This document shows positions 1 to 64,000 of a DNA stretch of 64,000 nucleotides, one piece after another. Position 1 is the stretch's first letter, and each line of letters opens with the position of its first letter. Where the stretch lies: NCBI GenBank assembly GCA_002749065.1, contig PDTX01000003.1, positions 1 to 64,000 on the forward strand, read 5' to 3'. Source of the stretch: Bacteroidia bacterium (lineage in GTDB: Bacteria; Bacteroidota; Bacteroidia; Bacteroidales; CAJPTX01). A model generated the notes under the pieces. The model worked only from the letters and a program-made list of their open reading frames with translations, did no database searches and had not been told where the DNA came from. A program made the translations under genes and the position numbers.

Positions 1-64
1 CCTGCGCTTCGTGCGGCGGTAGCCCGAGGGCGGCGGGGGGATGCCCCCGCCGCAAGACGAATGG

Positions 65-97
65 AGCGGGCTCGCGGAGGCGAGCCCGCTCTTTTTT
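65..97 (+). terminator. Intrinsic terminator of the gene upstream of the window
   Basis: AGCGGGCTCG-cggagg-CGAGCCCGCT stem followed by CTTTTTT. Confidence 0.85.
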
Positions 98-165
98 AGC
101 GCATTTGGGGTGGGGTATTCCGCTCATACTGGGCCAGTCGGGAATCTTCCGAATAGTCCTCCCTC

Positions 166-196
166 CTTGCATCTTGCGCAAAAAATCCTACCTTTG
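166..196 (+). promoter_or_regulatory. Bacteroidota-type -33/-7 promoter
   Basis: CTTG (166-169), 19 nt, TACCTTTG (189-196), just upstream of CDS 209. Confidence 0.6.
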
Positions 197-208
197 CATC
201 GATAGAAA

Positions 209-706
209 TTGAAGAATATGGGATATTGCAGGCGTGTTCTACTGGTGGCGCTCATGCTGCTGTCGGTCTCGCGGGTTTGGGCCGAGGAGGAGGAAAAATT
301 GGTGAGCATCTTCGACCGTTTGGAGAAACCCCGGGGGCTCTACGGGAAAATCCCTTGCCAGGTTGAGCAGCCCGTCGCCCTACGCCTGGCCCTGGATGAG
401 CTGCACGCGCGGAACCACCAAAAGCCCGGGATGATGGGCTACAGGGTGCGTGTGTACCGGAGCATAGGGCGGGCGGCCAGGCAGGGGAGCCAGGCTGCGG
501 TCGACACCGTCCTCCGGCACTTCGAGGGCCTGCCCACCTACCGGAGCTACGCCTCGCCCTACTACATGGTCGCTGTGGGGGACTGCCGGACGCGCTACGA
601 GGCGCTCGCCCTGCAGAAGCGGCTGCTGCATCTCTTCCCCCAGGCCTTCGTGGTGAGCGGGCATGTCAACTTCCCACGGGTGGGGGTGTACAGGAATGAG
701 GAGTAG
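209..706 (+). CDS. Secreted SPOR-like domain protein
   Basis: Signal peptide (LLVALMLLSVSRVWA); C-terminal GYRVRVYR...YYMVAVGDCRTRYEALALQKRL resembles a SPOR repeat. Confidence 0.6.
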   Translation: MKNMGYCRRVLLVALMLLSVSRVWAEEEEKLVSIFDRLEKPRGLYGKIPCQVEQPVALRLALDELHARNHQKPGMMGYRVRVYRSIGRAARQGSQAAVDTVLRHFEGLPTYRSYASPYYMVAVGDCRTRYEALALQKRLLHLFPQAFVVSGHVNFPRVGVYRNEE

Positions 707-811
707 TGGCGGGCGGGGCGCTAGGTCCCGCCGCGCAGGGTGATTGATAATGGGGCCCAGCCCCGCCCCAGGCCTCGTCGAGGGGGGGATACGCAAGAGT
801 GAAAGGCAAGA

Positions 812-2701
812 ATGAGCGATCCGATAAAGCATGAGTGTGGCATAGCCCTCCTACGTCTGAAGAAGGACCTGAGCTACTACCAGGAGAAGTACGGCACGTG
901 GATGTACGGTCTCGACCGCATGTACCTGCTCATGGAGAAGCAGCACAACCGGGGGCAGGACGGGGCCGGGCTGGTGTCGCTGAAGCTGAACCTCCCCCCC
1001 GGCAAGCGGTACATCGACCGGGCCAGAGCGGTAGGCCCGAGCTCCATCAAGGAGGTCTACGCCCAGATACATTCGCCCCTCGGGAGGCTGGAGGCCGGGC
1101 GGATGGCCGACCCGCTCTACTGCGGCGAGCATGCCCCCTTCGCCGGGGAGCTGCTGCTGGGCCACCTCCGCTACGGGACCTACGGGGGCGATGAGATCGA
1201 GCATGTCCACCCCCATATCCGCAACAACAACTGGAAGTCGCGCACGCTCGTGCTGGCCGGCAACTTCAACCTGACCAACACGCCGGAGCTGTTCGACCTG
1301 CTGGTGAGCCTCGGGCAGCACCCGATGGACCGCTCCGACACGGTGACGGTGCTGGAGAAGCTGGGCCACTACCTCGATACGGCCAACCAGGAGCTCTTCC
1401 GCCGCTATAAGGACGAGGGCGTGCCGAACATCGACATCAGCGCGCTCATCGCCCAGAATCTGGACGTGGGCCGCTTGCTGGCCGATGCGACCAAGGACTT
1501 CGACGGGGGCTACGCCATGGCGGGGCTGATTGGGCACGGCGATGCCTTCGTCTGCCGGGACCCCTGGGGTATCCGCCCGGCCTACTTCATGGAGAACGAG
1601 GAGTTCGCCGTGGTGGCCTCGGAGCGGCCGGTGATACAGACCGTGCTGAATGTGCCGGTGGACCAGGTCCAGGAGGTCAAGCCGGGCTACGCCTTCATCA
1701 TCCGCCGCGACGGTAGCACCCAGCACGTCAAGGTCCGCGAGCCCCAGCAGCGGGCCTCCTGCTCCTTCGAGCGCATCTACTTCTCGCGCGGCACGGACCG
1801 CGACATCTACCGCGAGCGGCTGCGCCTCGGGGAGCTACTCGCGCCCCAGATCATCGAGGCGGCCGGGGGCGACGCCGACAGCATGGTCTTCTCCTACATC
1901 CCCAACACCGCGGAGACGGCCTTCTACGGCATGGTCAAGGGCCTGGAGGACAGGCTCAACGCCCGGAAGGTGGCCCTGCTCACCGACGGCTCGGCGCGCA
2001 CGCCCGAGGAGGTGGCCGCCATCATCGACCAGCGGCTCCGCGTGGAGAAAATCGCTGTCAAGGACATCAAGCTGCGCACCTTCATCACCCAGGATGCCCA
2101 GCGGCAGGGCATGGTCCAGCATGTCTACGACATCACCTACGGGACGCTCCGCCCGGGGGAGGACACGCTCGTGATCATCGACGACTCCATCGTGCGGGGG
2201 ACGACCCTGCGGGAGAGCATCCTGCGTATACTCGACCGCCTGGGGCCCAAGCGCATAGTCGTCGTCAGCAGCTCGCCCCAGATCCGCTACCCCGACTGCT
2301 ACGGCATCGACATGGCCCGCCTGGAGGACTTCATCGCCTTCCGCGCCGCCATCGACCTGCTCGGCCTGCGGGGCTTCGGGCATATCATCCAGCGGGTGTA
2401 CCACGCGTGCATCTCCGAGAACGCCAAGCCCGAGCGGCAGGTGCGCAACTGCGTCAAGGAGATCTACGAGCCCTTCACCGACGAGGAGCTCGCCGAGCAC
2501 ATGGCCAAGATGCTGAAGCACCCGGCCATACGGGCCGACGTCTCGCTGGTGTTCCAGACCATCGAGAACCTGCACGCGGCCTGCCCCAACGACACGGGCG
2601 ACTGGTACTTCACGGGCGACTACCCCACGCCGGGGGGCAATCGGGTGGCCAACAACGCCTTCATCAACTACATGGAGGGCAACCATAGACGGGCGTACTA
2701 G
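812..2701 (+). CDS. purF: Amidophosphoribosyltransferase (PurF-type, class II glutamine amidotransferase)
   Basis: HECGIALLRL and QHNRGQDGAGL amidotransferase motifs; PRPP-binding TLVIIDDSIVRGTTLRES. Confidence 0.85.
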   Translation: MSDPIKHECGIALLRLKKDLSYYQEKYGTWMYGLDRMYLLMEKQHNRGQDGAGLVSLKLNLPPGKRYIDRARAVGPSSIKEVYAQIHSPLGRLEAGRMADPLYCGEHAPFAGELLLGHLRYGTYGGDEIEHVHPHIRNNNWKSRTLVLAGNFNLTNTPELFDLLVSLGQHPMDRSDTVTVLEKLGHYLDTANQELFRRYKDEGVPNIDISALIAQNLDVGRLLADATKDFDGGYAMAGLIGHGDAFVCRDPWGIRPAYFMENEEFAVVASERPVIQTVLNVPVDQVQEVKPGYAFIIRRDGSTQHVKVREPQQRASCSFERIYFSRGTDRDIYRERLRLGELLAPQIIEAAGGDADSMVFSYIPNTAETAFYGMVKGLEDRLNARKVALLTDGSARTPEEVAAIIDQRLRVEKIAVKDIKLRTFITQDAQRQGMVQHVYDITYGTLRPGEDTLVIIDDSIVRGTTLRESILRILDRLGPKRIVVVSSSPQIRYPDCYGIDMARLEDFIAFRAAIDLLGLRGFGHIIQRVYHACISENAKPERQVRNCVKEIYEPFTDEELAEHMAKMLKHPAIRADVSLVFQTIENLHAACPNDTGDWYFTGDYPTPGGNRVANNAFINYMEGNHRRAY

Positions 2702-2745
2702 CCCCAGAATACATTAATGCATAGCAAAAACCTAAGCGTACGCGT

Positions 2746-4026
2746 ATGAGAAGGGATGAAATGATGTTCGGGATAATCGCCCAGGAGCGGGCCCGGCAGA
2801 CCCAGGGCATAGAGCTGATTGCCTCGGAGAACTTCGTGTCGGAGCAGGTCCTGGAGGCCATGGGCTCGGTGCTCACCAACAAGTACGCGGAGGGCTACCC
2901 GGGGGCGCGCTACTACGGCGGGTGCCAGGTGGTGGACCAGGCCGAGCAGCTGGCCATCGACCGGGCCAAGGAGCTCTACGGGGCGGAGTTCGTCAACGTG
3001 CAGCCCCACTCGGGGGCGCAGGCCAACATGGCCGCGTTCATGTCGGTGCTCAAGCCGGGCGACACCTTCCTGGGCTTCGATCTCTCGCACGGGGGGCACC
3101 TCTCGCACGGCTCGCCGGTCAACATGTCGGGGATGTGGTTCAACGCCGTGTCCTACCAGGTGGGCGAGCAGGACGGCCGGGTGGACTACGACGAGATGGA
3201 GGCCCAGGCCAAGCGGCACAGGCCCAGGCTCATCGTGGGGGGCGCGTCGGCCTACAGTCGGGAGTGGGACTACAAGCGGATGCGGGAAATCGCCGATAGC
3301 GTGGGGGCCATCCTCATGGTGGACATGGCGCACCCGGCGGGCATGATCGCCGTCGGCCTGCTGGAGAACCCCGTGAAGTACGCCCACATCGTCACGACCA
3401 CCACCCACAAGACGCTCCGTGGCCCCCGCGGCGGCATGATACTCGTGGGGAAGGACTTCGAGAACCCCTGGGGGCTCAAGACCCCCAAGGGCGCGACCAA
3501 GACCATGGGCCAGCTCATCAACAGCGCCGTATTCCCCGGCATACAGGGGGGGCCGCTCGAGCACGTCATCGCCGCCAAGGGCGTGGCCTTCGGCGAGGCG
3601 CTCCAGCCCGAGTTCCGGACCTACCAGGAGCAGGTGCGCGACAACGCCCAGGCCATGGCCAAGCGCTTCAACGAGCTGGGATACAAGATCGTATCGGGCG
3701 GCACGGACAACCACTGCCTGCTCATCGACCTCCGCACCAAGTTCCCCGAACTCACCGGCAAGAAGGCCGAGAACACCCTGGTGCAGGCCGACATCACCAT
3801 CAACAAAAACATGGTGCCCTTCGACACCCGCTCCCCCTTCCAGACCTCCGGCATACGCGTCGGCACCCCGGCCATCACCACCCGGGGCCTCAAGCCCGCC
3901 GAGATTGGCCTGGTGGTGGACCTGCTCGACCGCGTGCTCTGCAACATCGAGAGCGAGGGCGAGATTGCCAGCGTGCGCAAGCAGGTCAACGAGCTGATGG
4001 ACGGGCGACCCCTCTTCGCCTGGTAG
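2746..4026 (+). CDS. glyA: Serine hydroxymethyltransferase
   Basis: [51 protein letters not shown]. Confidence 0.97.
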
Positions 4027-4100
4027 CATACCCGGCGGCGGGCGCGGTCCTTGCCGGATTGCCCCGCCGCCCTCTTGATATCTCACCCATAGGCACGTAG

Positions 4101-4544
4101 ATGTTTTTCCAGAACCTAAGCCCGGGCAATGGGCGTAGTCGCACCCGCACCGTGGTCATTGCGGCGGTGGGCATCGATGCCATTCTGGCCCTGCTGCTGA
4201 CCGTGGTCCCCCACTACCTCCTCTGGATTAACCTCGTGCTGGTGAACCTGGTGCTGCTCTTCACCATCTGGTTCCGCTCCACCAAGATGTTCTACTTCCA
4301 GAGCGATGAGCACAGCCTCCGCTACCGGACCTCCTACCGCAGCCTGCCCCGGCGGATAGCGTGGGAGGAGGTGCAGGCCATCCGGATAGGCCCGGCCTAC
4401 ATCCGCATCTTCCTCAAGGAGCGCAAGAGCCGGAGGGTGTCCCTGGGCTGGCTGCACTACGACACCCTCATTGAGCTCAAGAACAACATCGCCCGGGAGG
4501 CAAAGGCCCGCCGGGTGAGCTGCAAGATTGTACCCATAGCCTAG
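4101..4544 (+). CDS. Small membrane protein, PH-domain-like
   Basis: Two N-terminal TM helices followed by a short beta-rich domain; no firm family. Confidence 0.5.
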   Translation: MFFQNLSPGNGRSRTRTVVIAAVGIDAILALLLTVVPHYLLWINLVLVNLVLLFTIWFRSTKMFYFQSDEHSLRYRTSYRSLPRRIAWEEVQAIRIGPAYIRIFLKERKSRRVSLGWLHYDTLIELKNNIAREAKARRVSCKIVPIA

Positions 4545-4565
4545 ACACACGGCAAAGCCTACGCC

Positions 4566-5321
4566 ATGCTTCTGGACCTACTCCTCCTGGCCGCCGGCCT
4601 CGTCGCCGGCTTCATCAACTCGGTCGCCGGCAGCGGCTCCATGCTCACCATCCCCGCCCTGATGATGTACGGCCTGCCCGCCCCCCTGGCCAACGGGACG
4701 AACCGCGTCGGCCTCCTGGCCCAGGGCCTGTTCGGCATCATGGGCTTCCGCCACGGGGGCGTGAAGATCAGGCCCATAACGGCCCTGCTGGTCATCCCCG
4801 CCGTGCTCGGCGCGCTGCTCGGCGCGCAGATTGCCGTCCAGCTCCCCGAGGACGTGCTCAACATCGCCATCACCATCATACTGGCCGTCATGGTGGGCAC
4901 CGTCTTCCTCAAGCCCAAGCGCTGGGAGCGCAGCCACGACGGCATGGAGAACGTGCACCGTCGCCCCGTCGTCTGGCTCGCCCTCCTGCTCACCGGCATC
5001 TACGCTGGCTTCATCCAGATCGGCAGCGGCTACTTCATCCTGTTCACCGCCCTGCTCATCGGCGGCATGGACCTCCTGCGCGCCAACGTCCTCAAGGTCA
5101 TCATCCAGATGGCCCTGCAGCTCACGGTGATCCCCTTCTACTTCTACCACGGCCAGATCGACTGGCGGGCCGGGCTCCTCCTCGCGGCCGGCATGGCCCT
5201 GGGCGCGTGGATAGGGTCGAAGATGGCCATCAAGGGCGGGGCCAAGTTCCTGCGCTACGTCATCATCGGCTCGGTGCTGCTCTTCGTGGGCTACCAGCTG
5301 TTCAAGGTGCTGGGCAGCTAG
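4566..5321 (+). CDS. TauE/SafE family sulfite exporter-type permease
   Basis: AGFINSVAGSGSMLTIPALMMYGLPAPLANGTNRV; multi-TM pattern. Confidence 0.88.
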   Translation: MLLDLLLLAAGLVAGFINSVAGSGSMLTIPALMMYGLPAPLANGTNRVGLLAQGLFGIMGFRHGGVKIRPITALLVIPAVLGALLGAQIAVQLPEDVLNIAITIILAVMVGTVFLKPKRWERSHDGMENVHRRPVVWLALLLTGIYAGFIQIGSGYFILFTALLIGGMDLLRANVLKVIIQMALQLTVIPFYFYHGQIDWRAGLLLAAGMALGAWIGSKMAIKGGAKFLRYVIIGSVLLFVGYQLFKVLGS

Positions 5322-5376
5322 GTCGCCGCGCCCCTGCGCCACGGTCGGTGCCGTCTGTGTAGTACGTTCTTTTTTC

Positions 5377-5384
5377 TACTTTCG
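5377..5384 (+). promoter_or_regulatory. -7 box TACTTTCG upstream of the EamA transporter
   Basis: TAnnTTYG match 30 nt upstream of the ATG; no clear -33 element. Confidence 0.4.
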
Positions 5385-5413
5385 CGGGGTGAAATTAATC
5401 TATCGTATAGGGT

Positions 5414-6346
5414 ATGAGAGCTAGTCAGGGGCAGGTGCTGTCACACGTGGCGCTGGTGATACAGTCGTTCATCATCGGTTTTTCGTTCTACTTCCTGAAG
5501 GTGGCCCTGGCCTCCGCGGGCAATGATGCCTTCGATGTGGTGGCCTACCGCTTCTCGGCCGCCCTGCTGGCCGTTGTGCTGCTGTGGGTGGTGGGCGTTG
5601 GCCGCCCGACGGGCATCGGGGCGCGGGACTGGCTCTCGATACTGGGCGTATCGATGACCTACCCGGTGGTCTTCTTCCTGCTGCAGACCGTGGGTGTGGC
5701 GCACACCTCGGCCTCGGTATCGGGCATGCTGTACTCGATTACGCCGGTGATCACCCTGCTGGGCGCCGCGCTCTTCATCGGGGAGCGGGCCAGCAGGGTG
5801 CAGATGGTGGGCATCGGCATCTCGGTGCTCGGCCTGGCCTACCTCATCCTGGGCGGTGGCACCGAGGGCGCCGGGCAGAGCTCCCTGCTGGGGGTGCTGC
5901 TGATCCTGCTCTCGGTGGTGGCCCTGGCGGCCTACTTCATCACGGTGCGCCGCCTCTCCCAGCGGGTCGACGCGATGAAGCTGACCTGCGCGATGCTGGT
6001 CGTGGGCGCGGTGGTGTTCAACATCATCAGCATAGCCCGCCATGCGTCGAGCGGCACGATGGGGGCCTTCTTCACCCCCCTGGGGCATATGGACTTCATC
6101 TGGGCCTCGCTCTACCTGGGGGTCGTCTCCTCGCTGGTGGTCTCCTGGATTTCAAACTTCGCGCTGATACATCTCCAGGCCTCGATGGTGAGCGTGTACA
6201 ACAACGTCATCCCGATAGCCGCCGCCATCGGGGGCTACTTCCTCCTGGGCGAGCAGCTGTTCGACTTCCAGCTCATCGGGACGCTGGTGGTGATCGTCGG
6301 GGTCTGCCTCGTGCTCTTCGGCCCGCAGGCAAAGCCCCGCGCCTAG
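5414..6346 (+). CDS. EamA/DMT family transporter
   Basis: Ten-TM pattern, duplicated EamA-like halves. Confidence 0.85.
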   Translation: MRASQGQVLSHVALVIQSFIIGFSFYFLKVALASAGNDAFDVVAYRFSAALLAVVLLWVVGVGRPTGIGARDWLSILGVSMTYPVVFFLLQTVGVAHTSASVSGMLYSITPVITLLGAALFIGERASRVQMVGIGISVLGLAYLILGGGTEGAGQSSLLGVLLILLSVVALAAYFITVRRLSQRVDAMKLTCAMLVVGAVVFNIISIARHASSGTMGAFFTPLGHMDFIWASLYLGVVSSLVVSWISNFALIHLQASMVSVYNNVIPIAAAIGGYFLLGEQLFDFQLIGTLVVIVGVCLVLFGPQAKPRA

Positions 6347-6371
6347 TGGTGGCCGGTGGGTGGCTCGGCAG

Positions 6372-7214
6372 ATGATGCGCGTGGCGACGGGTAGGCTCTC
6401 CCCCCGGCTTGTGCTGTGCTTCCTGCTCCTGGCGGCCGTGGGGGGCGCGGGGTGCATACGTCGCCCCGCGGTCCGCGTGCGGGTTGAGGATGGCACCCGG
6501 TCCATCTTCCTGGTGCGGGCGTTGCGCCTTTTCCCCGAGGGGGAGGACGGCTCGGCGGAGTATGCGTTCGCCATGGATGAGGGGGTGGGCGAGCTATCCG
6601 TCCCGCTGGACGAGCCGACCTTCTTCCGGCTGATGCTGGGCGAGGAGCTGGGCTCGCTGGACGTGCTGCTCTCCCCGCTGGACAGCCTTCGGCTTAGCAT
6701 TGCGCCCGACGGCACGATGGAGGCTAGCGGCTCGTACGAGACGGCGCGCTGGCGAACCCTCCAGCGGCGATACGAAGCCTACCGTGACAGCCTACGGGTC
6801 CTGCGGAGCCTGTACACCGTGGCGGCGCATGCGGCATGGGCCGACTCCCTGCGCGCGCTCTACGCTCAGCGGCGTAGGGTGGCAGCCGAGGATATGCGGC
6901 GCTACCTACTCTGGTTCATCCATCAGGCCCCCTACTCCAAGCTGGCCATCCCCGCCCTGCTGGCCGAGCGCGACGAGGGGGAGCCCTTCTTCAGCCTCCT
7001 GCCCGACTCGGCCCTCTTCGCCCGCGTGCAGGCGGCCCAGCACGAGGTGTACAACGAGCGCGCCTACCTGGCCCGGCTGGATAGCGCCCTGGCCCGGCTC
7101 CAGCGGGTCAGGAGCCACAGCGAGACGGATAGCCTGAGGGTGGAGCGGGCTGACTCGCTCGCCCTGGGCCGGAGGCCAGACGATGCGGGCAACGGGGGGC
7201 CGGGGGATGAGTAG
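6372..7214 (+). CDS. Putative lipoprotein (hypothetical)
   Basis: Signal plus lipobox-like AVGGAGC; ORF track starts at a GTG at 6360, ATG at 6372 preferred. Confidence 0.6.
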   Translation: MMRVATGRLSPRLVLCFLLLAAVGGAGCIRRPAVRVRVEDGTRSIFLVRALRLFPEGEDGSAEYAFAMDEGVGELSVPLDEPTFFRLMLGEELGSLDVLLSPLDSLRLSIAPDGTMEASGSYETARWRTLQRRYEAYRDSLRVLRSLYTVAAHAAWADSLRALYAQRRRVAAEDMRRYLLWFIHQAPYSKLAIPALLAERDEGEPFFSLLPDSALFARVQAAQHEVYNERAYLARLDSALARLQRVRSHSETDSLRVERADSLALGRRPDDAGNGGPGDE

Positions 7215-8034
7215 CCCGGAGCGTGGCGGTCGGCGGGTGCTCTTCGCCTCGGATTTCCACCTGGGCCTGCCCGCTGGCTCTTCGCCCCGTGAGCGGGAGC
7301 GCCTGATTGTGGACTGGCTGCGGCACGAGGGCGCGGGGGCGGATGCGGTCTACCTCCTGGGGGACATCTTCGACTTCTGGTACGAGTATCGGTACGTGGT
7401 GCCGAAGGGCTTCACGCGCTTCTTCGGGGCGGTGGCCGCGCTGGTGGATGCGGGCGTGGAGGTGCACTTCTTCACGGGCAACCACGACGTGTGGATGTTC
7501 TCCTACCTCGGGGAGGAGCTCGGGGTGCGGGTGCACAGGTCGGGGGAGCGGCTGCGGCTCAACGGGGTGGACCTGTACCTCTGCCACGGCGACGGGCTGG
7601 GCCCCTCCGGCCGGGGCTACAAGCTCCTCCGCCGGATATTCCACTGCCGCGTCCTGCAGCGCATGTTCTCGTGGATACACCCGGGCTTCTCGATGTGGCT
7701 GGGGCAGAGCTGGTCGCGGGCGAGCCGCAAGTCCAAGGCGCTGGAGCACCCCTTCCGGGGCGACGACGAGCCGGTGTGCCACTTCGCCCGCGCCCTCCGG
7801 GCCACCGCCGGGGTCGATTACTTCATCATGGGGCACCTGCACGTCCCCGTCCTCCATCGGATGGAGGGGGGCGGGGCGGTGCTCGTCCTCGGCAACTGGA
7901 TTGGCGACTCGACCTACGCCATGCTCGAGGGGCAGCGCCTCTCCCTCCGCCGCTACGAGATGGGGGGCCGGTCTGCCGAGCTGGATAGTCTGGAGCTCAC
8001 GCCGGGCTCAGAGGAGGGGGGCGATGCGGCCTAG
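7207..8034 (+). CDS. lpxH: UDP-2,3-diacylglucosamine diphosphatase-type metallophosphoesterase
   Basis: FASDFHLGLP, LLGDIFDFWYEY, TGNHDVWMF, MGHLHVPV metallophosphatase motifs; ORF track start at 7183, ATG at 7207 overlaps the upstream stop. Confidence 0.85.
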   Translation: MSSPERGGRRVLFASDFHLGLPAGSSPRERERLIVDWLRHEGAGADAVYLLGDIFDFWYEYRYVVPKGFTRFFGAVAALVDAGVEVHFFTGNHDVWMFSYLGEELGVRVHRSGERLRLNGVDLYLCHGDGLGPSGRGYKLLRRIFHCRVLQRMFSWIHPGFSMWLGQSWSRASRKSKALEHPFRGDDEPVCHFARALRATAGVDYFIMGHLHVPVLHRMEGGGAVLVLGNWIGDSTYAMLEGQRLSLRRYEMGGRSAELDSLELTPGSEEGGDAA

Positions 8035-8866
8035 CCTGCTGGGCTTGGACCTGGACGGCACCCTGCTGGACGGCCGCTCCCGCCTCTCGCCGGGCAACCG
8101 TGCGGCGCTGGATTGGTGCGGGCGGGCGGGGATACGCCGGGCCGTGGTCACGGGGCGCTCCCTCTTCTCGGCCCGCACGGTCATGGAGGCCGAGTTCCCG
8201 GTCGACTACCTGCTCTTCTCCTCGGGTGCTGGCCTGGTGACCTGGCCGGGCTGCCGCCTGCTCCACCGCTGGCAGATGCCGGACCTCGACGCGCGCGCCA
8301 TAGCCCGTATCCTGCTGGACGAGGACCTCGCCTTCATGGCCCACCGGCCCGTGCCGCGCACCCACGAGTTCTGCTACCACGAGGGGGCGAACCGGCGGGG
8401 CGACGATTTCGTCAGCCGCGTGGAGCGGTACCGCCCGCACACGCAGGCCCTGCGGGGTGGTCTGGCCGGTCTCCCAAGCGGGCTGTCCTTCTTCCTGGTG
8501 ATGCTGCAGCCCGACATGGGCTACTTCGAGCGTTTGGTCCCCCGGCTATCCCGCTTCGGCTCCGTGGTGCGGTCCACCTCGCCCATAGACGGGCAGTCGC
8601 TCTGGCTGGAGGTGTACCCCCGTGGGGTCTGCAAGGGGAGCGGCCTCTCCTGGCTCTCCCGCCTGCTGCTGGTGCCCGACGGCGAGGTGGCGGTGGTGGG
8701 CAACGACTACAACGACCTCGGCATGCTGCAGCGATTCGAGCGGGCCTACGTGGTGGGCAACGCCCCGGAGGCCCTGCGGCGCGCCTACCCCCTCCTCCCG
8801 GACAACGAGCACAACCCGCTAGCCGAGCTGGTGCGGCCTTGGCAGAGCGGCCCTACTTGCCCGTGA
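8024..8866 (+). CDS. HAD-superfamily hydrolase, Cof/sugar-phosphatase type
   Basis: GLDLDGTLLDG, VVTGRS, VAVVGNDYNDLGML; in the frame of ORF 7307..8866 with ATG at 8024; only TGA-terminated CDS in the window. Confidence 0.85.
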   Translation: MRPSLLGLDLDGTLLDGRSRLSPGNRAALDWCGRAGIRRAVVTGRSLFSARTVMEAEFPVDYLLFSSGAGLVTWPGCRLLHRWQMPDLDARAIARILLDEDLAFMAHRPVPRTHEFCYHEGANRRGDDFVSRVERYRPHTQALRGGLAGLPSGLSFFLVMLQPDMGYFERLVPRLSRFGSVVRSTSPIDGQSLWLEVYPRGVCKGSGLSWLSRLLLVPDGEVAVVGNDYNDLGMLQRFERAYVVGNAPEALRRAYPLLPDNEHNPLAELVRPWQSGPTCP

Positions 8867-8926
8867 GGAGGATATTTGCTAATATTACCGTCGATTTCTC
8901 ACTAATCAGTAAAGAGCAAACCAAGT

Positions 8927-9445
8927 ATGCAAACCCATTCACAAGCCCCGCTTTCCGCGCCCTTTTCGGGCCTACTCCTTGGGCTCATCGCCCTCCTCTC
9001 CCTCACGCTGCTGCCCTCGGAGCTGTCGGCCCGTGGCAAGCAATCGCCCGCCGCGTCCAGCCTCTACCTAGGACGGCTGTCGAGCATAAAGATGCGGGGC
9101 AAGAAGAAGCCGAGCGTGGACTCGGTGAAGAACTTCGTCGCGATGCGCAACGACAGCGTGTTCCAGCTGCAGTTCCCGGCCTTCAAGGTCGGCAAGATGC
9201 CCGGCACCATGACCCTCTCCTGCGGCGGCGTACTCCGGCGGACCAACTTCTCGGTGAGCTGCAAGGAGTGCGTGAAGTTCGACATGCCCCTGATGCCCAA
9301 CATGTACTTCGATGCCCACCTCGAGGGGCGCATGGTCGGCGACACGCTCCGCTACGCCTTCCGCCTGGTGGACGCGAGCGTCATGGGCATGAAGATGGAC
9401 GTATCCTTCGCCTTCCGGGGCGTACGAAGGGGCGGGACGAAGTAG
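8927..9445 (+). CDS. Secreted hypothetical protein, possibly calycin-like beta-barrel
   Basis: N-terminal hydrophobic signal; beta-rich body (MPGTMTLSCGGVLRRTNFSVSC). Confidence 0.5.
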   Translation: MQTHSQAPLSAPFSGLLLGLIALLSLTLLPSELSARGKQSPAASSLYLGRLSSIKMRGKKKPSVDSVKNFVAMRNDSVFQLQFPAFKVGKMPGTMTLSCGGVLRRTNFSVSCKECVKFDMPLMPNMYFDAHLEGRMVGDTLRYAFRLVDASVMGMKMDVSFAFRGVRRGGTK

Positions 9446-9474
9446 CCGTCAGCCCCGCATCCGGGCGGTGGAGG

Positions 9475-9505
9475 TTTGCATGGGCAGCGATTTTGTCTAT
9501 CTTCG
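9475..9505 (+). promoter_or_regulatory. Bacteroidota-type promoter upstream of nusB
   Basis: TTTG (9475-9478), 19 nt, TATCTTCG (9498-9505). Confidence 0.7.
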
Positions 9506-9530
9506 CGGTTCGAATTTATAGCCAAACGGG

Positions 9531-10478
9531 ATGCTGAACAGACGGTTGCTACGTGTTAAGGTGCTGCAGATACTCTACGGTTTCTACAGCGGAGGTGAGG
9601 GCTCCCTGCCGGCTGCGCTCAAGGGGCTACGCACGAGCGTGGGGCGCTACTACGACCTCCTGCACCTGCTGGCCATGCTGCCCGAGGCCCTGGTCTCGCT
9701 CGAGGCCCAGCGGCTGGAGCTACGCCAGCGGAAATACCTACGTAGCGAGGAGGATGTCAACCCCAATCGCAACTTCGTGGACAACGTGGTGGTGGCCCGC
9801 CTCTCGACCAACTCGCCCCTACACGCCTACGCCTCCGAGCGCGCGCTGAGCTGGCAGAACTTCCCCACCGAGCTCAACCTCATCTACGATACGCTGCTGG
9901 AGCAGGACTTCTACCGCGACTACAAGCAGGACGCGGCCAGCGGCTGGGCGCACGACAAGCTCCTGGTGCTGGCCCTCTACGACTGGCTCGAGACGCTCGA
10001 CTGGTTCTCCGACTTCCTCTCCGGCACGCACATCTTCTGGTCCACCGAGTTCACCTACGTCCTCGATACGCTGAGCCGCCTGGTGAGCGAGCTGCCCGAG
10101 GACACCCCCGCCGATGCGCAGATTCTACCCGTGAAGCTGGACTACGAGAGCTGGCAGTTTGCCGAGGAGCTCCTGAGCCAGACCGTGCTGCACTACCGTG
10201 AGAACCAGGCCCGCATCGCCGAGTCGCTGCATAGGTGGGACCCCGACCGCGTGGCCTTCATGGACATGCTCATCATGTCCATGGCCCTGGCCGAGATCGT
10301 GGCCTTCACCGACATCCCCCGGCGCGTGTCGATGAACGAGTACATAGAGATTGCGCGGATATTCAGCACCCCCTCGAGCTCGAGCTTCGTGAATGGCGTG
10401 CTGGACCGGACCGTGAACCGCCTGCTGGAGGCCGGGGAAATCCTCAAGACGGGGCGCGGCCTCCAGGGGGGAGTGTAG
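9531..10478 (+). CDS. nusB: Transcription antitermination factor NusB (extended form)
   Basis: MLNRRLLRVKVLQILYGFYSG N-terminus and C-terminal IPRRVSMNEYIEIARIFSTPSSSSFVNGVLD. Confidence 0.92.
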   Translation: MLNRRLLRVKVLQILYGFYSGGEGSLPAALKGLRTSVGRYYDLLHLLAMLPEALVSLEAQRLELRQRKYLRSEEDVNPNRNFVDNVVVARLSTNSPLHAYASERALSWQNFPTELNLIYDTLLEQDFYRDYKQDAASGWAHDKLLVLALYDWLETLDWFSDFLSGTHIFWSTEFTYVLDTLSRLVSELPEDTPADAQILPVKLDYESWQFAEELLSQTVLHYRENQARIAESLHRWDPDRVAFMDMLIMSMALAEIVAFTDIPRRVSMNEYIEIARIFSTPSSSSFVNGVLDRTVNRLLEAGEILKTGRGLQGGV

Positions 10479-10557
10479 GCGGAGACGCGCCCGGGGCCCT
10501 ACGCCGGGCTGGGCGCGGAGATGTCAAGGAACGTTTAACAGTAAAAAGGAATAAGAG

Positions 10558-10857
10558 ATGTTAGTACTACAGGCCGGTGGCGGGAGCCCTATCGCTTCCA
10601 TCGCGATGATACTGCTGATGATTGTGGTGTTCTACTTTTTCATGATACGTCCACAGATGAAGCGGCAGAAGCAGCTCAAGAAGTTCCAGTCGGAGCTCAA
10701 GAAGGGGGACTCGGTCATCGTGGCCGGCGGGATTGTGGGCAAAATCCATGAGGTGCGCGGCGAGAGCGTGCTGGTCGACGTCGATGGCAACACGAAGCTC
10801 CGGGTGCTCAAGACGGCGGTGTACCGTAGCGCCGAGGAGCTCAGCAAGGAGGTCTAG
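10558..10857 (+). CDS. yajC: Preprotein translocase subunit YajC
   Basis: VFYFFMIRPQMKRQKQLKKFQSELKKGDSVIVAGGIVGKI. Confidence 0.95.
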   Translation: MLVLQAGGGSPIASIAMILLMIVVFYFFMIRPQMKRQKQLKKFQSELKKGDSVIVAGGIVGKIHEVRGESVLVDVDGNTKLRVLKTAVYRSAEELSKEV

Positions 10858-10897
10858 GCCGCGAGGCATGTCGTCCCGTTAGCCGTAGGGGGAGGTT

Positions 10898-11929
10898 TTG
10901 GCCCGTTTGGCAGATTTTGTGTCCAGGGCGCGGCTCGAGTCCCTGCTGCTGCCCGTCTGGAGCGTGCTTGTCCGCCTGCGGCGGGTGTTCCGCACCCGTA
11001 CGGACGTGGGCATCTTCCTCCTCCTTGTGTTCGTGGCCACCGTGCTGTGGTACCTGACCAAGCTGAGCCATGAGTACACGGTCGACATCAGGCACGACGT
11101 GCGGCTCGCGGGCCATCCCAAGGGGGCCCTGCTGGTGGGCGAACCCTCCCGCCAGGTGTGGCTACGTCTGCGGGGCCGTGGGCATACCCTCCTGGAATTC
11201 AAGACCTTCTCGAGCGGCCAGCCCTTCAAGCTGGACATGGAGGGCGATGAGTACACCCGCCGGTCGCCCGAGCGTGGCGTGCTGAGCCGCACGCAGATGG
11301 CCGCGCTCTTCGGCCCCCAGCTACCCAGCGGCCTGGTGCTGGAGTCGGTGCTCACGGACTCCATCGTCTGCGAGTTCAGCCCCTTGGACCGCCGGCTCCT
11401 CCCCGTCCGCGCCCAGCTGACCTACAGCCTGGCCCCCCAGCACGTGGCCGTGCGGCCCATGGAGGTGGTGCCCGATAGCATCTGGGTGCAGGGGCCGAAG
11501 GCCGAGCTCGAGCAGCTGGACTCGCTGCTGACCGTGGCCGTCGACCTGGGCGAGCTCCGCTCCTCCTTCGACAGCCTGGTGGCGCTGGAGCCTCTGCCCG
11601 CGGACCTGGATATGGAGGCGAGGGAGGTGTCGGTGCGTATGCCCATTAGCGAGTTCACCCAGAAGGAGATGGACGTGGAGGTGCGGGCGGTCGGGGTGCC
11701 CGATAGCCTCGGGGTGGACCTGCTGCCGAGGACGGTCCGGGTGCGCTGCGCGGTGCATCTGGCCCGCTACCAGCGCCTGGGCCCGAAGGACCTGGACCTG
11801 TTCTGCGAGTTCTCCCCCTACGCGGTCGATGGTCGCTACATCGTGCAGGTGGGCCGCCTGCCCGAGGGGGTCTTCGGCGTGGAGATTACGCCCTCCGTCG
11901 TGGGCTCAATCGTTACGAGTAGGTACTAG
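10898..11929 (+). CDS. YbbR-like domain protein (CdaR-type)
   Basis: Position after yajC, single N-terminal TM, YbbR-like repeats; TTG start preceded by GGAGG. Confidence 0.75.
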   Translation: MARLADFVSRARLESLLLPVWSVLVRLRRVFRTRTDVGIFLLLVFVATVLWYLTKLSHEYTVDIRHDVRLAGHPKGALLVGEPSRQVWLRLRGRGHTLLEFKTFSSGQPFKLDMEGDEYTRRSPERGVLSRTQMAALFGPQLPSGLVLESVLTDSIVCEFSPLDRRLLPVRAQLTYSLAPQHVAVRPMEVVPDSIWVQGPKAELEQLDSLLTVAVDLGELRSSFDSLVALEPLPADLDMEAREVSVRMPISEFTQKEMDVEVRAVGVPDSLGVDLLPRTVRVRCAVHLARYQRLGPKDLDLFCEFSPYAVDGRYIVQVGRLPEGVFGVEITPSVVGSIVTSRY

Positions 11930-11935
11930 GGGGCA

Positions 11936-12547
11936 ATGCAGGATGGAGGTGTCGCGATGCTACGAGTGGGTATAACGGGGCCGATAGGTTGTGGCAAGAG
12001 CTACATCTCGGCCCGCTTGCTATCGATGGGGTACTCGGTGTACGATGCGGACCGGGAGGCGAAGGCCCTCGTGCGGCGGAGCGCACCTCTGCGAGAGGGG
12101 ATAGTGGCCCTGCTGGGCGATGAGGCCTTCGGGCCAGACGGCTCCTACAATACGGCTTGGGTAGCCCAGCGGGTGTTCGCGGATAGGGCCCTGCTCGACG
12201 GTATCAACGCGCTGGTCCATCCAGCGGTTCTGGCGGATTTTACCCGCTTCGCCGCCGCGCATCAAGGGGCGGATTTCGTGTTCATGGAGTCGGCCCTGCT
12301 GCCCCAGCTGGACTGGCGCAGGGTGCTCGACAGGGTGCTGGTGGTGACGGCCCCCGTGGACCTACGGGAGGAGCGGGTGATGCGGCGCGACGGCGTGACC
12401 CCCGAGCAGCTCCGCGCGCGGATGCGCTCCCAGGCGGGCGAGGCCGCGTACCTCAGCATGGGCGATGCCATCATCACCAACGACGGGGTGGGGGATATTG
12501 ACCAGGCTATCGCCCTGGCCCTAAGCAGCTTGTCCCATGAGGAATAA
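11936..12547 (+). CDS. coaE: Dephospho-CoA kinase
   Basis: [18 protein letters not shown]-loop, [14 protein letters not shown] at 11936 or 11957. Confidence 0.92.
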
Positions 12548-13328
12548 CAATTTCGGGTGCTTGGTCGCCCTGCTGGTCGTCGCGTTGCTCTGGACCATGA
12601 TGGGTCCGGCGGCCCTATTTCTGCTCCCCATCCTCCTGCTGCTCTCCCTGGCGGGCTTTGCGCAGCGCGTCATGCGGGCCTCGCAGGGGGGTGCCGCGGG
12701 CGGGCGCTACACGGGCGGCAGGGCCACGGGGAGCTCGGAGGCCTTCCCCATCCTCGTGTTGCTGGCCGCGGTGATGAAGGCCGACGGGCGCGTGATGCGC
12801 TCCGAGCTGGACTTCGTGCGGCATTTCCTCACGCAGACCTTCGGGCCGGAGCAGGCCACCGAGATGCTGCTGGAGATGCGGGACCTGCTCCGTGGACCCC
12901 TCCCGGTGCAGCAGGCCTGTATCCAGATACGGATATCCTTCTCCTACTCCCAGCGCCAGATGCTGATGGGCGTGCTCTACGACCTCTCCCGGGCCGATGG
13001 CTTCACCGCTCCGAGCGAGCAGCAGCTCCTGAGCCAGATTGCCGCGAGCATCGGCGTGGAGGATGGGCAGCATGGCTGGAGCTCGGGGAGCTCAGGGAGC
13101 GCGGGCGGCTACCGGGCCCGTCCCTCGGTGGACTACTACGGGGTGCTGGGCCTGTCGTCCGATGCCTCCGACGATGAGGTGCGGCGGACCTACCGCAAGC
13201 TGGCCATGCAGTGGCACCCCGACCGCTTCAGCACTAGCCCGGAGGACAAGCAGCGGGAGGCCAGCGAGAAGTTCAAGGGGATAAATGAGGCCTACGAGGC
13301 CATCTGCAAGCAGCGGGGCATGAAGTAG
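12537..13328 (+). CDS. TerB/DjlA-like protein with C-terminal J domain
   Basis: [32 protein letters not shown] with HPD motif; TerB-like central helices. Confidence 0.85.
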
Positions 13329-13332
13329 CGCG

Positions 13333-14733
13333 ATGGGCGGAGAGGGGCAGCTTTCGTCGGGCGGTGGCCACCGTCTGGCTCCGGGCGGGGGGTTGCGTAT
13401 CCTGAATACGGTGCGCGCCTTCGTCGAGTGGCACGGCCTGTTCGGCGCGGGAGACCGCCTCCTGCTGACGGTGAGCGGCGGGCGCGACTCGATGGCCCTC
13501 CTGTCGATAGCCCAGCGGCTGCGCCCCTGCCCTCTGGCCGTGGCGCACTGCAACTTTGGGCTGCGCGGCGCGGAGTCAGACGCAGACGAGGAGCTGGTGC
13601 GCGCCTACTGCGCGGCGCACGGCCTCCGCTTGCATAGCGCACGCTTTGATACCTTGGCGCACGCCGAGCGCGAGCGGCAGTCGGTGGAGCTGGCGGCGCG
13701 CAGCCTGCGCTATGCGTGGTTTGCGCAGCTGGTGGCGGAGCATGGCTATACGCGTGTGGCGACGGCGCACCACCAGATGGACCAGGCGGAGACCATCCTG
13801 ATGAACATGGCCCGGGGGGCGGGCCTGGCGGGCATGCGGGGCATACCGCTGCGTAACGGGTGGGTGGTCCGGCCCTTGCTCTGCCTGTCCCGCCGCGATA
13901 TCGATGCGTGGTGCGCGGAGCTGGCCGTGCCCTACCGCGATGACCATACGAACGCGCAGCGGGTCTACACCCGCAACTACGTGCGCCACGAGGTCTTGCC
14001 CCGGCTCGAGGTGGTGAAGCCGGGGGCGGTGGCCCGTCTGGCGGCCTTGGGGGATTACGCCGGTGAGGCCTACGAGACCTTGCGGCTTGAGAGCGAGGCC
14101 GTGTTCGGGCCGATGGACGGAGAGGGGGGCTTCTCCCTGCGCCTGACCTCCCCGGGGTACCTTGCGCACCGGGGCTTGGCCCGCTTCTGGCTCAGGGGGC
14201 GATTGGCCTCGCTGGGCTTTTCGGCCGGGCAGGTGGACGACGTGCTGCGGATGGTGGATGGCGGCGCGCAGACCGGGAAGAGGGTGGAGGGCCCAGCGCA
14301 CCGGGCGCTCATGCTGCGGGGCACGCTGGCGGTGGAGCCCCTGCAGGAGGCGGGGGAGGAGCTCGAGATTTGCTCCCCCGGATTGGTCGGGCCTTGCCAC
14401 ATCCGCGTGCTCAGCCTGCACGAGGGCGAGGACTGGCGAGGGATGGTGGGCGACGGGGAGCTGGCGATGGATGCCTCCAGGGTGTCTTTCCCCCTGCGGC
14501 TGCGTCGCTGGCGTGCGGGCGATAGGTTCTGCCCGCTGGGCATGGGGGGGAAATCGAAGAAGCTCTCCGACTACCTCACTGACCGCCGAGTGAGCGGCGC
14601 GCGGCGTGCGGGCGTGGAGGTCCTGATTTCGGGTGGCCAAATAGCCTGCGTCCTGGATAGCCGGCACATCGCCGAGTGGGCGGCAGTCCGTCCTAATACT
14701 GAGCGCCTCCTCCTCGTTACAATCTTCAGCTAA
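13333..14733 (+). CDS. tilS: tRNA(Ile)-lysidine synthase
   Basis: LLTVSGGRDSMALL PP-loop; TAHHQMDQAETILMNMARGAGLAGMRGI. Confidence 0.93.
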   Translation: MGGEGQLSSGGGHRLAPGGGLRILNTVRAFVEWHGLFGAGDRLLLTVSGGRDSMALLSIAQRLRPCPLAVAHCNFGLRGAESDADEELVRAYCAAHGLRLHSARFDTLAHAERERQSVELAARSLRYAWFAQLVAEHGYTRVATAHHQMDQAETILMNMARGAGLAGMRGIPLRNGWVVRPLLCLSRRDIDAWCAELAVPYRDDHTNAQRVYTRNYVRHEVLPRLEVVKPGAVARLAALGDYAGEAYETLRLESEAVFGPMDGEGGFSLRLTSPGYLAHRGLARFWLRGRLASLGFSAGQVDDVLRMVDGGAQTGKRVEGPAHRALMLRGTLAVEPLQEAGEELEICSPGLVGPCHIRVLSLHEGEDWRGMVGDGELAMDASRVSFPLRLRRWRAGDRFCPLGMGGKSKKLSDYLTDRRVSGARRAGVEVLISGGQIACVLDSRHIAEWAAVRPNTERLLLVTIFS

Positions 14734-15009
14734 TCAATCGTTTGCATCTCGCCCGGCTTCCTCTGTGGCCTCCCTCCCCGTTGTTTGTTCTAGATTAAGA
14801 TTGACCGATTGGCCCAGCCCGGAATTTTCGCCGATTACTCATTTAATGGTCTGTTCTATAGCTCATTAGTCGTATGACCCATCTTTTCAAGCCGTATAAA
14901 TAGGCGCTGCGATTTCGCGCACGTGGACGGGTGGCGATTATTCTTGCTAATATTGTTGCGAAAAAATCGGGGGAGAAAGGCGGGAAATCGTAACGAAATC
15001 TCAGGGTTT

Positions 15010-16341
15010 ATGGATACAGCTGGTGGTGAAGCACCGATTCGCAGAGAGCTCGTAGATACAGTGCTGCGCGAGATGGGTATCGTCGACATGTCGCAGTCGC
15101 CCATCCGCGCGATAGCCCGGGTAGCGAGCCGGGTGGAGCAGGCAAGCGGTGTGGAGTTCATCAGCATGGTAATGGGTATCCCCGGTTTGCCCCCCTCCGA
15201 GATTGCCATCGAGGCGGAGATAGAGGCTCTGCGGGCGGGCGTGGCCCAGTCGTACCCCCCGCTCGACGGCATCCCTTCCCTGAAGCAGGAGGTCTCCCGT
15301 TTTGTGAAGAACTTTATAGGCGTGGAGGTTTCCCCCGAGGGTTGCCTCCCGTGCGTGGGCTCAATGCAGGGGGGCATGGCCCTCTTCATGCTCGTGAACC
15401 GCATGGTCAAGGGGCGCGACCGGGTGCTCTTCATCGACCCGGGCTTCCCGGTGCAGAAGGCCCAGCTCCGCGCCCTGGGCTTCGGCTTCGACACCTTCGA
15501 TGTCTACAACTTCCGGGGCGAGAAGCTGCGCGAGCGGCTCGAGGAGGTGCTGCGGAAGGGGCGCACCAGCGCCATCCTGTACTCGAACCCGAACAACCCC
15601 TCGTGGATCTGCATGACGGAGGAGGAGCTGCGCACGATTGGCGAGCTCTCCAAGCTGTACGATGTCCCCGTGATAGAGGACCTGGCGTACTTCGCGATGG
15701 ACTTCCGCGAGGACCTCTCCCAGCCGGGTGTACCCCCCTTCCAGGCGACGGTGGCCCGCTACACCGACAACTGGCTGATGCTGCTCTCCAGCTCGAAGTC
15801 CTTCAGCTACGCCGGGCAGCGCATAGGCTGCATGATCGTGAGCGACGTGCTGGCCAAGCGGGAGTTCAGCGAGCTGAGCTCCTTCTTCCCCTCCAGCATC
15901 CTGTCGCAGGCCCTGCTCTACGGCGTGATGACCGTGCTCTCGAGCGGGGTGGCCGCCGCGCCCCAGCATGGCTTCGCGGCCATCCTGAAGGCGGCCAACG
16001 ACGGGGAGTACGACTTCGTGGCGGATGTGCGCGAGTACGGGCGGCGGGCCGCGGAGATGAAGCGCATCTTCACCGAGAACGGTTTTGAGATAGTGTACGA
16101 CCAGGACATGGACCGCCCGCTGGCCGATGGGTTCTACTTCACGGTGGCCTACCCGGGCATGGGCGGGGGCGAGCTGCTGCGCGAGCTCCTGGAGTACGGG
16201 ATTAGCGCCATATCGCTGGGCGCGACGGGTAGCGAGCGGACCGACGGGCTCCGGGCCTGCGTCTCGCACGTGTACCCCCGGCAGTTCCCGCTGCTGGAGG
16301 AGCGGCTCCGGGCCTTCAACGCCCGGCATGCGGCCCGCTAG
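15010..16341 (+). CDS. PLP-dependent aminotransferase, class I/II
   Basis: SNPNNPSWICMTEEE, SSSKSFSYAGQRIG (PLP lysine context); ORF track start GTG at 14923, ATG at 15010 preferred. Confidence 0.88.
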   Translation: MDTAGGEAPIRRELVDTVLREMGIVDMSQSPIRAIARVASRVEQASGVEFISMVMGIPGLPPSEIAIEAEIEALRAGVAQSYPPLDGIPSLKQEVSRFVKNFIGVEVSPEGCLPCVGSMQGGMALFMLVNRMVKGRDRVLFIDPGFPVQKAQLRALGFGFDTFDVYNFRGEKLRERLEEVLRKGRTSAILYSNPNNPSWICMTEEELRTIGELSKLYDVPVIEDLAYFAMDFREDLSQPGVPPFQATVARYTDNWLMLLSSSKSFSYAGQRIGCMIVSDVLAKREFSELSSFFPSSILSQALLYGVMTVLSSGVAAAPQHGFAAILKAANDGEYDFVADVREYGRRAAEMKRIFTENGFEIVYDQDMDRPLADGFYFTVAYPGMGGGELLRELLEYGISAISLGATGSERTDGLRACVSHVYPRQFPLLEERLRAFNARHAAR

Positions 16342-16405
16342 CGGCGTGCGCTGCGCGAATAGAGTAGTGAATTGAGTGTAAACCATAAGTGAAAAGGAAT
16401 TAGCA

Positions 16406-16633
16406 ATGGCAAAGATAGTAGGTGCAATCGAGGTGGATATCGAGCGCTGCAAGGGCTGCGAGCTCTGCGTGGTGGCTTGTCCGAAGGATGTGTTGGCGCT
16501 TGCCGTAGAGGTGAACGCCAAGGGCTACCACTATGCGGAGATGAAGAACCCGGACAACTGCATCGGCTGCGCGATGTGCGCGACGGTGTGCCCGGATAGC
16601 TGCATAGAGGTCTACAAGCTCAAGGTAGCGTAG
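16406..16633 (+). CDS. 2-oxoacid:ferredoxin oxidoreductase delta subunit (2x4Fe-4S ferredoxin)
   Basis: CKGCELCVVACPKD and CIGCAMCATVCPDS motifs; first gene of a four-subunit operon. Confidence 0.93.
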   Translation: MAKIVGAIEVDIERCKGCELCVVACPKDVLALAVEVNAKGYHYAEMKNPDNCIGCAMCATVCPDSCIEVYKLKVA

Positions 16634-16662
16634 TGGTTTTGAATTTTTAAAAGGAGGATATA

Positions 16663-17742
16663 ATGGCAGAGTATAAGTTGATGAAGGGGAACGAGGTAAT
16701 CGCGGTGGCCGCCATCCTGAGCGGCTGCGATGGCTACTTCGGCTACCCCATCACTCCGCAGTCGGAGGTTTTGGAGACGCTGCAGGCGGAAGCGCCCTGG
16801 CGTACTACGGGCATGGTGGTTCTGCAGGCCGAGAGCGAGGTCGCAGCCATCAACATGGTTTACGCCGGCGCGGCGTGCGGCAAGAAGGTGATGACCTCCT
16901 CCTCCAGCCCCGGTATCAGCCTCAAGCAGGAGGGGATTACCTACATCGCGGGCGCTGAGCTCCCCTGCATCGTGGTGAACGTGGTGCGTGGCGGCCCCGG
17001 CCTGGGGACCATCCAGCCGGCGCAGTCGGACTACTTCCAGGCGGTGAAGGGCGGCGGCCACGGCGACTACCACATGGTGGTGCTGGCCCCGGCCTCCGTG
17101 CAGGACATGCACGACTTCGTATTCCTGGGCTGGGAGCTGGCCTTCAAGTACCGTACCCCGGTCATGATCCTCTCCGATGGTGTGATCGGCCAGATGATGG
17201 AGAAGGTGAAGCTCAACGAGCAGCAGCCCCGCTGGACGAACGAGGAGGTGGCCGCGAAGTGTGGCGAGTGGGCCACCGTGGGCAAGCCCGCGAGCCGCAG
17301 CCGCAACGTTGTGACCTCGCTGGAGCTCGACTCGGGCCGCCAGGAGCAGTTCAACCACAAGCTGCAGGCCAAGTACCGCACCATCGAGGAGAATGAGGTC
17401 CGCTTCGAGGAGTTCCAGACCGAGGATGCGGAGTACCTGCTGGTGGCCTACGGTTCGTCGAGCCGTATCTGCCAGAAGGCCGTAGACCTGGCCCGCGAGC
17501 AGGGCATCAAGGTGGGCCTGCTGCGCCCGATCACCCTGTACCCCTTCCCGACCAAGCGCCTGGCCGAGCTGGCCGGCAAGGTCAAGGGCATGATGTCCGT
17601 GGAGATGAGCGCCGGCCAGATGGTCGAGGATGTGCGCTTGGCCGTTAACGGCAAGGTGCCCGTGGAGCACTACGGTCGCTTTGGCGGCATGATTCCCAGC
17701 CCGAATGAGGTGGTGGATGCCCTTAAAGTATTCATGAAATAA
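16663..17742 (+). CDS. vorB: 2-oxoacid (2-oxoisovalerate-type) ferredoxin oxidoreductase alpha subunit VorB
   Basis: LMKGNEVIAVAAILSGCDGYFGYPITPQSEVLE, ESEVAAINMVYAGAACGKKVMTSSSSPG. Confidence 0.9.
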   Translation: MAEYKLMKGNEVIAVAAILSGCDGYFGYPITPQSEVLETLQAEAPWRTTGMVVLQAESEVAAINMVYAGAACGKKVMTSSSSPGISLKQEGITYIAGAELPCIVVNVVRGGPGLGTIQPAQSDYFQAVKGGGHGDYHMVVLAPASVQDMHDFVFLGWELAFKYRTPVMILSDGVIGQMMEKVKLNEQQPRWTNEEVAAKCGEWATVGKPASRSRNVVTSLELDSGRQEQFNHKLQAKYRTIEENEVRFEEFQTEDAEYLLVAYGSSSRICQKAVDLAREQGIKVGLLRPITLYPFPTKRLAELAGKVKGMMSVEMSAGQMVEDVRLAVNGKVPVEHYGRFGGMIPSPNEVVDALKVFMK

Positions 17743-17757
17743 ATAGGAGAATATACC

Positions 17758-18522
17758 ATGGAGTTGGCAGAAATCAAGAAACTGGGTGGGGAGAAGGTAT
17801 ATAGCCGTTCCGCGCTGCTCACCGACAACATCATGCACTACTGCCCGGGCTGCACGCACGGGGTGGTTCATAAAATCCTCGCAGAGGAAATCCAGGCCCT
17901 CGGCCTCCAGGAGGACGTCATCGGCGTCAGCCCGGTGGGCTGCTCGGTGCTGGCCTACAACTACATCGACATCGACTGGCAGGAGGCCGCCCACGGCCGC
18001 GCCCCGGCGTGCGCCACGGCGATATCGCGCCTGCGCCCCGACAAGGTGGTCTTCACCTACCAGGGCGACGGCGACCTAGCCTCCATCGGCACGGCCGAGA
18101 TCATCCACGCCTGCAACCGCGGGGAGAACATGTTCACCATCTTCATCAACAACGGGATATACGGCATGACCGGTGGCCAGATGGCCCCCACGACCCTCCC
18201 CGGGATGAAGACGGCCACCTGCCCCGAGGGGCGTGACGTGAGCATGGTGGGCAGCCCGCTGGTCATCACCGAGCTCATCGCCCAGCTGCCCGGTACGTGC
18301 TTCGTGGCGCGCCACTCGGCTCACACGCCGGCCACCATCAACAAGCTGCGTCAGGCCATCCGCAAGGCCATCAAGAACACCCAGGAGAAGAAGGGTACGT
18401 CCTTCATCGAGGTGGTGTCGACCTGCAACTCGGGGTGGAAGATGTCGCCCGTGAAGTCCAACGACTGGATGGTAGAGAACATGTTCCCGATGTATAAACC
18501 AGGTGTGCTGAAGGACGAGTAG
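17758..18522 (+). CDS. 2-oxoacid:ferredoxin oxidoreductase beta subunit (TPP-binding)
   Basis: YCPGCTHGVVHKI, YQGDGDLASIGTAEIIHACNRGENMFTIFINNGIYGMTGGQMAPTT. Confidence 0.93.
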   Translation: MELAEIKKLGGEKVYSRSALLTDNIMHYCPGCTHGVVHKILAEEIQALGLQEDVIGVSPVGCSVLAYNYIDIDWQEAAHGRAPACATAISRLRPDKVVFTYQGDGDLASIGTAEIIHACNRGENMFTIFINNGIYGMTGGQMAPTTLPGMKTATCPEGRDVSMVGSPLVITELIAQLPGTCFVARHSAHTPATINKLRQAIRKAIKNTQEKKGTSFIEVVSTCNSGWKMSPVKSNDWMVENMFPMYKPGVLKDE

Positions 18523-18554
18523 AATCGGCCCCACATACCGGAATAGATATTGAT

Positions 18555-19100
18555 ATGACAGAAGAAATCATCGTAGCAGGCTTTGGTGGGCAGGGTGTCC
18601 TATCCATGGGTAAGATACTGGCCTACTCGGGCATCATGCAGGACCAGGAGGTTTCCTGGATGCCGTCCTACGGCCCGGAGATGCGTGGCGGCACCGCGAA
18701 CGTGACGGTTATCCTGAGCGACTCGCGCATCAGCTCCCCCATTGTGCAGGAGTACGATACGGTCATCGTGCTGAACCAGCAGTCGCTCGACAAGTTCGAG
18801 CAGTCGGTGAAGCCCGGGGGTATCCTCATCTTCGACCCGAACGGTATCACCCGTCGGCCCGAGCGTAAGGACATCAAGATTTTCAGCGTGAAGGCCGCCG
18901 AGGAGGCCACGGCCATGAACAACGCCAAGGCGTTCAACATGATCGTGCTGGGCGCCCTGCTGAAGGTGAAGCCGCTGGTGCAGATGGAGAACGTGGTGAA
19001 GGGCCTGAAGAAGTCCCTGCCCGAGCGCCATCACAAGCTCATCCCCATGAACGAGGAGGCTATCCAGCGTGGCATGTCCATCGTCGAGGAGGTGAAGTAG
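18555..19100 (+). CDS. 2-oxoacid:acceptor oxidoreductase gamma subunit
   Basis: EIIVAGFGGQGVLSMGKILAYSG, PSYGPEMRGGTANVTVILSD. Confidence 0.93.
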   Translation: MTEEIIVAGFGGQGVLSMGKILAYSGIMQDQEVSWMPSYGPEMRGGTANVTVILSDSRISSPIVQEYDTVIVLNQQSLDKFEQSVKPGGILIFDPNGITRRPERKDIKIFSVKAAEEATAMNNAKAFNMIVLGALLKVKPLVQMENVVKGLKKSLPERHHKLIPMNEEAIQRGMSIVEEVK

Positions 19101-19125
19101 TACGCTTAGCGCGGTTATTATAGGA

Positions 19126-19155
19126 GGGGGCGAACCAGACGGTTCGCCCCCTTTT
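19126..19155 (+). terminator. Intrinsic terminator of the VOR operon
   Basis: GGGGGCGAACC-AGAC-GGTTCGCCCCC followed by TTTTCG. Confidence 0.92.
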
Positions 19156-19304
19156 CGTTTCTGGCTTTGGGCTTGAGCCGCTTAGGAGTTTTCGAGCGGG
19201 TTCGTCGGCCTTAGGAGGCCCAGCGCGAGGAGGAGGCTGGGCCTATACCGTCCCGGCCACCGTACCCCGGTCTCGCCAGAGATCGTCCCGGGCCCCGCTG
19301 TTCG

Positions 19305-19625
19305 CTAGGGCAGGGGCTCGCGTCGGGTCTGCAGCCCTACGGCCAGGTAGTCGGACGCGTCGATGATGTCGCTCCCGCTCATTTCCACCACCAGCTCGCC
19401 GTCCGCCGTGGCGAAATGCACGTCCAGCACGTCGTCCAGCTCGGGGTCGCGCCCCGCGTGCTTGAACCGATGCTCCTTCACCCGCTTGACTAGCACGTTG
19501 AAGAAGTCCTGCACCGGGAGGCGGTAGGGGGCTTCCCCCCCCTCCGGTTGCGCAATGCACACGTAATCATGGCTGTAGAGCACGTCCCCCTCCTCGAGCT
19601 CCACCCGTATGTTGACCCTATCCAT
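19305..19625 (-). CDS. Hypothetical protein, ~106 aa
   Basis: ORF in the frame of 19305..19730 with ATG at 19625; -7 box TACCTTTG (minus strand, 19687-19694) upstream. Confidence 0.6.
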   Translation of the reverse strand: MDRVNIRVELEEGDVLYSHDYVCIAQPEGGEAPYRLPVQDFFNVLVKRVKEHRFKHAGRDPELDDVLDVHFATADGELVVEMSGSDIIDASDYLAVGLQTRREPLP

Positions 19626-19686
19626 CCTGGCTGTCCCTCGCAATCTTGGTGAATACCATCGTCCTGCCCCCATCGGCGGGCGCGGG

Positions 19687-19694
19687 CAAAGGTA
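19687..19694 (-). promoter_or_regulatory. -7 box TACCTTTG for the minus-strand hypothetical gene
   Basis: CAAAGGTA on + strand; ~62 nt upstream of the ATG; lies inside an inverted repeat. Confidence 0.5.
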
Positions 19695-19715
19695 GGCAAT
19701 GCCAGCAATTATAGC

Positions 19716-19723
19716 TACATTTG
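19716..19723 (+). promoter_or_regulatory. -7 box TACATTTG for the plus-strand hypothetical gene
   Basis: TAnnTTTG match 27 nt upstream of ATG at 19750; other arm of the same inverted repeat. Confidence 0.5.
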
Positions 19724-19749
19724 CCCGCAATCAATACCGTATCCATACG

Positions 19750-20499
19750 ATGAGCCATAGCAAGCCGAACGCCGAACACCCCTTGCCCCCGTCGAGCTTC
19801 CCGAGCTTCACCGCTGAGATAGTCGCTCTGCACGATGCCGGGCGACCGGCTGAGGCCCTCGCCTACTTCAAGCAGCACAAGGCGCACTTCACCCATCGGC
19901 AGATTGCCGACGAGCCCCCTCTGCTGGTCGCCATGCTCCGCTCGCTCATCGATACCCATCAGCTCCGCGCCGCGCTGGTGTTCGAGCAGCTCTACATCCC
20001 CGAGGCGACCCCTGATGTGCACCCCGACCTTCTGCGGGCCCTCATCGCGGTCTACTGCCTCCTGCTCCAGGAGGGCTGGACCGAGGGCGATGTGGAGGAT
20101 GCATCAGCGGATTCCGCGGCCTACCTCGCCCGCCTCGATGCCCTCGAGGCCCTAGAGCAGGAGCGGGAGGAGCGCCGGGCCGCCAGCGCGTTGACCTCCA
20201 GCTCCCCCGACCTTTCGCCCCGCGTGCCGGAGGGGGCTTCCCAACGTGCATCCGAGCCAGCCCCCTCCATGCTGCGCGAGCTGCCCGAGGAGTTTCAGGG
20301 CCTGCACGTGGCCGAGCTGCTACGGGTGGACTCCCCGACCCACGGCGCGCTCCGCTGGCGGGGGGAGGAGTACGCCTACGCCCTCTCGGGCAACCCGCCC
20401 TACGGGGCGCAGCTCCGCGTGGGTGTCGCCGTGCGCATCGTCTGGGTATGGAAGGACGGCGAGCTGGCCCCCCAGCTGCTGGGCCTAGCGCCCCGCTAG
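19750..20499 (+). CDS. Hypothetical protein with helical N-terminal and beta-rich C-terminal domain
   Basis: Long ORF (track start 19699); ATG at 19750 fits the -7 box at 19716. Confidence 0.65.
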   Translation: MSHSKPNAEHPLPPSSFPSFTAEIVALHDAGRPAEALAYFKQHKAHFTHRQIADEPPLLVAMLRSLIDTHQLRAALVFEQLYIPEATPDVHPDLLRALIAVYCLLLQEGWTEGDVEDASADSAAYLARLDALEALEQEREERRAASALTSSSPDLSPRVPEGASQRASEPAPSMLRELPEEFQGLHVAELLRVDSPTHGALRWRGEEYAYALSGNPPYGAQLRVGVAVRIVWVWKDGELAPQLLGLAPR

Positions 20500-20538
20500 C
20501 CTTTGTGGCTCAGCATCTAGCTTGATGCGCAGCGGGGC

Positions 20539-20574
20539 GAAAAAAAATCCCCTGCGACACGGGCCGCAGGGGAT
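20539..20574 (-). terminator. Intrinsic terminator of the DUF1266 gene, possibly bidirectional
   Basis: ATCCCCTGCG-acacgggc-CGCAGGGGAT; minus strand followed by T8. Confidence 0.85.
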
Positions 20575-20597
20575 GGAAAATCTGGAAAACCGTGGGG

Positions 20598-21386
20598 CTA
20601 CCACGCGAGGCGCATCCAGGGGCTCTTCTCCTGCTCGAGCAGCAGCTTCACGGTGGCATCCTGCGCATCGAGCGAATCCCACATCAGGCTGCGGCCGATG
20701 ATGTAGCTCTTGCCGAAGTCCGCCCAGGAGCTGAGCGACGATTTGCTGACCATGGCGTTGGCCCGCTCGATGTAGTCCCACGCCTCGCGCTCGTTGATGT
20801 AGCCCAGGTCGAAGGCGCAGCGGGCCAGTATGACCGCCTGCTCGGCATCGAAGCCCACCGCCCCGTACTTCAGGACGTCCTCATCGTTCTGTATTGCAAG
20901 GCGCTTGAGCTCGGGTAGCTGCTTGAGGAGGTCTTTGGTCAGCTCGAGCAGGTATTCGTAGAGGTCCTTATTGTCGCCAGCGGCATCGTGCAGGAAGTCC
21001 TTCCTCTTGGTCCCGTCCTCCAGCTTGGCCGCGCCGTAGATTATGGGTATGAGGGAGGCGAACTGGCCGCTCAGGCGGAACTCGATTTCCCTTCTGACCT
21101 CCTCGGTGTTTTGGAGATTGTAGCGCTGATTGAGGTAGATTGTCACGAAGCGACGTCGGCTCTCGCCCAGGGCAAGGGTATTATGGAAGCCGAGCAGGTA
21201 CTCGCAGGTGGCTGCGCCGATGGCCAGCATCCGCTGCTCCTTCTCCGAGAGGGTGCTGTTCTTGTCCATGCGGTAATTGCTGAGGATATCCTTTGCCTCC
21301 CTCATGCGGGGTAGGACCTTCGTGTAGAAGTACCAGGCGCCGTAGATGACCACGGCAATTAGGATAAGGTAGTTAATGTAGTCCAT
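20598..21386 (-). CDS. DUF1266 domain-containing membrane-anchored protein
   Basis: N-terminal TM; C-terminal AVILARCAFDLGYINEREAWDYIERANAMVSKSSLSSWADFGKSYIIGRSLMW matches the DUF1266 pattern. Confidence 0.8.
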   Translation of the reverse strand: MDYINYLILIAVVIYGAWYFYTKVLPRMREAKDILSNYRMDKNSTLSEKEQRMLAIGAATCEYLLGFHNTLALGESRRRFVTIYLNQRYNLQNTEEVRREIEFRLSGQFASLIPIIYGAAKLEDGTKRKDFLHDAAGDNKDLYEYLLELTKDLLKQLPELKRLAIQNDEDVLKYGAVGFDAEQAVILARCAFDLGYINEREAWDYIERANAMVSKSSLSSWADFGKSYIIGRSLMWDSLDAQDATVKLLLEQEKSPWMRLAW

Positions 21387-21469
21387 CGCTCGAGTTTTTC
21401 TTTGTACTTTATTGGGTACTTATCTAAATCGCATCAGAAGCCCTAAGCGTGAAGCTCCCTTCTGCGCGA

Positions 21470-21477
21470 CAAAGGTA
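21470..21477 (-). promoter_or_regulatory. -7 box TACCTTTG upstream of the DUF1266 gene
   Basis: CAAAGGTA on + strand, ~84 nt upstream of the start; no clear -33 element. Confidence 0.45.
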
Positions 21478-21579
21478 ATTATTATACTGATATGTACGCT
21501 GCGTGGGGATGAAAATATGCTTACATTCCCCTCATTTTTTAGCATTTACCGGGTGGAGCGTGGTCTGGATTTCACACTT

Positions 21580-21610
21580 ATTGCGACGATGGTTTTTTTG
21601 TCTACCTTTG
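21580..21610 (+). promoter_or_regulatory. Bacteroidota-type promoter for the WGR-domain gene
   Basis: ATTG (21580-21583), 19 nt, TACCTTTG (21603-21610). Confidence 0.6.
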
Positions 21611-21717
21611 TCTGCTGGAATGCGCCACCTCCCGCCACATGGCGTGGCGGGCATGGCCTTGGTGGGAGTCTGATTACAAACTGCAGTGTAATTGCATAAT
21701 CTATAAGTCACAGTATC

Positions 21718-23133
21718 ATGAAAGTATACCTGGAGAGCCGGGATAGCAGCGCGAAGAATTTCTGGGAGGTCGAGGTCATCGGCCGCGTCCAGACCCTCCG
21801 CTACGGGATGGCGGGCTGCGAGGGTCGCGAGAAGGTCAAGGAGTTCGAGAGCGAGGAGGCGGCCGTGAAGGATGCCGAGAAGCGCGTCGCGGCCAAGCGC
21901 CGTGAGGGCTACACCGACGCGGTGAACCTCATGGAGGAGCCGGACGGGGGGGCGAGCACCATCGATTGCGGGCCCATCCCGGGGGATAAGCTCGCCCTCT
22001 TCACCCCGGAGCGTCTCCGGCGGACCAGCGGTTTCCGGGCCAGCTACTGGAAGCGGAAGGTGGGCGAGCTGCTGCGCGGCACGGTGTACCTCAACTCGAC
22101 GCGCCTTGAGCCCAGGGAGGACCCGGTGTGGCTCGTGCCCCAGTTCGAGGCGATGGCCCGGTGGGAGCTGCCCGGCGTGGAGAAGCGCGTGGACCGCAAC
22201 GCGGAGGGGCACGTCGTGGCCATACGCTACCTCGTGAACGGGCTGGAAATCCTCGTGCTGGAGCGGCTCGACTTCCTCGGCAACGGGTGGATAGACGGCC
22301 GGATACGCCCTTTCTTCACCCCCGAGGACGAGGTCGGGTTGCCCTTCGGGCGCAAGCGCGACATCGTGGGGGGCACGCATAGCTTCCTGTCGAAGTACCT
22401 GGCCTTCTGCGTGGAGCATCTCGAGCGCGTGGAGGACGAGGCGACCCGCAGCAGCAAGGACGCGAAGGTGCGCTCGGTGGCCGAGAGCGGCATCGGCGTG
22501 GTGGTGCAGAACCTCATGGAGGGCACGGGCTACACGCACCGCCTCAAGGAGGGGAAGAGCACGGTGATGCTGCAGATAGACCTGCCCCAGGGCCACGACA
22601 CGCGCTACCTGGAGCTGAGCATGCCCCACAAGTCCTTCCTCAAGCGCGCCGGGGACGTGCTGCCCACCGTGCGCGTGGTGGAGGAGCTGCTCGCGCGCGT
22701 GGAGCTACCCTTCCTGCTGGGGAACCGGGATGGCGCGCCGGAGTGGGGGGTGATATTCCGCGAGCAGCTGCTGGACCTCTACCTCCGTCTCGATACGGAG
22801 GAGGCGATGGCCGCGGAGCGCGCACGGATTATCTCCGGGCAGGACGCGCTGCAGGAGGCCTTCCCCGAGGTCATGGCCGGGATGGGCTACGAGTGGTCGG
22901 CCGACCTTTTCTGCTCGTACTACGCCTCCCTCTACAGCAAGTACCGCTCCGAGAGCGACGTGTACCCCGCCGTGCTGCACGTGCAGATGCCCGAGCGCAA
23001 GGTGCTGCACCTGCTCTTCGACTACACGAGCTACCCCCAGGCCCTGGGCCTCATACAGCCCACCGTGGAGCTCGTAGCCCAGGCGATGGCGGATGCCCCC
23101 CTGCCCTTCAAGTACAAGACCCCGAGGGGGTAG
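21718..23133 (+). CDS. WGR domain-containing protein with uncharacterised C-terminal region (~400 aa)
   Basis: N-terminal VYLESRDSSAKNFWEVEVIGRVQTLRYGMAGCEGREKVKEFESEEAAVKDAEKRVAAKRREGY fits the WGR pattern. Confidence 0.8.
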   Translation: MKVYLESRDSSAKNFWEVEVIGRVQTLRYGMAGCEGREKVKEFESEEAAVKDAEKRVAAKRREGYTDAVNLMEEPDGGASTIDCGPIPGDKLALFTPERLRRTSGFRASYWKRKVGELLRGTVYLNSTRLEPREDPVWLVPQFEAMARWELPGVEKRVDRNAEGHVVAIRYLVNGLEILVLERLDFLGNGWIDGRIRPFFTPEDEVGLPFGRKRDIVGGTHSFLSKYLAFCVEHLERVEDEATRSSKDAKVRSVAESGIGVVVQNLMEGTGYTHRLKEGKSTVMLQIDLPQGHDTRYLELSMPHKSFLKRAGDVLPTVRVVEELLARVELPFLLGNRDGAPEWGVIFREQLLDLYLRLDTEEAMAAERARIISGQDALQEAFPEVMAGMGYEWSADLFCSYYASLYSKYRSESDVYPAVLHVQMPERKVLHLLFDYTSYPQALGLIQPTVELVAQAMADAPLPFKYKTPRG

Positions 23134-23318
23134 GGGAGGGGGATGCGCCGCCCGGGCCAAGTCGAAAGGCCGCTTTTCGCGCCTTCCCAACCCCTAATAT
23201 ATGGGGCGATTGCGCCGCATTGCAATAAAAAATACTACTTTTGCGACTAGAAGAATTCTGAGGCTCCGGGCAGCGGGCCGCAGAGCGGGGAATACGTAAC
23301 GCTTTCTAGACGGGGAAT

Positions 23319-24386
23319 ATGGCCGAGAAGGAGAACAATACGGTGCTTTCGGGTGATCGCTTCGAGCAGATGGACCCCGATAGGCGCAAGGCGCTGGCGC
23401 TGGCGCTCGAGAAGATAGAGAAGGACTACGGCAAGGGGGCTGTCATGTCGATGAGCGAGGGGGTGCACGAGGACGTGGCGGTAATCCCCTCGGGGTCCAT
23501 CATGCTGGACTGCGCGCTGGGCATCGGCGGTTTCCCCCGGGGGCGCGTGATTGAGATCTACGGCCCGGAGTCGTCCGGGAAGACCACCCTGGCCATCCAC
23601 GCCATCGCGCAGGTGCAGAAGCTGGGCGGGGTGGCCGCCATCATCGACGCCGAGCACGCCTTCGACCCGAGCTACGCGGCGAACCTGGGGGTGGACATGT
23701 CCTTCCTGCTGATTTCGCAGCCCGACAACGGGGAGCAGGCCCTCGAGATCGTGGAGCAGCTGGTGCGCTCCGGGGCGGTGGACCTGGTGGTGGTGGACTC
23801 CGTGGCGGCGCTCACGCCCAAGGCGGAGATCGAGGGCGATATGGGCGACGCGAAGGTGGGCCTCCAGGCCCGGCTCATGTCGCAGGCGCTCCGCAAGCTC
23901 ACCGGCACCATCAGCAAGACGCAGACGGCGTGCATCTTCATCAACCAGCTACGGGACAAAATCGGCGGCATGGCCTTCGGCCCCACCGAGACCACCACGG
24001 GGGGGAACGCCCTGAAGTTCTACGCCTCCCTGCGGATAGACATCCGGAAGTCCACGGCCATAAAGGACTCGAACGATGAGCAGCTGGGCAACCGGGTGCG
24101 GATACGAATCGTGAAGAACAAGATGTCGCCGCCCTTCCGCCGCCTGGAGTGCGACCTAATCTACGGGGAGGGCCTCTCGCGGGGCGGCGAGCTGATGGAC
24201 CTGGGGATGCAGTACGGCCTCATCCAGAAGAGCGGCGCGTGGTTCAGCTACGAGGGTACGAAGCTGGGCCAAGGGCGGGAGAACGTCCGCCGCCTGCTCA
24301 ACGACAACGCGGAGCTGGCCGACGAGCTGGAGGCGAAGATACGGGAGCGGATCGCCGAGGACCCCTCCAAGCTGAAGTTCGTGTAG
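23319..24386 (+). CDS. recA: Recombinase RecA
   Basis: [50 protein letters not shown]. Confidence 0.99.
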
Positions 24387-24517
24387 TTCTATGGAGTTTT
24401 GCCCCCGGCGCTGGTGGCCTTCCGCCGCCCCGGCGTGTTGGTACTGGGCTTGACAATTTGGTGTATAGTCTGTGCGGGTGAGAGTGAGAGCCCTGCGAGT
24501 ACTTTGATTAGGAGGTA

Positions 24518-26824
24518 ATGATGATGGACGAGAATACGAGAAAGGATATGCCCGAGCTTTCGGGGCAGTCGCCCTGTGCAGAGGAGCAGGGCGCTTTGGC
24601 CGGTGCGCCGGTAGAGCCAGTGGCCCAGGAGGCGCCGCGGGCTGAGGTGGACGAGGCGCCGGTGGCCACGGATGGGGTGCAGACCCCCGTGTGCGCCGCG
24701 GAGCCACCGGCCGTGGATGCGCCCGCTATGGAGCTGGAGCAGGTGCCGTCCGTTGCGCCGGGGATGGACGAGGCGCCGGTGGCCACGGATGGGGTGCAGA
24801 CCCCCGCGTGCGCCGTGGAGCCACCGGCCGTGGATGCGCCCGCCATGGAGCTGGAGCAGGTGCCGTCCGTTGCGCCGGGGATGGACGAGGCGCCGGTGGC
24901 CACGGATGGTGTGCAGGCCCCCGCGTGTGCCGCAGCATCGCCCGCCGTAGATGCGCCCGCCCTGGAGCTGGAGCAGGTGCCGTCCGTTGCGCCGGGGATG
25001 GATGCAACCCCGGAGGAGGCGAAGGTGTCCGAGGCGGCGGAGCTGGAGGAGGGGAACGAGCTGGACAGCCTGGACCCCTTGAGCTTTGCCGAGCTGGTGG
25101 CCCTGATGGAGGCGAAGATGGCCGAGCCGATAACGGCCCAGCTCCGCATGGCGGTGGAGGACATCAAGACGGTGTTCTACCGCAAGGTGCGGGCCCAGCA
25201 CGAGGAGGAGCGTCGCCAGTACGACCGTGCGCAGCGCGAGGCCGAGGAGGCGGGCGCCGGGGGCGAGGGGGATGAGGGCTTCACCCCGTCCAGCATCGCG
25301 GAGCTACCCCGCTTCCAGGAGCTGTACTCGCAGTTCAAGGAGGCGAAGAACGCGCACCGTCGCCGGGTGGAGCAGGAGCAGGAGCAGAACCTGGTGGCCA
25401 AGCGGCGCATTATAGACGAGATTTTGGCCCTGACCACGCGCGCCGAGGTGAAGGGGGCAACCTTCAACGAGTTCGACGAGCTCCGCAAGCAGTGGAAGGA
25501 GGTCGGCTTCGTACCCCAGCGCGAGGTGGACAACCTCTACAAGTCGTACACGCACGCGGTGGAGCAGTTCTTCGACTACCTGAACATCAACCGCGAGCTG
25601 CGGGACCTGGACCACAAGAAGAACTTCGACGCGAAGACCGCGCTCTGTAACCGGGCCGAGGAGCTGATAGTGATGCCCGACCCGGTGGAGGCCTTCCGCC
25701 GCCTACAGGACCTGCATGCGCAGTGGAAGGAGATAGGCCCGGTGATGCGGGAGAAGAGCGACGAGATATGGGAGCGCTTCTCGGCGGCCACGGCCCGCAT
25801 CAACACCCGCCACCGGGAGCACTTCGAGGCCCTGAAGGTGAAGTACGAGGAGAACCTCGTGCGGAAGGAGGCTTTGTGCGCGGAGCTGGAGGAGCTGCTG
25901 GCCAGGGAGCGCAGCGCGCTCAAGCAGTGGTTCCAGGACTCGGAGCGGGTGGTGGCCATGCAGCAGGAGTGGCGCAAGATAGGCCCGGTGCCGCGCAAGC
26001 ACAATGCCCGGATATGGGACCGTTTCCAGGAGCTCTGCGAGAAGTTCTTCACGGGGCGTAGGGAGTTCGAGAAGGGCGTTCGGGCTGAGGGGCAGGTGAA
26101 TATCCAGAAGAAGCTGGACCTGTGCGTGCAGGCCGAGGCGCTCAAGGACAGCCAGGACTGGAGCGCGACGACCAAGGAGCTCATCGAGCTGCAGAACCAG
26201 TGGAAGCAGGTGGGCTACACGCCCTACAAGAAGGGGAACGAGCTCTGGACGCGCTTCCGCACGGCGATGGACTTCTTCTTCGAGGCGCGGAACAAGGCCC
26301 AGGCCTCGGCCCGCGACAGCCAGCGGGAGAACCTCAAGCTCAAGCAGGCCATCATCGAGGAGCTGCGTGCCTACCAGCCCGGTGAGGATGTGCAGGTGTC
26401 GGTCGAGTGGCTCAAGCAGATACAGAACCGCTGGAGCGAGATCGGCTTCGTGCCCTTCAAGCAGAAGGATGCTGTGCAGCAGCAGTACCGCAAGGAGATA
26501 GACCGCCTCTACGACATGCTGCGCGTCGACCGGCTGGAGCAGAACATGGAGACCTTCAAGACCCGGGTGGACGGGATGAAGGGGCAGGACGACGGGGCCC
26601 TCTCGCGGGAGAAGAGCCGCCTGAACGCCAAGGTGCGCGCCCTGGAGGCCGAGAAGCGGCAGATGGAGAACAACCTGAGCTTCTTCTCGTCGAGCTCGTC
26701 GGACAACCCGGTGCTCTCCCGCTTCCAGTCGCAGCTCGAGGGGCTGGACCAGGAGATCGCCCTCCTGCGCGAGAAGATGAAGCACGTCGACAAGGCGGCC
26801 AAGGAGGACAGCGCGGAGGAGTAG
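24518..26824 (+). CDS. DUF349 domain-containing protein with repetitive acidic N-terminal linker
   Basis: Multiple W-K-x-[IV]-G-[PFY]-[TV]-P DUF349 repeats (QWKEVGFVPQREVDNLYKSY, QWKEIGPVMREKSDEIWERF, WRKIGPVPRKHNARIWDRF). Confidence 0.9.
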   Translation: MMMDENTRKDMPELSGQSPCAEEQGALAGAPVEPVAQEAPRAEVDEAPVATDGVQTPVCAAEPPAVDAPAMELEQVPSVAPGMDEAPVATDGVQTPACAVEPPAVDAPAMELEQVPSVAPGMDEAPVATDGVQAPACAAASPAVDAPALELEQVPSVAPGMDATPEEAKVSEAAELEEGNELDSLDPLSFAELVALMEAKMAEPITAQLRMAVEDIKTVFYRKVRAQHEEERRQYDRAQREAEEAGAGGEGDEGFTPSSIAELPRFQELYSQFKEAKNAHRRRVEQEQEQNLVAKRRIIDEILALTTRAEVKGATFNEFDELRKQWKEVGFVPQREVDNLYKSYTHAVEQFFDYLNINRELRDLDHKKNFDAKTALCNRAEELIVMPDPVEAFRRLQDLHAQWKEIGPVMREKSDEIWERFSAATARINTRHREHFEALKVKYEENLVRKEALCAELEELLARERSALKQWFQDSERVVAMQQEWRKIGPVPRKHNARIWDRFQELCEKFFTGRREFEKGVRAEGQVNIQKKLDLCVQAEALKDSQDWSATTKELIELQNQWKQVGYTPYKKGNELWTRFRTAMDFFFEARNKAQASARDSQRENLKLKQAIIEELRAYQPGEDVQVSVEWLKQIQNRWSEIGFVPFKQKDAVQQQYRKEIDRLYDMLRVDRLEQNMETFKTRVDGMKGQDDGALSREKSRLNAKVRALEAEKRQMENNLSFFSSSSSDNPVLSRFQSQLEGLDQEIALLREKMKHVDKAAKEDSAEE
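24650..25000 (+). repeat. Three tandem 117-bp (39-aa) repeats inside the DUF349 gene
   Basis: DEAPVATDGVQ[TA]P[VA]CA...VDAPA[ML]ELEQVPSVAPGM at 24650, 24767 and 24884. Confidence 0.95.
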
Positions 26825-26875
26825 GTTCGGGCTGGCGGCGCGCGTTTGGAATAATAGTTCGGAAGGAGTAATTGA

Positions 26876-28525
<1,650 letters not shown>

Positions 28526-28609
28526 CGGTGCAGATTCCGATTAGAGTAGTACATCAATTGCAAACCTCCCCAGCGGTTCAATGCCTGGCTGGGGCGCATA
28601 GACGATTTC

Positions 28610-30469
28610 ATGGATAGGCAGTCGATAACGGGATTCGTCCTCATAGCCCTGATTCTCACGGGCTATTTTTTCTACACCAAGCCCAGCGATGAGGAGATAG
28701 CCCGCATGCAGCGGGAGCGCGATTCGGTGGAGGCGGTGCGAGCACGGGAGCAGGAGCAGCAGCAAATGGCCCAGACCAATGGGCAGTCCGCCTCGCCATC
28801 CGCGGGTGGTGGCGCAATGCTCGATTCGCTCTTCGTGCAGGACTCGCTCGTGCAGCAGTACCACCTGCGCAACGACAAGCTGGACCTGACGGTGGAGTCG
28901 CTGGGGGCCTACATCTCCGACGCGCATATCCGCGGCTTCAAGACCTGGGACGGCGACTCGCTGCGCCTGTTCTCCGGGAGCGGGAACGGGATGGTGCTCA
29001 ACTTCTTCGCGAAGGGCGTGCCGGTGTCGACGGGCCAGCTGAACTTCTCGCTGGCCAGCCCGCTGCAGGGGCTGACGGCCCAGGCCCAGGGCGATACGGC
29101 GCGCATGACCCTGGTGGCCCGGATGCCGGAAGGGGCCAAAATCGTGGTGGACTACGCGCTGCCCTTCGGGAGTTACATGCCCAGCCTCCGCTTCCGCCTG
29201 GACGGTATGCGCAGGGTGCTACCCTCCAACAGCAACTCGGTGGACATGCAGTGGAGCATGCGCTCGCCCCGCCAGGAGAAGAGTGTGGACCGGGAGCGCG
29301 AGTACACGATGCTGACCTACCAGGCCGCCAACGGGGACTTCGAGGAGATGGCCGCCACCGAGGACGGCGAGACCGAGCGGGTGAAGACCAAGATAGACTG
29401 GGTGGGCTTCAAGGAGCAGTTCTTCTCGGCCTTCCTGGTGAACCGCGAGCACTTCGAGTTCTCCGACCTGTCGGTGCGCGCCGTGTCGGGCGACGAGGTC
29501 ATCGCCGATTTCCGGGCGAACTTCATGCTGCCGCTCAGCGCCAAGCCCTCCACGGAGTACAACTTCGACCTCTACATGGGGCCGAACCTCTACAAGCTGC
29601 TGGAGGCCCAAGGGCAGGGCTTCGAGCAGGTGGTGCCCATGGGCGGATGGGTGATACGGTGGGTGAACAAGTACCTGGTTATCAACGTGTTCGACTGGCT
29701 CAACACCCGCATAGCGAGCTACGGCTTCATCATCCTGATTCTGACCCTGATGATAAAGCTGTTGGTCTTCCCGCTGACCTACAAGTCCTACACCAGCCAG
29801 GCGAAGATGCGGGTGCTCAAGCCGCTGATCGACGAGGTGAGCGCGAAGTACCCCAAGAAGGAGGACACGATGAAGAAGCAGTCGGCCGTCATGGCCCTCT
29901 ACCGCAAGGCCGGGGTCAACCCCATGGGCGGCTGCCTGCCGATGCTCATCCAGTTCCCCTTCCTGATCGCGATGTTCCGCTTCTTCCCGGCCTCCTTCGA
30001 GCTGCGGCAGAAGGGCTTCCTGTGGGCGAGCGACCTCTCGAGCTACGACTCCATCCTGAAGCTCCCCTTCAGCATCCCCTTCTACGGCGACCACGTCTCC
30101 CTCTTCACCCTCCTGATGGCCGTGGCCATGTACTTCTCCACGGCCATGAACATGAAGCAGACCGACGCGATGAACCAGCAGATGCCCGGCATGAAGTACA
30201 TGATGCTCTACTTCATGCCCCTGATGATGGTGGTCTGGTTCAACAGCTACTCCTCCGGCCTGAGCTACTACTACTTCCTGTCGATGTGCATCACCATCAT
30301 CCAGACGCTGGTCATCCGCCGGACCATCGACGAGAAGAAGCTCTTCGAGCGGCTGAAGAAGAACGCCGAGTCGGACAAGAAGCCGAAGCGCTCGGGCTTC
30401 ATGCAGCGCCTGGAGAAGATGCAGCGCGAGCAGCAGAAGAAGATGGAGCAGAAGGGGCGGGGACGCTAA
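28610..30469 (+). CDS. yidC: Membrane protein insertase YidC
   Basis: MDRQSITGFVLIALILTGYFF; NPMGGCLPMLIQFPFLIAMFRFFPASFELRQ. Confidence 0.97.
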   Translation: MDRQSITGFVLIALILTGYFFYTKPSDEEIARMQRERDSVEAVRAREQEQQQMAQTNGQSASPSAGGGAMLDSLFVQDSLVQQYHLRNDKLDLTVESLGAYISDAHIRGFKTWDGDSLRLFSGSGNGMVLNFFAKGVPVSTGQLNFSLASPLQGLTAQAQGDTARMTLVARMPEGAKIVVDYALPFGSYMPSLRFRLDGMRRVLPSNSNSVDMQWSMRSPRQEKSVDREREYTMLTYQAANGDFEEMAATEDGETERVKTKIDWVGFKEQFFSAFLVNREHFEFSDLSVRAVSGDEVIADFRANFMLPLSAKPSTEYNFDLYMGPNLYKLLEAQGQGFEQVVPMGGWVIRWVNKYLVINVFDWLNTRIASYGFIILILTLMIKLLVFPLTYKSYTSQAKMRVLKPLIDEVSAKYPKKEDTMKKQSAVMALYRKAGVNPMGGCLPMLIQFPFLIAMFRFFPASFELRQKGFLWASDLSSYDSILKLPFSIPFYGDHVSLFTLLMAVAMYFSTAMNMKQTDAMNQQMPGMKYMMLYFMPLMMVVWFNSYSSGLSYYYFLSMCITIIQTLVIRRTIDEKKLFERLKKNAESDKKPKRSGFMQRLEKMQREQQKKMEQKGRGR

Positions 30470-30487
30470 CTCTTATCCATTCGCACC

Positions 30488-31393
30488 GTGCGTCGGAAGC
30501 TGCTAGTCGTCCTCCTAATCATGCTCGCGGTCCTCTGCCTGATCGCCTTTGCGCTCCTGCAGTGCCCCGCACCCGGCCCGCAGCCCGAGGCCCCCGCCCC
30601 CAGCCCGGGGGTTGAGGAGCGCATTCCGGGGGGCTCAGGGGGGCAGGGCGACTTCCTCGGGCAGGACGTATCGGTCCTGCGCTCCATGGCCGAGCCGCTG
30701 CACGGGCGGGATGGCTACCCCGTGGTCCACCACGCGCACTACACGGTGGGCTACAGCACCCGGGAGGAGCACCCCGTGTGGGTGGCCTACACCCTGACGG
30801 CCGCGGAGACGAAGAAGCGCCACAAGCGCAGCAACCAATTCCGGCCGGACCCCTCCCTGCCCGAGATGGACGTGAGCACCCGCGACTACTCGCGCACCGG
30901 CTACGACAGGGGGCATCTGGCCCCGGCCGCCGATATGTCCTTCGACAAGCAGGCCATGCTGCAGTCCTTCTACCTGTCGAACGTGTGCCCCCAGCTCCCG
31001 GGCTTCAACCGGGGGGTGTGGTCGAGCCTCGAGGGCCGGGTGCGCGCCATCGCGTGGGCCTACGACTCGGTCTACGTGGTCACCGGCCCCCTCTTCCGCG
31101 ACACCCTCGGGTGGATTGGCGTCCGGCGGCACATCCCCGTCCCGAGCCACTTCTTCAAGGCCCTGCTGACCCCGGACCTCCAGCATGCCGTGGCCTTCGT
31201 GCTGGAGCACACCAGCGGCCGGGGGGCGAACGGGCGGCTGGACCCAGCCGAGCAGATTGGCCAGGGGGCCTGCTCCATCGACGAGCTGGAGGCCCTCTCC
31301 GGGCTGGACCTCTTCCCCCTGCTGCCCGACGAGCTGGAGCAGCGCCTCGAGGCCCAGCCGCCCGACCTGCATGTCTGGGGCCTGGCCGACTAG
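30488..31393 (+). CDS. DNA/RNA non-specific endonuclease (NucA family), membrane-anchored or secreted
   Basis: YDRGHLAPAADM active-site motif; N-terminal hydrophobic segment; GTG start. Confidence 0.88.
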   Translation: MRRKLLVVLLIMLAVLCLIAFALLQCPAPGPQPEAPAPSPGVEERIPGGSGGQGDFLGQDVSVLRSMAEPLHGRDGYPVVHHAHYTVGYSTREEHPVWVAYTLTAAETKKRHKRSNQFRPDPSLPEMDVSTRDYSRTGYDRGHLAPAADMSFDKQAMLQSFYLSNVCPQLPGFNRGVWSSLEGRVRAIAWAYDSVYVVTGPLFRDTLGWIGVRRHIPVPSHFFKALLTPDLQHAVAFVLEHTSGRGANGRLDPAEQIGQGACSIDELEALSGLDLFPLLPDELEQRLEAQPPDLHVWGLAD

Positions 31394-31502
31394 CTTTTTA
31401 TTTCCCCCGTGGCTTGCTACGAGTGGCGATTTTTGTAAATTAGAGGGGGAATAGCCTAGGGGTTTTCGTGCTAAGTCGTTGATATACAGTGGCTAGGAGC
31501 TG

Positions 31503-32477
31503 ATGATATCGATTTGTATCCCGGTCTACAACTTCGTTGTGGTCGACACGGTGAGCGCCCTTCTGCAGGAGGCCGACCAGCGTGGCCTCCCGGTGGAGGT
31601 CGTGCTCTTCGACGACCACAGCATGCCCTACTACGAGCAGCAGAATCGGGTGCTGCGCGAGCGGCCGGAGGTGAAGTACCTCCCCCTGATAGAGAATATC
31701 GGCCGCTCGCGCATCCGCAACCGCATGGCCGACCTGGCCACCGGTGAGTGGCTGCTCTTCATGGACTGCGACATGGCCCCCTACGACGGCGGCTTCCTGC
31801 GCAAGTACGCGGAGATGGTCGCCAGCGAGCACGACGTGGTCTGCGGTGGGGTCTACTCGGGGGAGCGCCCAGACGACCCCCAGCTCATGCTCCGGTGGCG
31901 CTCGGACAAGCTCCGGGCCAAGCACCAGAAGTGGCTGCTGCAGAATACGGACAGGCTGCTCATCAGCACGGGCAACTTCATGATACGCCGCGAGGTGTAC
32001 CAGCGGGTGCGCTTCTCGGAGAGCCTCACGGGCTACGGCCAGGAGGACCAGCTCTTCGCGCTGGAGCTGGCCCGGATGGGGAGCTCGGTCGTCTGGATTG
32101 ATAACCCGACCCTGCACCTGGGCGAGGAGCCCAACGAGGAGTTCTTCGCCAAGATGGAGCAGTCGCTGGTCAACCTGGTGCGGGTGTGGAATGCGAACCC
32201 GGACTTCCACCGGGAGATGCTGCGGGCGAGCCGAAGGCTGCGGGCCATCCACCTGCTCAAGTGCCTGCGCCTGTCGCGCCCGCTCCGCTGCCTCTTCCGC
32301 ATGGCTAGGAGCCACCTGCGGCGCTACATCCTCTCCGGCCGCCGGAGCATGATGTGCTTCAGCCTGTACCAATCCGGCTACCTGATGGAGGCCTTCAGCG
32401 TGCCGAACCTCAACCGGCTGGCGGCCGCGGGTCTGCCGATGAGCTATGCCGAATCCAGTGTACATGATATAACCTAA
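31503..32477 (+). CDS. Glycosyltransferase family 2
   Basis: ISICIPVYNFVVVDTVSALL, LLFMDCDMAPYDGGFL, GYGQEDQLFALEL. Confidence 0.88.
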   Translation: MISICIPVYNFVVVDTVSALLQEADQRGLPVEVVLFDDHSMPYYEQQNRVLRERPEVKYLPLIENIGRSRIRNRMADLATGEWLLFMDCDMAPYDGGFLRKYAEMVASEHDVVCGGVYSGERPDDPQLMLRWRSDKLRAKHQKWLLQNTDRLLISTGNFMIRREVYQRVRFSESLTGYGQEDQLFALELARMGSSVVWIDNPTLHLGEEPNEEFFAKMEQSLVNLVRVWNANPDFHREMLRASRRLRAIHLLKCLRLSRPLRCLFRMARSHLRRYILSGRRSMMCFSLYQSGYLMEAFSVPNLNRLAAAGLPMSYAESSVHDIT

Positions 32478-32490
32478 TCATATTAAAGCG

Positions 32491-33432
32491 ATGAAGAAAA
32501 TCACTGTTGTAGGCGCCGGCAACGTCGGTGCGACCTGCGTGAACGAAGTGGCGAGAAGGCACCTGGCCGAGCAGGTGGTGGTGGTGGACCTCAACGAGGG
32601 CGCGGCCAACGGCAAGGCGCTCGACCTGTGGGAAACCTCGCCAATTCAGGGCTTTAGCACCCGCCTGGTGGGTGCGGGCAACGACTACTCCCTGACGAAG
32701 GGCTCGGAGGTGGTGGTCATCACCGCGGGCCTACCCCGCAAGCCGGGGATGAGCCGCGACGACCTGATAGGCACCAACGCGAAGATTATGAAGACGGTGG
32801 CCGAGAGCCTGGTGGCCCAGTCGCCGGAGGCCATTTTCATCGTGGTGACCAACCCGCTGGACGTGATGACCTACGCGTGCCTGCTGGCCTCCGGGCGGCC
32901 GCCGCGGAAGGTGTTCGGCATGGCGGGCATCCTCGACACGGCCCGCTACCGCGCCTTCATCGCGGAGGCGCTCAACGTGGCCCCGTGCGACATCCAGGCC
33001 ATGCTGCTGGGGGGCCACGGCGACACGATGGTGCCGCTGCCGCGCTACACGACCGTGGCGGGCATCCCGGTGAGCGAGCTGATGGGTCAACAGGAGCTGG
33101 AGGCCATCATCGAGCGGACCAAGAAGGGTGGCGGCGAGATCGTGAACCTGATGGGCACCTCGGCCTGGTACGCGCCGGGCGCGGCGGCCGCCGAGATGGT
33201 GGCCGCCATCGCCCGCAACGAGCGGCGTGTGCTGCCCGTGTGCGCGCACCTCGACGGGCAGTACGGCCTGAGCGGCATACACCTGGGCGTGCCGGTCATC
33301 CTGGGCGAGAACGGCGTGGAGGAGGTCATAGAGCTGCAGCTCAACGAGCAGGAGATGGCCCTGCTGCACCAGTCGGCCGACCACGTGAAGAGCGTGATGG
33401 CCACCCTCGATGGCATGAAGCTCTTCGCCTAG
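32491..33432 (+). CDS. mdh: Malate dehydrogenase (LDH-like)
   Basis: KKITVVGAGNVGATCVNEVARR; VVVITAGLPRKPGMSRDDL; LGGHGDTMVPL. Confidence 0.95.
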   Translation: MKKITVVGAGNVGATCVNEVARRHLAEQVVVVDLNEGAANGKALDLWETSPIQGFSTRLVGAGNDYSLTKGSEVVVITAGLPRKPGMSRDDLIGTNAKIMKTVAESLVAQSPEAIFIVVTNPLDVMTYACLLASGRPPRKVFGMAGILDTARYRAFIAEALNVAPCDIQAMLLGGHGDTMVPLPRYTTVAGIPVSELMGQQELEAIIERTKKGGGEIVNLMGTSAWYAPGAAAAEMVAAIARNERRVLPVCAHLDGQYGLSGIHLGVPVILGENGVEEVIELQLNEQEMALLHQSADHVKSVMATLDGMKLFA

Positions 33433-33521
33433 GGGGAGCTTGAACAAGGAATACACGTAGTGCCCCCGGCGCGCGGGTCGTGCCGGGGGATGCTACAGCA
33501 ACCTAAATTATTGATACACCT

Positions 33522-35546
33522 ATGAATAGAAGTCTACGCCTTGCGCGCCTGGGCACGCTGTGCCTCTGGGGGCTGCTGCTTATCGCCCCGCTCAACCGCC
33601 TGAAGGCACAGTACGTCGCGGCCAGTAAGAGCAACATGAAGGTGATTCAGCCCCTCCTGCTCGATGGGCGCGAGCTGGGGCGCTACCGCATGTTCTCCGT
33701 GGCCGATGCGCTGCGCTACAACTCCGGCCTGCTCTTCAAGGACTACAACGGCCTGGCGGGCTTCAAGACCGTCAACGTGCGCAGCCTGGGGTCGGAGCGG
33801 ACCCACGTGTTCTTCAACGGCATCGAGCTGGGCAATGCGCTCAACGGCCAGATAGACCTCTCGCGCTTCGGCATGGCCAACATGGGCAGCATGTCGCTCT
33901 ACCAGGGTGCGCGCGGCGATATCTACCAGTCGGCCACCGACTTCGCCAGCTCCAGCAGCCTCTACCTGGAGTACCGGCGGCCCAGCTTCGCGGAGGAGAA
34001 GAAGACCAACTTCTCGGCCATGATGCGGGGCGGGGCCTTCATGACCTTCAACCCGAGCCTGATGTACGAGCATCAGCTCAGCGAGCGGCTCAGCACCTCC
34101 TTCAACTTCGACCTGCTCACCAGCCGGGGGAACTACCCCTACGACTTCCGCCTCTTCGACCAGAAGGGCCAGGAGCTCTACCACGAGAAGGGCTCGCGGG
34201 CCAACGGCAAGATACACGCCGTCCGGGCCGACGCCAGCCTCCACGGCCGCTTCAGCAAGGGCCTGTGGTCGGTGACCGCGTACGCCTACGGCTCGGAGCG
34301 CGGCGTGCCGGGGGCCATCATCAACCATACGACCTCCTACCGGGGCGAGCGCCTCACCGAGCGCACCTACTTCGTGCAGGGCGATGCCCGCTTCTTCGTC
34401 TCGCAGGCCTACCGCACCAAGCTGGCCTACAAGCTCAGCGAGAACTACATACGACTGGAGAACAGCGACAGCAAGGTCCGCAAGGTGGACGACTCCTGGA
34501 GGGAGTACGGGGCCTACATCTCCTCCCAGCACCTCTACGAGTTCAACGACATGTTCAAGCTCTCGGGGGCCTACGACGCCAACTTCAGCCTGATGCGCAA
34601 GTGGAACCAGATCACCGACCGGGCCTACAAGAACTTCGCGGACCCCTGGCGGGTAAAGCACCTGGGCTCGCTGGCCGGCAGCTTCAGCTGGAAGGGCCTG
34701 AGCGCCTCGGCGAGCGTGTACGGCACCTTCGTGCAGAACGCCGGCAAGGCGGGCTACAACCCCTACAAGGACGAGATGGCGGTGTCCCCGTCGCTGGTCC
34801 TCTCCTACAAGCCCTTCACCCTGATGCCCTTCTACGTGCAGGCCTACGCCAAGAAGTCGTACCGCGTGCCGAACTACAACGACCGCTTCGTGTCGCACGT
34901 CCTGGGCGAGCGGCTCAAGCCGGAGGACGAAATCCAGTACGACTTCGGCCTCATGTACGACGGGGTGACCGACGGCCGCTTCCGCGAGTTCGGCCTCACG
35001 CTCGACGCGTACTACAAGGACATCAAGGACAAGATCATAGCCTACCCCACCGGCGAGCTGATACGCTGGACGATGGACAACCTCGGCAAGGTGCGCGTCC
35101 TGGGCGGCACGGCCACCGGGCACATGCGCTTCCGCTTCACCGACGACCCGAAGGCCCTTCAGTTCAAGACCAAGCTGCAGTATACCTACCAGCGGGCCCA
35201 GGACATCACCAGCAAGGACGACCTCTACTACGAGAACCAGATACCCTACATCCCCTGGCACAGCGGCTCGGCCATCCTGAGCCTCCTGCTCCGCGGCTGG
35301 TCGCTCAACTACAGCTTCCTCTACGTGGGCGACCGCTACAGCCGCCAGGAGAACATCGCCTACTACAAGATGCAGCCCTGGTACAACCACGACGTGTCGC
35401 TGGGCAAGCGCTTCCAGCTCGAGGGGGGCTGGCGGCTCAACTGCATGCTGGAGGTGAACAACATCCTGGGCGAGGACTTCGAGATCGTGACCAACTACCC
35501 CATGCCCAAGCAGAGCTTCCGTCTAACCGTAAACGTGGAGATGTAG
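33522..35546 (+). CDS. TonB-dependent outer membrane receptor
   Basis: Signal peptide; plug-like VADALRYNSGLLFKDYNGLAGFKTVNVRSLGSERTHVFFNGIELGNALNGQIDLSRF; C-terminal aromatic beta strand. Confidence 0.88.
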   Translation: MNRSLRLARLGTLCLWGLLLIAPLNRLKAQYVAASKSNMKVIQPLLLDGRELGRYRMFSVADALRYNSGLLFKDYNGLAGFKTVNVRSLGSERTHVFFNGIELGNALNGQIDLSRFGMANMGSMSLYQGARGDIYQSATDFASSSSLYLEYRRPSFAEEKKTNFSAMMRGGAFMTFNPSLMYEHQLSERLSTSFNFDLLTSRGNYPYDFRLFDQKGQELYHEKGSRANGKIHAVRADASLHGRFSKGLWSVTAYAYGSERGVPGAIINHTTSYRGERLTERTYFVQGDARFFVSQAYRTKLAYKLSENYIRLENSDSKVRKVDDSWREYGAYISSQHLYEFNDMFKLSGAYDANFSLMRKWNQITDRAYKNFADPWRVKHLGSLAGSFSWKGLSASASVYGTFVQNAGKAGYNPYKDEMAVSPSLVLSYKPFTLMPFYVQAYAKKSYRVPNYNDRFVSHVLGERLKPEDEIQYDFGLMYDGVTDGRFREFGLTLDAYYKDIKDKIIAYPTGELIRWTMDNLGKVRVLGGTATGHMRFRFTDDPKALQFKTKLQYTYQRAQDITSKDDLYYENQIPYIPWHSGSAILSLLLRGWSLNYSFLYVGDRYSRQENIAYYKMQPWYNHDVSLGKRFQLEGGWRLNCMLEVNNILGEDFEIVTNYPMPKQSFRLTVNVEM

Positions 35547-35547
35547 C

Positions 35548-36825
35548 ATGAGGTACGCACTGAAGCTGGCCCTGCCCCTGCTGACCCTCGCGGTCCTCGT
35601 GGCGGGCTGCCGCAAGGACGAGCACCCCTCCAACGTGGAGCAGGAGAAGATACCGGGCTACACCGCGCCCCAGGACCGCGCGACCATCAAGGCCCCCCGG
35701 GGCATGTACGTGCTCAACAACGGGGGGAGGGGCAACTACGAGACCACGGTGGACTACATCGACTTCGCCACCGGGGTCTACCACCACAACTTCTTCGCGG
35801 AGAAGAACACCCTGCTCTCGCTGGGCGACAACGGGCTGGCGATGAAGATCGCCCAGCAGAAGCTCTTCGTGGTGCTCAACGGCTCGCACCGGGTCGCCGT
35901 GCTGTGCGCCGACCCCGACGATGAGGCGAACTTCGGGCGGCTCCTCGGGGAGGTGGCCGTCAACCAGCCGAGCGACATCGTCATCGTGGGCGACTACGCC
36001 TACGTGACCTCCATGATACGCCCCAAGACCGCGGAGGGCCGAAGGCCCCTGGGCGAGGTCATCCGCTTCGACATCACCCAGTTCGCCAAGGGCGCGGAGA
36101 AGCGCATCGCCCAGGAGGACATCCCCCGGGCCGACAGGGTGACCGTCGGCTGCCAGCCGGTGAGCATCGTGCGGGGGGGGACGGAGAGCCCGGGGGAGTA
36201 CAAGGACTACCTCTTCGTGGCGAACTCCGGCTCGCTCAACGCCCCGGAGTTCGACAACACGGTCTCGTTCATCTCCATCGCGGATGGCGGCCTGGTGCTG
36301 CGGGGGCAGGCCGAGGTGCGCGCCCGGCCCTTCATGCTGATGGCGGCCCACGGCTTCCTGCTGGTGGGCACCAAGGGGGAGAGCGGGCTGGATGAGGCCC
36401 TGGAGCTGCAGAAGTACGCCATCGATGGGGACAGGGTGCAGCTCACGCCCGTGAAGGTGGGGGGGAAGACCCTCTCGCCCCGGGCCGAGGTGGTCAAGGC
36501 GACCTACAACCTGGATGACCTCTTCATGGTGAAGGGGCGGCCGTCGAGCAACGGCGCGGCGCGCGCACCCCGCTTCGAGGTCGTGAAGACCCTGCCGAGC
36601 AACCAGGAGGGCTACCATAGGTCCTCGAGCAAGCTCCCCGCGGCCCAGGTGCCCATCGAGGCGCTCACGGCGCTGGCCATCGCCCCGAACTTCGACCGCG
36701 TGGTGCTGGATGCCCGCAATGGCACCTCCAGCGGGCGGGTGCTCTACTTCAACTCGGAGGGCAAGCCCCTGTGGTCGGCCCGCGCGGGCATCATCCCCAT
36801 GGCCGTGGCATTCCAAAACAAATAG
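35548..36825 (+). CDS. Surface lipoprotein, YncE-like beta-propeller
   Basis: Lipobox LAVLVAGC; repeating blade-like strands; starts 1 nt after the receptor stop. Confidence 0.7.
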   Translation: MRYALKLALPLLTLAVLVAGCRKDEHPSNVEQEKIPGYTAPQDRATIKAPRGMYVLNNGGRGNYETTVDYIDFATGVYHHNFFAEKNTLLSLGDNGLAMKIAQQKLFVVLNGSHRVAVLCADPDDEANFGRLLGEVAVNQPSDIVIVGDYAYVTSMIRPKTAEGRRPLGEVIRFDITQFAKGAEKRIAQEDIPRADRVTVGCQPVSIVRGGTESPGEYKDYLFVANSGSLNAPEFDNTVSFISIADGGLVLRGQAEVRARPFMLMAAHGFLLVGTKGESGLDEALELQKYAIDGDRVQLTPVKVGGKTLSPRAEVVKATYNLDDLFMVKGRPSSNGAARAPRFEVVKTLPSNQEGYHRSSSKLPAAQVPIEALTALAIAPNFDRVVLDARNGTSSGRVLYFNSEGKPLWSARAGIIPMAVAFQNK

Positions 36826-36835
36826 GAGGAGAAAG

Positions 36836-38146
36836 ATGAAAAGAATAGCATACTCTGTGGCCCTGGTGGCGACCCTGGCCCTCATGCTGGCCTCCTGCAA
36901 CAAGGAGAAGGAGGTGCTGCCCCGCATCGGCCTGGCCAAGGACTACCTCGTGGTGCGCCTCGAGCCCCTAGCCCTCGAGTGCGGCCTGGAGGGGGAGAGC
37001 TACCGCTGGGAGACGGTGAGCTACATCCCGGAGGACTCCGTGCAGCCCCGGGAGCTCAAGGCCACCCTCTCCCGCAAGCGGCGCTGCGTGGCCATCTTCG
37101 ACCACGTCGGCCTCTACAACCTGAATTTCTACTACAACGAGGGGCGGGAGGACGCCATCAGGCTGAGCTTCCAGGTGAAGGTGGAGCAGGAGCCCACCCC
37201 GTACTCGGCCTACATCAGCGAGGTGCTGGAGTACCGCCCGGCGCCGGGCTACTACGTCAACCCCCGCATAAAGGGAATACCGACCCACGACGAGCCGCTC
37301 ATCCTGCGCCGCTGCCGCAGCATCCTGGTGCGCGAGGACGTGGAGAGCTTCGACCCGGGCACCCTGGGCAACAACCGGGAGAACTTCGTCTCCCTCGGGG
37401 CCTTCGGGGGCTACGTCGTCTTCGCGTTCGACCACATGGTGGTCAATCAGAAGGACCCGGTGAGGGAGGACGCGGAGTGCAACGACTTCATCATCTACGG
37501 GCGGAACTACCCCGGCAAGGGGAACGTACCATGCTACCACCCCGGCATCGTCTACGTGGCCTACGACAGGAACGGGAACGGGAAGCGGGACGAGGACGAG
37601 AAGTGGTACCAGCTGCGGGGCGAGGTCCCCCACGACCAGCTCACCCGTACTGACGTACGCTACACCTACAACGGGGGGAGCGCCGTGGTGTCGGGCTCTG
37701 ACGATGAGCGTCGTGGTTTCCACCTCGTTGACCACATCCTCGTGGAGGGTGCCAGCCCCAACCTCGCCAGCGCCAACAGCCTCAGCAGCTACTGGCCCTA
37801 CGTCGAGAAGCCCGCGAAGGGTGGGGTAGAGCCTCTGTCCTTCTCAGCCCTCCGCCTGCCCGAGCAGGGGAGCGAGGAGCTCGGCGCGACCAAGGCCGAC
37901 CTCAAGGTGACCTGGAAACCGCTCAGGGGCTACGCCGACTCTCAGCCCTACGGGCAGAACAAGGGCCTGGACATCAGCAACGCGGTGGATGAGGATGGTA
38001 GGCCCGTCGACCTGCCCGGCATACACTTTGTCAAGGTGCAGACCGGCGTGCTGCAGCAGCTCGGGGGCGAGAATGGGCTCTGCGAAACCAAGATAATGGG
38101 CGCGGCGGACCTCCGGCTCCTCCCCCCGGAAAAGCGACCCAAGTAG
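36836..38146 (+). CDS. Surface lipoprotein (PKD-like) with EF-hand-like Ca-binding loop
   Basis: Lipobox LALMLASC; loop DRNGNGKRDEDE; ORF track start 36710, ATG at 36836 preceded by AGGAGGA. Confidence 0.75.
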   Translation: MKRIAYSVALVATLALMLASCNKEKEVLPRIGLAKDYLVVRLEPLALECGLEGESYRWETVSYIPEDSVQPRELKATLSRKRRCVAIFDHVGLYNLNFYYNEGREDAIRLSFQVKVEQEPTPYSAYISEVLEYRPAPGYYVNPRIKGIPTHDEPLILRRCRSILVREDVESFDPGTLGNNRENFVSLGAFGGYVVFAFDHMVVNQKDPVREDAECNDFIIYGRNYPGKGNVPCYHPGIVYVAYDRNGNGKRDEDEKWYQLRGEVPHDQLTRTDVRYTYNGGSAVVSGSDDERRGFHLVDHILVEGASPNLASANSLSSYWPYVEKPAKGGVEPLSFSALRLPEQGSEELGATKADLKVTWKPLRGYADSQPYGQNKGLDISNAVDEDGRPVDLPGIHFVKVQTGVLQQLGGENGLCETKIMGAADLRLLPPEKRPK

Positions 38147-38172
38147 CCCATGCGTACTCGCCATTGGCCCAT

Positions 38173-38202
38173 GCTCCCGCCTCCAGGGCGGGAGCGTTTT
38201 TC
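38173..38202 (+). terminator. Intrinsic terminator of the TonB receptor operon
   Basis: GCTCCCGC-ctccagg-GCGGGAGC followed by GTTTTT. Confidence 0.9.
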
Positions 38203-38303
38203 TAGCCCTTCCCGGGTCGCGACCCGCCCGTGGGCTGCATCCCCGATGCGACGCTGCGCCCGCCCTCCAGCGCCTATGGACCACTCAAGCACCCAGATGC
38301 CCC

Positions 38304-38978
38304 ATGCCGCTGATAGTCATTGAGGGGGTCGACGGCGCGGGCAAGAGCACCCAGGCCCAGCTATTGGCCGAACGTCTACGCCAGGAGGGCGCGCGCGTGG
38401 AGCACATCCACTTCCCCCGCCTCCAGAGCCCCGTCTACGGCGAGCTCATCGCGGCCTTCCTCCGGGGGGAGTTCGGCGATGCGAGGGCCACGGACCCCCG
38501 CCTCATCGCCCTGCTGTACGCCGGCGACCGTGCGGCCATCGCCCCCCAGCTCCACGCGCGCCTCGGGGCCGGGGAGTACATCCTCTGCGACCGCTACTAC
38601 ATCTCCAACCTCGCCTACCAGGGGGCCAAGGTGCAGGCTGGCCCCGAGCGGGAGACCCTGATAGACTGGATACTGCGCATGGAGCTGGAGCATTTTGCCA
38701 TCCCCCCGGCCGACCAGACCATCTTCCTGGACGTGCCCCCGGCCTTCACCCAGCGCGTGCTCACCGAGCGAGCCGCCCAGGAGCAGCGCGAGTACCTCCG
38801 GGGGCAGCACGACGTGCATGAGCGCGACGCCGACATGCAGGCGGAGGTGCGTCGCATCTTCCTGCAGCTGGAGCGCCGCGTACCCCGCTTCCACCGGATT
38901 GTCTGCACCGATGGCCAGGGGCACATGCGCGCCGTGGACGATATCGCCGCCGAGCTCTGGGGCAGGGTTCGTGGATAA
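38304..38978 (+). CDS. tmk: Thymidylate kinase
   Basis: LIVIEGVDGAGKSTQAQLLAERL; DRYYISNLAYQGAK. Confidence 0.93.
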   Translation: MPLIVIEGVDGAGKSTQAQLLAERLRQEGARVEHIHFPRLQSPVYGELIAAFLRGEFGDARATDPRLIALLYAGDRAAIAPQLHARLGAGEYILCDRYYISNLAYQGAKVQAGPERETLIDWILRMELEHFAIPPADQTIFLDVPPAFTQRVLTERAAQEQREYLRGQHDVHERDADMQAEVRRIFLQLERRVPRFHRIVCTDGQGHMRAVDDIAAELWGRVRG

Positions 38979-38983
38979 TTTCC

Positions 38984-38991
38984 TACCTTTG
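38984..38991 (+). promoter_or_regulatory. -7 box TACCTTTG upstream of ffh
   Basis: TAnnTTTG match 42 nt upstream of the ATG; no clear -33 element. Confidence 0.5.
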
Positions 38992-39032
38992 CGCGGGGCC
39001 TTGCCCCATGCACAAATATACCGGCTTCTACT

Positions 39033-40361
39033 ATGTTTGATAAGCTCTCTGATAGATTAGAAAGTACCTTTAAGCGCCTCAAGGGCCAGGGCAGGATCAC
39101 CGAGATCAACGTCGCGGAGACCATGCGCGACGTGCGCCGCGCGCTCATCGATGCCGATGTTAACTACAAGGTGGCCAAGGAGTTCACCGACCGGGTGAAG
39201 GAGGAGGCCCTTGGCCAGGACGTGCTGACGGCCGTCCAGCCCGGGCAGATGATGGTCAAGATTGTGCACGACCAGCTCGCCGAGCTCATGGGCGGCACGG
39301 CCACCGAGATCAACCTCAGCGGCAAGCCGGCCATCATCCTCATCGCCGGTCTGCAGGGCTCCGGGAAGACCACCTTCAGCGGCAAGCTCGCCCACCGCCT
39401 CAAGCGCAAGCAGGGCCACAGCCCGCTGCTGGTGGCCTGCGACGTGTACCGCCCGGCGGCCATCAACCAGCTCCGCGTCGTGGGCGAGTCGGTGGGCGTG
39501 CCCGTGTACTCCGAGGAGGGCAACAAGGATGTCATCGCGGTGGCCCAGGCCGCCATCCGGGAGGCCAAGAAGAACGGCAACAGCGTGGTCATCATCGATA
39601 CGGCCGGGCGATTGGCCATCGACGAGGAGATGATGCAGGAGGTCTCGAACCTCAAGGCCACCGTGGCGCCCAGCGAGATTCTCTTCGTGGTGGACTCCAT
39701 GACGGGGCAGGACGCCGTCAACACCGCCAAGGCCTTCCACGACCGGCTCGACTTCGACGGGGTGGTCCTCACCAAGCTCGACGGCGACACCCGCGGCGGG
39801 GCGGCCCTCACGATTCGGTCCGTGGTGGAGAAGCCCATCAAGTTCGTCGGCACGGGCGAGAAGATGGACGCGCTTGACGTGTTCCACCCCGAGCGTATGG
39901 CCGACCGCATCCTCGGCATGGGCGACATCGTCTCCCTGGTGGAGAAGGCCCAGGAGGAGTACAACGAGGAGGAGGCCCGGCGGCTGGAGAAGAAGATCAA
40001 GCAGAACAAGTTCGACTTCAACGACTTCCTCAACCAGCTCGAGCACATCAAGAAGATGGGCAACATCAAGGACCTGATGGGCATGATACCCGGGGTGGGC
40101 AAGGCCATCAAGGATGTCGACATCGACAACGACTCCTTCAAGGGCATAGAGGCCATCATCCGCTCGATGACCCCCGCCGAGCGGTCCAACCCCACCCTGA
40201 TCGACCAGTCGCGCCGCCAGCGTATCGCCCTGGGCAGCGGCTCGACCGTCACGGAGGTCAACCGCCTCCTCAAGCAGTTTGAGGAGACCCGCAAGGCCAT
40301 GCGGATGATGAGCCGTGGCGGCCAGAGGCCCTCGCTCCGCAAGGCCAAGAAGCGCCGCTAG
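39033..40361 (+). CDS. ffh: Signal recognition particle protein Ffh
   Basis: [45 protein letters not shown]; methionine-rich C-terminus. Confidence 0.98.
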
Positions 40362-40406
40362 CCGCATTTCGCGCAACCAATTTCGTCAACCAGCAATACG
40401 GAGCAT

Positions 40407-41282
40407 ATGCAACTACTCGATGGGAAAGCCGTGGCCAGCAGCCTGGCCGAAGAGATGCGCGCCGAGGTGCAGCGCCTGGTGCAGCAGGGGCAGCGCCCCC
40501 CCTGCCTTGTCGCCGTCCTGGTGGGCGACAACCCCGCCAGCAAGGCCTACGTCGCCAGCAAGGAGAAGAAGTGCCTTGAGCTGGGCTTCAGCTCCCGGGT
40601 ATGCCGCTTTGAGGAGAGCGTGAGCGAGGCTGAGCTGCTGGCTGAAATCGGGCGGCTCAACCGGGACCCGGAGGTGGACGGCTTCATCGTGCAGCTGCCG
40701 CTCCCGGGGCACATCGACGAGCGGAAGGTCACCCAGGCCATCGACCCCCGCAAGGACGTGGACGGCTTCCACCCCACCAACCTCGGCCTGATGATGCTCG
40801 GCCTGGACACCTACCTGCCGGCCACCCCCTACGGCATCCTCCGCATGCTGCAGCACTACGAGATCCCCACCAAGGGGAAGCACCTGGTGGTGCTCGGCCG
40901 TAGCCACATCGTGGGCCTGCCCGTGGCCAACATGCTGGTCCAGAAGGCCTACCCCGGCGACTGCACCGTCACCATATGCCACAGCCGCACGCAGGACCTG
41001 GAGGGCATCCTCCGCCAGGCCGACATCCTCATCGTGGCCATGGGCGTGCCCGAGTTCCTGCGGGCCGACATGGTCAAGGAGGGCGCGGTGGTCATCGACG
41101 TGGGCATCAACCGCGTGGACGACCCCAGCCGCAAGTCGGGCTACCGCCTGGTGGGCGATGTGGCCTTCGATGAGGTCGCCCCCAAGACCAGCTACATCAG
41201 CCCCGTGCCCGGGGGCGTGGGCCCGATGACCATCATTACCCTCATGTACAACACCCTCAAGGCGCGCCGCCAGCAGCTCTAG
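40407..41282 (+). CDS. folD: Bifunctional methylenetetrahydrofolate dehydrogenase/cyclohydrolase
   Basis: [60 protein letters not shown]. Confidence 0.98.
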
Positions 41283-41313
41283 GCCACTGGCCATGGCCAC
41301 CCCAAGGCCTTTC

Positions 41314-41348
41314 GCGGGCCACCCGAAGGGGTGGCCCGCTTGTATTTT
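41314..41348 (+). terminator. Intrinsic terminator after folD
   Basis: Perfect 11-bp stem GCGGGCCACCC-GAAG-GGGTGGCCCGC, then TTGTATTTTT. Confidence 0.9.
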
Positions 41349-41399
41349 TGCCCAACAAGCCCTATTCTTTCTAAATAGCCCCGCCCCCCGCGCCCGCCA

Positions 41400-41431
41400 A
41401 TTGCAACTCTCTGCGGGAAAGGTTATCTTTG
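41400..41431 (+). promoter_or_regulatory. Bacteroidota-type promoter upstream of the IOR operon
   Basis: ATTG (41400-41403), 20 nt, TATCTTTG (41424-41431). Confidence 0.7.
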
Positions 41432-41485
41432 CGGAAATCGGTACCAAGCCATGGTGCGAGTCGATAACCAATAAAGTAGAAGCAG

Positions 41486-43117
41486 ATGGATATAAAACTG
41501 TTGCTGGGTGATGAGGCCATCGCCCAGGGAGCCATCGATGCGGGGGTCAGCGGCGTATACGCCTACCCCGGCACACCGTCCACCGAGATCATGGAGTACG
41601 TCCAGGGGGCGAAGGCCGCCCGGGAGCGGAACATCCACCGCCAGTGGTCGGCCAACGAGAAGACCGCCATGGAGGCCGCCATCGGCATGTCCTACGCCGG
41701 CAAGCGCGCCCTGGTGTGCTTCAAGCACGTGGGGATGAACGTGGCCGCCGATGCCTTCGTCAACTCCGCCATCACCGGCACCAACGGCGGGCTGGTGGTC
41801 CTGGTGGCCGACGACCCCTCGATGCACAGCTCCCAGAACGAGCAGGATACCCGCGAGTACGCCAAGTTCGCCATGGTGCCCTGCCTGGAGCCCTCCACCC
41901 AGCAGGAGGCCTACGACATGATGTTCCACGCCTTCGACCTCTCCGAGAGGGTCAACGCCCCCGTGGTCATGCGCATCACCACCCGCATGGCGCACTCCCG
42001 GGCCGGGGTGAAGCTCCGCGAGAAGGTCAACGAGCAGAACCAGCTCCGCCTCCCGGAGGACAAGCGGCAGTTCGTCCTCCTGCCGGCCATCGCCCGCCGC
42101 AACTACCACCGCCTACTGGGCATGCAGGACGAGATGGTGAAGCTCGCGGAGGACTCCCAGTTCAACGCCCTGCGGCTCGGCAACAAGGACGGCATCGGGA
42201 TCATCACCACCGGCATCGCCCACAACTACTTCCTCGAGGCCATCGAGGGCAACTTCCAGGGCATGAGCCTGCTGAAGATTACCCAGTACCCGCTCCCGCG
42301 CCGCATGATAGAGTCGCTCTACAACCACTGCAGCGAGATCATCGTCATGGAGGAGGGCTACCCCGTGGTCGAGGGCCTGCTCCGCGGCTACTTCAACCAC
42401 GGCAAGCCCATCCACGGTCGCCTCGACGGTACGCTCCCCCGCGAGGGCGAGCTCAACCCCAACCACGTGGCCAAGGCCCTGGGCAAGCCCATCGAGGAGG
42501 GTGCGAAAATCCCCGACCTGGTGGCGGGTAGGCCCCCGGCGCTCTGCATGGGCTGCGGCCACCGCGACGTCTACGACGCGCTTAACGCCGCGCTCGAGGA
42601 GTACGGCGACGGCCGGGTATTCTCCGACATCGGCTGCTACACCCTCGGCGCGCTCCCCCCCTTCAATGCCATCAACTCCTGCGTGGACATGGGCGCGTCC
42701 ATCACCATGGCCAAGGGGGCGGCCGACGCTGGCCTCGTGCCCGCGGTGGCCATGCTCGGCGACTCCACCTTCACCCACTCGGGGATGACGGGCCTGCTCG
42801 ATGCCATCAACGAGAACAGCCCCATCACCGTGATCATCTCCGACAACTCCACCACCGGGATGACCGGCGGCCAGCAGTCGGCCGGCACCGGCAAGATCGA
42901 GGAGATATGCCTCGGCCTGGGCGTGGACCCCAAGCACATACGCCGGATGGTGCCCCTCAAGAAGCACTTCGAGGAGAACGTCGCCATCATGAAGGAGGAG
43001 CTGGCCTACAAGGGGCTCTCGGTGCTCATACCCGAGCGGGAGTGCATCCAGACCTACGCGCGCCGCCAGCGGGCCGCCAAGGCCCAGAAGGATGCCGAGA
43101 AGAAGGCCAGCAAGTAA
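41486..43117 (+). CDS. iorA: Indolepyruvate ferredoxin oxidoreductase alpha subunit
   Basis: LLGDEAIAQGAIDAGVSGVYAYPGTPSTEIMEYV; CMGCGHRDVYDAL; NSPITVIISDNSTTGMTGGQ; lacks the usual C-terminal ferredoxin cysteine clusters. Confidence 0.9.
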   Translation: MDIKLLLGDEAIAQGAIDAGVSGVYAYPGTPSTEIMEYVQGAKAARERNIHRQWSANEKTAMEAAIGMSYAGKRALVCFKHVGMNVAADAFVNSAITGTNGGLVVLVADDPSMHSSQNEQDTREYAKFAMVPCLEPSTQQEAYDMMFHAFDLSERVNAPVVMRITTRMAHSRAGVKLREKVNEQNQLRLPEDKRQFVLLPAIARRNYHRLLGMQDEMVKLAEDSQFNALRLGNKDGIGIITTGIAHNYFLEAIEGNFQGMSLLKITQYPLPRRMIESLYNHCSEIIVMEEGYPVVEGLLRGYFNHGKPIHGRLDGTLPREGELNPNHVAKALGKPIEEGAKIPDLVAGRPPALCMGCGHRDVYDALNAALEEYGDGRVFSDIGCYTLGALPPFNAINSCVDMGASITMAKGAADAGLVPAVAMLGDSTFTHSGMTGLLDAINENSPITVIISDNSTTGMTGGQQSAGTGKIEEICLGLGVDPKHIRRMVPLKKHFEENVAIMKEELAYKGLSVLIPERECIQTYARRQRAAKAQKDAEKKASK

Positions 43118-43144
43118 ACTCTAACCGCCAAAAATTCAGACAAA

Positions 43145-43735
43145 ATGACAAAGACCGATATAATCCTCGCGGGTGTGGGCGGACAGGGTATGCTCTCAGT
43201 GGCCGCCATCGTGGGCCACGCCGCCGTGAGCAACGAGCTACATCTCAAGCAGGCCGAAACCCACGGCATGAGCCAGCGGGGGGGCGACGTGCAGTCGCAC
43301 CTCCGAATCGCGGAGAAACCCATATGCTCGGACCTCATCCCCATGGGCAAGGCCGACCTCATCCTCTCGGGCGAGCCCATGGAGAGCCTCCGCTACCTCC
43401 CCTACCTCGCGCCCAAGGGCTACATCGTCACCAGCATCGCGCCCATCGTCAACATACCCGACTACCCCGACCTCGACCAGGTGCTGGCGCGCATCAAGGA
43501 GTACCCGCGCCACGTCCTGGTCGATGCCGAGCAGATCGCCAAGGACTGCGGCTCGGCCCGCTCGGCCAACGTCGTGATGCTCGGGGCGGCCTCCCCCCTG
43601 CTCATCATCGACTTCCAGTCGCTCGAGAACGGCATCGTGGCCCTCTTCGAGCGCAAGGGGCAGGACGTGGTCGACGCCAACCTCAAGGCCCTCCGCGCCG
43701 GGCGCGAGCTGGTCAAGGACATGAAGTTCGACTAG
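43145..43735 (+). CDS. iorB: Indolepyruvate ferredoxin oxidoreductase beta subunit
   Basis: DIILAGVGGQGMLSVAAIVGHAA; KQAETHGMSQRGGDVQSHLRI. Confidence 0.93.
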   Translation: MTKTDIILAGVGGQGMLSVAAIVGHAAVSNELHLKQAETHGMSQRGGDVQSHLRIAEKPICSDLIPMGKADLILSGEPMESLRYLPYLAPKGYIVTSIAPIVNIPDYPDLDQVLARIKEYPRHVLVDAEQIAKDCGSARSANVVMLGAASPLLIIDFQSLENGIVALFERKGQDVVDANLKALRAGRELVKDMKFD

Positions 43736-43758
43736 GGGGAGCACCACCCCACGAACGT

Positions 43759-44529
43759 ATGCGTATCATCCTCACTGGTACGGGCATCTCGCAGGGCATC
43801 CCAGTGATAGGATGCCCCTGCGAGGCCTGTCGCTCCACCGACCCCCTCGACAAGCGGCTCCGCACCGCGGCCCTGGTCCAGGAGGGCGATACCAACGTGG
43901 CCATAGACATCGGGCCGGACTTCCGCCAGCAGATGATGCGGGCGGAGGTCACGGCCCTCCACGCCGTCGTCATCACCCATGAGCACTCCGACCACGTGGC
44001 CGGGCTTGACGACGTACGCCCCTTCAACTTCACCATGCGCTGCGAGATGCCCCTCTACGCCGAGCCCCGCGTCCTCAAGGCGCTGGCCCAGCGCTTCCCC
44101 TACGCCTTCGCCCCCCCCGAGCAGCGCTACCCCGGGGCGGCCGCCTTCGACGTGCGCCCCATCCAGCGGCTACTCCAACCCCTGGACGTGGCCGGCCTCC
44201 CCTTCCTCCCCTTCCGCGTGATGCACGGCCGCCTGCCCATCACGGGCTACAGGGTGCGGGACTTCGCCTACATCACCGATTGCAGCGCCCTCCCGGAGGA
44301 GAGCCTCGCGGCGCTCCGTGGCCTGGAGGTGCTGGTCCTCAACACGCTGCGCTACCGGCCACACCCCATGCACCTGACGCTGGCCGAGTCGCTGGCCATC
44401 GTGGAGCGGCTCCAGCCCCGGCGGGCCTTCTTCACGCACGTATCGCACGAGCTGGGCCCGCACCGCAACGTCCGGGACCTGCCGCCCAACGTGCGGATAG
44501 CCTACGACGGGATGGTCATCGACCTCTAG
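43759..44529 (+). CDS. MBL-fold metallohydrolase (PhnP-like)
   Basis: MRIILTGTGISQGIPVIGCPCEACRS; THEHSDHVAGLDDVR; in the frame of ORF 42907..44529. Confidence 0.88.
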   Translation: MRIILTGTGISQGIPVIGCPCEACRSTDPLDKRLRTAALVQEGDTNVAIDIGPDFRQQMMRAEVTALHAVVITHEHSDHVAGLDDVRPFNFTMRCEMPLYAEPRVLKALAQRFPYAFAPPEQRYPGAAAFDVRPIQRLLQPLDVAGLPFLPFRVMHGRLPITGYRVRDFAYITDCSALPEESLAALRGLEVLVLNTLRYRPHPMHLTLAESLAIVERLQPRRAFFTHVSHELGPHRNVRDLPPNVRIAYDGMVIDL

Positions 44530-44606
44530 GTCCCCTCCCATACCCCTCCCACACCCCTCTCGTGGGGCGGGGCATCCTCCTTCCGGATTTGCTTTGCGCT
44601 TCCCGC

Positions 44607-46079
44607 CTAGAACACCGGGCTGAAGAGGCGCGCTATGGCCTCTAGGCCCCGCCGCGCCAGGGGGCGTTGCCGCCACTCCGCGAGGTCGAGGTCGTGGCTC
44701 TTGCGCGTATTGCCGATGAACTCCAGCTCGAGCCGCCGGGTGATGTCCCTGTCGTAGAGCAGGGCCAGCACCTCGTAGTTCTCCTCGAAGGAGCGTATGT
44801 CCATGTTGGCCGAGCCGACGATGGCCAGCTCCCCGTCCACAATCAGGGTCTTGGAGTGGTTGAAGCCGCCGGTGTAGAGGTAGACCCTTATGCCGCTCTC
44901 GAGCAGGTCCTCTATGTAGGAGTGGATGGCCCAGAGCACCAGCTTGGCATCGCCCCTCCGGGGGAGTATGATGCGCACGTCGACCCCGCTGAGGGCGGTG
45001 GTGCGCAGGGCCATCAGGAGGCTGTCGCTGGGGATGAAGTAGGGGGTGCAGATGTAGATGTAGCGCTTGGCCCGGGCGATGGCCGTGATGAAGGCGTGCA
45101 GGGGGGTGCTGTAGGGGTCCTCGGGCGCGCTGGTGATGATTTGGACCGGGGTATTGCCCCCCTCCACCGGGATGGGGCAGTAGTCCGGGCTGGGGGCCTC
45201 GCCGCTCACGTAGGCCCAGTCGCGGAGGAATATGCGGTGCAGGGCGTGGGCCGCGGGGCCCTTGATGCGCAGCTGCGTGTCGACCCACTGCCCGATGGAG
45301 GAGCCCGTGATGTAGCGCTGGGCGATGTTCATCCCCCCCATGTAGGCCATGGTGCCGTCGATGACCACGATTTTCCGGTGGTTGCGGTTGTTGATGCGGT
45401 TGCCCAGCAGGGGGAATATCACCCGCTCGAAGGGGTATATCCTCACCCCGCCCTCCTGCAGGCGGGCGAGCAGGGACTTGGACAGGCCCCAGCTGCCCAC
45501 GGCATCGTAGATGATGCGGACATCGACCCCCTGCCCGGCCCGCTCGATGAGCTCGGCGGCGATGCGCTGGCCGAGGGCATCGTCGGTGAAGGTGTAGTAC
45601 TCCATGTGGATGAAGTCCTGGGCGTGGCGGATGTCCTCGAGCAGGGAGGCGAAGGCGACCTCCCCCTCGTGGTAGAGCTCCACCCCGTTGCTCCCGAGCA
45701 CGGGGGCCTCCCCCTGGTGGTCGAGCAGGGTGGCGATGTAGGCGTGCGTCTCGAGCACATCGTGCTGGGGGGGGATTTCCGAGAGGGGGATGGTGGCTGT
45801 CCCGAAGCGGTCCTCCACCTCGCGGCGGCTGTCGGGGTAGCGGCGGGCTGTGAGCCGCCGGCGGAGGTTCTGCCCCAGGAAGATGTAGAAGACCAGGCCC
45901 ATGATGGGGAGCAGGATCAGGACCCAGACCCACAGGAGCGTCTTGGTGGGGTTGCGCCGGTCCAGGATGACCATCAGCACGCTCGCGGCGATGGTCAGGC
46001 AGTAGAGCAGGGCGAGGATCCGGAGGATGAGCCCGAGCTCGTAGCCATCGACCCATTGGGTGAGTAGCAGCTGTAGCAT
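44607..46079 (-). CDS. cls: Cardiolipin synthase
   Basis: Two HKD motifs (NHRKIVVIDGT, NHSKTLIVDGE); N-terminal TM helices. Confidence 0.95.
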   Translation of the reverse strand: MLQLLLTQWVDGYELGLILRILALLYCLTIAASVLMVILDRRNPTKTLLWVWVLILLPIMGLVFYIFLGQNLRRRLTARRYPDSRREVEDRFGTATIPLSEIPPQHDVLETHAYIATLLDHQGEAPVLGSNGVELYHEGEVAFASLLEDIRHAQDFIHMEYYTFTDDALGQRIAAELIERAGQGVDVRIIYDAVGSWGLSKSLLARLQEGGVRIYPFERVIFPLLGNRINNRNHRKIVVIDGTMAYMGGMNIAQRYITGSSIGQWVDTQLRIKGPAAHALHRIFLRDWAYVSGEAPSPDYCPIPVEGGNTPVQIITSAPEDPYSTPLHAFITAIARAKRYIYICTPYFIPSDSLLMALRTTALSGVDVRIILPRRGDAKLVLWAIHSYIEDLLESGIRVYLYTGGFNHSKTLIVDGELAIVGSANMDIRSFEENYEVLALLYDRDITRRLELEFIGNTRKSHDLDLAEWRQRPLARRGLEAIARLFSPVF

Positions 46080-46121
46080 GGTTGGGGAGAGGTGCTTAGG
46101 TTGGCCAGGCGGGGGCTCGGC

Positions 46122-46562
46122 CTAGAGCACTGCGTCTATGATCCGCTGCGGTGTCCGGATGGGGCGGCGCGTGGCACCATCCACAAAGGCCAGGGTGGTC
46201 GTCCCCCAGACAATCAGCTCGTCGTCCTGCGCCCGGGTGATCCGGTAGCCCCAGACGACGCTCGCGCCCCGTAGCTCGAGGATGCCGCTGGTGACATTGA
46301 GCACGTCATCGTAGTGCGCCGGGGTGTGGTACTTGATTTGCAGGTCGACCACCGGCAGCATGATGTCCTCCTCCTCCATCCGCCCGTAGGTGAAGCCGAG
46401 GTGGCGCATGGTCTCGTTGCGGCCCACCTCGAAGAAGAGCGGGTAGTTGCCGTAGTAGACGTAGCCCATGGCGTCGGTCTCGCCGTAGCGGACGCGGACC
46501 TGCGTGGTGAAGGCCCCCCGCAGCACGGAGGTGTCGCCCTTGAAGTCTAGCTGTTTGCCCAT
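46122..46562 (-). CDS. Acyl-CoA thioesterase, 4HBT/YbgC-like
   Basis: VRYGETDAMGYVYYGNYPLFFEVGRNETMR hotdog-fold signature. Confidence 0.9.
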   Translation of the reverse strand: MGKQLDFKGDTSVLRGAFTTQVRVRYGETDAMGYVYYGNYPLFFEVGRNETMRHLGFTYGRMEEEDIMLPVVDLQIKYHTPAHYDDVLNVTSGILELRGASVVWGYRITRAQDDELIVWGTTTLAFVDGATRRPIRTPQRIIDAVL

Positions 46563-46597
46563 GGTGACCAGAAGTGATTAGCATGAATTCCTGCGGC

Positions 46598-46605
46598 CAA
46601 AGGTA
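46598..46605 (-). promoter_or_regulatory. -7 box TACCTTTG upstream of the thioesterase gene
   Basis: CAAAGGTA on + strand, ~36 nt upstream of the start. Confidence 0.45.
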
Positions 46606-46677
46606 GTGAAAATTTTGGCACATACACCCCGCCCCCGCCATGCCCGGCCCCCGCCGCGGGGCCCTTTTCGCGGCGCA

Positions 46678-46709
46678 TTTGGTATTGTATGCCAATAGGT
46701 ATATATTTG
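46678..46709 (+). promoter_or_regulatory. Bacteroidota-type promoter upstream of the SiaC-like gene
   Basis: TTTG (46678-46681), 20 nt, TATATTTG (46702-46709). Confidence 0.7.
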
Positions 46710-46752
46710 CGCAGTGCCATTCGACCGGCATGCTGTAGTATAAGAACTCGTA

Positions 46753-47160
46753 ATGGTGGATAATACGTCAATGCGCTCCCCGGCTCTCCAGCTCGAGGGC
46801 ACGGCTAGCACCCCCACGGTGGATTTCGATAGCCAGACCGGATGCCTGCATCTGCGCGGCGTGTCCATGCCCGAGAACGTGCTGGTCTTCTACCGGCCCA
46901 TCCTGCAGTGGATTCGCGACTACTCCCGCCACCCCGCGGAGGCAACCTGCATGCGCTTCGACCTCCTCTACTTCAACACGGCCTCCTCGAAGCTCCTGCT
47001 GGAGCTCTTCTCCATCCTGGAGGACATGCACGAGGCCGGGCGCCGCGTGGAGGTCGAGTGGCTCTACCGCGAGGAGGACCTCGACATGGAGGAGGCCGGC
47101 GAGGACTTCTCCAACCTGCTCCAGCTGCCCTTCCGCATGGTGAGGAAGCCGAACGACTAG
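46753..47160 (+). CDS. DUF1987/SiaC family regulatory protein
   Basis: TPTVDFDSQTGCLHLRGVSMPENVLVFYRPILQWIRDY; FDLLYFNTASSKLLLELFSILEDMH. Confidence 0.88.
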   Translation: MVDNTSMRSPALQLEGTASTPTVDFDSQTGCLHLRGVSMPENVLVFYRPILQWIRDYSRHPAEATCMRFDLLYFNTASSKLLLELFSILEDMHEAGRRVEVEWLYREEDLDMEEAGEDFSNLLQLPFRMVRKPND

Positions 47161-47214
47161 CCCCTCGGCGTGCCCCCGCCCGCCACATTGCCCAACAGTA
47201 ATACCGACAGCACA

Positions 47215-47955
47215 ATGAACTATACCAATCGGCGGAGCATCCGCAGCTACCGCAAGGACCCCATCGACGAGCAGCACCTCTCGGCCATCCTGCGTGGGGC
47301 CCTGCGGGCATCCAACACCGGGAACATGCAGACCTGGAGCGTGGTCGTGACGCGCGACCCGGCCAAGAAGGCCGCCCTGGCACCCTGCCACTTCGGTCAG
47401 CCCATGGTGGAGGCCGCGCCGGTGGTGCTGACCTTCTGCCTGGACTACAACCGGCTGGAGAAGTGGTGCCAGGCCTCGGGCGCGCAGGGCGTGCACTACG
47501 ACAGCCTCATGGCGGTCTATGTCGCCACCATCGACACCATCATCGCCGCGCAGAACGCCGCGGTGGCCGCCGAGGACCTCGGCCTGGGCATCTGCTTCCT
47601 GGGCACGGCCGTCTACAACATGCAGGGGATTATCGACATCCTCAAGCTCCCCCGGGGGGTGGTCCCCGTGACGACCATCACGATGGGCTGGCCCGACCAG
47701 CTCCCGCCCCTGACCGAGCGTCTGCCCCTCGAGGCCCTCGTGCATCAGGAGGAGTACTGCGAGCGCAGCCCCGAGGAGGTGCGGGCCCTCTACCGCGACA
47801 TTGAGGCCAACCCGGCCAATCAGGCCTTCGTGCGGGAGAACAGCAAGGAGGCCCTGGCCCAGGTGTTCTGCGAGGTGCGCTACAGCCCGGAGTCGTACCG
47901 CCAGTTCTCGGCCAAAATGCTTGAGGCGCTGCGTGCACAGGGCTTCGCGGTCTAG
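47215..47955 (+). CDS. Nitroreductase family protein (NfsA-like)
   Basis: NRRSIRSYRKDPIDEQHLSAILRGALRASNTGNMQTWSVVVTRD; ATG at 47215 in ORF 47170..47955. Confidence 0.88.
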   Translation: MNYTNRRSIRSYRKDPIDEQHLSAILRGALRASNTGNMQTWSVVVTRDPAKKAALAPCHFGQPMVEAAPVVLTFCLDYNRLEKWCQASGAQGVHYDSLMAVYVATIDTIIAAQNAAVAAEDLGLGICFLGTAVYNMQGIIDILKLPRGVVPVTTITMGWPDQLPPLTERLPLEALVHQEEYCERSPEEVRALYRDIEANPANQAFVRENSKEALAQVFCEVRYSPESYRQFSAKMLEALRAQGFAV

Positions 47956-49561
47956 GCCCTACCGCCTACTCCTATACCTTATCTGCTTCCTGGGAGTCGT
48001 CCCCTCGGCATGGGGGGGCGACTCCCTTCGCTTCGTGGGCGGGCTGCCCAGCGACTACCGTACGGACTGCGTGTACCCCCTCCCGCTCGATACGCTGCGC
48101 CTGCGGCGAGGCCTCTCGCACTGCCTCGACCGGCTACGGGCGGCGGGCTACCTCGAGGCCAGCCTGGATGGGGTGCTGCTGACCACCGACAGCACGGGGC
48201 GGCAGGCCGTATCGGGCGAGGTATCGCTGCATCTCGGGCCGCGCTACTACCTCTCGGGCGGCGACGACCGGGCCTACACCCCCGAGACGCTCCGCGCGGA
48301 GCTGGAGGGGCTCGCGCGGCGCGATAGCCTCGGCGCGTCGCAGCGCCTGGAGTACCACCAGCGGGTGGTGGCCCCGGGGCGCGTGGGCCTCTGGGTGGCG
48401 GGCGCGGAGCCGCTGAGAATGCCCCTTGCGGGTCTTGTGCAGGAGGGGGGAGAGGTGCTCCGCCCGGGCGTGCTGCTCCGTCTGGCGGGCTTGCGGCTGG
48501 GCGACAGCCTGACGGCGGAGGGGATGCATGCGGCGGCCGCCAGCCTAGGGCGTTTCCCCTACCTGCTCGTGGCCAGGCCATCGGCCGTGGATAATCGTGC
48601 CGAGGGGGCCACGCTGCATCTCTACCTGGAGAGGCGGGCGGCCAGCCATGCCGAGGGGGTGCTGGCCCTCGCACCCCGGCAGGGGCGGGGGGGGACGGAC
48701 TGGGCCATCGATGGGGACGTACGTCTGCTCAACCTGCTGCGCTTCGGGGAGAGCTTCCGCTTCACCTTCCGGGGGCGGGAGGGGGGCGACCGCCACCTGC
48801 ATATGTCCACTGACTGGCCCGTGGTTCTGTCCAGCCGCTGGGGCGTGGGGGCGAGCTTCCGCCTGAAGAGCCAGCGGGGCTACGGGCGCAGCTACAGCGC
48901 GATGGGCTACACCGCCTACCTGGTGGATGTGCGCCAGCGTGTGGGGCTGGAGCTGGCCCATGGCCAGTCGGCCGACGAGCAGACCCTGAGCGTGGAGAGC
49001 ACCAGCCTGGGGCTGAGGTATAATTACACCAGCCGTCGCTACCATGGCGCGTGGTCGAGGGGTAGGGAGGGGATGCTGCGGGTCTCCATCGCCCGCCGTA
49101 GGGCCTCGGACGGGGCGCGCGGCACGCTCCTGGCCTACGAAGGGGAGCTGCGCCCCAGCTGGACCATCGGCCGGCGGTGGTACCTCGATGCCAGCGTGCT
49201 GGGCCGGGGGCTCTTCCCCTTTGGGGCTGTGCCGCTCCTGGGGATAGAGCAGCTGACGCTCGGGGGGCGCGACGGGCTGTGGGGCTACCACGACGGTGCG
49301 CTCCGCACGCGGGTCTACGGGTTGGTGGGGGCTGAGCCCGGTCTGCAGGCGGGTCGTTGGTTGCGCCTTGGGCTTATCGCCTCCGTGGGGGCGGTGCATG
49401 CCTCGGGGGGGGGCTTTGTGGCCATGGGTGGGGGGCTGTCCGCCACGGCCAGGACCGACCGTGGGCATCTGGCCCTGCGCGTAGCCCGGGGCTGGGACAC
49501 CCGTCCGTCGGCCAGTCCCTCGAGCCTCATGCTGCACCTCGAGCTGCGCCTGCTCTTCTAG
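47933..49561 (+). CDS. BamA/TamA-like outer membrane beta-barrel protein
   Basis: Signal peptide MHRASRSRPYRLLLYLICFLGVVPSAWG from GTG at 47933; POTRA-like N-terminus; C-terminal barrel ending in LELRLLF; in the frame of ORF 47801..49561. Confidence 0.7.
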   Translation: MHRASRSRPYRLLLYLICFLGVVPSAWGGDSLRFVGGLPSDYRTDCVYPLPLDTLRLRRGLSHCLDRLRAAGYLEASLDGVLLTTDSTGRQAVSGEVSLHLGPRYYLSGGDDRAYTPETLRAELEGLARRDSLGASQRLEYHQRVVAPGRVGLWVAGAEPLRMPLAGLVQEGGEVLRPGVLLRLAGLRLGDSLTAEGMHAAAASLGRFPYLLVARPSAVDNRAEGATLHLYLERRAASHAEGVLALAPRQGRGGTDWAIDGDVRLLNLLRFGESFRFTFRGREGGDRHLHMSTDWPVVLSSRWGVGASFRLKSQRGYGRSYSAMGYTAYLVDVRQRVGLELAHGQSADEQTLSVESTSLGLRYNYTSRRYHGAWSRGREGMLRVSIARRRASDGARGTLLAYEGELRPSWTIGRRWYLDASVLGRGLFPFGAVPLLGIEQLTLGGRDGLWGYHDGALRTRVYGLVGAEPGLQAGRWLRLGLIASVGAVHASGGGFVAMGGGLSATARTDRGHLALRVARGWDTRPSASPSSLMLHLELRLLF

Positions 49562-49642
49562 CGCGCAGCATTTGGATTTCTCAGGGAGAAAGGCGAATAT
49601 TGCAATACGATGCGAGCTCGTTGTACGTAAAGGATTAAGGCT

Positions 49643-50440
49643 ATGAGCATGGAGGAAGGCTTCGGCATGCCGATGCCCCCGCGGACCGACCCGGCGCTGG
49701 GTATCCAGTGGGTGAGGGTGGAGGGTGGCCGGTTCCTGATGGGCAGCCCGGCCGATGAGGAGGGGCGGGGAGATGATGAGTGGCAGCACGAGGTGAAGCT
49801 CTCGGGCTTCTGGATGAGCGCGACGGTGGTGACCAACGCGCAGTACAATGCCTTCCTGAAGGCGATGGAGGCCAAGGGGGGCGGGGTGTGGAAGAGGGTG
49901 GGGAGGAGCGGTTCGGCTTACAATTTGAACACAAACTCCGGGTACTTCTATGAGGGAGCGCAGCCGGTGGTGGGCGTTACTTGGGACGATGCCATGGCCT
50001 TCTGCGAGTGGGTGGGGAATGGCGTGACCCTGCCAACGGAGGCGCAGTGGGAGTACGCTTGCCGCGCGGGGAGCAAAGCGGCATATGGCATGGGTGCGGA
50101 CGGGGTCCAGGTAAATGGTTTCAATTTGGGAGATTATGCCTGGTATGATAAAAACGCGGGTCGCAGGACGCATGCGGTGGGTAAGAAAAGGGCCAATGCT
50201 TTCGGTCTATACGATATGCACGGGAATGTGTGGGAGTGGTGCTCGGACTGGTATGCGCGCTACGAGGACAGCCCGAAGAGGAACCCCCTTGGCCCGATGG
50301 ATGGCACTGACCGTGTGGTTCGTGGTGGTAGCTGGGGCGATGGGCCACGCGTCTGTCGCTGCGCAAGTCGGGGTCGCATGGACCCTATGGATAGGGTCAT
50401 TTTCTTGGGTTTCCGCCTGGTCGCTCCGCTCGAGCCCTAG
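49643..50440 (+). CDS. SUMF1/formylglycine-generating-enzyme-like domain protein (copy A)
   Basis: WVRVEGGRFLMGSP, VTNAQYNAFLKAM, LPTEAQWEYACRAGS, GLYDMHGNVWEWCSDWY, VVRGGSW, LGFRLV. Confidence 0.93.
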   Translation: MSMEEGFGMPMPPRTDPALGIQWVRVEGGRFLMGSPADEEGRGDDEWQHEVKLSGFWMSATVVTNAQYNAFLKAMEAKGGGVWKRVGRSGSAYNLNTNSGYFYEGAQPVVGVTWDDAMAFCEWVGNGVTLPTEAQWEYACRAGSKAAYGMGADGVQVNGFNLGDYAWYDKNAGRRTHAVGKKRANAFGLYDMHGNVWEWCSDWYARYEDSPKRNPLGPMDGTDRVVRGGSWGDGPRVCRCASRGRMDPMDRVIFLGFRLVAPLEP

Positions 50441-50459
50441 TTCTGCAATGGCAAATTGC

Positions 50460-50494
50460 GGAATATTCGAATGTGCAGTATTCGAATATATTCC
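50460..50494. repeat. Inverted repeat upstream of SUMF1 copy B
   Basis: GGAATATTCGAAT-gtgcagt-ATTCGAATATATTCC. Confidence 0.7.
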
Positions 50495-50542
50495 TATCTT
50501 TCGCATTGTGTAGCGGTGTTGCTACGCGTAAAAACAATTCTT

Positions 50543-51400
50543 ATGATGAAGCGAATGCTAATTCCTGCTTTGATGCTGTCACTCGGGCTGGTATTGTTGT
50601 ACGGTTGTGGTGGTGGGGGGAGTGCTAGTAGCGCAGTTTCTTCAAATTTACAGCCCCCGCAGACTGACCCGACGCTGGGCATCCAGTGGGTGAGGGTGGA
50701 GGGCGGCCGGTTCCTGATGGGTAGCCCGGACGAGGAGAAGGGGCCCTATGACGATCAGAGTCCGCAGTGCGAGGTGGAGGTTTCCGGCTTTCTGATGAGC
50801 GCGACGGAGGTGACCAACGCGCAGTACAATATGTTCCTAGAGGCGATGGAGGCCAGGGGGGGCGAGGTGTGGGAGAGGGTGAAGTGGAGCGGCGCGAGTA
50901 ACCCCGGGTTGCAATCGAAGTTCAAGGGGGATAGGCAGCCGGTGGTGTGCGTTTCATGGGATGATGCCATGGCCTTCTGCGAGTGGGTGGGGAATGGTGT
51001 GACCCTGCCGACGGAGGCGCAGTGGGAGTACGCCTGCCGCGCGGGGAGCACTGGTCGTTTCTGCTTCGGCGAGGACGAGGCGCAGCTGGGCGACTACGCC
51101 TGGTATAATGAGAATGCGGGTGATGCGACGCACGTAGTGGCAGGGAAGAAGGCCAATGCGTGGGGTTTATACGATATGCACGGGAATGTGTGGGAGTGGT
51201 GCTCGGACTGGTACGATGCCCATACGGCCGAGCCGGTGAAGGACCCCACTGGTCCGACGGATGGTTTCACCCACGTGCTTCGGGGTGGTAGCTGGAGCGA
51301 TATCGAGGTCAGCTATTGTCGCTCCGCGTTTCGGGCTGGGGCCGCTAGCTCTAGAACTGGTAGCTTGGGCTTCCGCTTGGTCGCCCCGCTCGAGCCCTAG
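50543..51400 (+). CDS. SUMF1/formylglycine-generating-enzyme-like lipoprotein (copy B)
   Basis: Lipobox LVLLYGC; same SUMF1 motifs as copy A; ATG at 50543 in ORF 50456..51400. Confidence 0.93.
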   Translation: MMKRMLIPALMLSLGLVLLYGCGGGGSASSAVSSNLQPPQTDPTLGIQWVRVEGGRFLMGSPDEEKGPYDDQSPQCEVEVSGFLMSATEVTNAQYNMFLEAMEARGGEVWERVKWSGASNPGLQSKFKGDRQPVVCVSWDDAMAFCEWVGNGVTLPTEAQWEYACRAGSTGRFCFGEDEAQLGDYAWYNENAGDATHVVAGKKANAWGLYDMHGNVWEWCSDWYDAHTAEPVKDPTGPTDGFTHVLRGGSWSDIEVSYCRSAFRAGAASSRTGSLGFRLVAPLEP

Positions 51401-51518
51401 TCCCCTGGCGGCGGATGCTGGGTCTGCCGCAAGTACCTTCGAAACGCCTAATCATTGAACAAAAGCCCTCTTCGCGACCTTTACTAGAGTGGTGGAATAT
51501 TCGCATATGGACAACTGA

Positions 51519-52481
51519 ATGGGTACGCAGCAAGAGCGGGTATTGTGTTTGGATATGATAGACCCCCTGAGCCTCTACGGGGTCAACAATGCGAAGTACC
51601 ACCTGCTAGCCTCCCACTTCTCGGGCCTCAAGCTGGTGGCCCGGGGCGCGGAGATTAGGGCCAGCGGCCAGCCGGAGCAGCTCGACGAGCTGGAGGGCTT
51701 CATCGCCCGCTGCGAGGACTACTTCCGCCGGCATGGCGACCTACCCCAGGAGCGGATGCGCGAGCTGCTCAGCGGCGATATGCAACCCAGCTACATCCCA
51801 GAGCCAGAGGGGGAGGCGGTGCTCCTCTACGGCGCGAAGGGTCGCCCTATCGGCCCCCGCACCCCGAGCCAGCTACGCCTGGTGGAGGCCGTGGCGACCA
51901 GCGACCTGCTCTTCGCGCTCGGACCCGCCGGCACGGGCAAGACCTACATGGCCATCGCCCTCGCGGTGCGCGCGCTCAAGCGGCGGGAGCTGCGTCGGAT
52001 AGTGCTCACCCGCCCGGCCGTGGAGGCGGGCGAACGCCTCGGCTTCCTGCCCGGCGACCTGAAGGAGAAGCTCGACCCCTACCTCCAGCCCCTCTACGAC
52101 GGCCTACGCGACATGCTCCCCCAGCCGGTGCTCAAGGGGAAGCTCGAGGACGGCACCATCCAGATAGCCCCCCTGGCCTACATGCGCGGCCGCACCCTCG
52201 ACGACGCCTTCGTCATACTCGACGAGGCGCAGAACGCCACCCTCGGCCAGATGAAGATGTTCCTCACCCGCATGGGGCGCAACGCGAAGTTCGTGGTCAC
52301 CGGCGATGCCAGCCAGGTGGACCTCCCCAGCCCGAGCCAGTCTGGCCTGGGGCATGCGGTCGACCTGGTGCGTGGCCTGCAGGGCGTGTCCGTCGTGGAG
52401 TTCGGGATGCGCGACATCGTCCGCCACCGGCTCGTGAGCGAGATAGTGAGAGCCTTCGACCAGGAGGGCAGAACCGAATAG
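51519..52481 (+). CDS. phoH: PhoH family ATPase
   Basis: ALGPAGTGKTYMAIALAVRALK; ILTRPAVEAGERLGFLPGDL; VILDEAQNATLGQMKMFLTRMG. Confidence 0.95.
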   Translation: MGTQQERVLCLDMIDPLSLYGVNNAKYHLLASHFSGLKLVARGAEIRASGQPEQLDELEGFIARCEDYFRRHGDLPQERMRELLSGDMQPSYIPEPEGEAVLLYGAKGRPIGPRTPSQLRLVEAVATSDLLFALGPAGTGKTYMAIALAVRALKRRELRRIVLTRPAVEAGERLGFLPGDLKEKLDPYLQPLYDGLRDMLPQPVLKGKLEDGTIQIAPLAYMRGRTLDDAFVILDEAQNATLGQMKMFLTRMGRNAKFVVTGDASQVDLPSPSQSGLGHAVDLVRGLQGVSVVEFGMRDIVRHRLVSEIVRAFDQEGRTE

Positions 52482-52499
52482 TAACCAGATACCGTAACG

Positions 52500-53453
52500 A
52501 TGCAGCAAGCAGTTCTAAAGACCGATTTTCAGTTCACGGGCCAGCAGTCCGTATACCACGGCAAGGTCCGCGATGTGTACACCCTCAAGGGCGACCTCCT
52601 GGCGATGGTGGTGAGCGACCGCCTCAGCGCGTTCGACGTGGTGATGCCCTGGGGGATACCCGGCAAGGGGCAGGTGCTCAACATGATAGCCGCCGTCTTC
52701 CTGGATGCCACCCGCGACATCCTCCCCAACTGGAAGCTGGCCGTGCCCGACCCGATGGTCACCGTGGGCTACCGCTGCGAGACCTACCCCGTGGAGATGG
52801 TCGTGCGGGGCTACCTCAGCGGGCACGCCTGGCGCGAGTACAAGGCCGGAAGGCGCGAGCTCTGCGGCGTGGCGCTCCCCGAGGGCCTGCGGGAGAACGA
52901 GCAGCTCCCCACCCCCATCATCACCCCCACCACCAAGGCCGCCGAGGGGCACGACGAGGACATCAGCCGCGGGGAGATTATCGCCCGGGGCATCGTGAGC
53001 GAGGCGGAGTACGTGCAGCTCGAGGAGTACGCCCTGGCCCTCTTCGCCCGCGGCACGGAGATGGCGGCTCGGCAGGGCCTCATCCTCGTGGACACGAAGT
53101 ACGAGTTCGGCCGCCGCCAGGGGCAGATTATGCTCATCGACGAGATCCACACCCCCGACAGCTCCCGCTACTTCTACTCCGAGGGCTACCACGAGCGGCT
53201 CGAGAAGGGCCAGGCCCAGCGCCAGCTCTCGAAGGAGTTCGTGCGGCAGTGGCTCATGGAGAGCGGCTTCAGCGGGCAGGAGGGGCAGCAGATTCCGGCC
53301 CTCACCCCCGAGCGCCAGCGGGAGATCACCAGTCGCTACGTGGAGCTCTACGAGCAGATTACCGGCGGGACCTTCGAGGTGGCCCTCGGGGGCGACCCCC
53401 TGGCCCGCATCGAGCGCAACGTGGAGGGCTGGATTCATGAGCGGGGGGAGTAG
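52500..53453 (+). CDS. purC: Phosphoribosylaminoimidazole-succinocarboxamide synthase
   Basis: [52 protein letters not shown]. Confidence 0.97.
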
Positions 53454-53468
53454 GCGGGGCGGCTCGCG

Positions 53469-53500
53469 TTTGCATATCTGGAGACTTATCCCTACCTTCG
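53469..53500 (+). promoter_or_regulatory. Bacteroidota-type promoter of a candidate structured RNA
   Basis: TTTG (53469-53472), 20 nt, TACCTTCG (53493-53500). Confidence 0.75.
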
Positions 53501-53504
53501 CGGC

Positions 53505-53690
53505 ATGATTGAATGGGGTTTGACATGTACGCGCCCCGGTATCTTTTCGCCGGGAGTCAGCTGCAGAACCCCTTTTTTTTTGTTCTCATGGCCCGGTCGG
53601 GTAGCCTTACACCCTGGGTCATCCCCCATTGACCACTTCGTAAAGCCCCCTAGCCCCGCTGCTCGTAGCGCTGCTAGGGGCTTTTTCATG
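53505..53690 (+). ncRNA. Candidate structured small RNA or terminated 5' leader upstream of yigZ
   Basis: Consensus promoter; closing helix AATGGGG-tt-TGAC / GTCA-tc-CCCCATT (53512-53524 with 53618-53630); internal hairpins; ends in a strong terminator; no convincing ORF. Confidence 0.55.
53642..53686 (+). terminator. Intrinsic terminator immediately upstream of yigZ
   Basis: AAAGCCCCCTAGC...GCTAGGGGCTTT stem (one bulged C), then TTC. Confidence 0.85.
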
Positions 53691-53707
53691 CGTGGAGGTT
53701 TGGCCTG

Positions 53708-54307
53708 ATGGCGGCGCTGGACTACCGTACGATAGCGGCCCCCTGCGAGGGGCTGTACAAGGACCGGGGCTCGCGCTTCCTGGCCTACGCGCTGCCCGCG
53801 GCCTCGGTTGAGGTGGCCATGGCGGAGGTGGCCCGCCTGCGGGCGCAGCACCACGCGGCCCGCCACTGCTGCTACGCGTACGTCCTGGGCGCGGAGGGGG
53901 ATGACTCCCGGGCCAACGATGATGGCGAGCCCAGCGGCTCGGCCGGTCGGCCCATACTCGGCGTGTTGCTCTCGCGGGAGCTGCGGGATGTGCTGGTGGT
54001 CGTCATCCGCTACTTCGGCGGCATCAAGCTGGGCGTGCCGGGCCTGATTGCGGCCTACCGCGGCGCGACCGAGGATGCGCTGGACCAGGCGGAGGTGGTG
54101 GTTCGGACGGTGGAGCGCCACTACGCCCTGCGCTTCGACTACGGGGTGCAGCACGAGGTGATGGAGGTGCTCAAGCGGGTGGAGGCCCGGGTGGAGGGAC
54201 AGGACTACGGCGCGGACTGCCGGATGCGGGTGGCCTGGTCCCTGGCCATGGATGATGAGGCCTGCCAGCGGCTCGAGAAGATTTGTGGAATTGTGGCCGT
54301 GGAGTAG
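53708..54307 (+). CDS. YigZ/IMPACT family protein
   Basis: DDGEPSGSAGRPILGVL, VVVIRYFGGIKLGVPGLIAAYRGA. Confidence 0.93.
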   Translation: MAALDYRTIAAPCEGLYKDRGSRFLAYALPAASVEVAMAEVARLRAQHHAARHCCYAYVLGAEGDDSRANDDGEPSGSAGRPILGVLLSRELRDVLVVVIRYFGGIKLGVPGLIAAYRGATEDALDQAEVVVRTVERHYALRFDYGVQHEVMEVLKRVEARVEGQDYGADCRMRVAWSLAMDDEACQRLEKICGIVAVE

Positions 54308-54373
54308 CCCCGATGGGTGGCTCGCCGGTCGTTTTGTGTGTGAATACGGAGTGTACAAACGAAAGGTAGATTT

Positions 54374-55291
54374 ATGAAAGGGAAAAGCTTAGTTTCGATT
54401 AATGACCTCACCAAAGAGCAGCTCGTTGGCATACTGGACGTCGCGGAGGAGTTCGAGCGCAACCCCCGTCAGCCCCTGCTGGAGGGGCACGTGGTGGCGA
54501 CGCTCTTCTTCGAGCCCTCCACGCGAACGCGCCTGAGCTTCGAGAGCGCGGTGAACCAGCTCCGCGGGCGGGTGATAGGCTTTTCCGATGCGTCCTCGTC
54601 CAGCACCTCGAAGGGCGAGTCGCTCAACGACACGATACTGACGGTGTCCAACTACGTGGACCTGATCGTCATGCGGCACCCCATCGAGGGGGCGGCCCGG
54701 CTGGCCAGCGAGGTGGCCCCCGTGCCGATAGTCAACGCGGGCGACGGGGCCAACCAGCACCCCTCGCAGACCATCCTCGACCTCTACAGCATCCGCAAGA
54801 CGCAGGGCACGCTCGACGGCATCACCATCTGCATGGTCGGCGACCTGCGCTACGGCCGCACGGTGCATTCGCTGCTGCAGGCCCTCTCGCACTGGAACAC
54901 CAAGTTCGTGTTCATCGCCCCGCCCGAGCTGCGCATGCCCGAGGAGTACCTCCGCCTGCTCGACCAGAAGGGTCTGCACTACGAGGAGCACAGCACCCTG
55001 GAGGACCACATCGCCGAGGTGGACATCCTCTACATGACCCGCGTGCAGCAGGAGCGCTTCTCCGACCCGCTGGAGTACGAGCGCGTCAAGAACGTCTACA
55101 TCCTCCGGGCCAGCATGCTCGAGGGGGCCAAGCCCAACATGCGGGTGCTGCACCCCCTGCCCCGCGTCAACGAGATCGCCATGGACGTGGACAGCACCCC
55201 CTACGCCTACTACTTCCAGCAGGCCCGCAACGGGGTGTACGCCCGCCAGGCCATCATATCCACCATACTGGGCAAGCGGGAAATCAGGTAG
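54374..55291 (+). CDS. pyrB: Aspartate carbamoyltransferase catalytic subunit
   Basis: [44 protein letters not shown]. Confidence 0.98.
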
Positions 55292-55321
55292 CCAAATCAT
55301 CACAGCAAGGAAACACAAGGA

Positions 55322-55786
55322 ATGGAAGCGACAAGGAAAGAGCTAATCGTCAGCGCGATAGAGAACGGCACGGTGATAGACCACATCCCGGCCGACAAGG
55401 TATTCAAGGTCATTGACATCCTGGGCCTGCAGGGGATGGGCAGCCAGATGACCATCGGCGTCAACCTCGACAGCCGGACCATGGGCAAGAAGGGCATCAT
55501 CAAGATTGCCGACAAGTTCTTCGAGCCAGAGGAGGTCGACCGCATCGCCCTGGTGGCCCCCCACGCCAAGCTCAACATCATACGGGGCTACCGCGTGGAG
55601 CACAAGGAGCAGGTCGAGGTCCCGGCCCAAATCGTGGGCATCGTCAAGTGCATCAACCCCAAGTGCATCACCAACGTGCAGGACGTGACCCCCAAGTTCG
55701 TGGTGGAGAGCACCAGCCCCATGCGCCTACGCTGCGCGTACTGCGACAAGGTGTCGGGGCAGGAGCAGATTTTGGAGTCAATCTAG
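55322..55786 (+). CDS. pyrI: Aspartate carbamoyltransferase regulatory subunit
   Basis: NGTVIDHIPADKVFKVIDIL; zinc cysteines CINPKCITN and LRCAYCDK. Confidence 0.97.
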   Translation: MEATRKELIVSAIENGTVIDHIPADKVFKVIDILGLQGMGSQMTIGVNLDSRTMGKKGIIKIADKFFEPEEVDRIALVAPHAKLNIIRGYRVEHKEQVEVPAQIVGIVKCINPKCITNVQDVTPKFVVESTSPMRLRCAYCDKVSGQEQILESI

Positions 55787-55788
55787 CG

Positions 55789-56877
55789 ATGAGCCAGCCG
55801 CAGGAACCGACTTCGCCCCCGGCCGGGCAGCCCGACGGCGCGAAGGCCACCGAGCTGTCCGCCCTCGGGGAGTTCGGCCTCATCGACCGCCTGACCCGCG
55901 ACTTCCCGCCCCTGCACCCGGAGACCCGGGTGGGCATAGGCGACGACTGCGCCGTGCTCGCCCCCCCGGCGGGCCAGGAGACCGTGGTCACGACCGACCT
56001 CCTGCTGGAGGGCGTGCACTTCGACCTGACCTACTTCCCGCTCATGCACCTGGGCTACAAGGCCGTCATCGTGAACCTGAGCGACGTGTACGCCATGAAC
56101 GCCCAGCCCCGGCAGATCACCGTCTCGCTGGGCATCTCCAAGCGCTTCAGCGCGGAGCAGCTCGACGAGCTCTACGCCGGCATCCTCCAGGCCTGCCGCG
56201 AGTACGAGGTCGACCTGGTGGGGGGCGACACCTCCGCCAGCCTCACGGGCCTGTGCATTTCCATCACGGCCATAGGCTACGCCCCCCGGGAGAAGCTGGT
56301 GTACCGGGGCGGGGCCAAGCCCAATGAGCTCATCTGCGTGACGGGCAACCTGGGCGCAGCCTACGTGGGCCTCCTCCTGCTCGAGCGCGAGAAGCGCGTG
56401 ATGCTGGCCAACCCCGAGGGGAAGCCCCAGCTCGACGGCTACCGCTACGTGCTGGGCCGCATGCTCCGCCCCGAGGCCCGGCGCGACGCGGTGGAGCACC
56501 TCCAGGTCGCGGGCATAGTCCCCACGGCCATGATGGACGTGAGCGACGGGCTCAGCAGCGAGCTGCTCCACCTGACCAAGGCCTCCGGGGTGGGCTGCCG
56601 GGTCTACCCCGAGCGTATCCCCATCGACCGGGAGACTATGCGCGTGTGCGACGAGATGGGCATGGACCCCATCCTCGCGGCGATGAACGGGGGCGAGGAC
56701 TACGAGCTGCTGTTCACCGTGCCGATGGAGCTGCAGGAGCGGGTCGATGAGCTGGGCGTGTCCATCATCGGCTACACGACCGAGGCCGAGGGACAGGCCC
56801 TCATGGTGACGGCCAGCGGCCAGGAGATACCAATAGTGGCCCAGGGCTGGAACGCCTTCCGCGAGGGGGAGGCCTAG
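55789..56877 (+). CDS. thiL: Thiamine-phosphate kinase
   Basis: LGEFGLIDRLTRDF; VGIGDDCAVL; TTDLLLEGVHFDLTY; MDVSDGLSSELLHL; ATG at 55789. Confidence 0.95.
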   Translation: MSQPQEPTSPPAGQPDGAKATELSALGEFGLIDRLTRDFPPLHPETRVGIGDDCAVLAPPAGQETVVTTDLLLEGVHFDLTYFPLMHLGYKAVIVNLSDVYAMNAQPRQITVSLGISKRFSAEQLDELYAGILQACREYEVDLVGGDTSASLTGLCISITAIGYAPREKLVYRGGAKPNELICVTGNLGAAYVGLLLLEREKRVMLANPEGKPQLDGYRYVLGRMLRPEARRDAVEHLQVAGIVPTAMMDVSDGLSSELLHLTKASGVGCRVYPERIPIDRETMRVCDEMGMDPILAAMNGGEDYELLFTVPMELQERVDELGVSIIGYTTEAEGQALMVTASGQEIPIVAQGWNAFREGEA

Positions 56878-56903
56878 CCTTTTGGGCAACTTTTGCACCG
56901 GCA

Positions 56904-56936
56904 TTTGCATTCTATGGGGAAAAAATGCTACCTTCG
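56904..56936 (+). promoter_or_regulatory. Bacteroidota-type promoter upstream of rpmE2
   Basis: TTTG (56904-56907), 21 nt, TACCTTCG (56929-56936). Confidence 0.7.
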
Positions 56937-56981
56937 CGCCGGTAAAAAGGTAGGAAGCAGAAATCCAGAAGGAGAAGTACA

Positions 56982-57248
56982 ATGAAAAAGGGGATTCATC
57001 CGGAGAATTATCGCCTGGTAGCGTTCAAGGATATGTCCAACGACAAGGTCTTCCTGACCAAGTCGACCGTGAGCACGAGGGAGACCATCGAGATTGATGG
57101 GGTGGAGTATCCGCTCTTCAAGCTCGAGATCTCCAGCGCGTCGCACCCGTTTTACACCGGTAAGATGAAGCTCGTGGATACGGCCGGCCGCGTGGACAAG
57201 TTCATGAGCCGCTACAAGAAGCACATGGACAAGCAGCAGAAGAGCTAG
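56982..57248 (+). CDS. rpmE2: 50S ribosomal protein L31, type B
   Basis: [53 protein letters not shown]. Confidence 0.97.
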
Positions 57249-57364
57249 GGGAAGCGACCCCTCTCTGCTCTCGGCCTCCCGCGGGGGGGCCTGTGGGGCT
57301 TGCGTTATGCCCATCTAGGCTACAGTGGATGTGTCTGGATGGGCTTTTTGTTGACTAAAAACTG

Positions 57365-58597
57365 ATGGCTATGCGATGCACTCAACCCGAGCACCCGCCC
57401 TGTGGCCCCGTGGTGCTGAACGACTGGGGCATGCGTGAGGTGCTCTTCCCGCTCACCTACCTGCGCCCCGTGGGCGACCTACGCTTCGGCATCCTGCCGC
57501 AGGCGGAGAGCTGGGCCCTGGCCCTCGGCGCGGAGGCCACCTACTACCAGACGGACCAGGAGCTACGCCCCATCTTCAGACCCCTTCCCGGCCCGGGCAA
57601 CACGCATCCGCTGCAGCTCAACGCCTCGGTGCTGCCGACCCTCGAGCTGGTGGAGGCAGTCCGCTCGCTGGGCATCGGCCAGGCGCTGCGCAGTGGTGAA
57701 GTCCTGCTGGCGGCCCGCTGCGATGCGCCTCTGGAAGACCCCTCCCGGGCGGACTCCCTCGAGCGGGTGGACTTCGGGGGCGAGGTGCTCCGCGTCGAGG
57801 CGCCGTGGGACATATTCAAGCTGGCGGGGCGGGCCATGGAGCTGGATTTCGCCCGCCTGACCGCTGGGCGTGCCTCCCAGCCCCTCAGCCCGACCGTCAA
57901 TGTGCTCGGCACGCACCGCATCTTCCTCGAGCCGGGGGCCCGGGCGGAGTGCTGCACGCTCAACGCCACGGAGGGGCCGATATACCTCGGCCGGGATAGC
58001 GAGGTGATGGAGGGCTCGCTGGTGCGTGGGCCCTTTGCCCTCGGGGAGCACTCCGTGCTGCGGATGGGCGCGAGGGTCTACGGCCCGACGATAATCGGCC
58101 CGGAGTGCAGGGTCGGTGGCGAGGTCAGCAACGTGGTCTTCCAGGGCTACGCCAACAAGGCGCACGAGGGCTTCATCGGCAACGCGGTGATAGGCCAGTG
58201 GTGCAACCTCGGGGCGGACACCAACTGCTCCAACCTCAAGAACGACTACGGCCGGGTGAGGGTCTGGAGCGTGGCGCAGGGGCGCTTCGTCCAGACGGGG
58301 GAGCAGTTCTGCGGCCTGATCATGGGCGACCACAGCAAGAGCGGCATCAACACCATGTTCAATACCGGGACCGTCGTGGGCATGTTCTGCAACGTGTTCG
58401 GCGATGGTTTTCCCCGCACGTGGGTCCCCAGCTTCTCGTGGGGCGGGGCGGCTGGTTTCTCGGAGCACGCGCTGCCCAAGGCCCTCGCGACGGCCCGCCT
58501 GGTCATGGCGCGCCGCGGGCGGGAGCTCTCGGCGGCGGAGGAGGCGCTCATCGGCCATCTGCACGGGCGTTTTGCCGACAGGCCGGGGGCTTTCTAG
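57365..58597 (+). CDS. GlmU-family putative sugar nucleotidyltransferase with left-handed beta-helix
   Basis: GPTIIGPECRVGGEVSNVVFQGYANKAHEGFIGNAVIGQWCNLGADTNCSNLKNDYG; degenerate N-terminal nucleotidyltransferase-like domain. Confidence 0.88.
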   Translation: MAMRCTQPEHPPCGPVVLNDWGMREVLFPLTYLRPVGDLRFGILPQAESWALALGAEATYYQTDQELRPIFRPLPGPGNTHPLQLNASVLPTLELVEAVRSLGIGQALRSGEVLLAARCDAPLEDPSRADSLERVDFGGEVLRVEAPWDIFKLAGRAMELDFARLTAGRASQPLSPTVNVLGTHRIFLEPGARAECCTLNATEGPIYLGRDSEVMEGSLVRGPFALGEHSVLRMGARVYGPTIIGPECRVGGEVSNVVFQGYANKAHEGFIGNAVIGQWCNLGADTNCSNLKNDYGRVRVWSVAQGRFVQTGEQFCGLIMGDHSKSGINTMFNTGTVVGMFCNVFGDGFPRTWVPSFSWGGAAGFSEHALPKALATARLVMARRGRELSAAEEALIGHLHGRFADRPGAF

Positions 58598-58731
58598 CGC
58601 GCCCCCTCCGGCGGATGGGCGGTTCCGCATCGTAAACAATGCATGGGTGGATACGTTTGTCAAGCGTGTGGCGGCGGGCCTTTGGGCGGATGCCCGGTGG
58701 TCGTCGCCGCATCCTAGAGGAGAATTATTTT

Positions 58732-61161
58732 ATGGCACAGGAAGAGAAGAAGTTCGCCGTGGAGGCTACAGTGTATCTGGCTGAGGACGGCGATGGGGGT
58801 GAGCGCTTTGTTCCCTTCATGTCGGGCTTCGAGCTGGGGAAGCACCAGGTCGAGACGCCCGAGCAGCTGCCGCTGGTGGAGCTGCGGAACAACGTGTTTT
58901 TCCCGCAGACGGTCACGCCCATCAGCATAGGGCGGAGCCGGACGCGCCGCCTGGTGAAGGAGCTGCACGAGGAGAAGAGCCTGGTGGCCATAGTGGCCCA
59001 GCGCGACCCGAAGGAGGACATCCCGGGGGTGGATGGGCTCTACGATGTGGGGACCCTGGCGGTGGTCCATCGGGTCATAGAGATGCCCGACGGCAACATC
59101 ACCCTGCTGGTGGAGGGGGTACGCCGCCTCGCGGTGCGGGAGGTGGTGCAGGTGGAGCCCTTCTTCGTGGCCCGCTGCGAGGACCTGCCGGAGCTGGAGC
59201 TCAGCGAGACCATGGACAGCGAGATGGAGCGCGTCGCCAAGCTGCACCTCCTGGCCGAGGAGGCCGCGCGCTACTTCGGCGAGACCTTCCCGGCCATCGT
59301 GGCCCCGGTGCAGAGCCTCTCGCGGATGCAGAACCCGACCATGCTGATGAACTTCATCGCCATGCAGCTGAGCATCGGCACCCGCGACAAGCAGGAGCTC
59401 CTGGCCAAGCCCAGCCTCGAGGCGCGCGTTGTCGCCCTGCTGCAGATCATCAGCATGGAGATGATGGCCATGGAGCTGCGCGAGGAGATACAGCAGCGCA
59501 CCAAGACGGAGATGGAGCAGCAGCAGCGGGAGTTCATCCTCCAGCAGCAGATACGCACCATCCAGGATGAGCTGGGCGAGGGCGATGAGGACGACTACGA
59601 GAAGTTCGAGGCCGCCGGCAAGAAGCTCAAGCTGGCCAAGCCGGTGCGCGAGGCCTTCAACCGCGAGCTGCAGCGCCTGCGCAAGCTCAACCCCATGGCG
59701 CCGGACTACTCGATACAGACGGCCTACCTCCAGCTCTTCACCGAGCTGCCCTGGGGCAAGTTCTCCAAGGACAACTACGACCTGCAGCGCGCCAAGACCA
59801 TCCTCGACGAGGACCACTTCGGCCTGGAGAAGGTCAAGGACCGCATCCTCGAGTTCCTGGCCGTGCTCAAGCTCAAGAACAACCTCAAGTCCCCCATCCT
59901 CTGCCTGTACGGCCCTCCCGGGGTGGGGAAGACGAGCCTGGGCAAGTCCATCGCCCGCGCCCTGGGCCGGAAGTACGCCCGCATATCGCTGGGCGGGGTG
60001 CACGACGAGAGCGAGATACGGGGCCACAGGCGCACCTACATCGGCGCGATGCCCGGGCGCATAGTCCAGAACCTGCGGAAGGTCAAGAGCAGCAACCCCG
60101 TCTTCATCCTCGACGAGGTCGACAAGCTGACCAGCAGCCCGATGGGCGACCCGGCCAGCGCCCTGCTCGAGGTGCTGGACCCGGAGCAGAACACCACCTT
60201 CCACGACAACTACCTGGAGGTGGAGTACGACCTCTCGCGCGTGCTCTTCATCACCACGGCCAACGACGTGTCCGCCATCCCGGCGGCCCTCCGCGACCGC
60301 ATGGAGATGATCGAGATGACGGGCTACCTGATGGAGGAGAAGGTGGCCATAGCCCGCGACCACCTCATCCCCAAGCAGCTGGAGGAGCACGGCGTGAAGG
60401 CCGAGCAGTTCGCCGTGGGCGATGAGCTGCTCGAGCGGGTCATCACCGAGTACACCCGCGAGAGCGGGGTGCGGAAGCTCAACCAGGAGCTGGCCCGCAT
60501 GGTGCGCCACCGGGCCCGCTTCATCGCGGGCGACGAGCCCTACGAGCCCCGCCTGACCCTCGAGGACCTGCGGGCCAGCCTGGGCACGCCCCGCTTCCTC
60601 AAGGAGGTGTACGACGGCTCCGCGGTGGTGGGCGTGTCCGTGGGCATGGCCTGGACCCAGGTCGGCGGGCAGATACTCTACGTGGAGTCCAGCCTCTCGC
60701 CCGGGGAGGGCAAGCTGACCATGACCGGCAGCCTGGGCAACGTGATGAAGGAGTCGACCACGATAGCCCTCCAGCTCATCAAGGCCCGCCAGGCCGAGCT
60801 CGGCATCGCGGCCGAGATGTTCAAGAGCCACGATGTGCACGTCCACGTACCTGAGGGGGCCATCCCCAAGGACGGGCCGAGCGCCGGGGTCACCATGCTC
60901 ACCTCGCTGGTGTCGTCCTACACCGGGAGGCCCCCCCGCTCCGGCATCGCCATGACGGGCGAGATCACCCTCCGGGGCAAGGTGCTACCCGTCGGCGGCA
61001 TCAAGGAGAAGATCCTGGCGGCCAAGCGGGCGAACCTGAGCCACATCGTGCTGCCGGCCGACAACCGCAAGGACATAGAGGAGATCAAGGAGATGTACAT
61101 CAGGGGCCTGGAGTTCAGCTACGTGGAGGACGCCAAGCAGCTGCTGGGCATCGTCTTCTAG
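58732..61161 (+). CDS. lon: ATP-dependent protease Lon
   Basis: LYGPPGVGKTSLGKSIARAL; GDPASALLEVLDPEQN; PKDGPSAGVTM; ATG at 58732 in ORF 58639..61161. Confidence 0.98.
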   Translation: MAQEEKKFAVEATVYLAEDGDGGERFVPFMSGFELGKHQVETPEQLPLVELRNNVFFPQTVTPISIGRSRTRRLVKELHEEKSLVAIVAQRDPKEDIPGVDGLYDVGTLAVVHRVIEMPDGNITLLVEGVRRLAVREVVQVEPFFVARCEDLPELELSETMDSEMERVAKLHLLAEEAARYFGETFPAIVAPVQSLSRMQNPTMLMNFIAMQLSIGTRDKQELLAKPSLEARVVALLQIISMEMMAMELREEIQQRTKTEMEQQQREFILQQQIRTIQDELGEGDEDDYEKFEAAGKKLKLAKPVREAFNRELQRLRKLNPMAPDYSIQTAYLQLFTELPWGKFSKDNYDLQRAKTILDEDHFGLEKVKDRILEFLAVLKLKNNLKSPILCLYGPPGVGKTSLGKSIARALGRKYARISLGGVHDESEIRGHRRTYIGAMPGRIVQNLRKVKSSNPVFILDEVDKLTSSPMGDPASALLEVLDPEQNTTFHDNYLEVEYDLSRVLFITTANDVSAIPAALRDRMEMIEMTGYLMEEKVAIARDHLIPKQLEEHGVKAEQFAVGDELLERVITEYTRESGVRKLNQELARMVRHRARFIAGDEPYEPRLTLEDLRASLGTPRFLKEVYDGSAVVGVSVGMAWTQVGGQILYVESSLSPGEGKLTMTGSLGNVMKESTTIALQLIKARQAELGIAAEMFKSHDVHVHVPEGAIPKDGPSAGVTMLTSLVSSYTGRPPRSGIAMTGEITLRGKVLPVGGIKEKILAAKRANLSHIVLPADNRKDIEEIKEMYIRGLEFSYVEDAKQLLGIVF

Positions 61162-61262
61162 GCTAACCTTCTTCTAGATAGCCCCCCGTCCCCTCCGGGG
61201 AAAACGGATTATTCTTACCTTGCGACGCATTCTCCGGATGACCCCTGCGCCATCGGCCGGAG

Positions 61263-62276
61263 GTGCGGGGTAAATCGAGATGTATGGATAAGGAGAGCAG
61301 CGTTCGCATCACACGGGAGGAGATTCTGGCCCTCGGGCGGGAGACCATCCGGACGGAGGGGGAGGCCATCCTGGCCCTCCAGCGCTACCTGGGTGAGGAC
61401 TTCCACCAGGCCGTGCTGACCCTCCTGCACATGGAGGGCCGGGCCATCATCACCGGCATCGGCAAGAGCGCCATCATCGCCCAGAAGATAGTGGCCACGC
61501 TCAACTCCACGGGCACGCCGTCGGTCTTCATGCACGCCGCGGATGCCATACACGGCGACCTGGGCATCGTCCAGCCCGGCGATGTCCTCATCTGCCTCTC
61601 CAAGAGCGGCACCACCCCCGAGATCAAGGTCCTGGTCCCCCTCCTCAAGATGATGGGCAACCCCCTCATCGCCATCGTCTCCAACACCGACAGCTACCTG
61701 GCCCAGCAGGCCAAGCTCGTCCTCCCGGCCACCGTCGAGCACGAGGCCTGCCCCAACAACCTGGCCCCCACCACCTCCACCAGCGCCCAGCTCGTCATCG
61801 GCGATGCCCTGGCCGTCACCCTCCTCAAGGCCCGGGGCTTCACCCCCTCCGACTTCGCCCGCTACCACCCCGGGGGCGCCCTCGGCAAGCGGCTCTACCT
61901 GCGCGTCGATGACATCCTCGACCACGAGACCCTCCCGGCCGTGGGCCCGGACGACAACCTCTCCCGCCTCATCGTCGAGATATCCAGCAAGCTCCTGGGC
62001 GCAACCGCCGTGCTCGGGCCAGCGGGCGAGCTGCTCGGCATCGTGACCGACGGCGACCTCCGCCGCATGCTCCAGCGCAAGCTCGACATCGAGACCACCC
62101 TCGCGCGCGACATCATGTCGACGCAGCCCCACACGATAGCGAGCGACGAGCTGGCCATCAACGCGTTCAACCGGATGGAGCGGCACAAGATCACCCAGCT
62201 TATCGTCCTGAACCAGGGTCGCTACGCCGGCATGCTCCACCTGCATGACCTCCTGCGGGAGGGCATAATAGGCTAG
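61263..62276 (+). CDS. kdsD: KpsF/GutQ-type arabinose-5-phosphate isomerase (SIS + CBS)
   Basis: ITGIGKSAIIAQKIVATLNSTGTPSVFMHAADAIHGDLGIV; LSKSGTTPEIK; FARYHPGGALGKRL; CBS pair. Confidence 0.95.
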   Translation: MRGKSRCMDKESSVRITREEILALGRETIRTEGEAILALQRYLGEDFHQAVLTLLHMEGRAIITGIGKSAIIAQKIVATLNSTGTPSVFMHAADAIHGDLGIVQPGDVLICLSKSGTTPEIKVLVPLLKMMGNPLIAIVSNTDSYLAQQAKLVLPATVEHEACPNNLAPTTSTSAQLVIGDALAVTLLKARGFTPSDFARYHPGGALGKRLYLRVDDILDHETLPAVGPDDNLSRLIVEISSKLLGATAVLGPAGELLGIVTDGDLRRMLQRKLDIETTLARDIMSTQPHTIASDELAINAFNRMERHKITQLIVLNQGRYAGMLHLHDLLREGIIG

Positions 62277-62297
62277 AATAAGTTCTGAAATTACTGT

Positions 62298-64000
62298 ATG
62301 CGATTTGTACGTTTCCCCATATTCCTCTTCATCCTACTCTTCACCTTCCTCAGCGCCTCGGCCCAGTCGACCCGCGTGCGCGGCAAGATAGTCGATGCCG
62401 ACACGGGCGAGCCCCTGGCCTTCATCGGGGTCACGGTCAAGGGGAAGCCCATCGGCACCATCACCGACGACCAGGGGATATACTTCCTGGAGACGCGGAC
62501 CAGCTTCGACACCCTGGTCTTCAGCTACATCGGCTACCAGAGCCAGCAGCGCAGGGTGCAGCCCGGGAAGTTCCAGTACGTCAACATCAGCCTCAAGGCC
62601 GAGAACATCCAGGTGGAGGAGGTCGTGGTGCGGCGCGAGCGTAGCCCGGCCCTCCGCGTCCTCGACTCGGTCATCGCCCACAAGGCACGCAACGACCCCC
62701 GGGGCATCGACCGCTACCGATGCCGGGTCTACAACAAGCTCCAGGTCGACCTCAACAACATCGACTCCAGCACCTTCGACCTGGCCCCCTTCCGCTCCCT
62801 GGCCTTCCTGCGCCAGCAGCTCGACACCAACGCCGCAACGGGCAAGGTGTACCTCCCGGCCTTCATGTCCGAGGCCGTCTCCACCGACTACTACCAGCGC
62901 GACCCCCGGAAGGTCCGAGAGGTCATCGAGGCCTCACGCCTCTCCGGCGTGGAGAACGACGGCTTCGACCAGTTCATGGGCGGGCTCTACCAGGACATCA
63001 ACCTCTACGACAACTTCATCAACATCTTCGACAAGGGCCTGGTGAGCCCCATCAACAGCAGCGGACCCCTGTACTACCGCTACTTCCTGGTCGACTCCTC
63101 AGTCCGCCACGGCGTCAAGCACTACCAGATATCCTTCAAGCCCCGCCGCCGGGGCGAGCCCACCTTCAAGGGCTACATCTGGGTCGACACCGTCCACTAC
63201 GCCCTGGTCGAGGCCAAGATGGAGCTCACCGACGCCAACCTCAACTTCGTCAACTACCTGCTGCTCACCGAGGAGAGCGTGCTGGTGGACGACTCGGTCT
63301 ACTTCCCCCGCCGCAAGCAGTTCTTCATGGATGTCACCGTGGATAGGTTCCTGGGCGACTACACCATGGGCCTCTTCGGCCGCAAGACCGTGCTCTACGA
63401 CTCGGTGAAGCTCGGCGAGCCCATGCCCCGCGCCATCGCCCGCAACCCCAACGAGGTCATCCTCCGGAAGCAGATCGACACCGACGACTCCGCGGCCTGG
63501 AACAGGCTCCGCCCCGTGGAGCTCTCCCGCCAGGAGAAGCAGATATACCGCATGGTCGACACCGTCAAGAGCCTCCCCTTCTACACCGCCGCCCGAACGC
63601 TGGTGCGCACCTTCGCCCTGGGCTACATCCCCCTGAAGTACGTCGAGATCGGCCGGATATACAACTTCTACAGCCACAACCCCATAGAGGGGCACCGCGC
63701 CCTCTTCGGCCTACGAACCACCCGCGAGCTCTGGGAGCCCGTGCGCCTGAGCGGCTACGCGGCCTACGGGTTCAAGGACAGGGACTGGAAGTGGATGGGC
63801 CAGCTCGAGTGGGTGCAGAGCCGCTACCCCTGGCGGAAGTTCACCCTCCGGGCCAAGTACGACATGGTGACCCTCGGGGAGGACCCCGACCGCCTCTCGC
63901 AGAACAACATCCTGGGCACCATCCTGCGGCGCAAGTGGAACTACATGTACACCCCCGTGCGGAGCTACAGCCTGGACTACTACCACGAGGTCTACAGCGG
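62298..64000 (+). CDS. Carboxypeptidase-like regulatory domain / DUF5686-type membrane protein, truncated by the window edge
   Basis: Translated from ATG at 62298 without stop: MRFVRFPIFLFILLFTFLSASAQSTRVRGKIVDADTGEPLAFIGVTVKGKPIGTITDDQGIYFLETR...; absent from the ORF track because it has no stop in the window. Confidence 0.85.
   Translation, partial: MRFVRFPIFLFILLFTFLSASAQSTRVRGKIVDADTGEPLAFIGVTVKGKPIGTITDDQGIYFLETRTSFDTLVFSYIGYQSQQRRVQPGKFQYVNISLKAENIQVEEVVVRRERSPALRVLDSVIAHKARNDPRGIDRYRCRVYNKLQVDLNNIDSSTFDLAPFRSLAFLRQQLDTNAATGKVYLPAFMSEAVSTDYYQRDPRKVREVIEASRLSGVENDGFDQFMGGLYQDINLYDNFINIFDKGLVSPINSSGPLYYRYFLVDSSVRHGVKHYQISFKPRRRGEPTFKGYIWVDTVHYALVEAKMELTDANLNFVNYLLLTEESVLVDDSVYFPRRKQFFMDVTVDRFLGDYTMGLFGRKTVLYDSVKLGEPMPRAIARNPNEVILRKQIDTDDSAAWNRLRPVELSRQEKQIYRMVDTVKSLPFYTAARTLVRTFALGYIPLKYVEIGRIYNFYSHNPIEGHRALFGLRTTRELWEPVRLSGYAAYGFKDRDWKWMGQLEWVQSRYPWRKFTLRAKYDMVTLGEDPDRLSQNNILGTILRRKWNYMYTPVRSYSLDYYHEVYS

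Follow-up and report, generated by a model that had tools for sequence, protein, structure and literature searches.

The purC-yigZ intergenic region

The analyzed window comprises the 64,000 nucleotides at positions 1 to 64000 of contig C15, from a 1.32-Mb assembly (G000) that is 74% complete and has a G+C content of 64%. The gene order phoH, purC, yigZ, pyrB, pyrI is backed by family matches in a profile search; the scores of phoH and yigZ fall under the curated cutoffs, yet their E values are 1e-40 or better. The intergenic region between purC and yigZ extends from 53454 to 53707, and this region and the genes that follow it contain these features:

53469-53500, plus strand: predicted promoter, TTTG-N20-TACCTTCG, of the type read by the Bacteroidetes primary sigma factor
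53505-53708, plus strand: 67-aa open reading frame (ORF), codon score -34.8 in total and -0.51 per codon, no family match
53512-53630, plus strand: possible long-range closing stem, AATGGGG/CCCCATT, with arms at 53512-53518 and 53624-53630
53513-53632, plus strand: putative 39-codon ORF, MGFDMYAPRYLFAGSQLQNPFFFVLMARSGSLTPWVIPH, in which the T9 run reads as FFF and whose stop lies 10 nt 5' of T2
53515-53581, plus strand: predicted intrinsic terminator T1, hairpin at 53515-53572 followed by T9 at 53573-53581
53588-53622, plus strand: middle hairpin, ATGGCCCGG...CCTGGGTCAT, -15.2 kcal/mol
53643-53686, plus strand: predicted intrinsic terminator T2 with a T5 tail, -23.2 kcal/mol, 21 nt 5' of the yigZ ATG
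53708-54307, plus strand: yigZ (IMPACT family), the gene 3' of T2; TIGR00257, E value of 1e-40, under the curated cutoff
54374-55786, plus strand: pyrB and pyrI, codirectional and 3' of yigZ; TIGR00670 and TIGR00240, above the cutoff

An earlier note on this DNA described a consensus promoter upstream of yigZ, and the string was located at 53469-53500. By its sequence, this promoter is real. Crude gene calling over the whole genome yielded 1056 genes and 598 upstream regions, and genome-wide the pattern TTTG-N17-23-TAnnTTYG occurs in such regions 42 times in the sense orientation and 12 times in the antisense orientation, with about 2 occurrences in shuffled sequences. The strict pattern is likewise enriched in the window (4 sites versus 0.16 expected). 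Because the TAnnTTTG box sits at -12 to -5 (PMC9723704), transcription is predicted to start near 53505. A strict promoter search of the 21-nt gap between T2 and the yigZ ATG returned no match.

A single terminator had been described ahead of yigZ, but there are two, T1 having been overlooked. T1 is the stronger of the pair (-25.3 versus -23.2 kcal/mol): its stem, GGGGTTT/GAACCCC, encloses an inner CCCGG/CCGGG hairpin, and none of 400 shuffled sequences folded equally well, compared with 3 of 400 for T2. The 1.32 Mb contain just four A/T runs of at least nine, this T9 included, and several terminators of a sister genome are built in the same style, with stems ending in CCCC and T7 to T9 immediately after. 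The inner CCCGG/CCGGG hairpin and the T9 tract that the earlier note pointed out are both present, but the tract is the tail of T1 and not a mere tract inside an AGAAC/GTTCT hairpin. T2, the terminator that had been recognized, is real, and the yigZ ATG does lie as close behind it as had been claimed. A transcript from 53505 is predicted to end at about 77 nt (T1) or, if it gets past that point, at about 182 nt (T2). While T2 is still incomplete, its 5' arm can alternatively pair with the loop strand of the middle hairpin (53595-53609 with 53641-53655), with a predicted probability of about 0.8 to 0.98 in the truncated RNA.

The first ~125 nt of the transcript were originally proposed to close on themselves. 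The 7-bp match AATGGGG/CCCCATT is perfect, but 7-bp stems whose arms lie more than 60 nt from each other arise in 23 of 300 shuffled sequences (8%), and those with arms more than 95 nt apart arise in 6 of 300. The closing stem and T1 are mutually exclusive, since both use the same 5' arm, GGGG. By the time RNA polymerase makes the 3' partner of that stem, T1 is already complete. Energetically the two folds are on a par (-42.8 and -42.5); the ensemble prefers the T1 stem, with pairing probabilities of about 0.6 for the local GGGGTT/AACCCC stem and about 0.37 for the closing stem. The rod-like form that adds TGAC/GTCA pairing is weaker (-40.2 versus -42.8). When T2 is left out, the body folds no better than shuffled sequences (z of -1.5 and -1.2); with T2 included, the whole reaches a z of -3.1.

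The 67-aa ORF is very probably not a gene, in agreement with the earlier view that it is noncoding. Its codon usage is anticoding (-0.51 per codon, compared with +0.43 to +0.57 for neighboring genes), and its ATG coincides with the predicted +1; on the same two grounds, it was rejected both as a gene and as a pyrL-like leader. The 39-codon ORF has a codon score above those of about 96% of open intergenic stretches and far below those of real genes. It matched no family in a profile search, and no ribosome site is visible for its start, which lies about 8 nt from +1.

Comparative searches

The earlier note recognized no known SRP, tmRNA, RNase P, or riboswitch core. An Rfam scan of the whole window and a further one of the region, with E values of ≤10 admitted, gave no credible match; one hit within the region, to sX13 (13.5 bits, E value of 2.6), was taken as chance. 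The sole same-genus genome compared (G001) is 68% complete, and its yigZ contig, PDRH01000064 of the "Bacteroidetes bacterium DOLZORAL124" metagenome-assembled genome, begins at codon 6 of the gene. A search of this genome for similar DNA returned nothing beyond matches of 16 to 18 nt, one of which falls inside a chemoreceptor gene. Its purC ends in an unrelated terminator, which is followed by a chemoreceptor gene, with no promoter-terminators unit there.

A covariance model built on T1 and the middle hairpin, when run against 295 Bacteroidales genomes, recovered itself and one chance-level match (20.5 bits, E value of 0.18). Homologs with covariation, as would be expected of a conserved structured noncoding RNA of the Bacteroidales, thus appeared neither in these genomes nor in the sister genome, and the sequences that precede yigZ in other families bear no resemblance to the one here. 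The power of these comparisons is limited but not nil: for another leader, an identical search recovered a stretch of 118 nt with 90% identity. The proposal of a structured RNA is weakened by the lack of conservation in the sister genome and across the order but stands unrefuted, given that G001, the one genome of the genus available for comparison, is so incomplete and that its yigZ contig begins inside the gene.

Two candidate counterparts in the sister genome were rejected. A TTTTTCATG tail common to both had pointed to homology of T2 with the terminator of the sister purC, but the alignment was unsupportive and the 9-mer occurs 12 times in the genome. The region before the sister yigZ was sought through CCCC-T7 patterns near contig ends, where the two hits proved to be a shared unrelated repeat. 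Contigs C20 and C86 of that genome end identically over about 98 nt (L155:1-98 and L156:1-98), and these shared ends probably mark the border of a repeat at which the assembly broke.

The sister genome and members of several other families preserve the order yigZ-pyrB-pyrI, as judged by tblastn of the neighbors. Among E. coli pyr gene queries, which were run to seek a shared leader, pyrD alone was recovered. Searches for carB (carbamoyl-phosphate synthase large subunit) found it in neither G000 nor G001, both of which are incomplete assemblies; pyrB and pyrI are kept in the two genomes despite this.

Promoter-terminator units in the same genome

Intergenic units that combine a strict promoter with a good terminator number 12 in this genome: six contain tRNA genes (the sixth on C14), one is a trpB leader, one is the yigZ-upstream locus, and four have no assignment. 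Since tRNA genes and true attenuators both show the promoter-terminator architecture here, architecture alone cannot decide between them. Two of these units serve as yardsticks:

L110:2390-2562 (G000:C2:42391-42562), minus strand: trpB leader, a ribosome-type trp attenuator; sister copy at L175:822-1000 (G001:C24)
L081:3929-4000 (G000:C15), minus strand: tRNA-Arg gene served by a promoter of its own; a gap of 40 nt separates its terminator from tyrS

In both genomes, the trpB leader has a promoter, a conserved terminator, and trpB downstream. Its leader peptide carries tandem Trp codons (MGKRRNLHLGWWRSSHCKVVS, then stop, in this genome and MVQAQGIYFGWWRSLHCKVVS, then stop, in the sister genome), and its stem is kept between the genomes despite two substitutions, C-G to T-A and G-C to G-U, one of which is compensatory. 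Rfam offered only Trp_leader, below threshold (13.7 bits, E value of 4.7). This conserved attenuator indicates that the genus uses such terminated leaders, and it is the stronger finding of the two in the genome. The yigZ-upstream locus shares with it the promoter type and the arrangement of a terminated leader ahead of a biosynthetic gene, whereas the WW leader peptide, the conservation in the sister genome, and the kept stem of the trpB leader are not matched by the evidence at yigZ.

The tRNA-Arg unit had been considered as a terminated leader of tyrS before it proved to be a tRNA gene. Two other promoter-terminator units were observed. One, which matched nothing in Rfam or in the sister genome, is about 170 nt long, ends in T8, and lies 5' of a membrane protein gene (L092:6958-7140, G000:C12). 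The other, for which a search of the sister genome gave no match, is about 120 nt long on the minus strand, has a perfect 12-bp terminator stem, and lies 5' of an RND-type transporter gene (L084:18804-18923, G000:C15:238804-238923).

A possible terminated leader of yigZ and the alternatives

The explanation that we tentatively prefer is that the promoter and the T1/T2 pair form a prematurely terminated (attenuated) leader of yigZ, and perhaps of yigZ-pyrB-pyrI; the weights given to this and to the other readings are judgments and were not computed. The locus presents a promoter, then intrinsic terminators, and then a same-strand gene that lacks a second promoter. Because the 21 nt that separate T2 from the yigZ ATG leave no room for a promoter, read-through into yigZ would be expected, and a terminated leader is the most economical reading. 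Also counted in favor of a leader are that the promoter motif is enriched across the genome and well matched at this site, that both terminators exceed chance, that the yigZ-pyrB-pyrI order is kept within the genus and elsewhere, and that the genome has a clear terminated leader before trpB. Flavobacterium psychrophilum is reported to have structured 5' regions and ones that encode leader peptides (PMC9723704).

According to this model, a short transcript would start near 53505, and RNA polymerase would reach T1 first, giving an RNA of about 77 nt, and T2 next, giving one of about 182 nt. Entry into yigZ, and possibly into pyrB-pyrI, would be limited to polymerases that get beyond T1 and T2, and the short RNAs would be by-products of the terminated leader. 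One possibility is that termination is relieved by a ribosome on the 39-codon ORF; such a ribosome would mask the T1 5' arm and end translation beside T2.

Several observations argue against a leader. With T1 starting at about +11, most transcripts may stop short of T2 and yigZ, and leak-through from purC could account for the transcription of yigZ. No homolog was recovered, and hence neither covariation nor a conserved ORF, and the sister genome is without such a unit after purC. Moreover, the tRNA-Arg terminator 40 nt before tyrS indicates that a free RNA gene can adjoin a coding gene this closely. The terminated leaders, 5' untranslated region-derived small RNAs (sRNAs), and intergenic sRNAs of other Bacteroidetes (PMC7366714, PMC9723704) resemble the locus in having a Bacteroidetes promoter, a short noncoding transcript, and an intrinsic terminator before a gene. 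Unlike these, the yigZ locus has two successive terminators and no homolog found. A working attenuator here would represent nucleotide or translation control exerted through premature termination in a Bacteroidales lineage that has received little study; on the evidence of one genome, the locus is an ordinary promoter-terminator unit.

The earlier note left a choice between a free ~180-nt sRNA, 6S-like in size, and a terminated yigZ leader. This pair holds up, since a good promoter precedes the terminators and no gene lies between them, but its 6S-like part fails. The next-best explanation after a leader, though a rather doubtful one, is a free-standing gene, equipped with a promoter and terminators of its own, for a trans-acting sRNA of about 77 and/or 182 nt; yigZ would then be transcribed by leak-through. 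A promoter and an intrinsic terminator without a gene between them are the hallmarks of the validated intergenic sRNAs of B. thetaiotaomicron (PMC7366714), the locus displays both, and tRNA genes fill 6 of the 12 promoter-terminator units of the genome; however, conservation is absent from the searches of the sister genome and the order, and the structure of the body is no greater than chance.

It is unlikely that T1 and T2 are simply a tandem pair ending the phoH-purC operon, with the promoter lying between the operon and the terminators to no regulatory consequence. Two or more good terminators do occur in 27 of the 197 intergenic strands of the genome, and the sister purC likewise ends in a terminator, but the promoter, which belongs to a set of just 42 strict matches in sense upstream regions, sits 5' of both terminators, so that a terminated transcript is expected.

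The short ORF and the downstream genes invite comparison with the pyrBI attenuator of E. coli, and a putative UTP-sensing attenuator of that type, in which low UTP would cause a pause at U9 and a ribosome on the 39-codon ORF would block T2 and switch on yigZ-pyrB-pyrI, is improbable. The layout is comparable to that of the E. coli pyrL leader: a U-rich tract lies within a short ORF, a terminator lies just before the first gene (here 10 nt from the ORF stop), and pyrB-pyrI lie downstream. Ribosomes near a stop codon repress a terminator that follows closely (PMC4824070). Here, however, the U9 tract comes directly behind a terminator stem, where a pause should favor termination, which is the wrong direction, and the ORF has no visible ribosome site and a start only about 8 nt from +1. 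The pyrL ORF runs through its terminator, whereas the 39-codon ORF stops before T2, and yigZ intervenes ahead of pyrB. In several relatives, a promoter-like sequence or a terminator separates pyrB from yigZ; in addition, neither genome of the genus, both of them incomplete, yielded carB, and comparative support is absent. Slightly less credible still is a more specific version, namely, a double-terminator, translation-coupled UTP sensor for Bacteroidetes pyrimidine genes, in which the nearly leaderless 39-codon ORF would prevent T1 and suppress T2 after the U9 pause and which would have originated independently of the enterobacterial pyrBI attenuator.

A 6S-like, RNA polymerase-binding RNA is highly improbable: its size (~180 nt) and the lack of any other 6S candidate in this 74%-complete genome speak for it, but the closing stem rivals T1 at equal energy and forms later, the preferred fold is branched or contains T1 instead of being a rod with a closing stem and a central bubble, no conservation was seen, and 6S RNA, 6S-Flavo, and Bacteroidales-1 (RF00013, RF01685, and RF01693), which are alike to the locus only in approximate length and in neither sequence nor structure, gave no match in the region at E values of ≤10 or genome-wide.

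Downstream of yigZ, the yigZ-pyrB gap at 54308-54373 is conserved in the sister genome, with the pattern TTTGTG...GAATAyGGwGTGTACAAA...AAAGG. This is not a standard promoter but possibly a regulatory site of pyrB.
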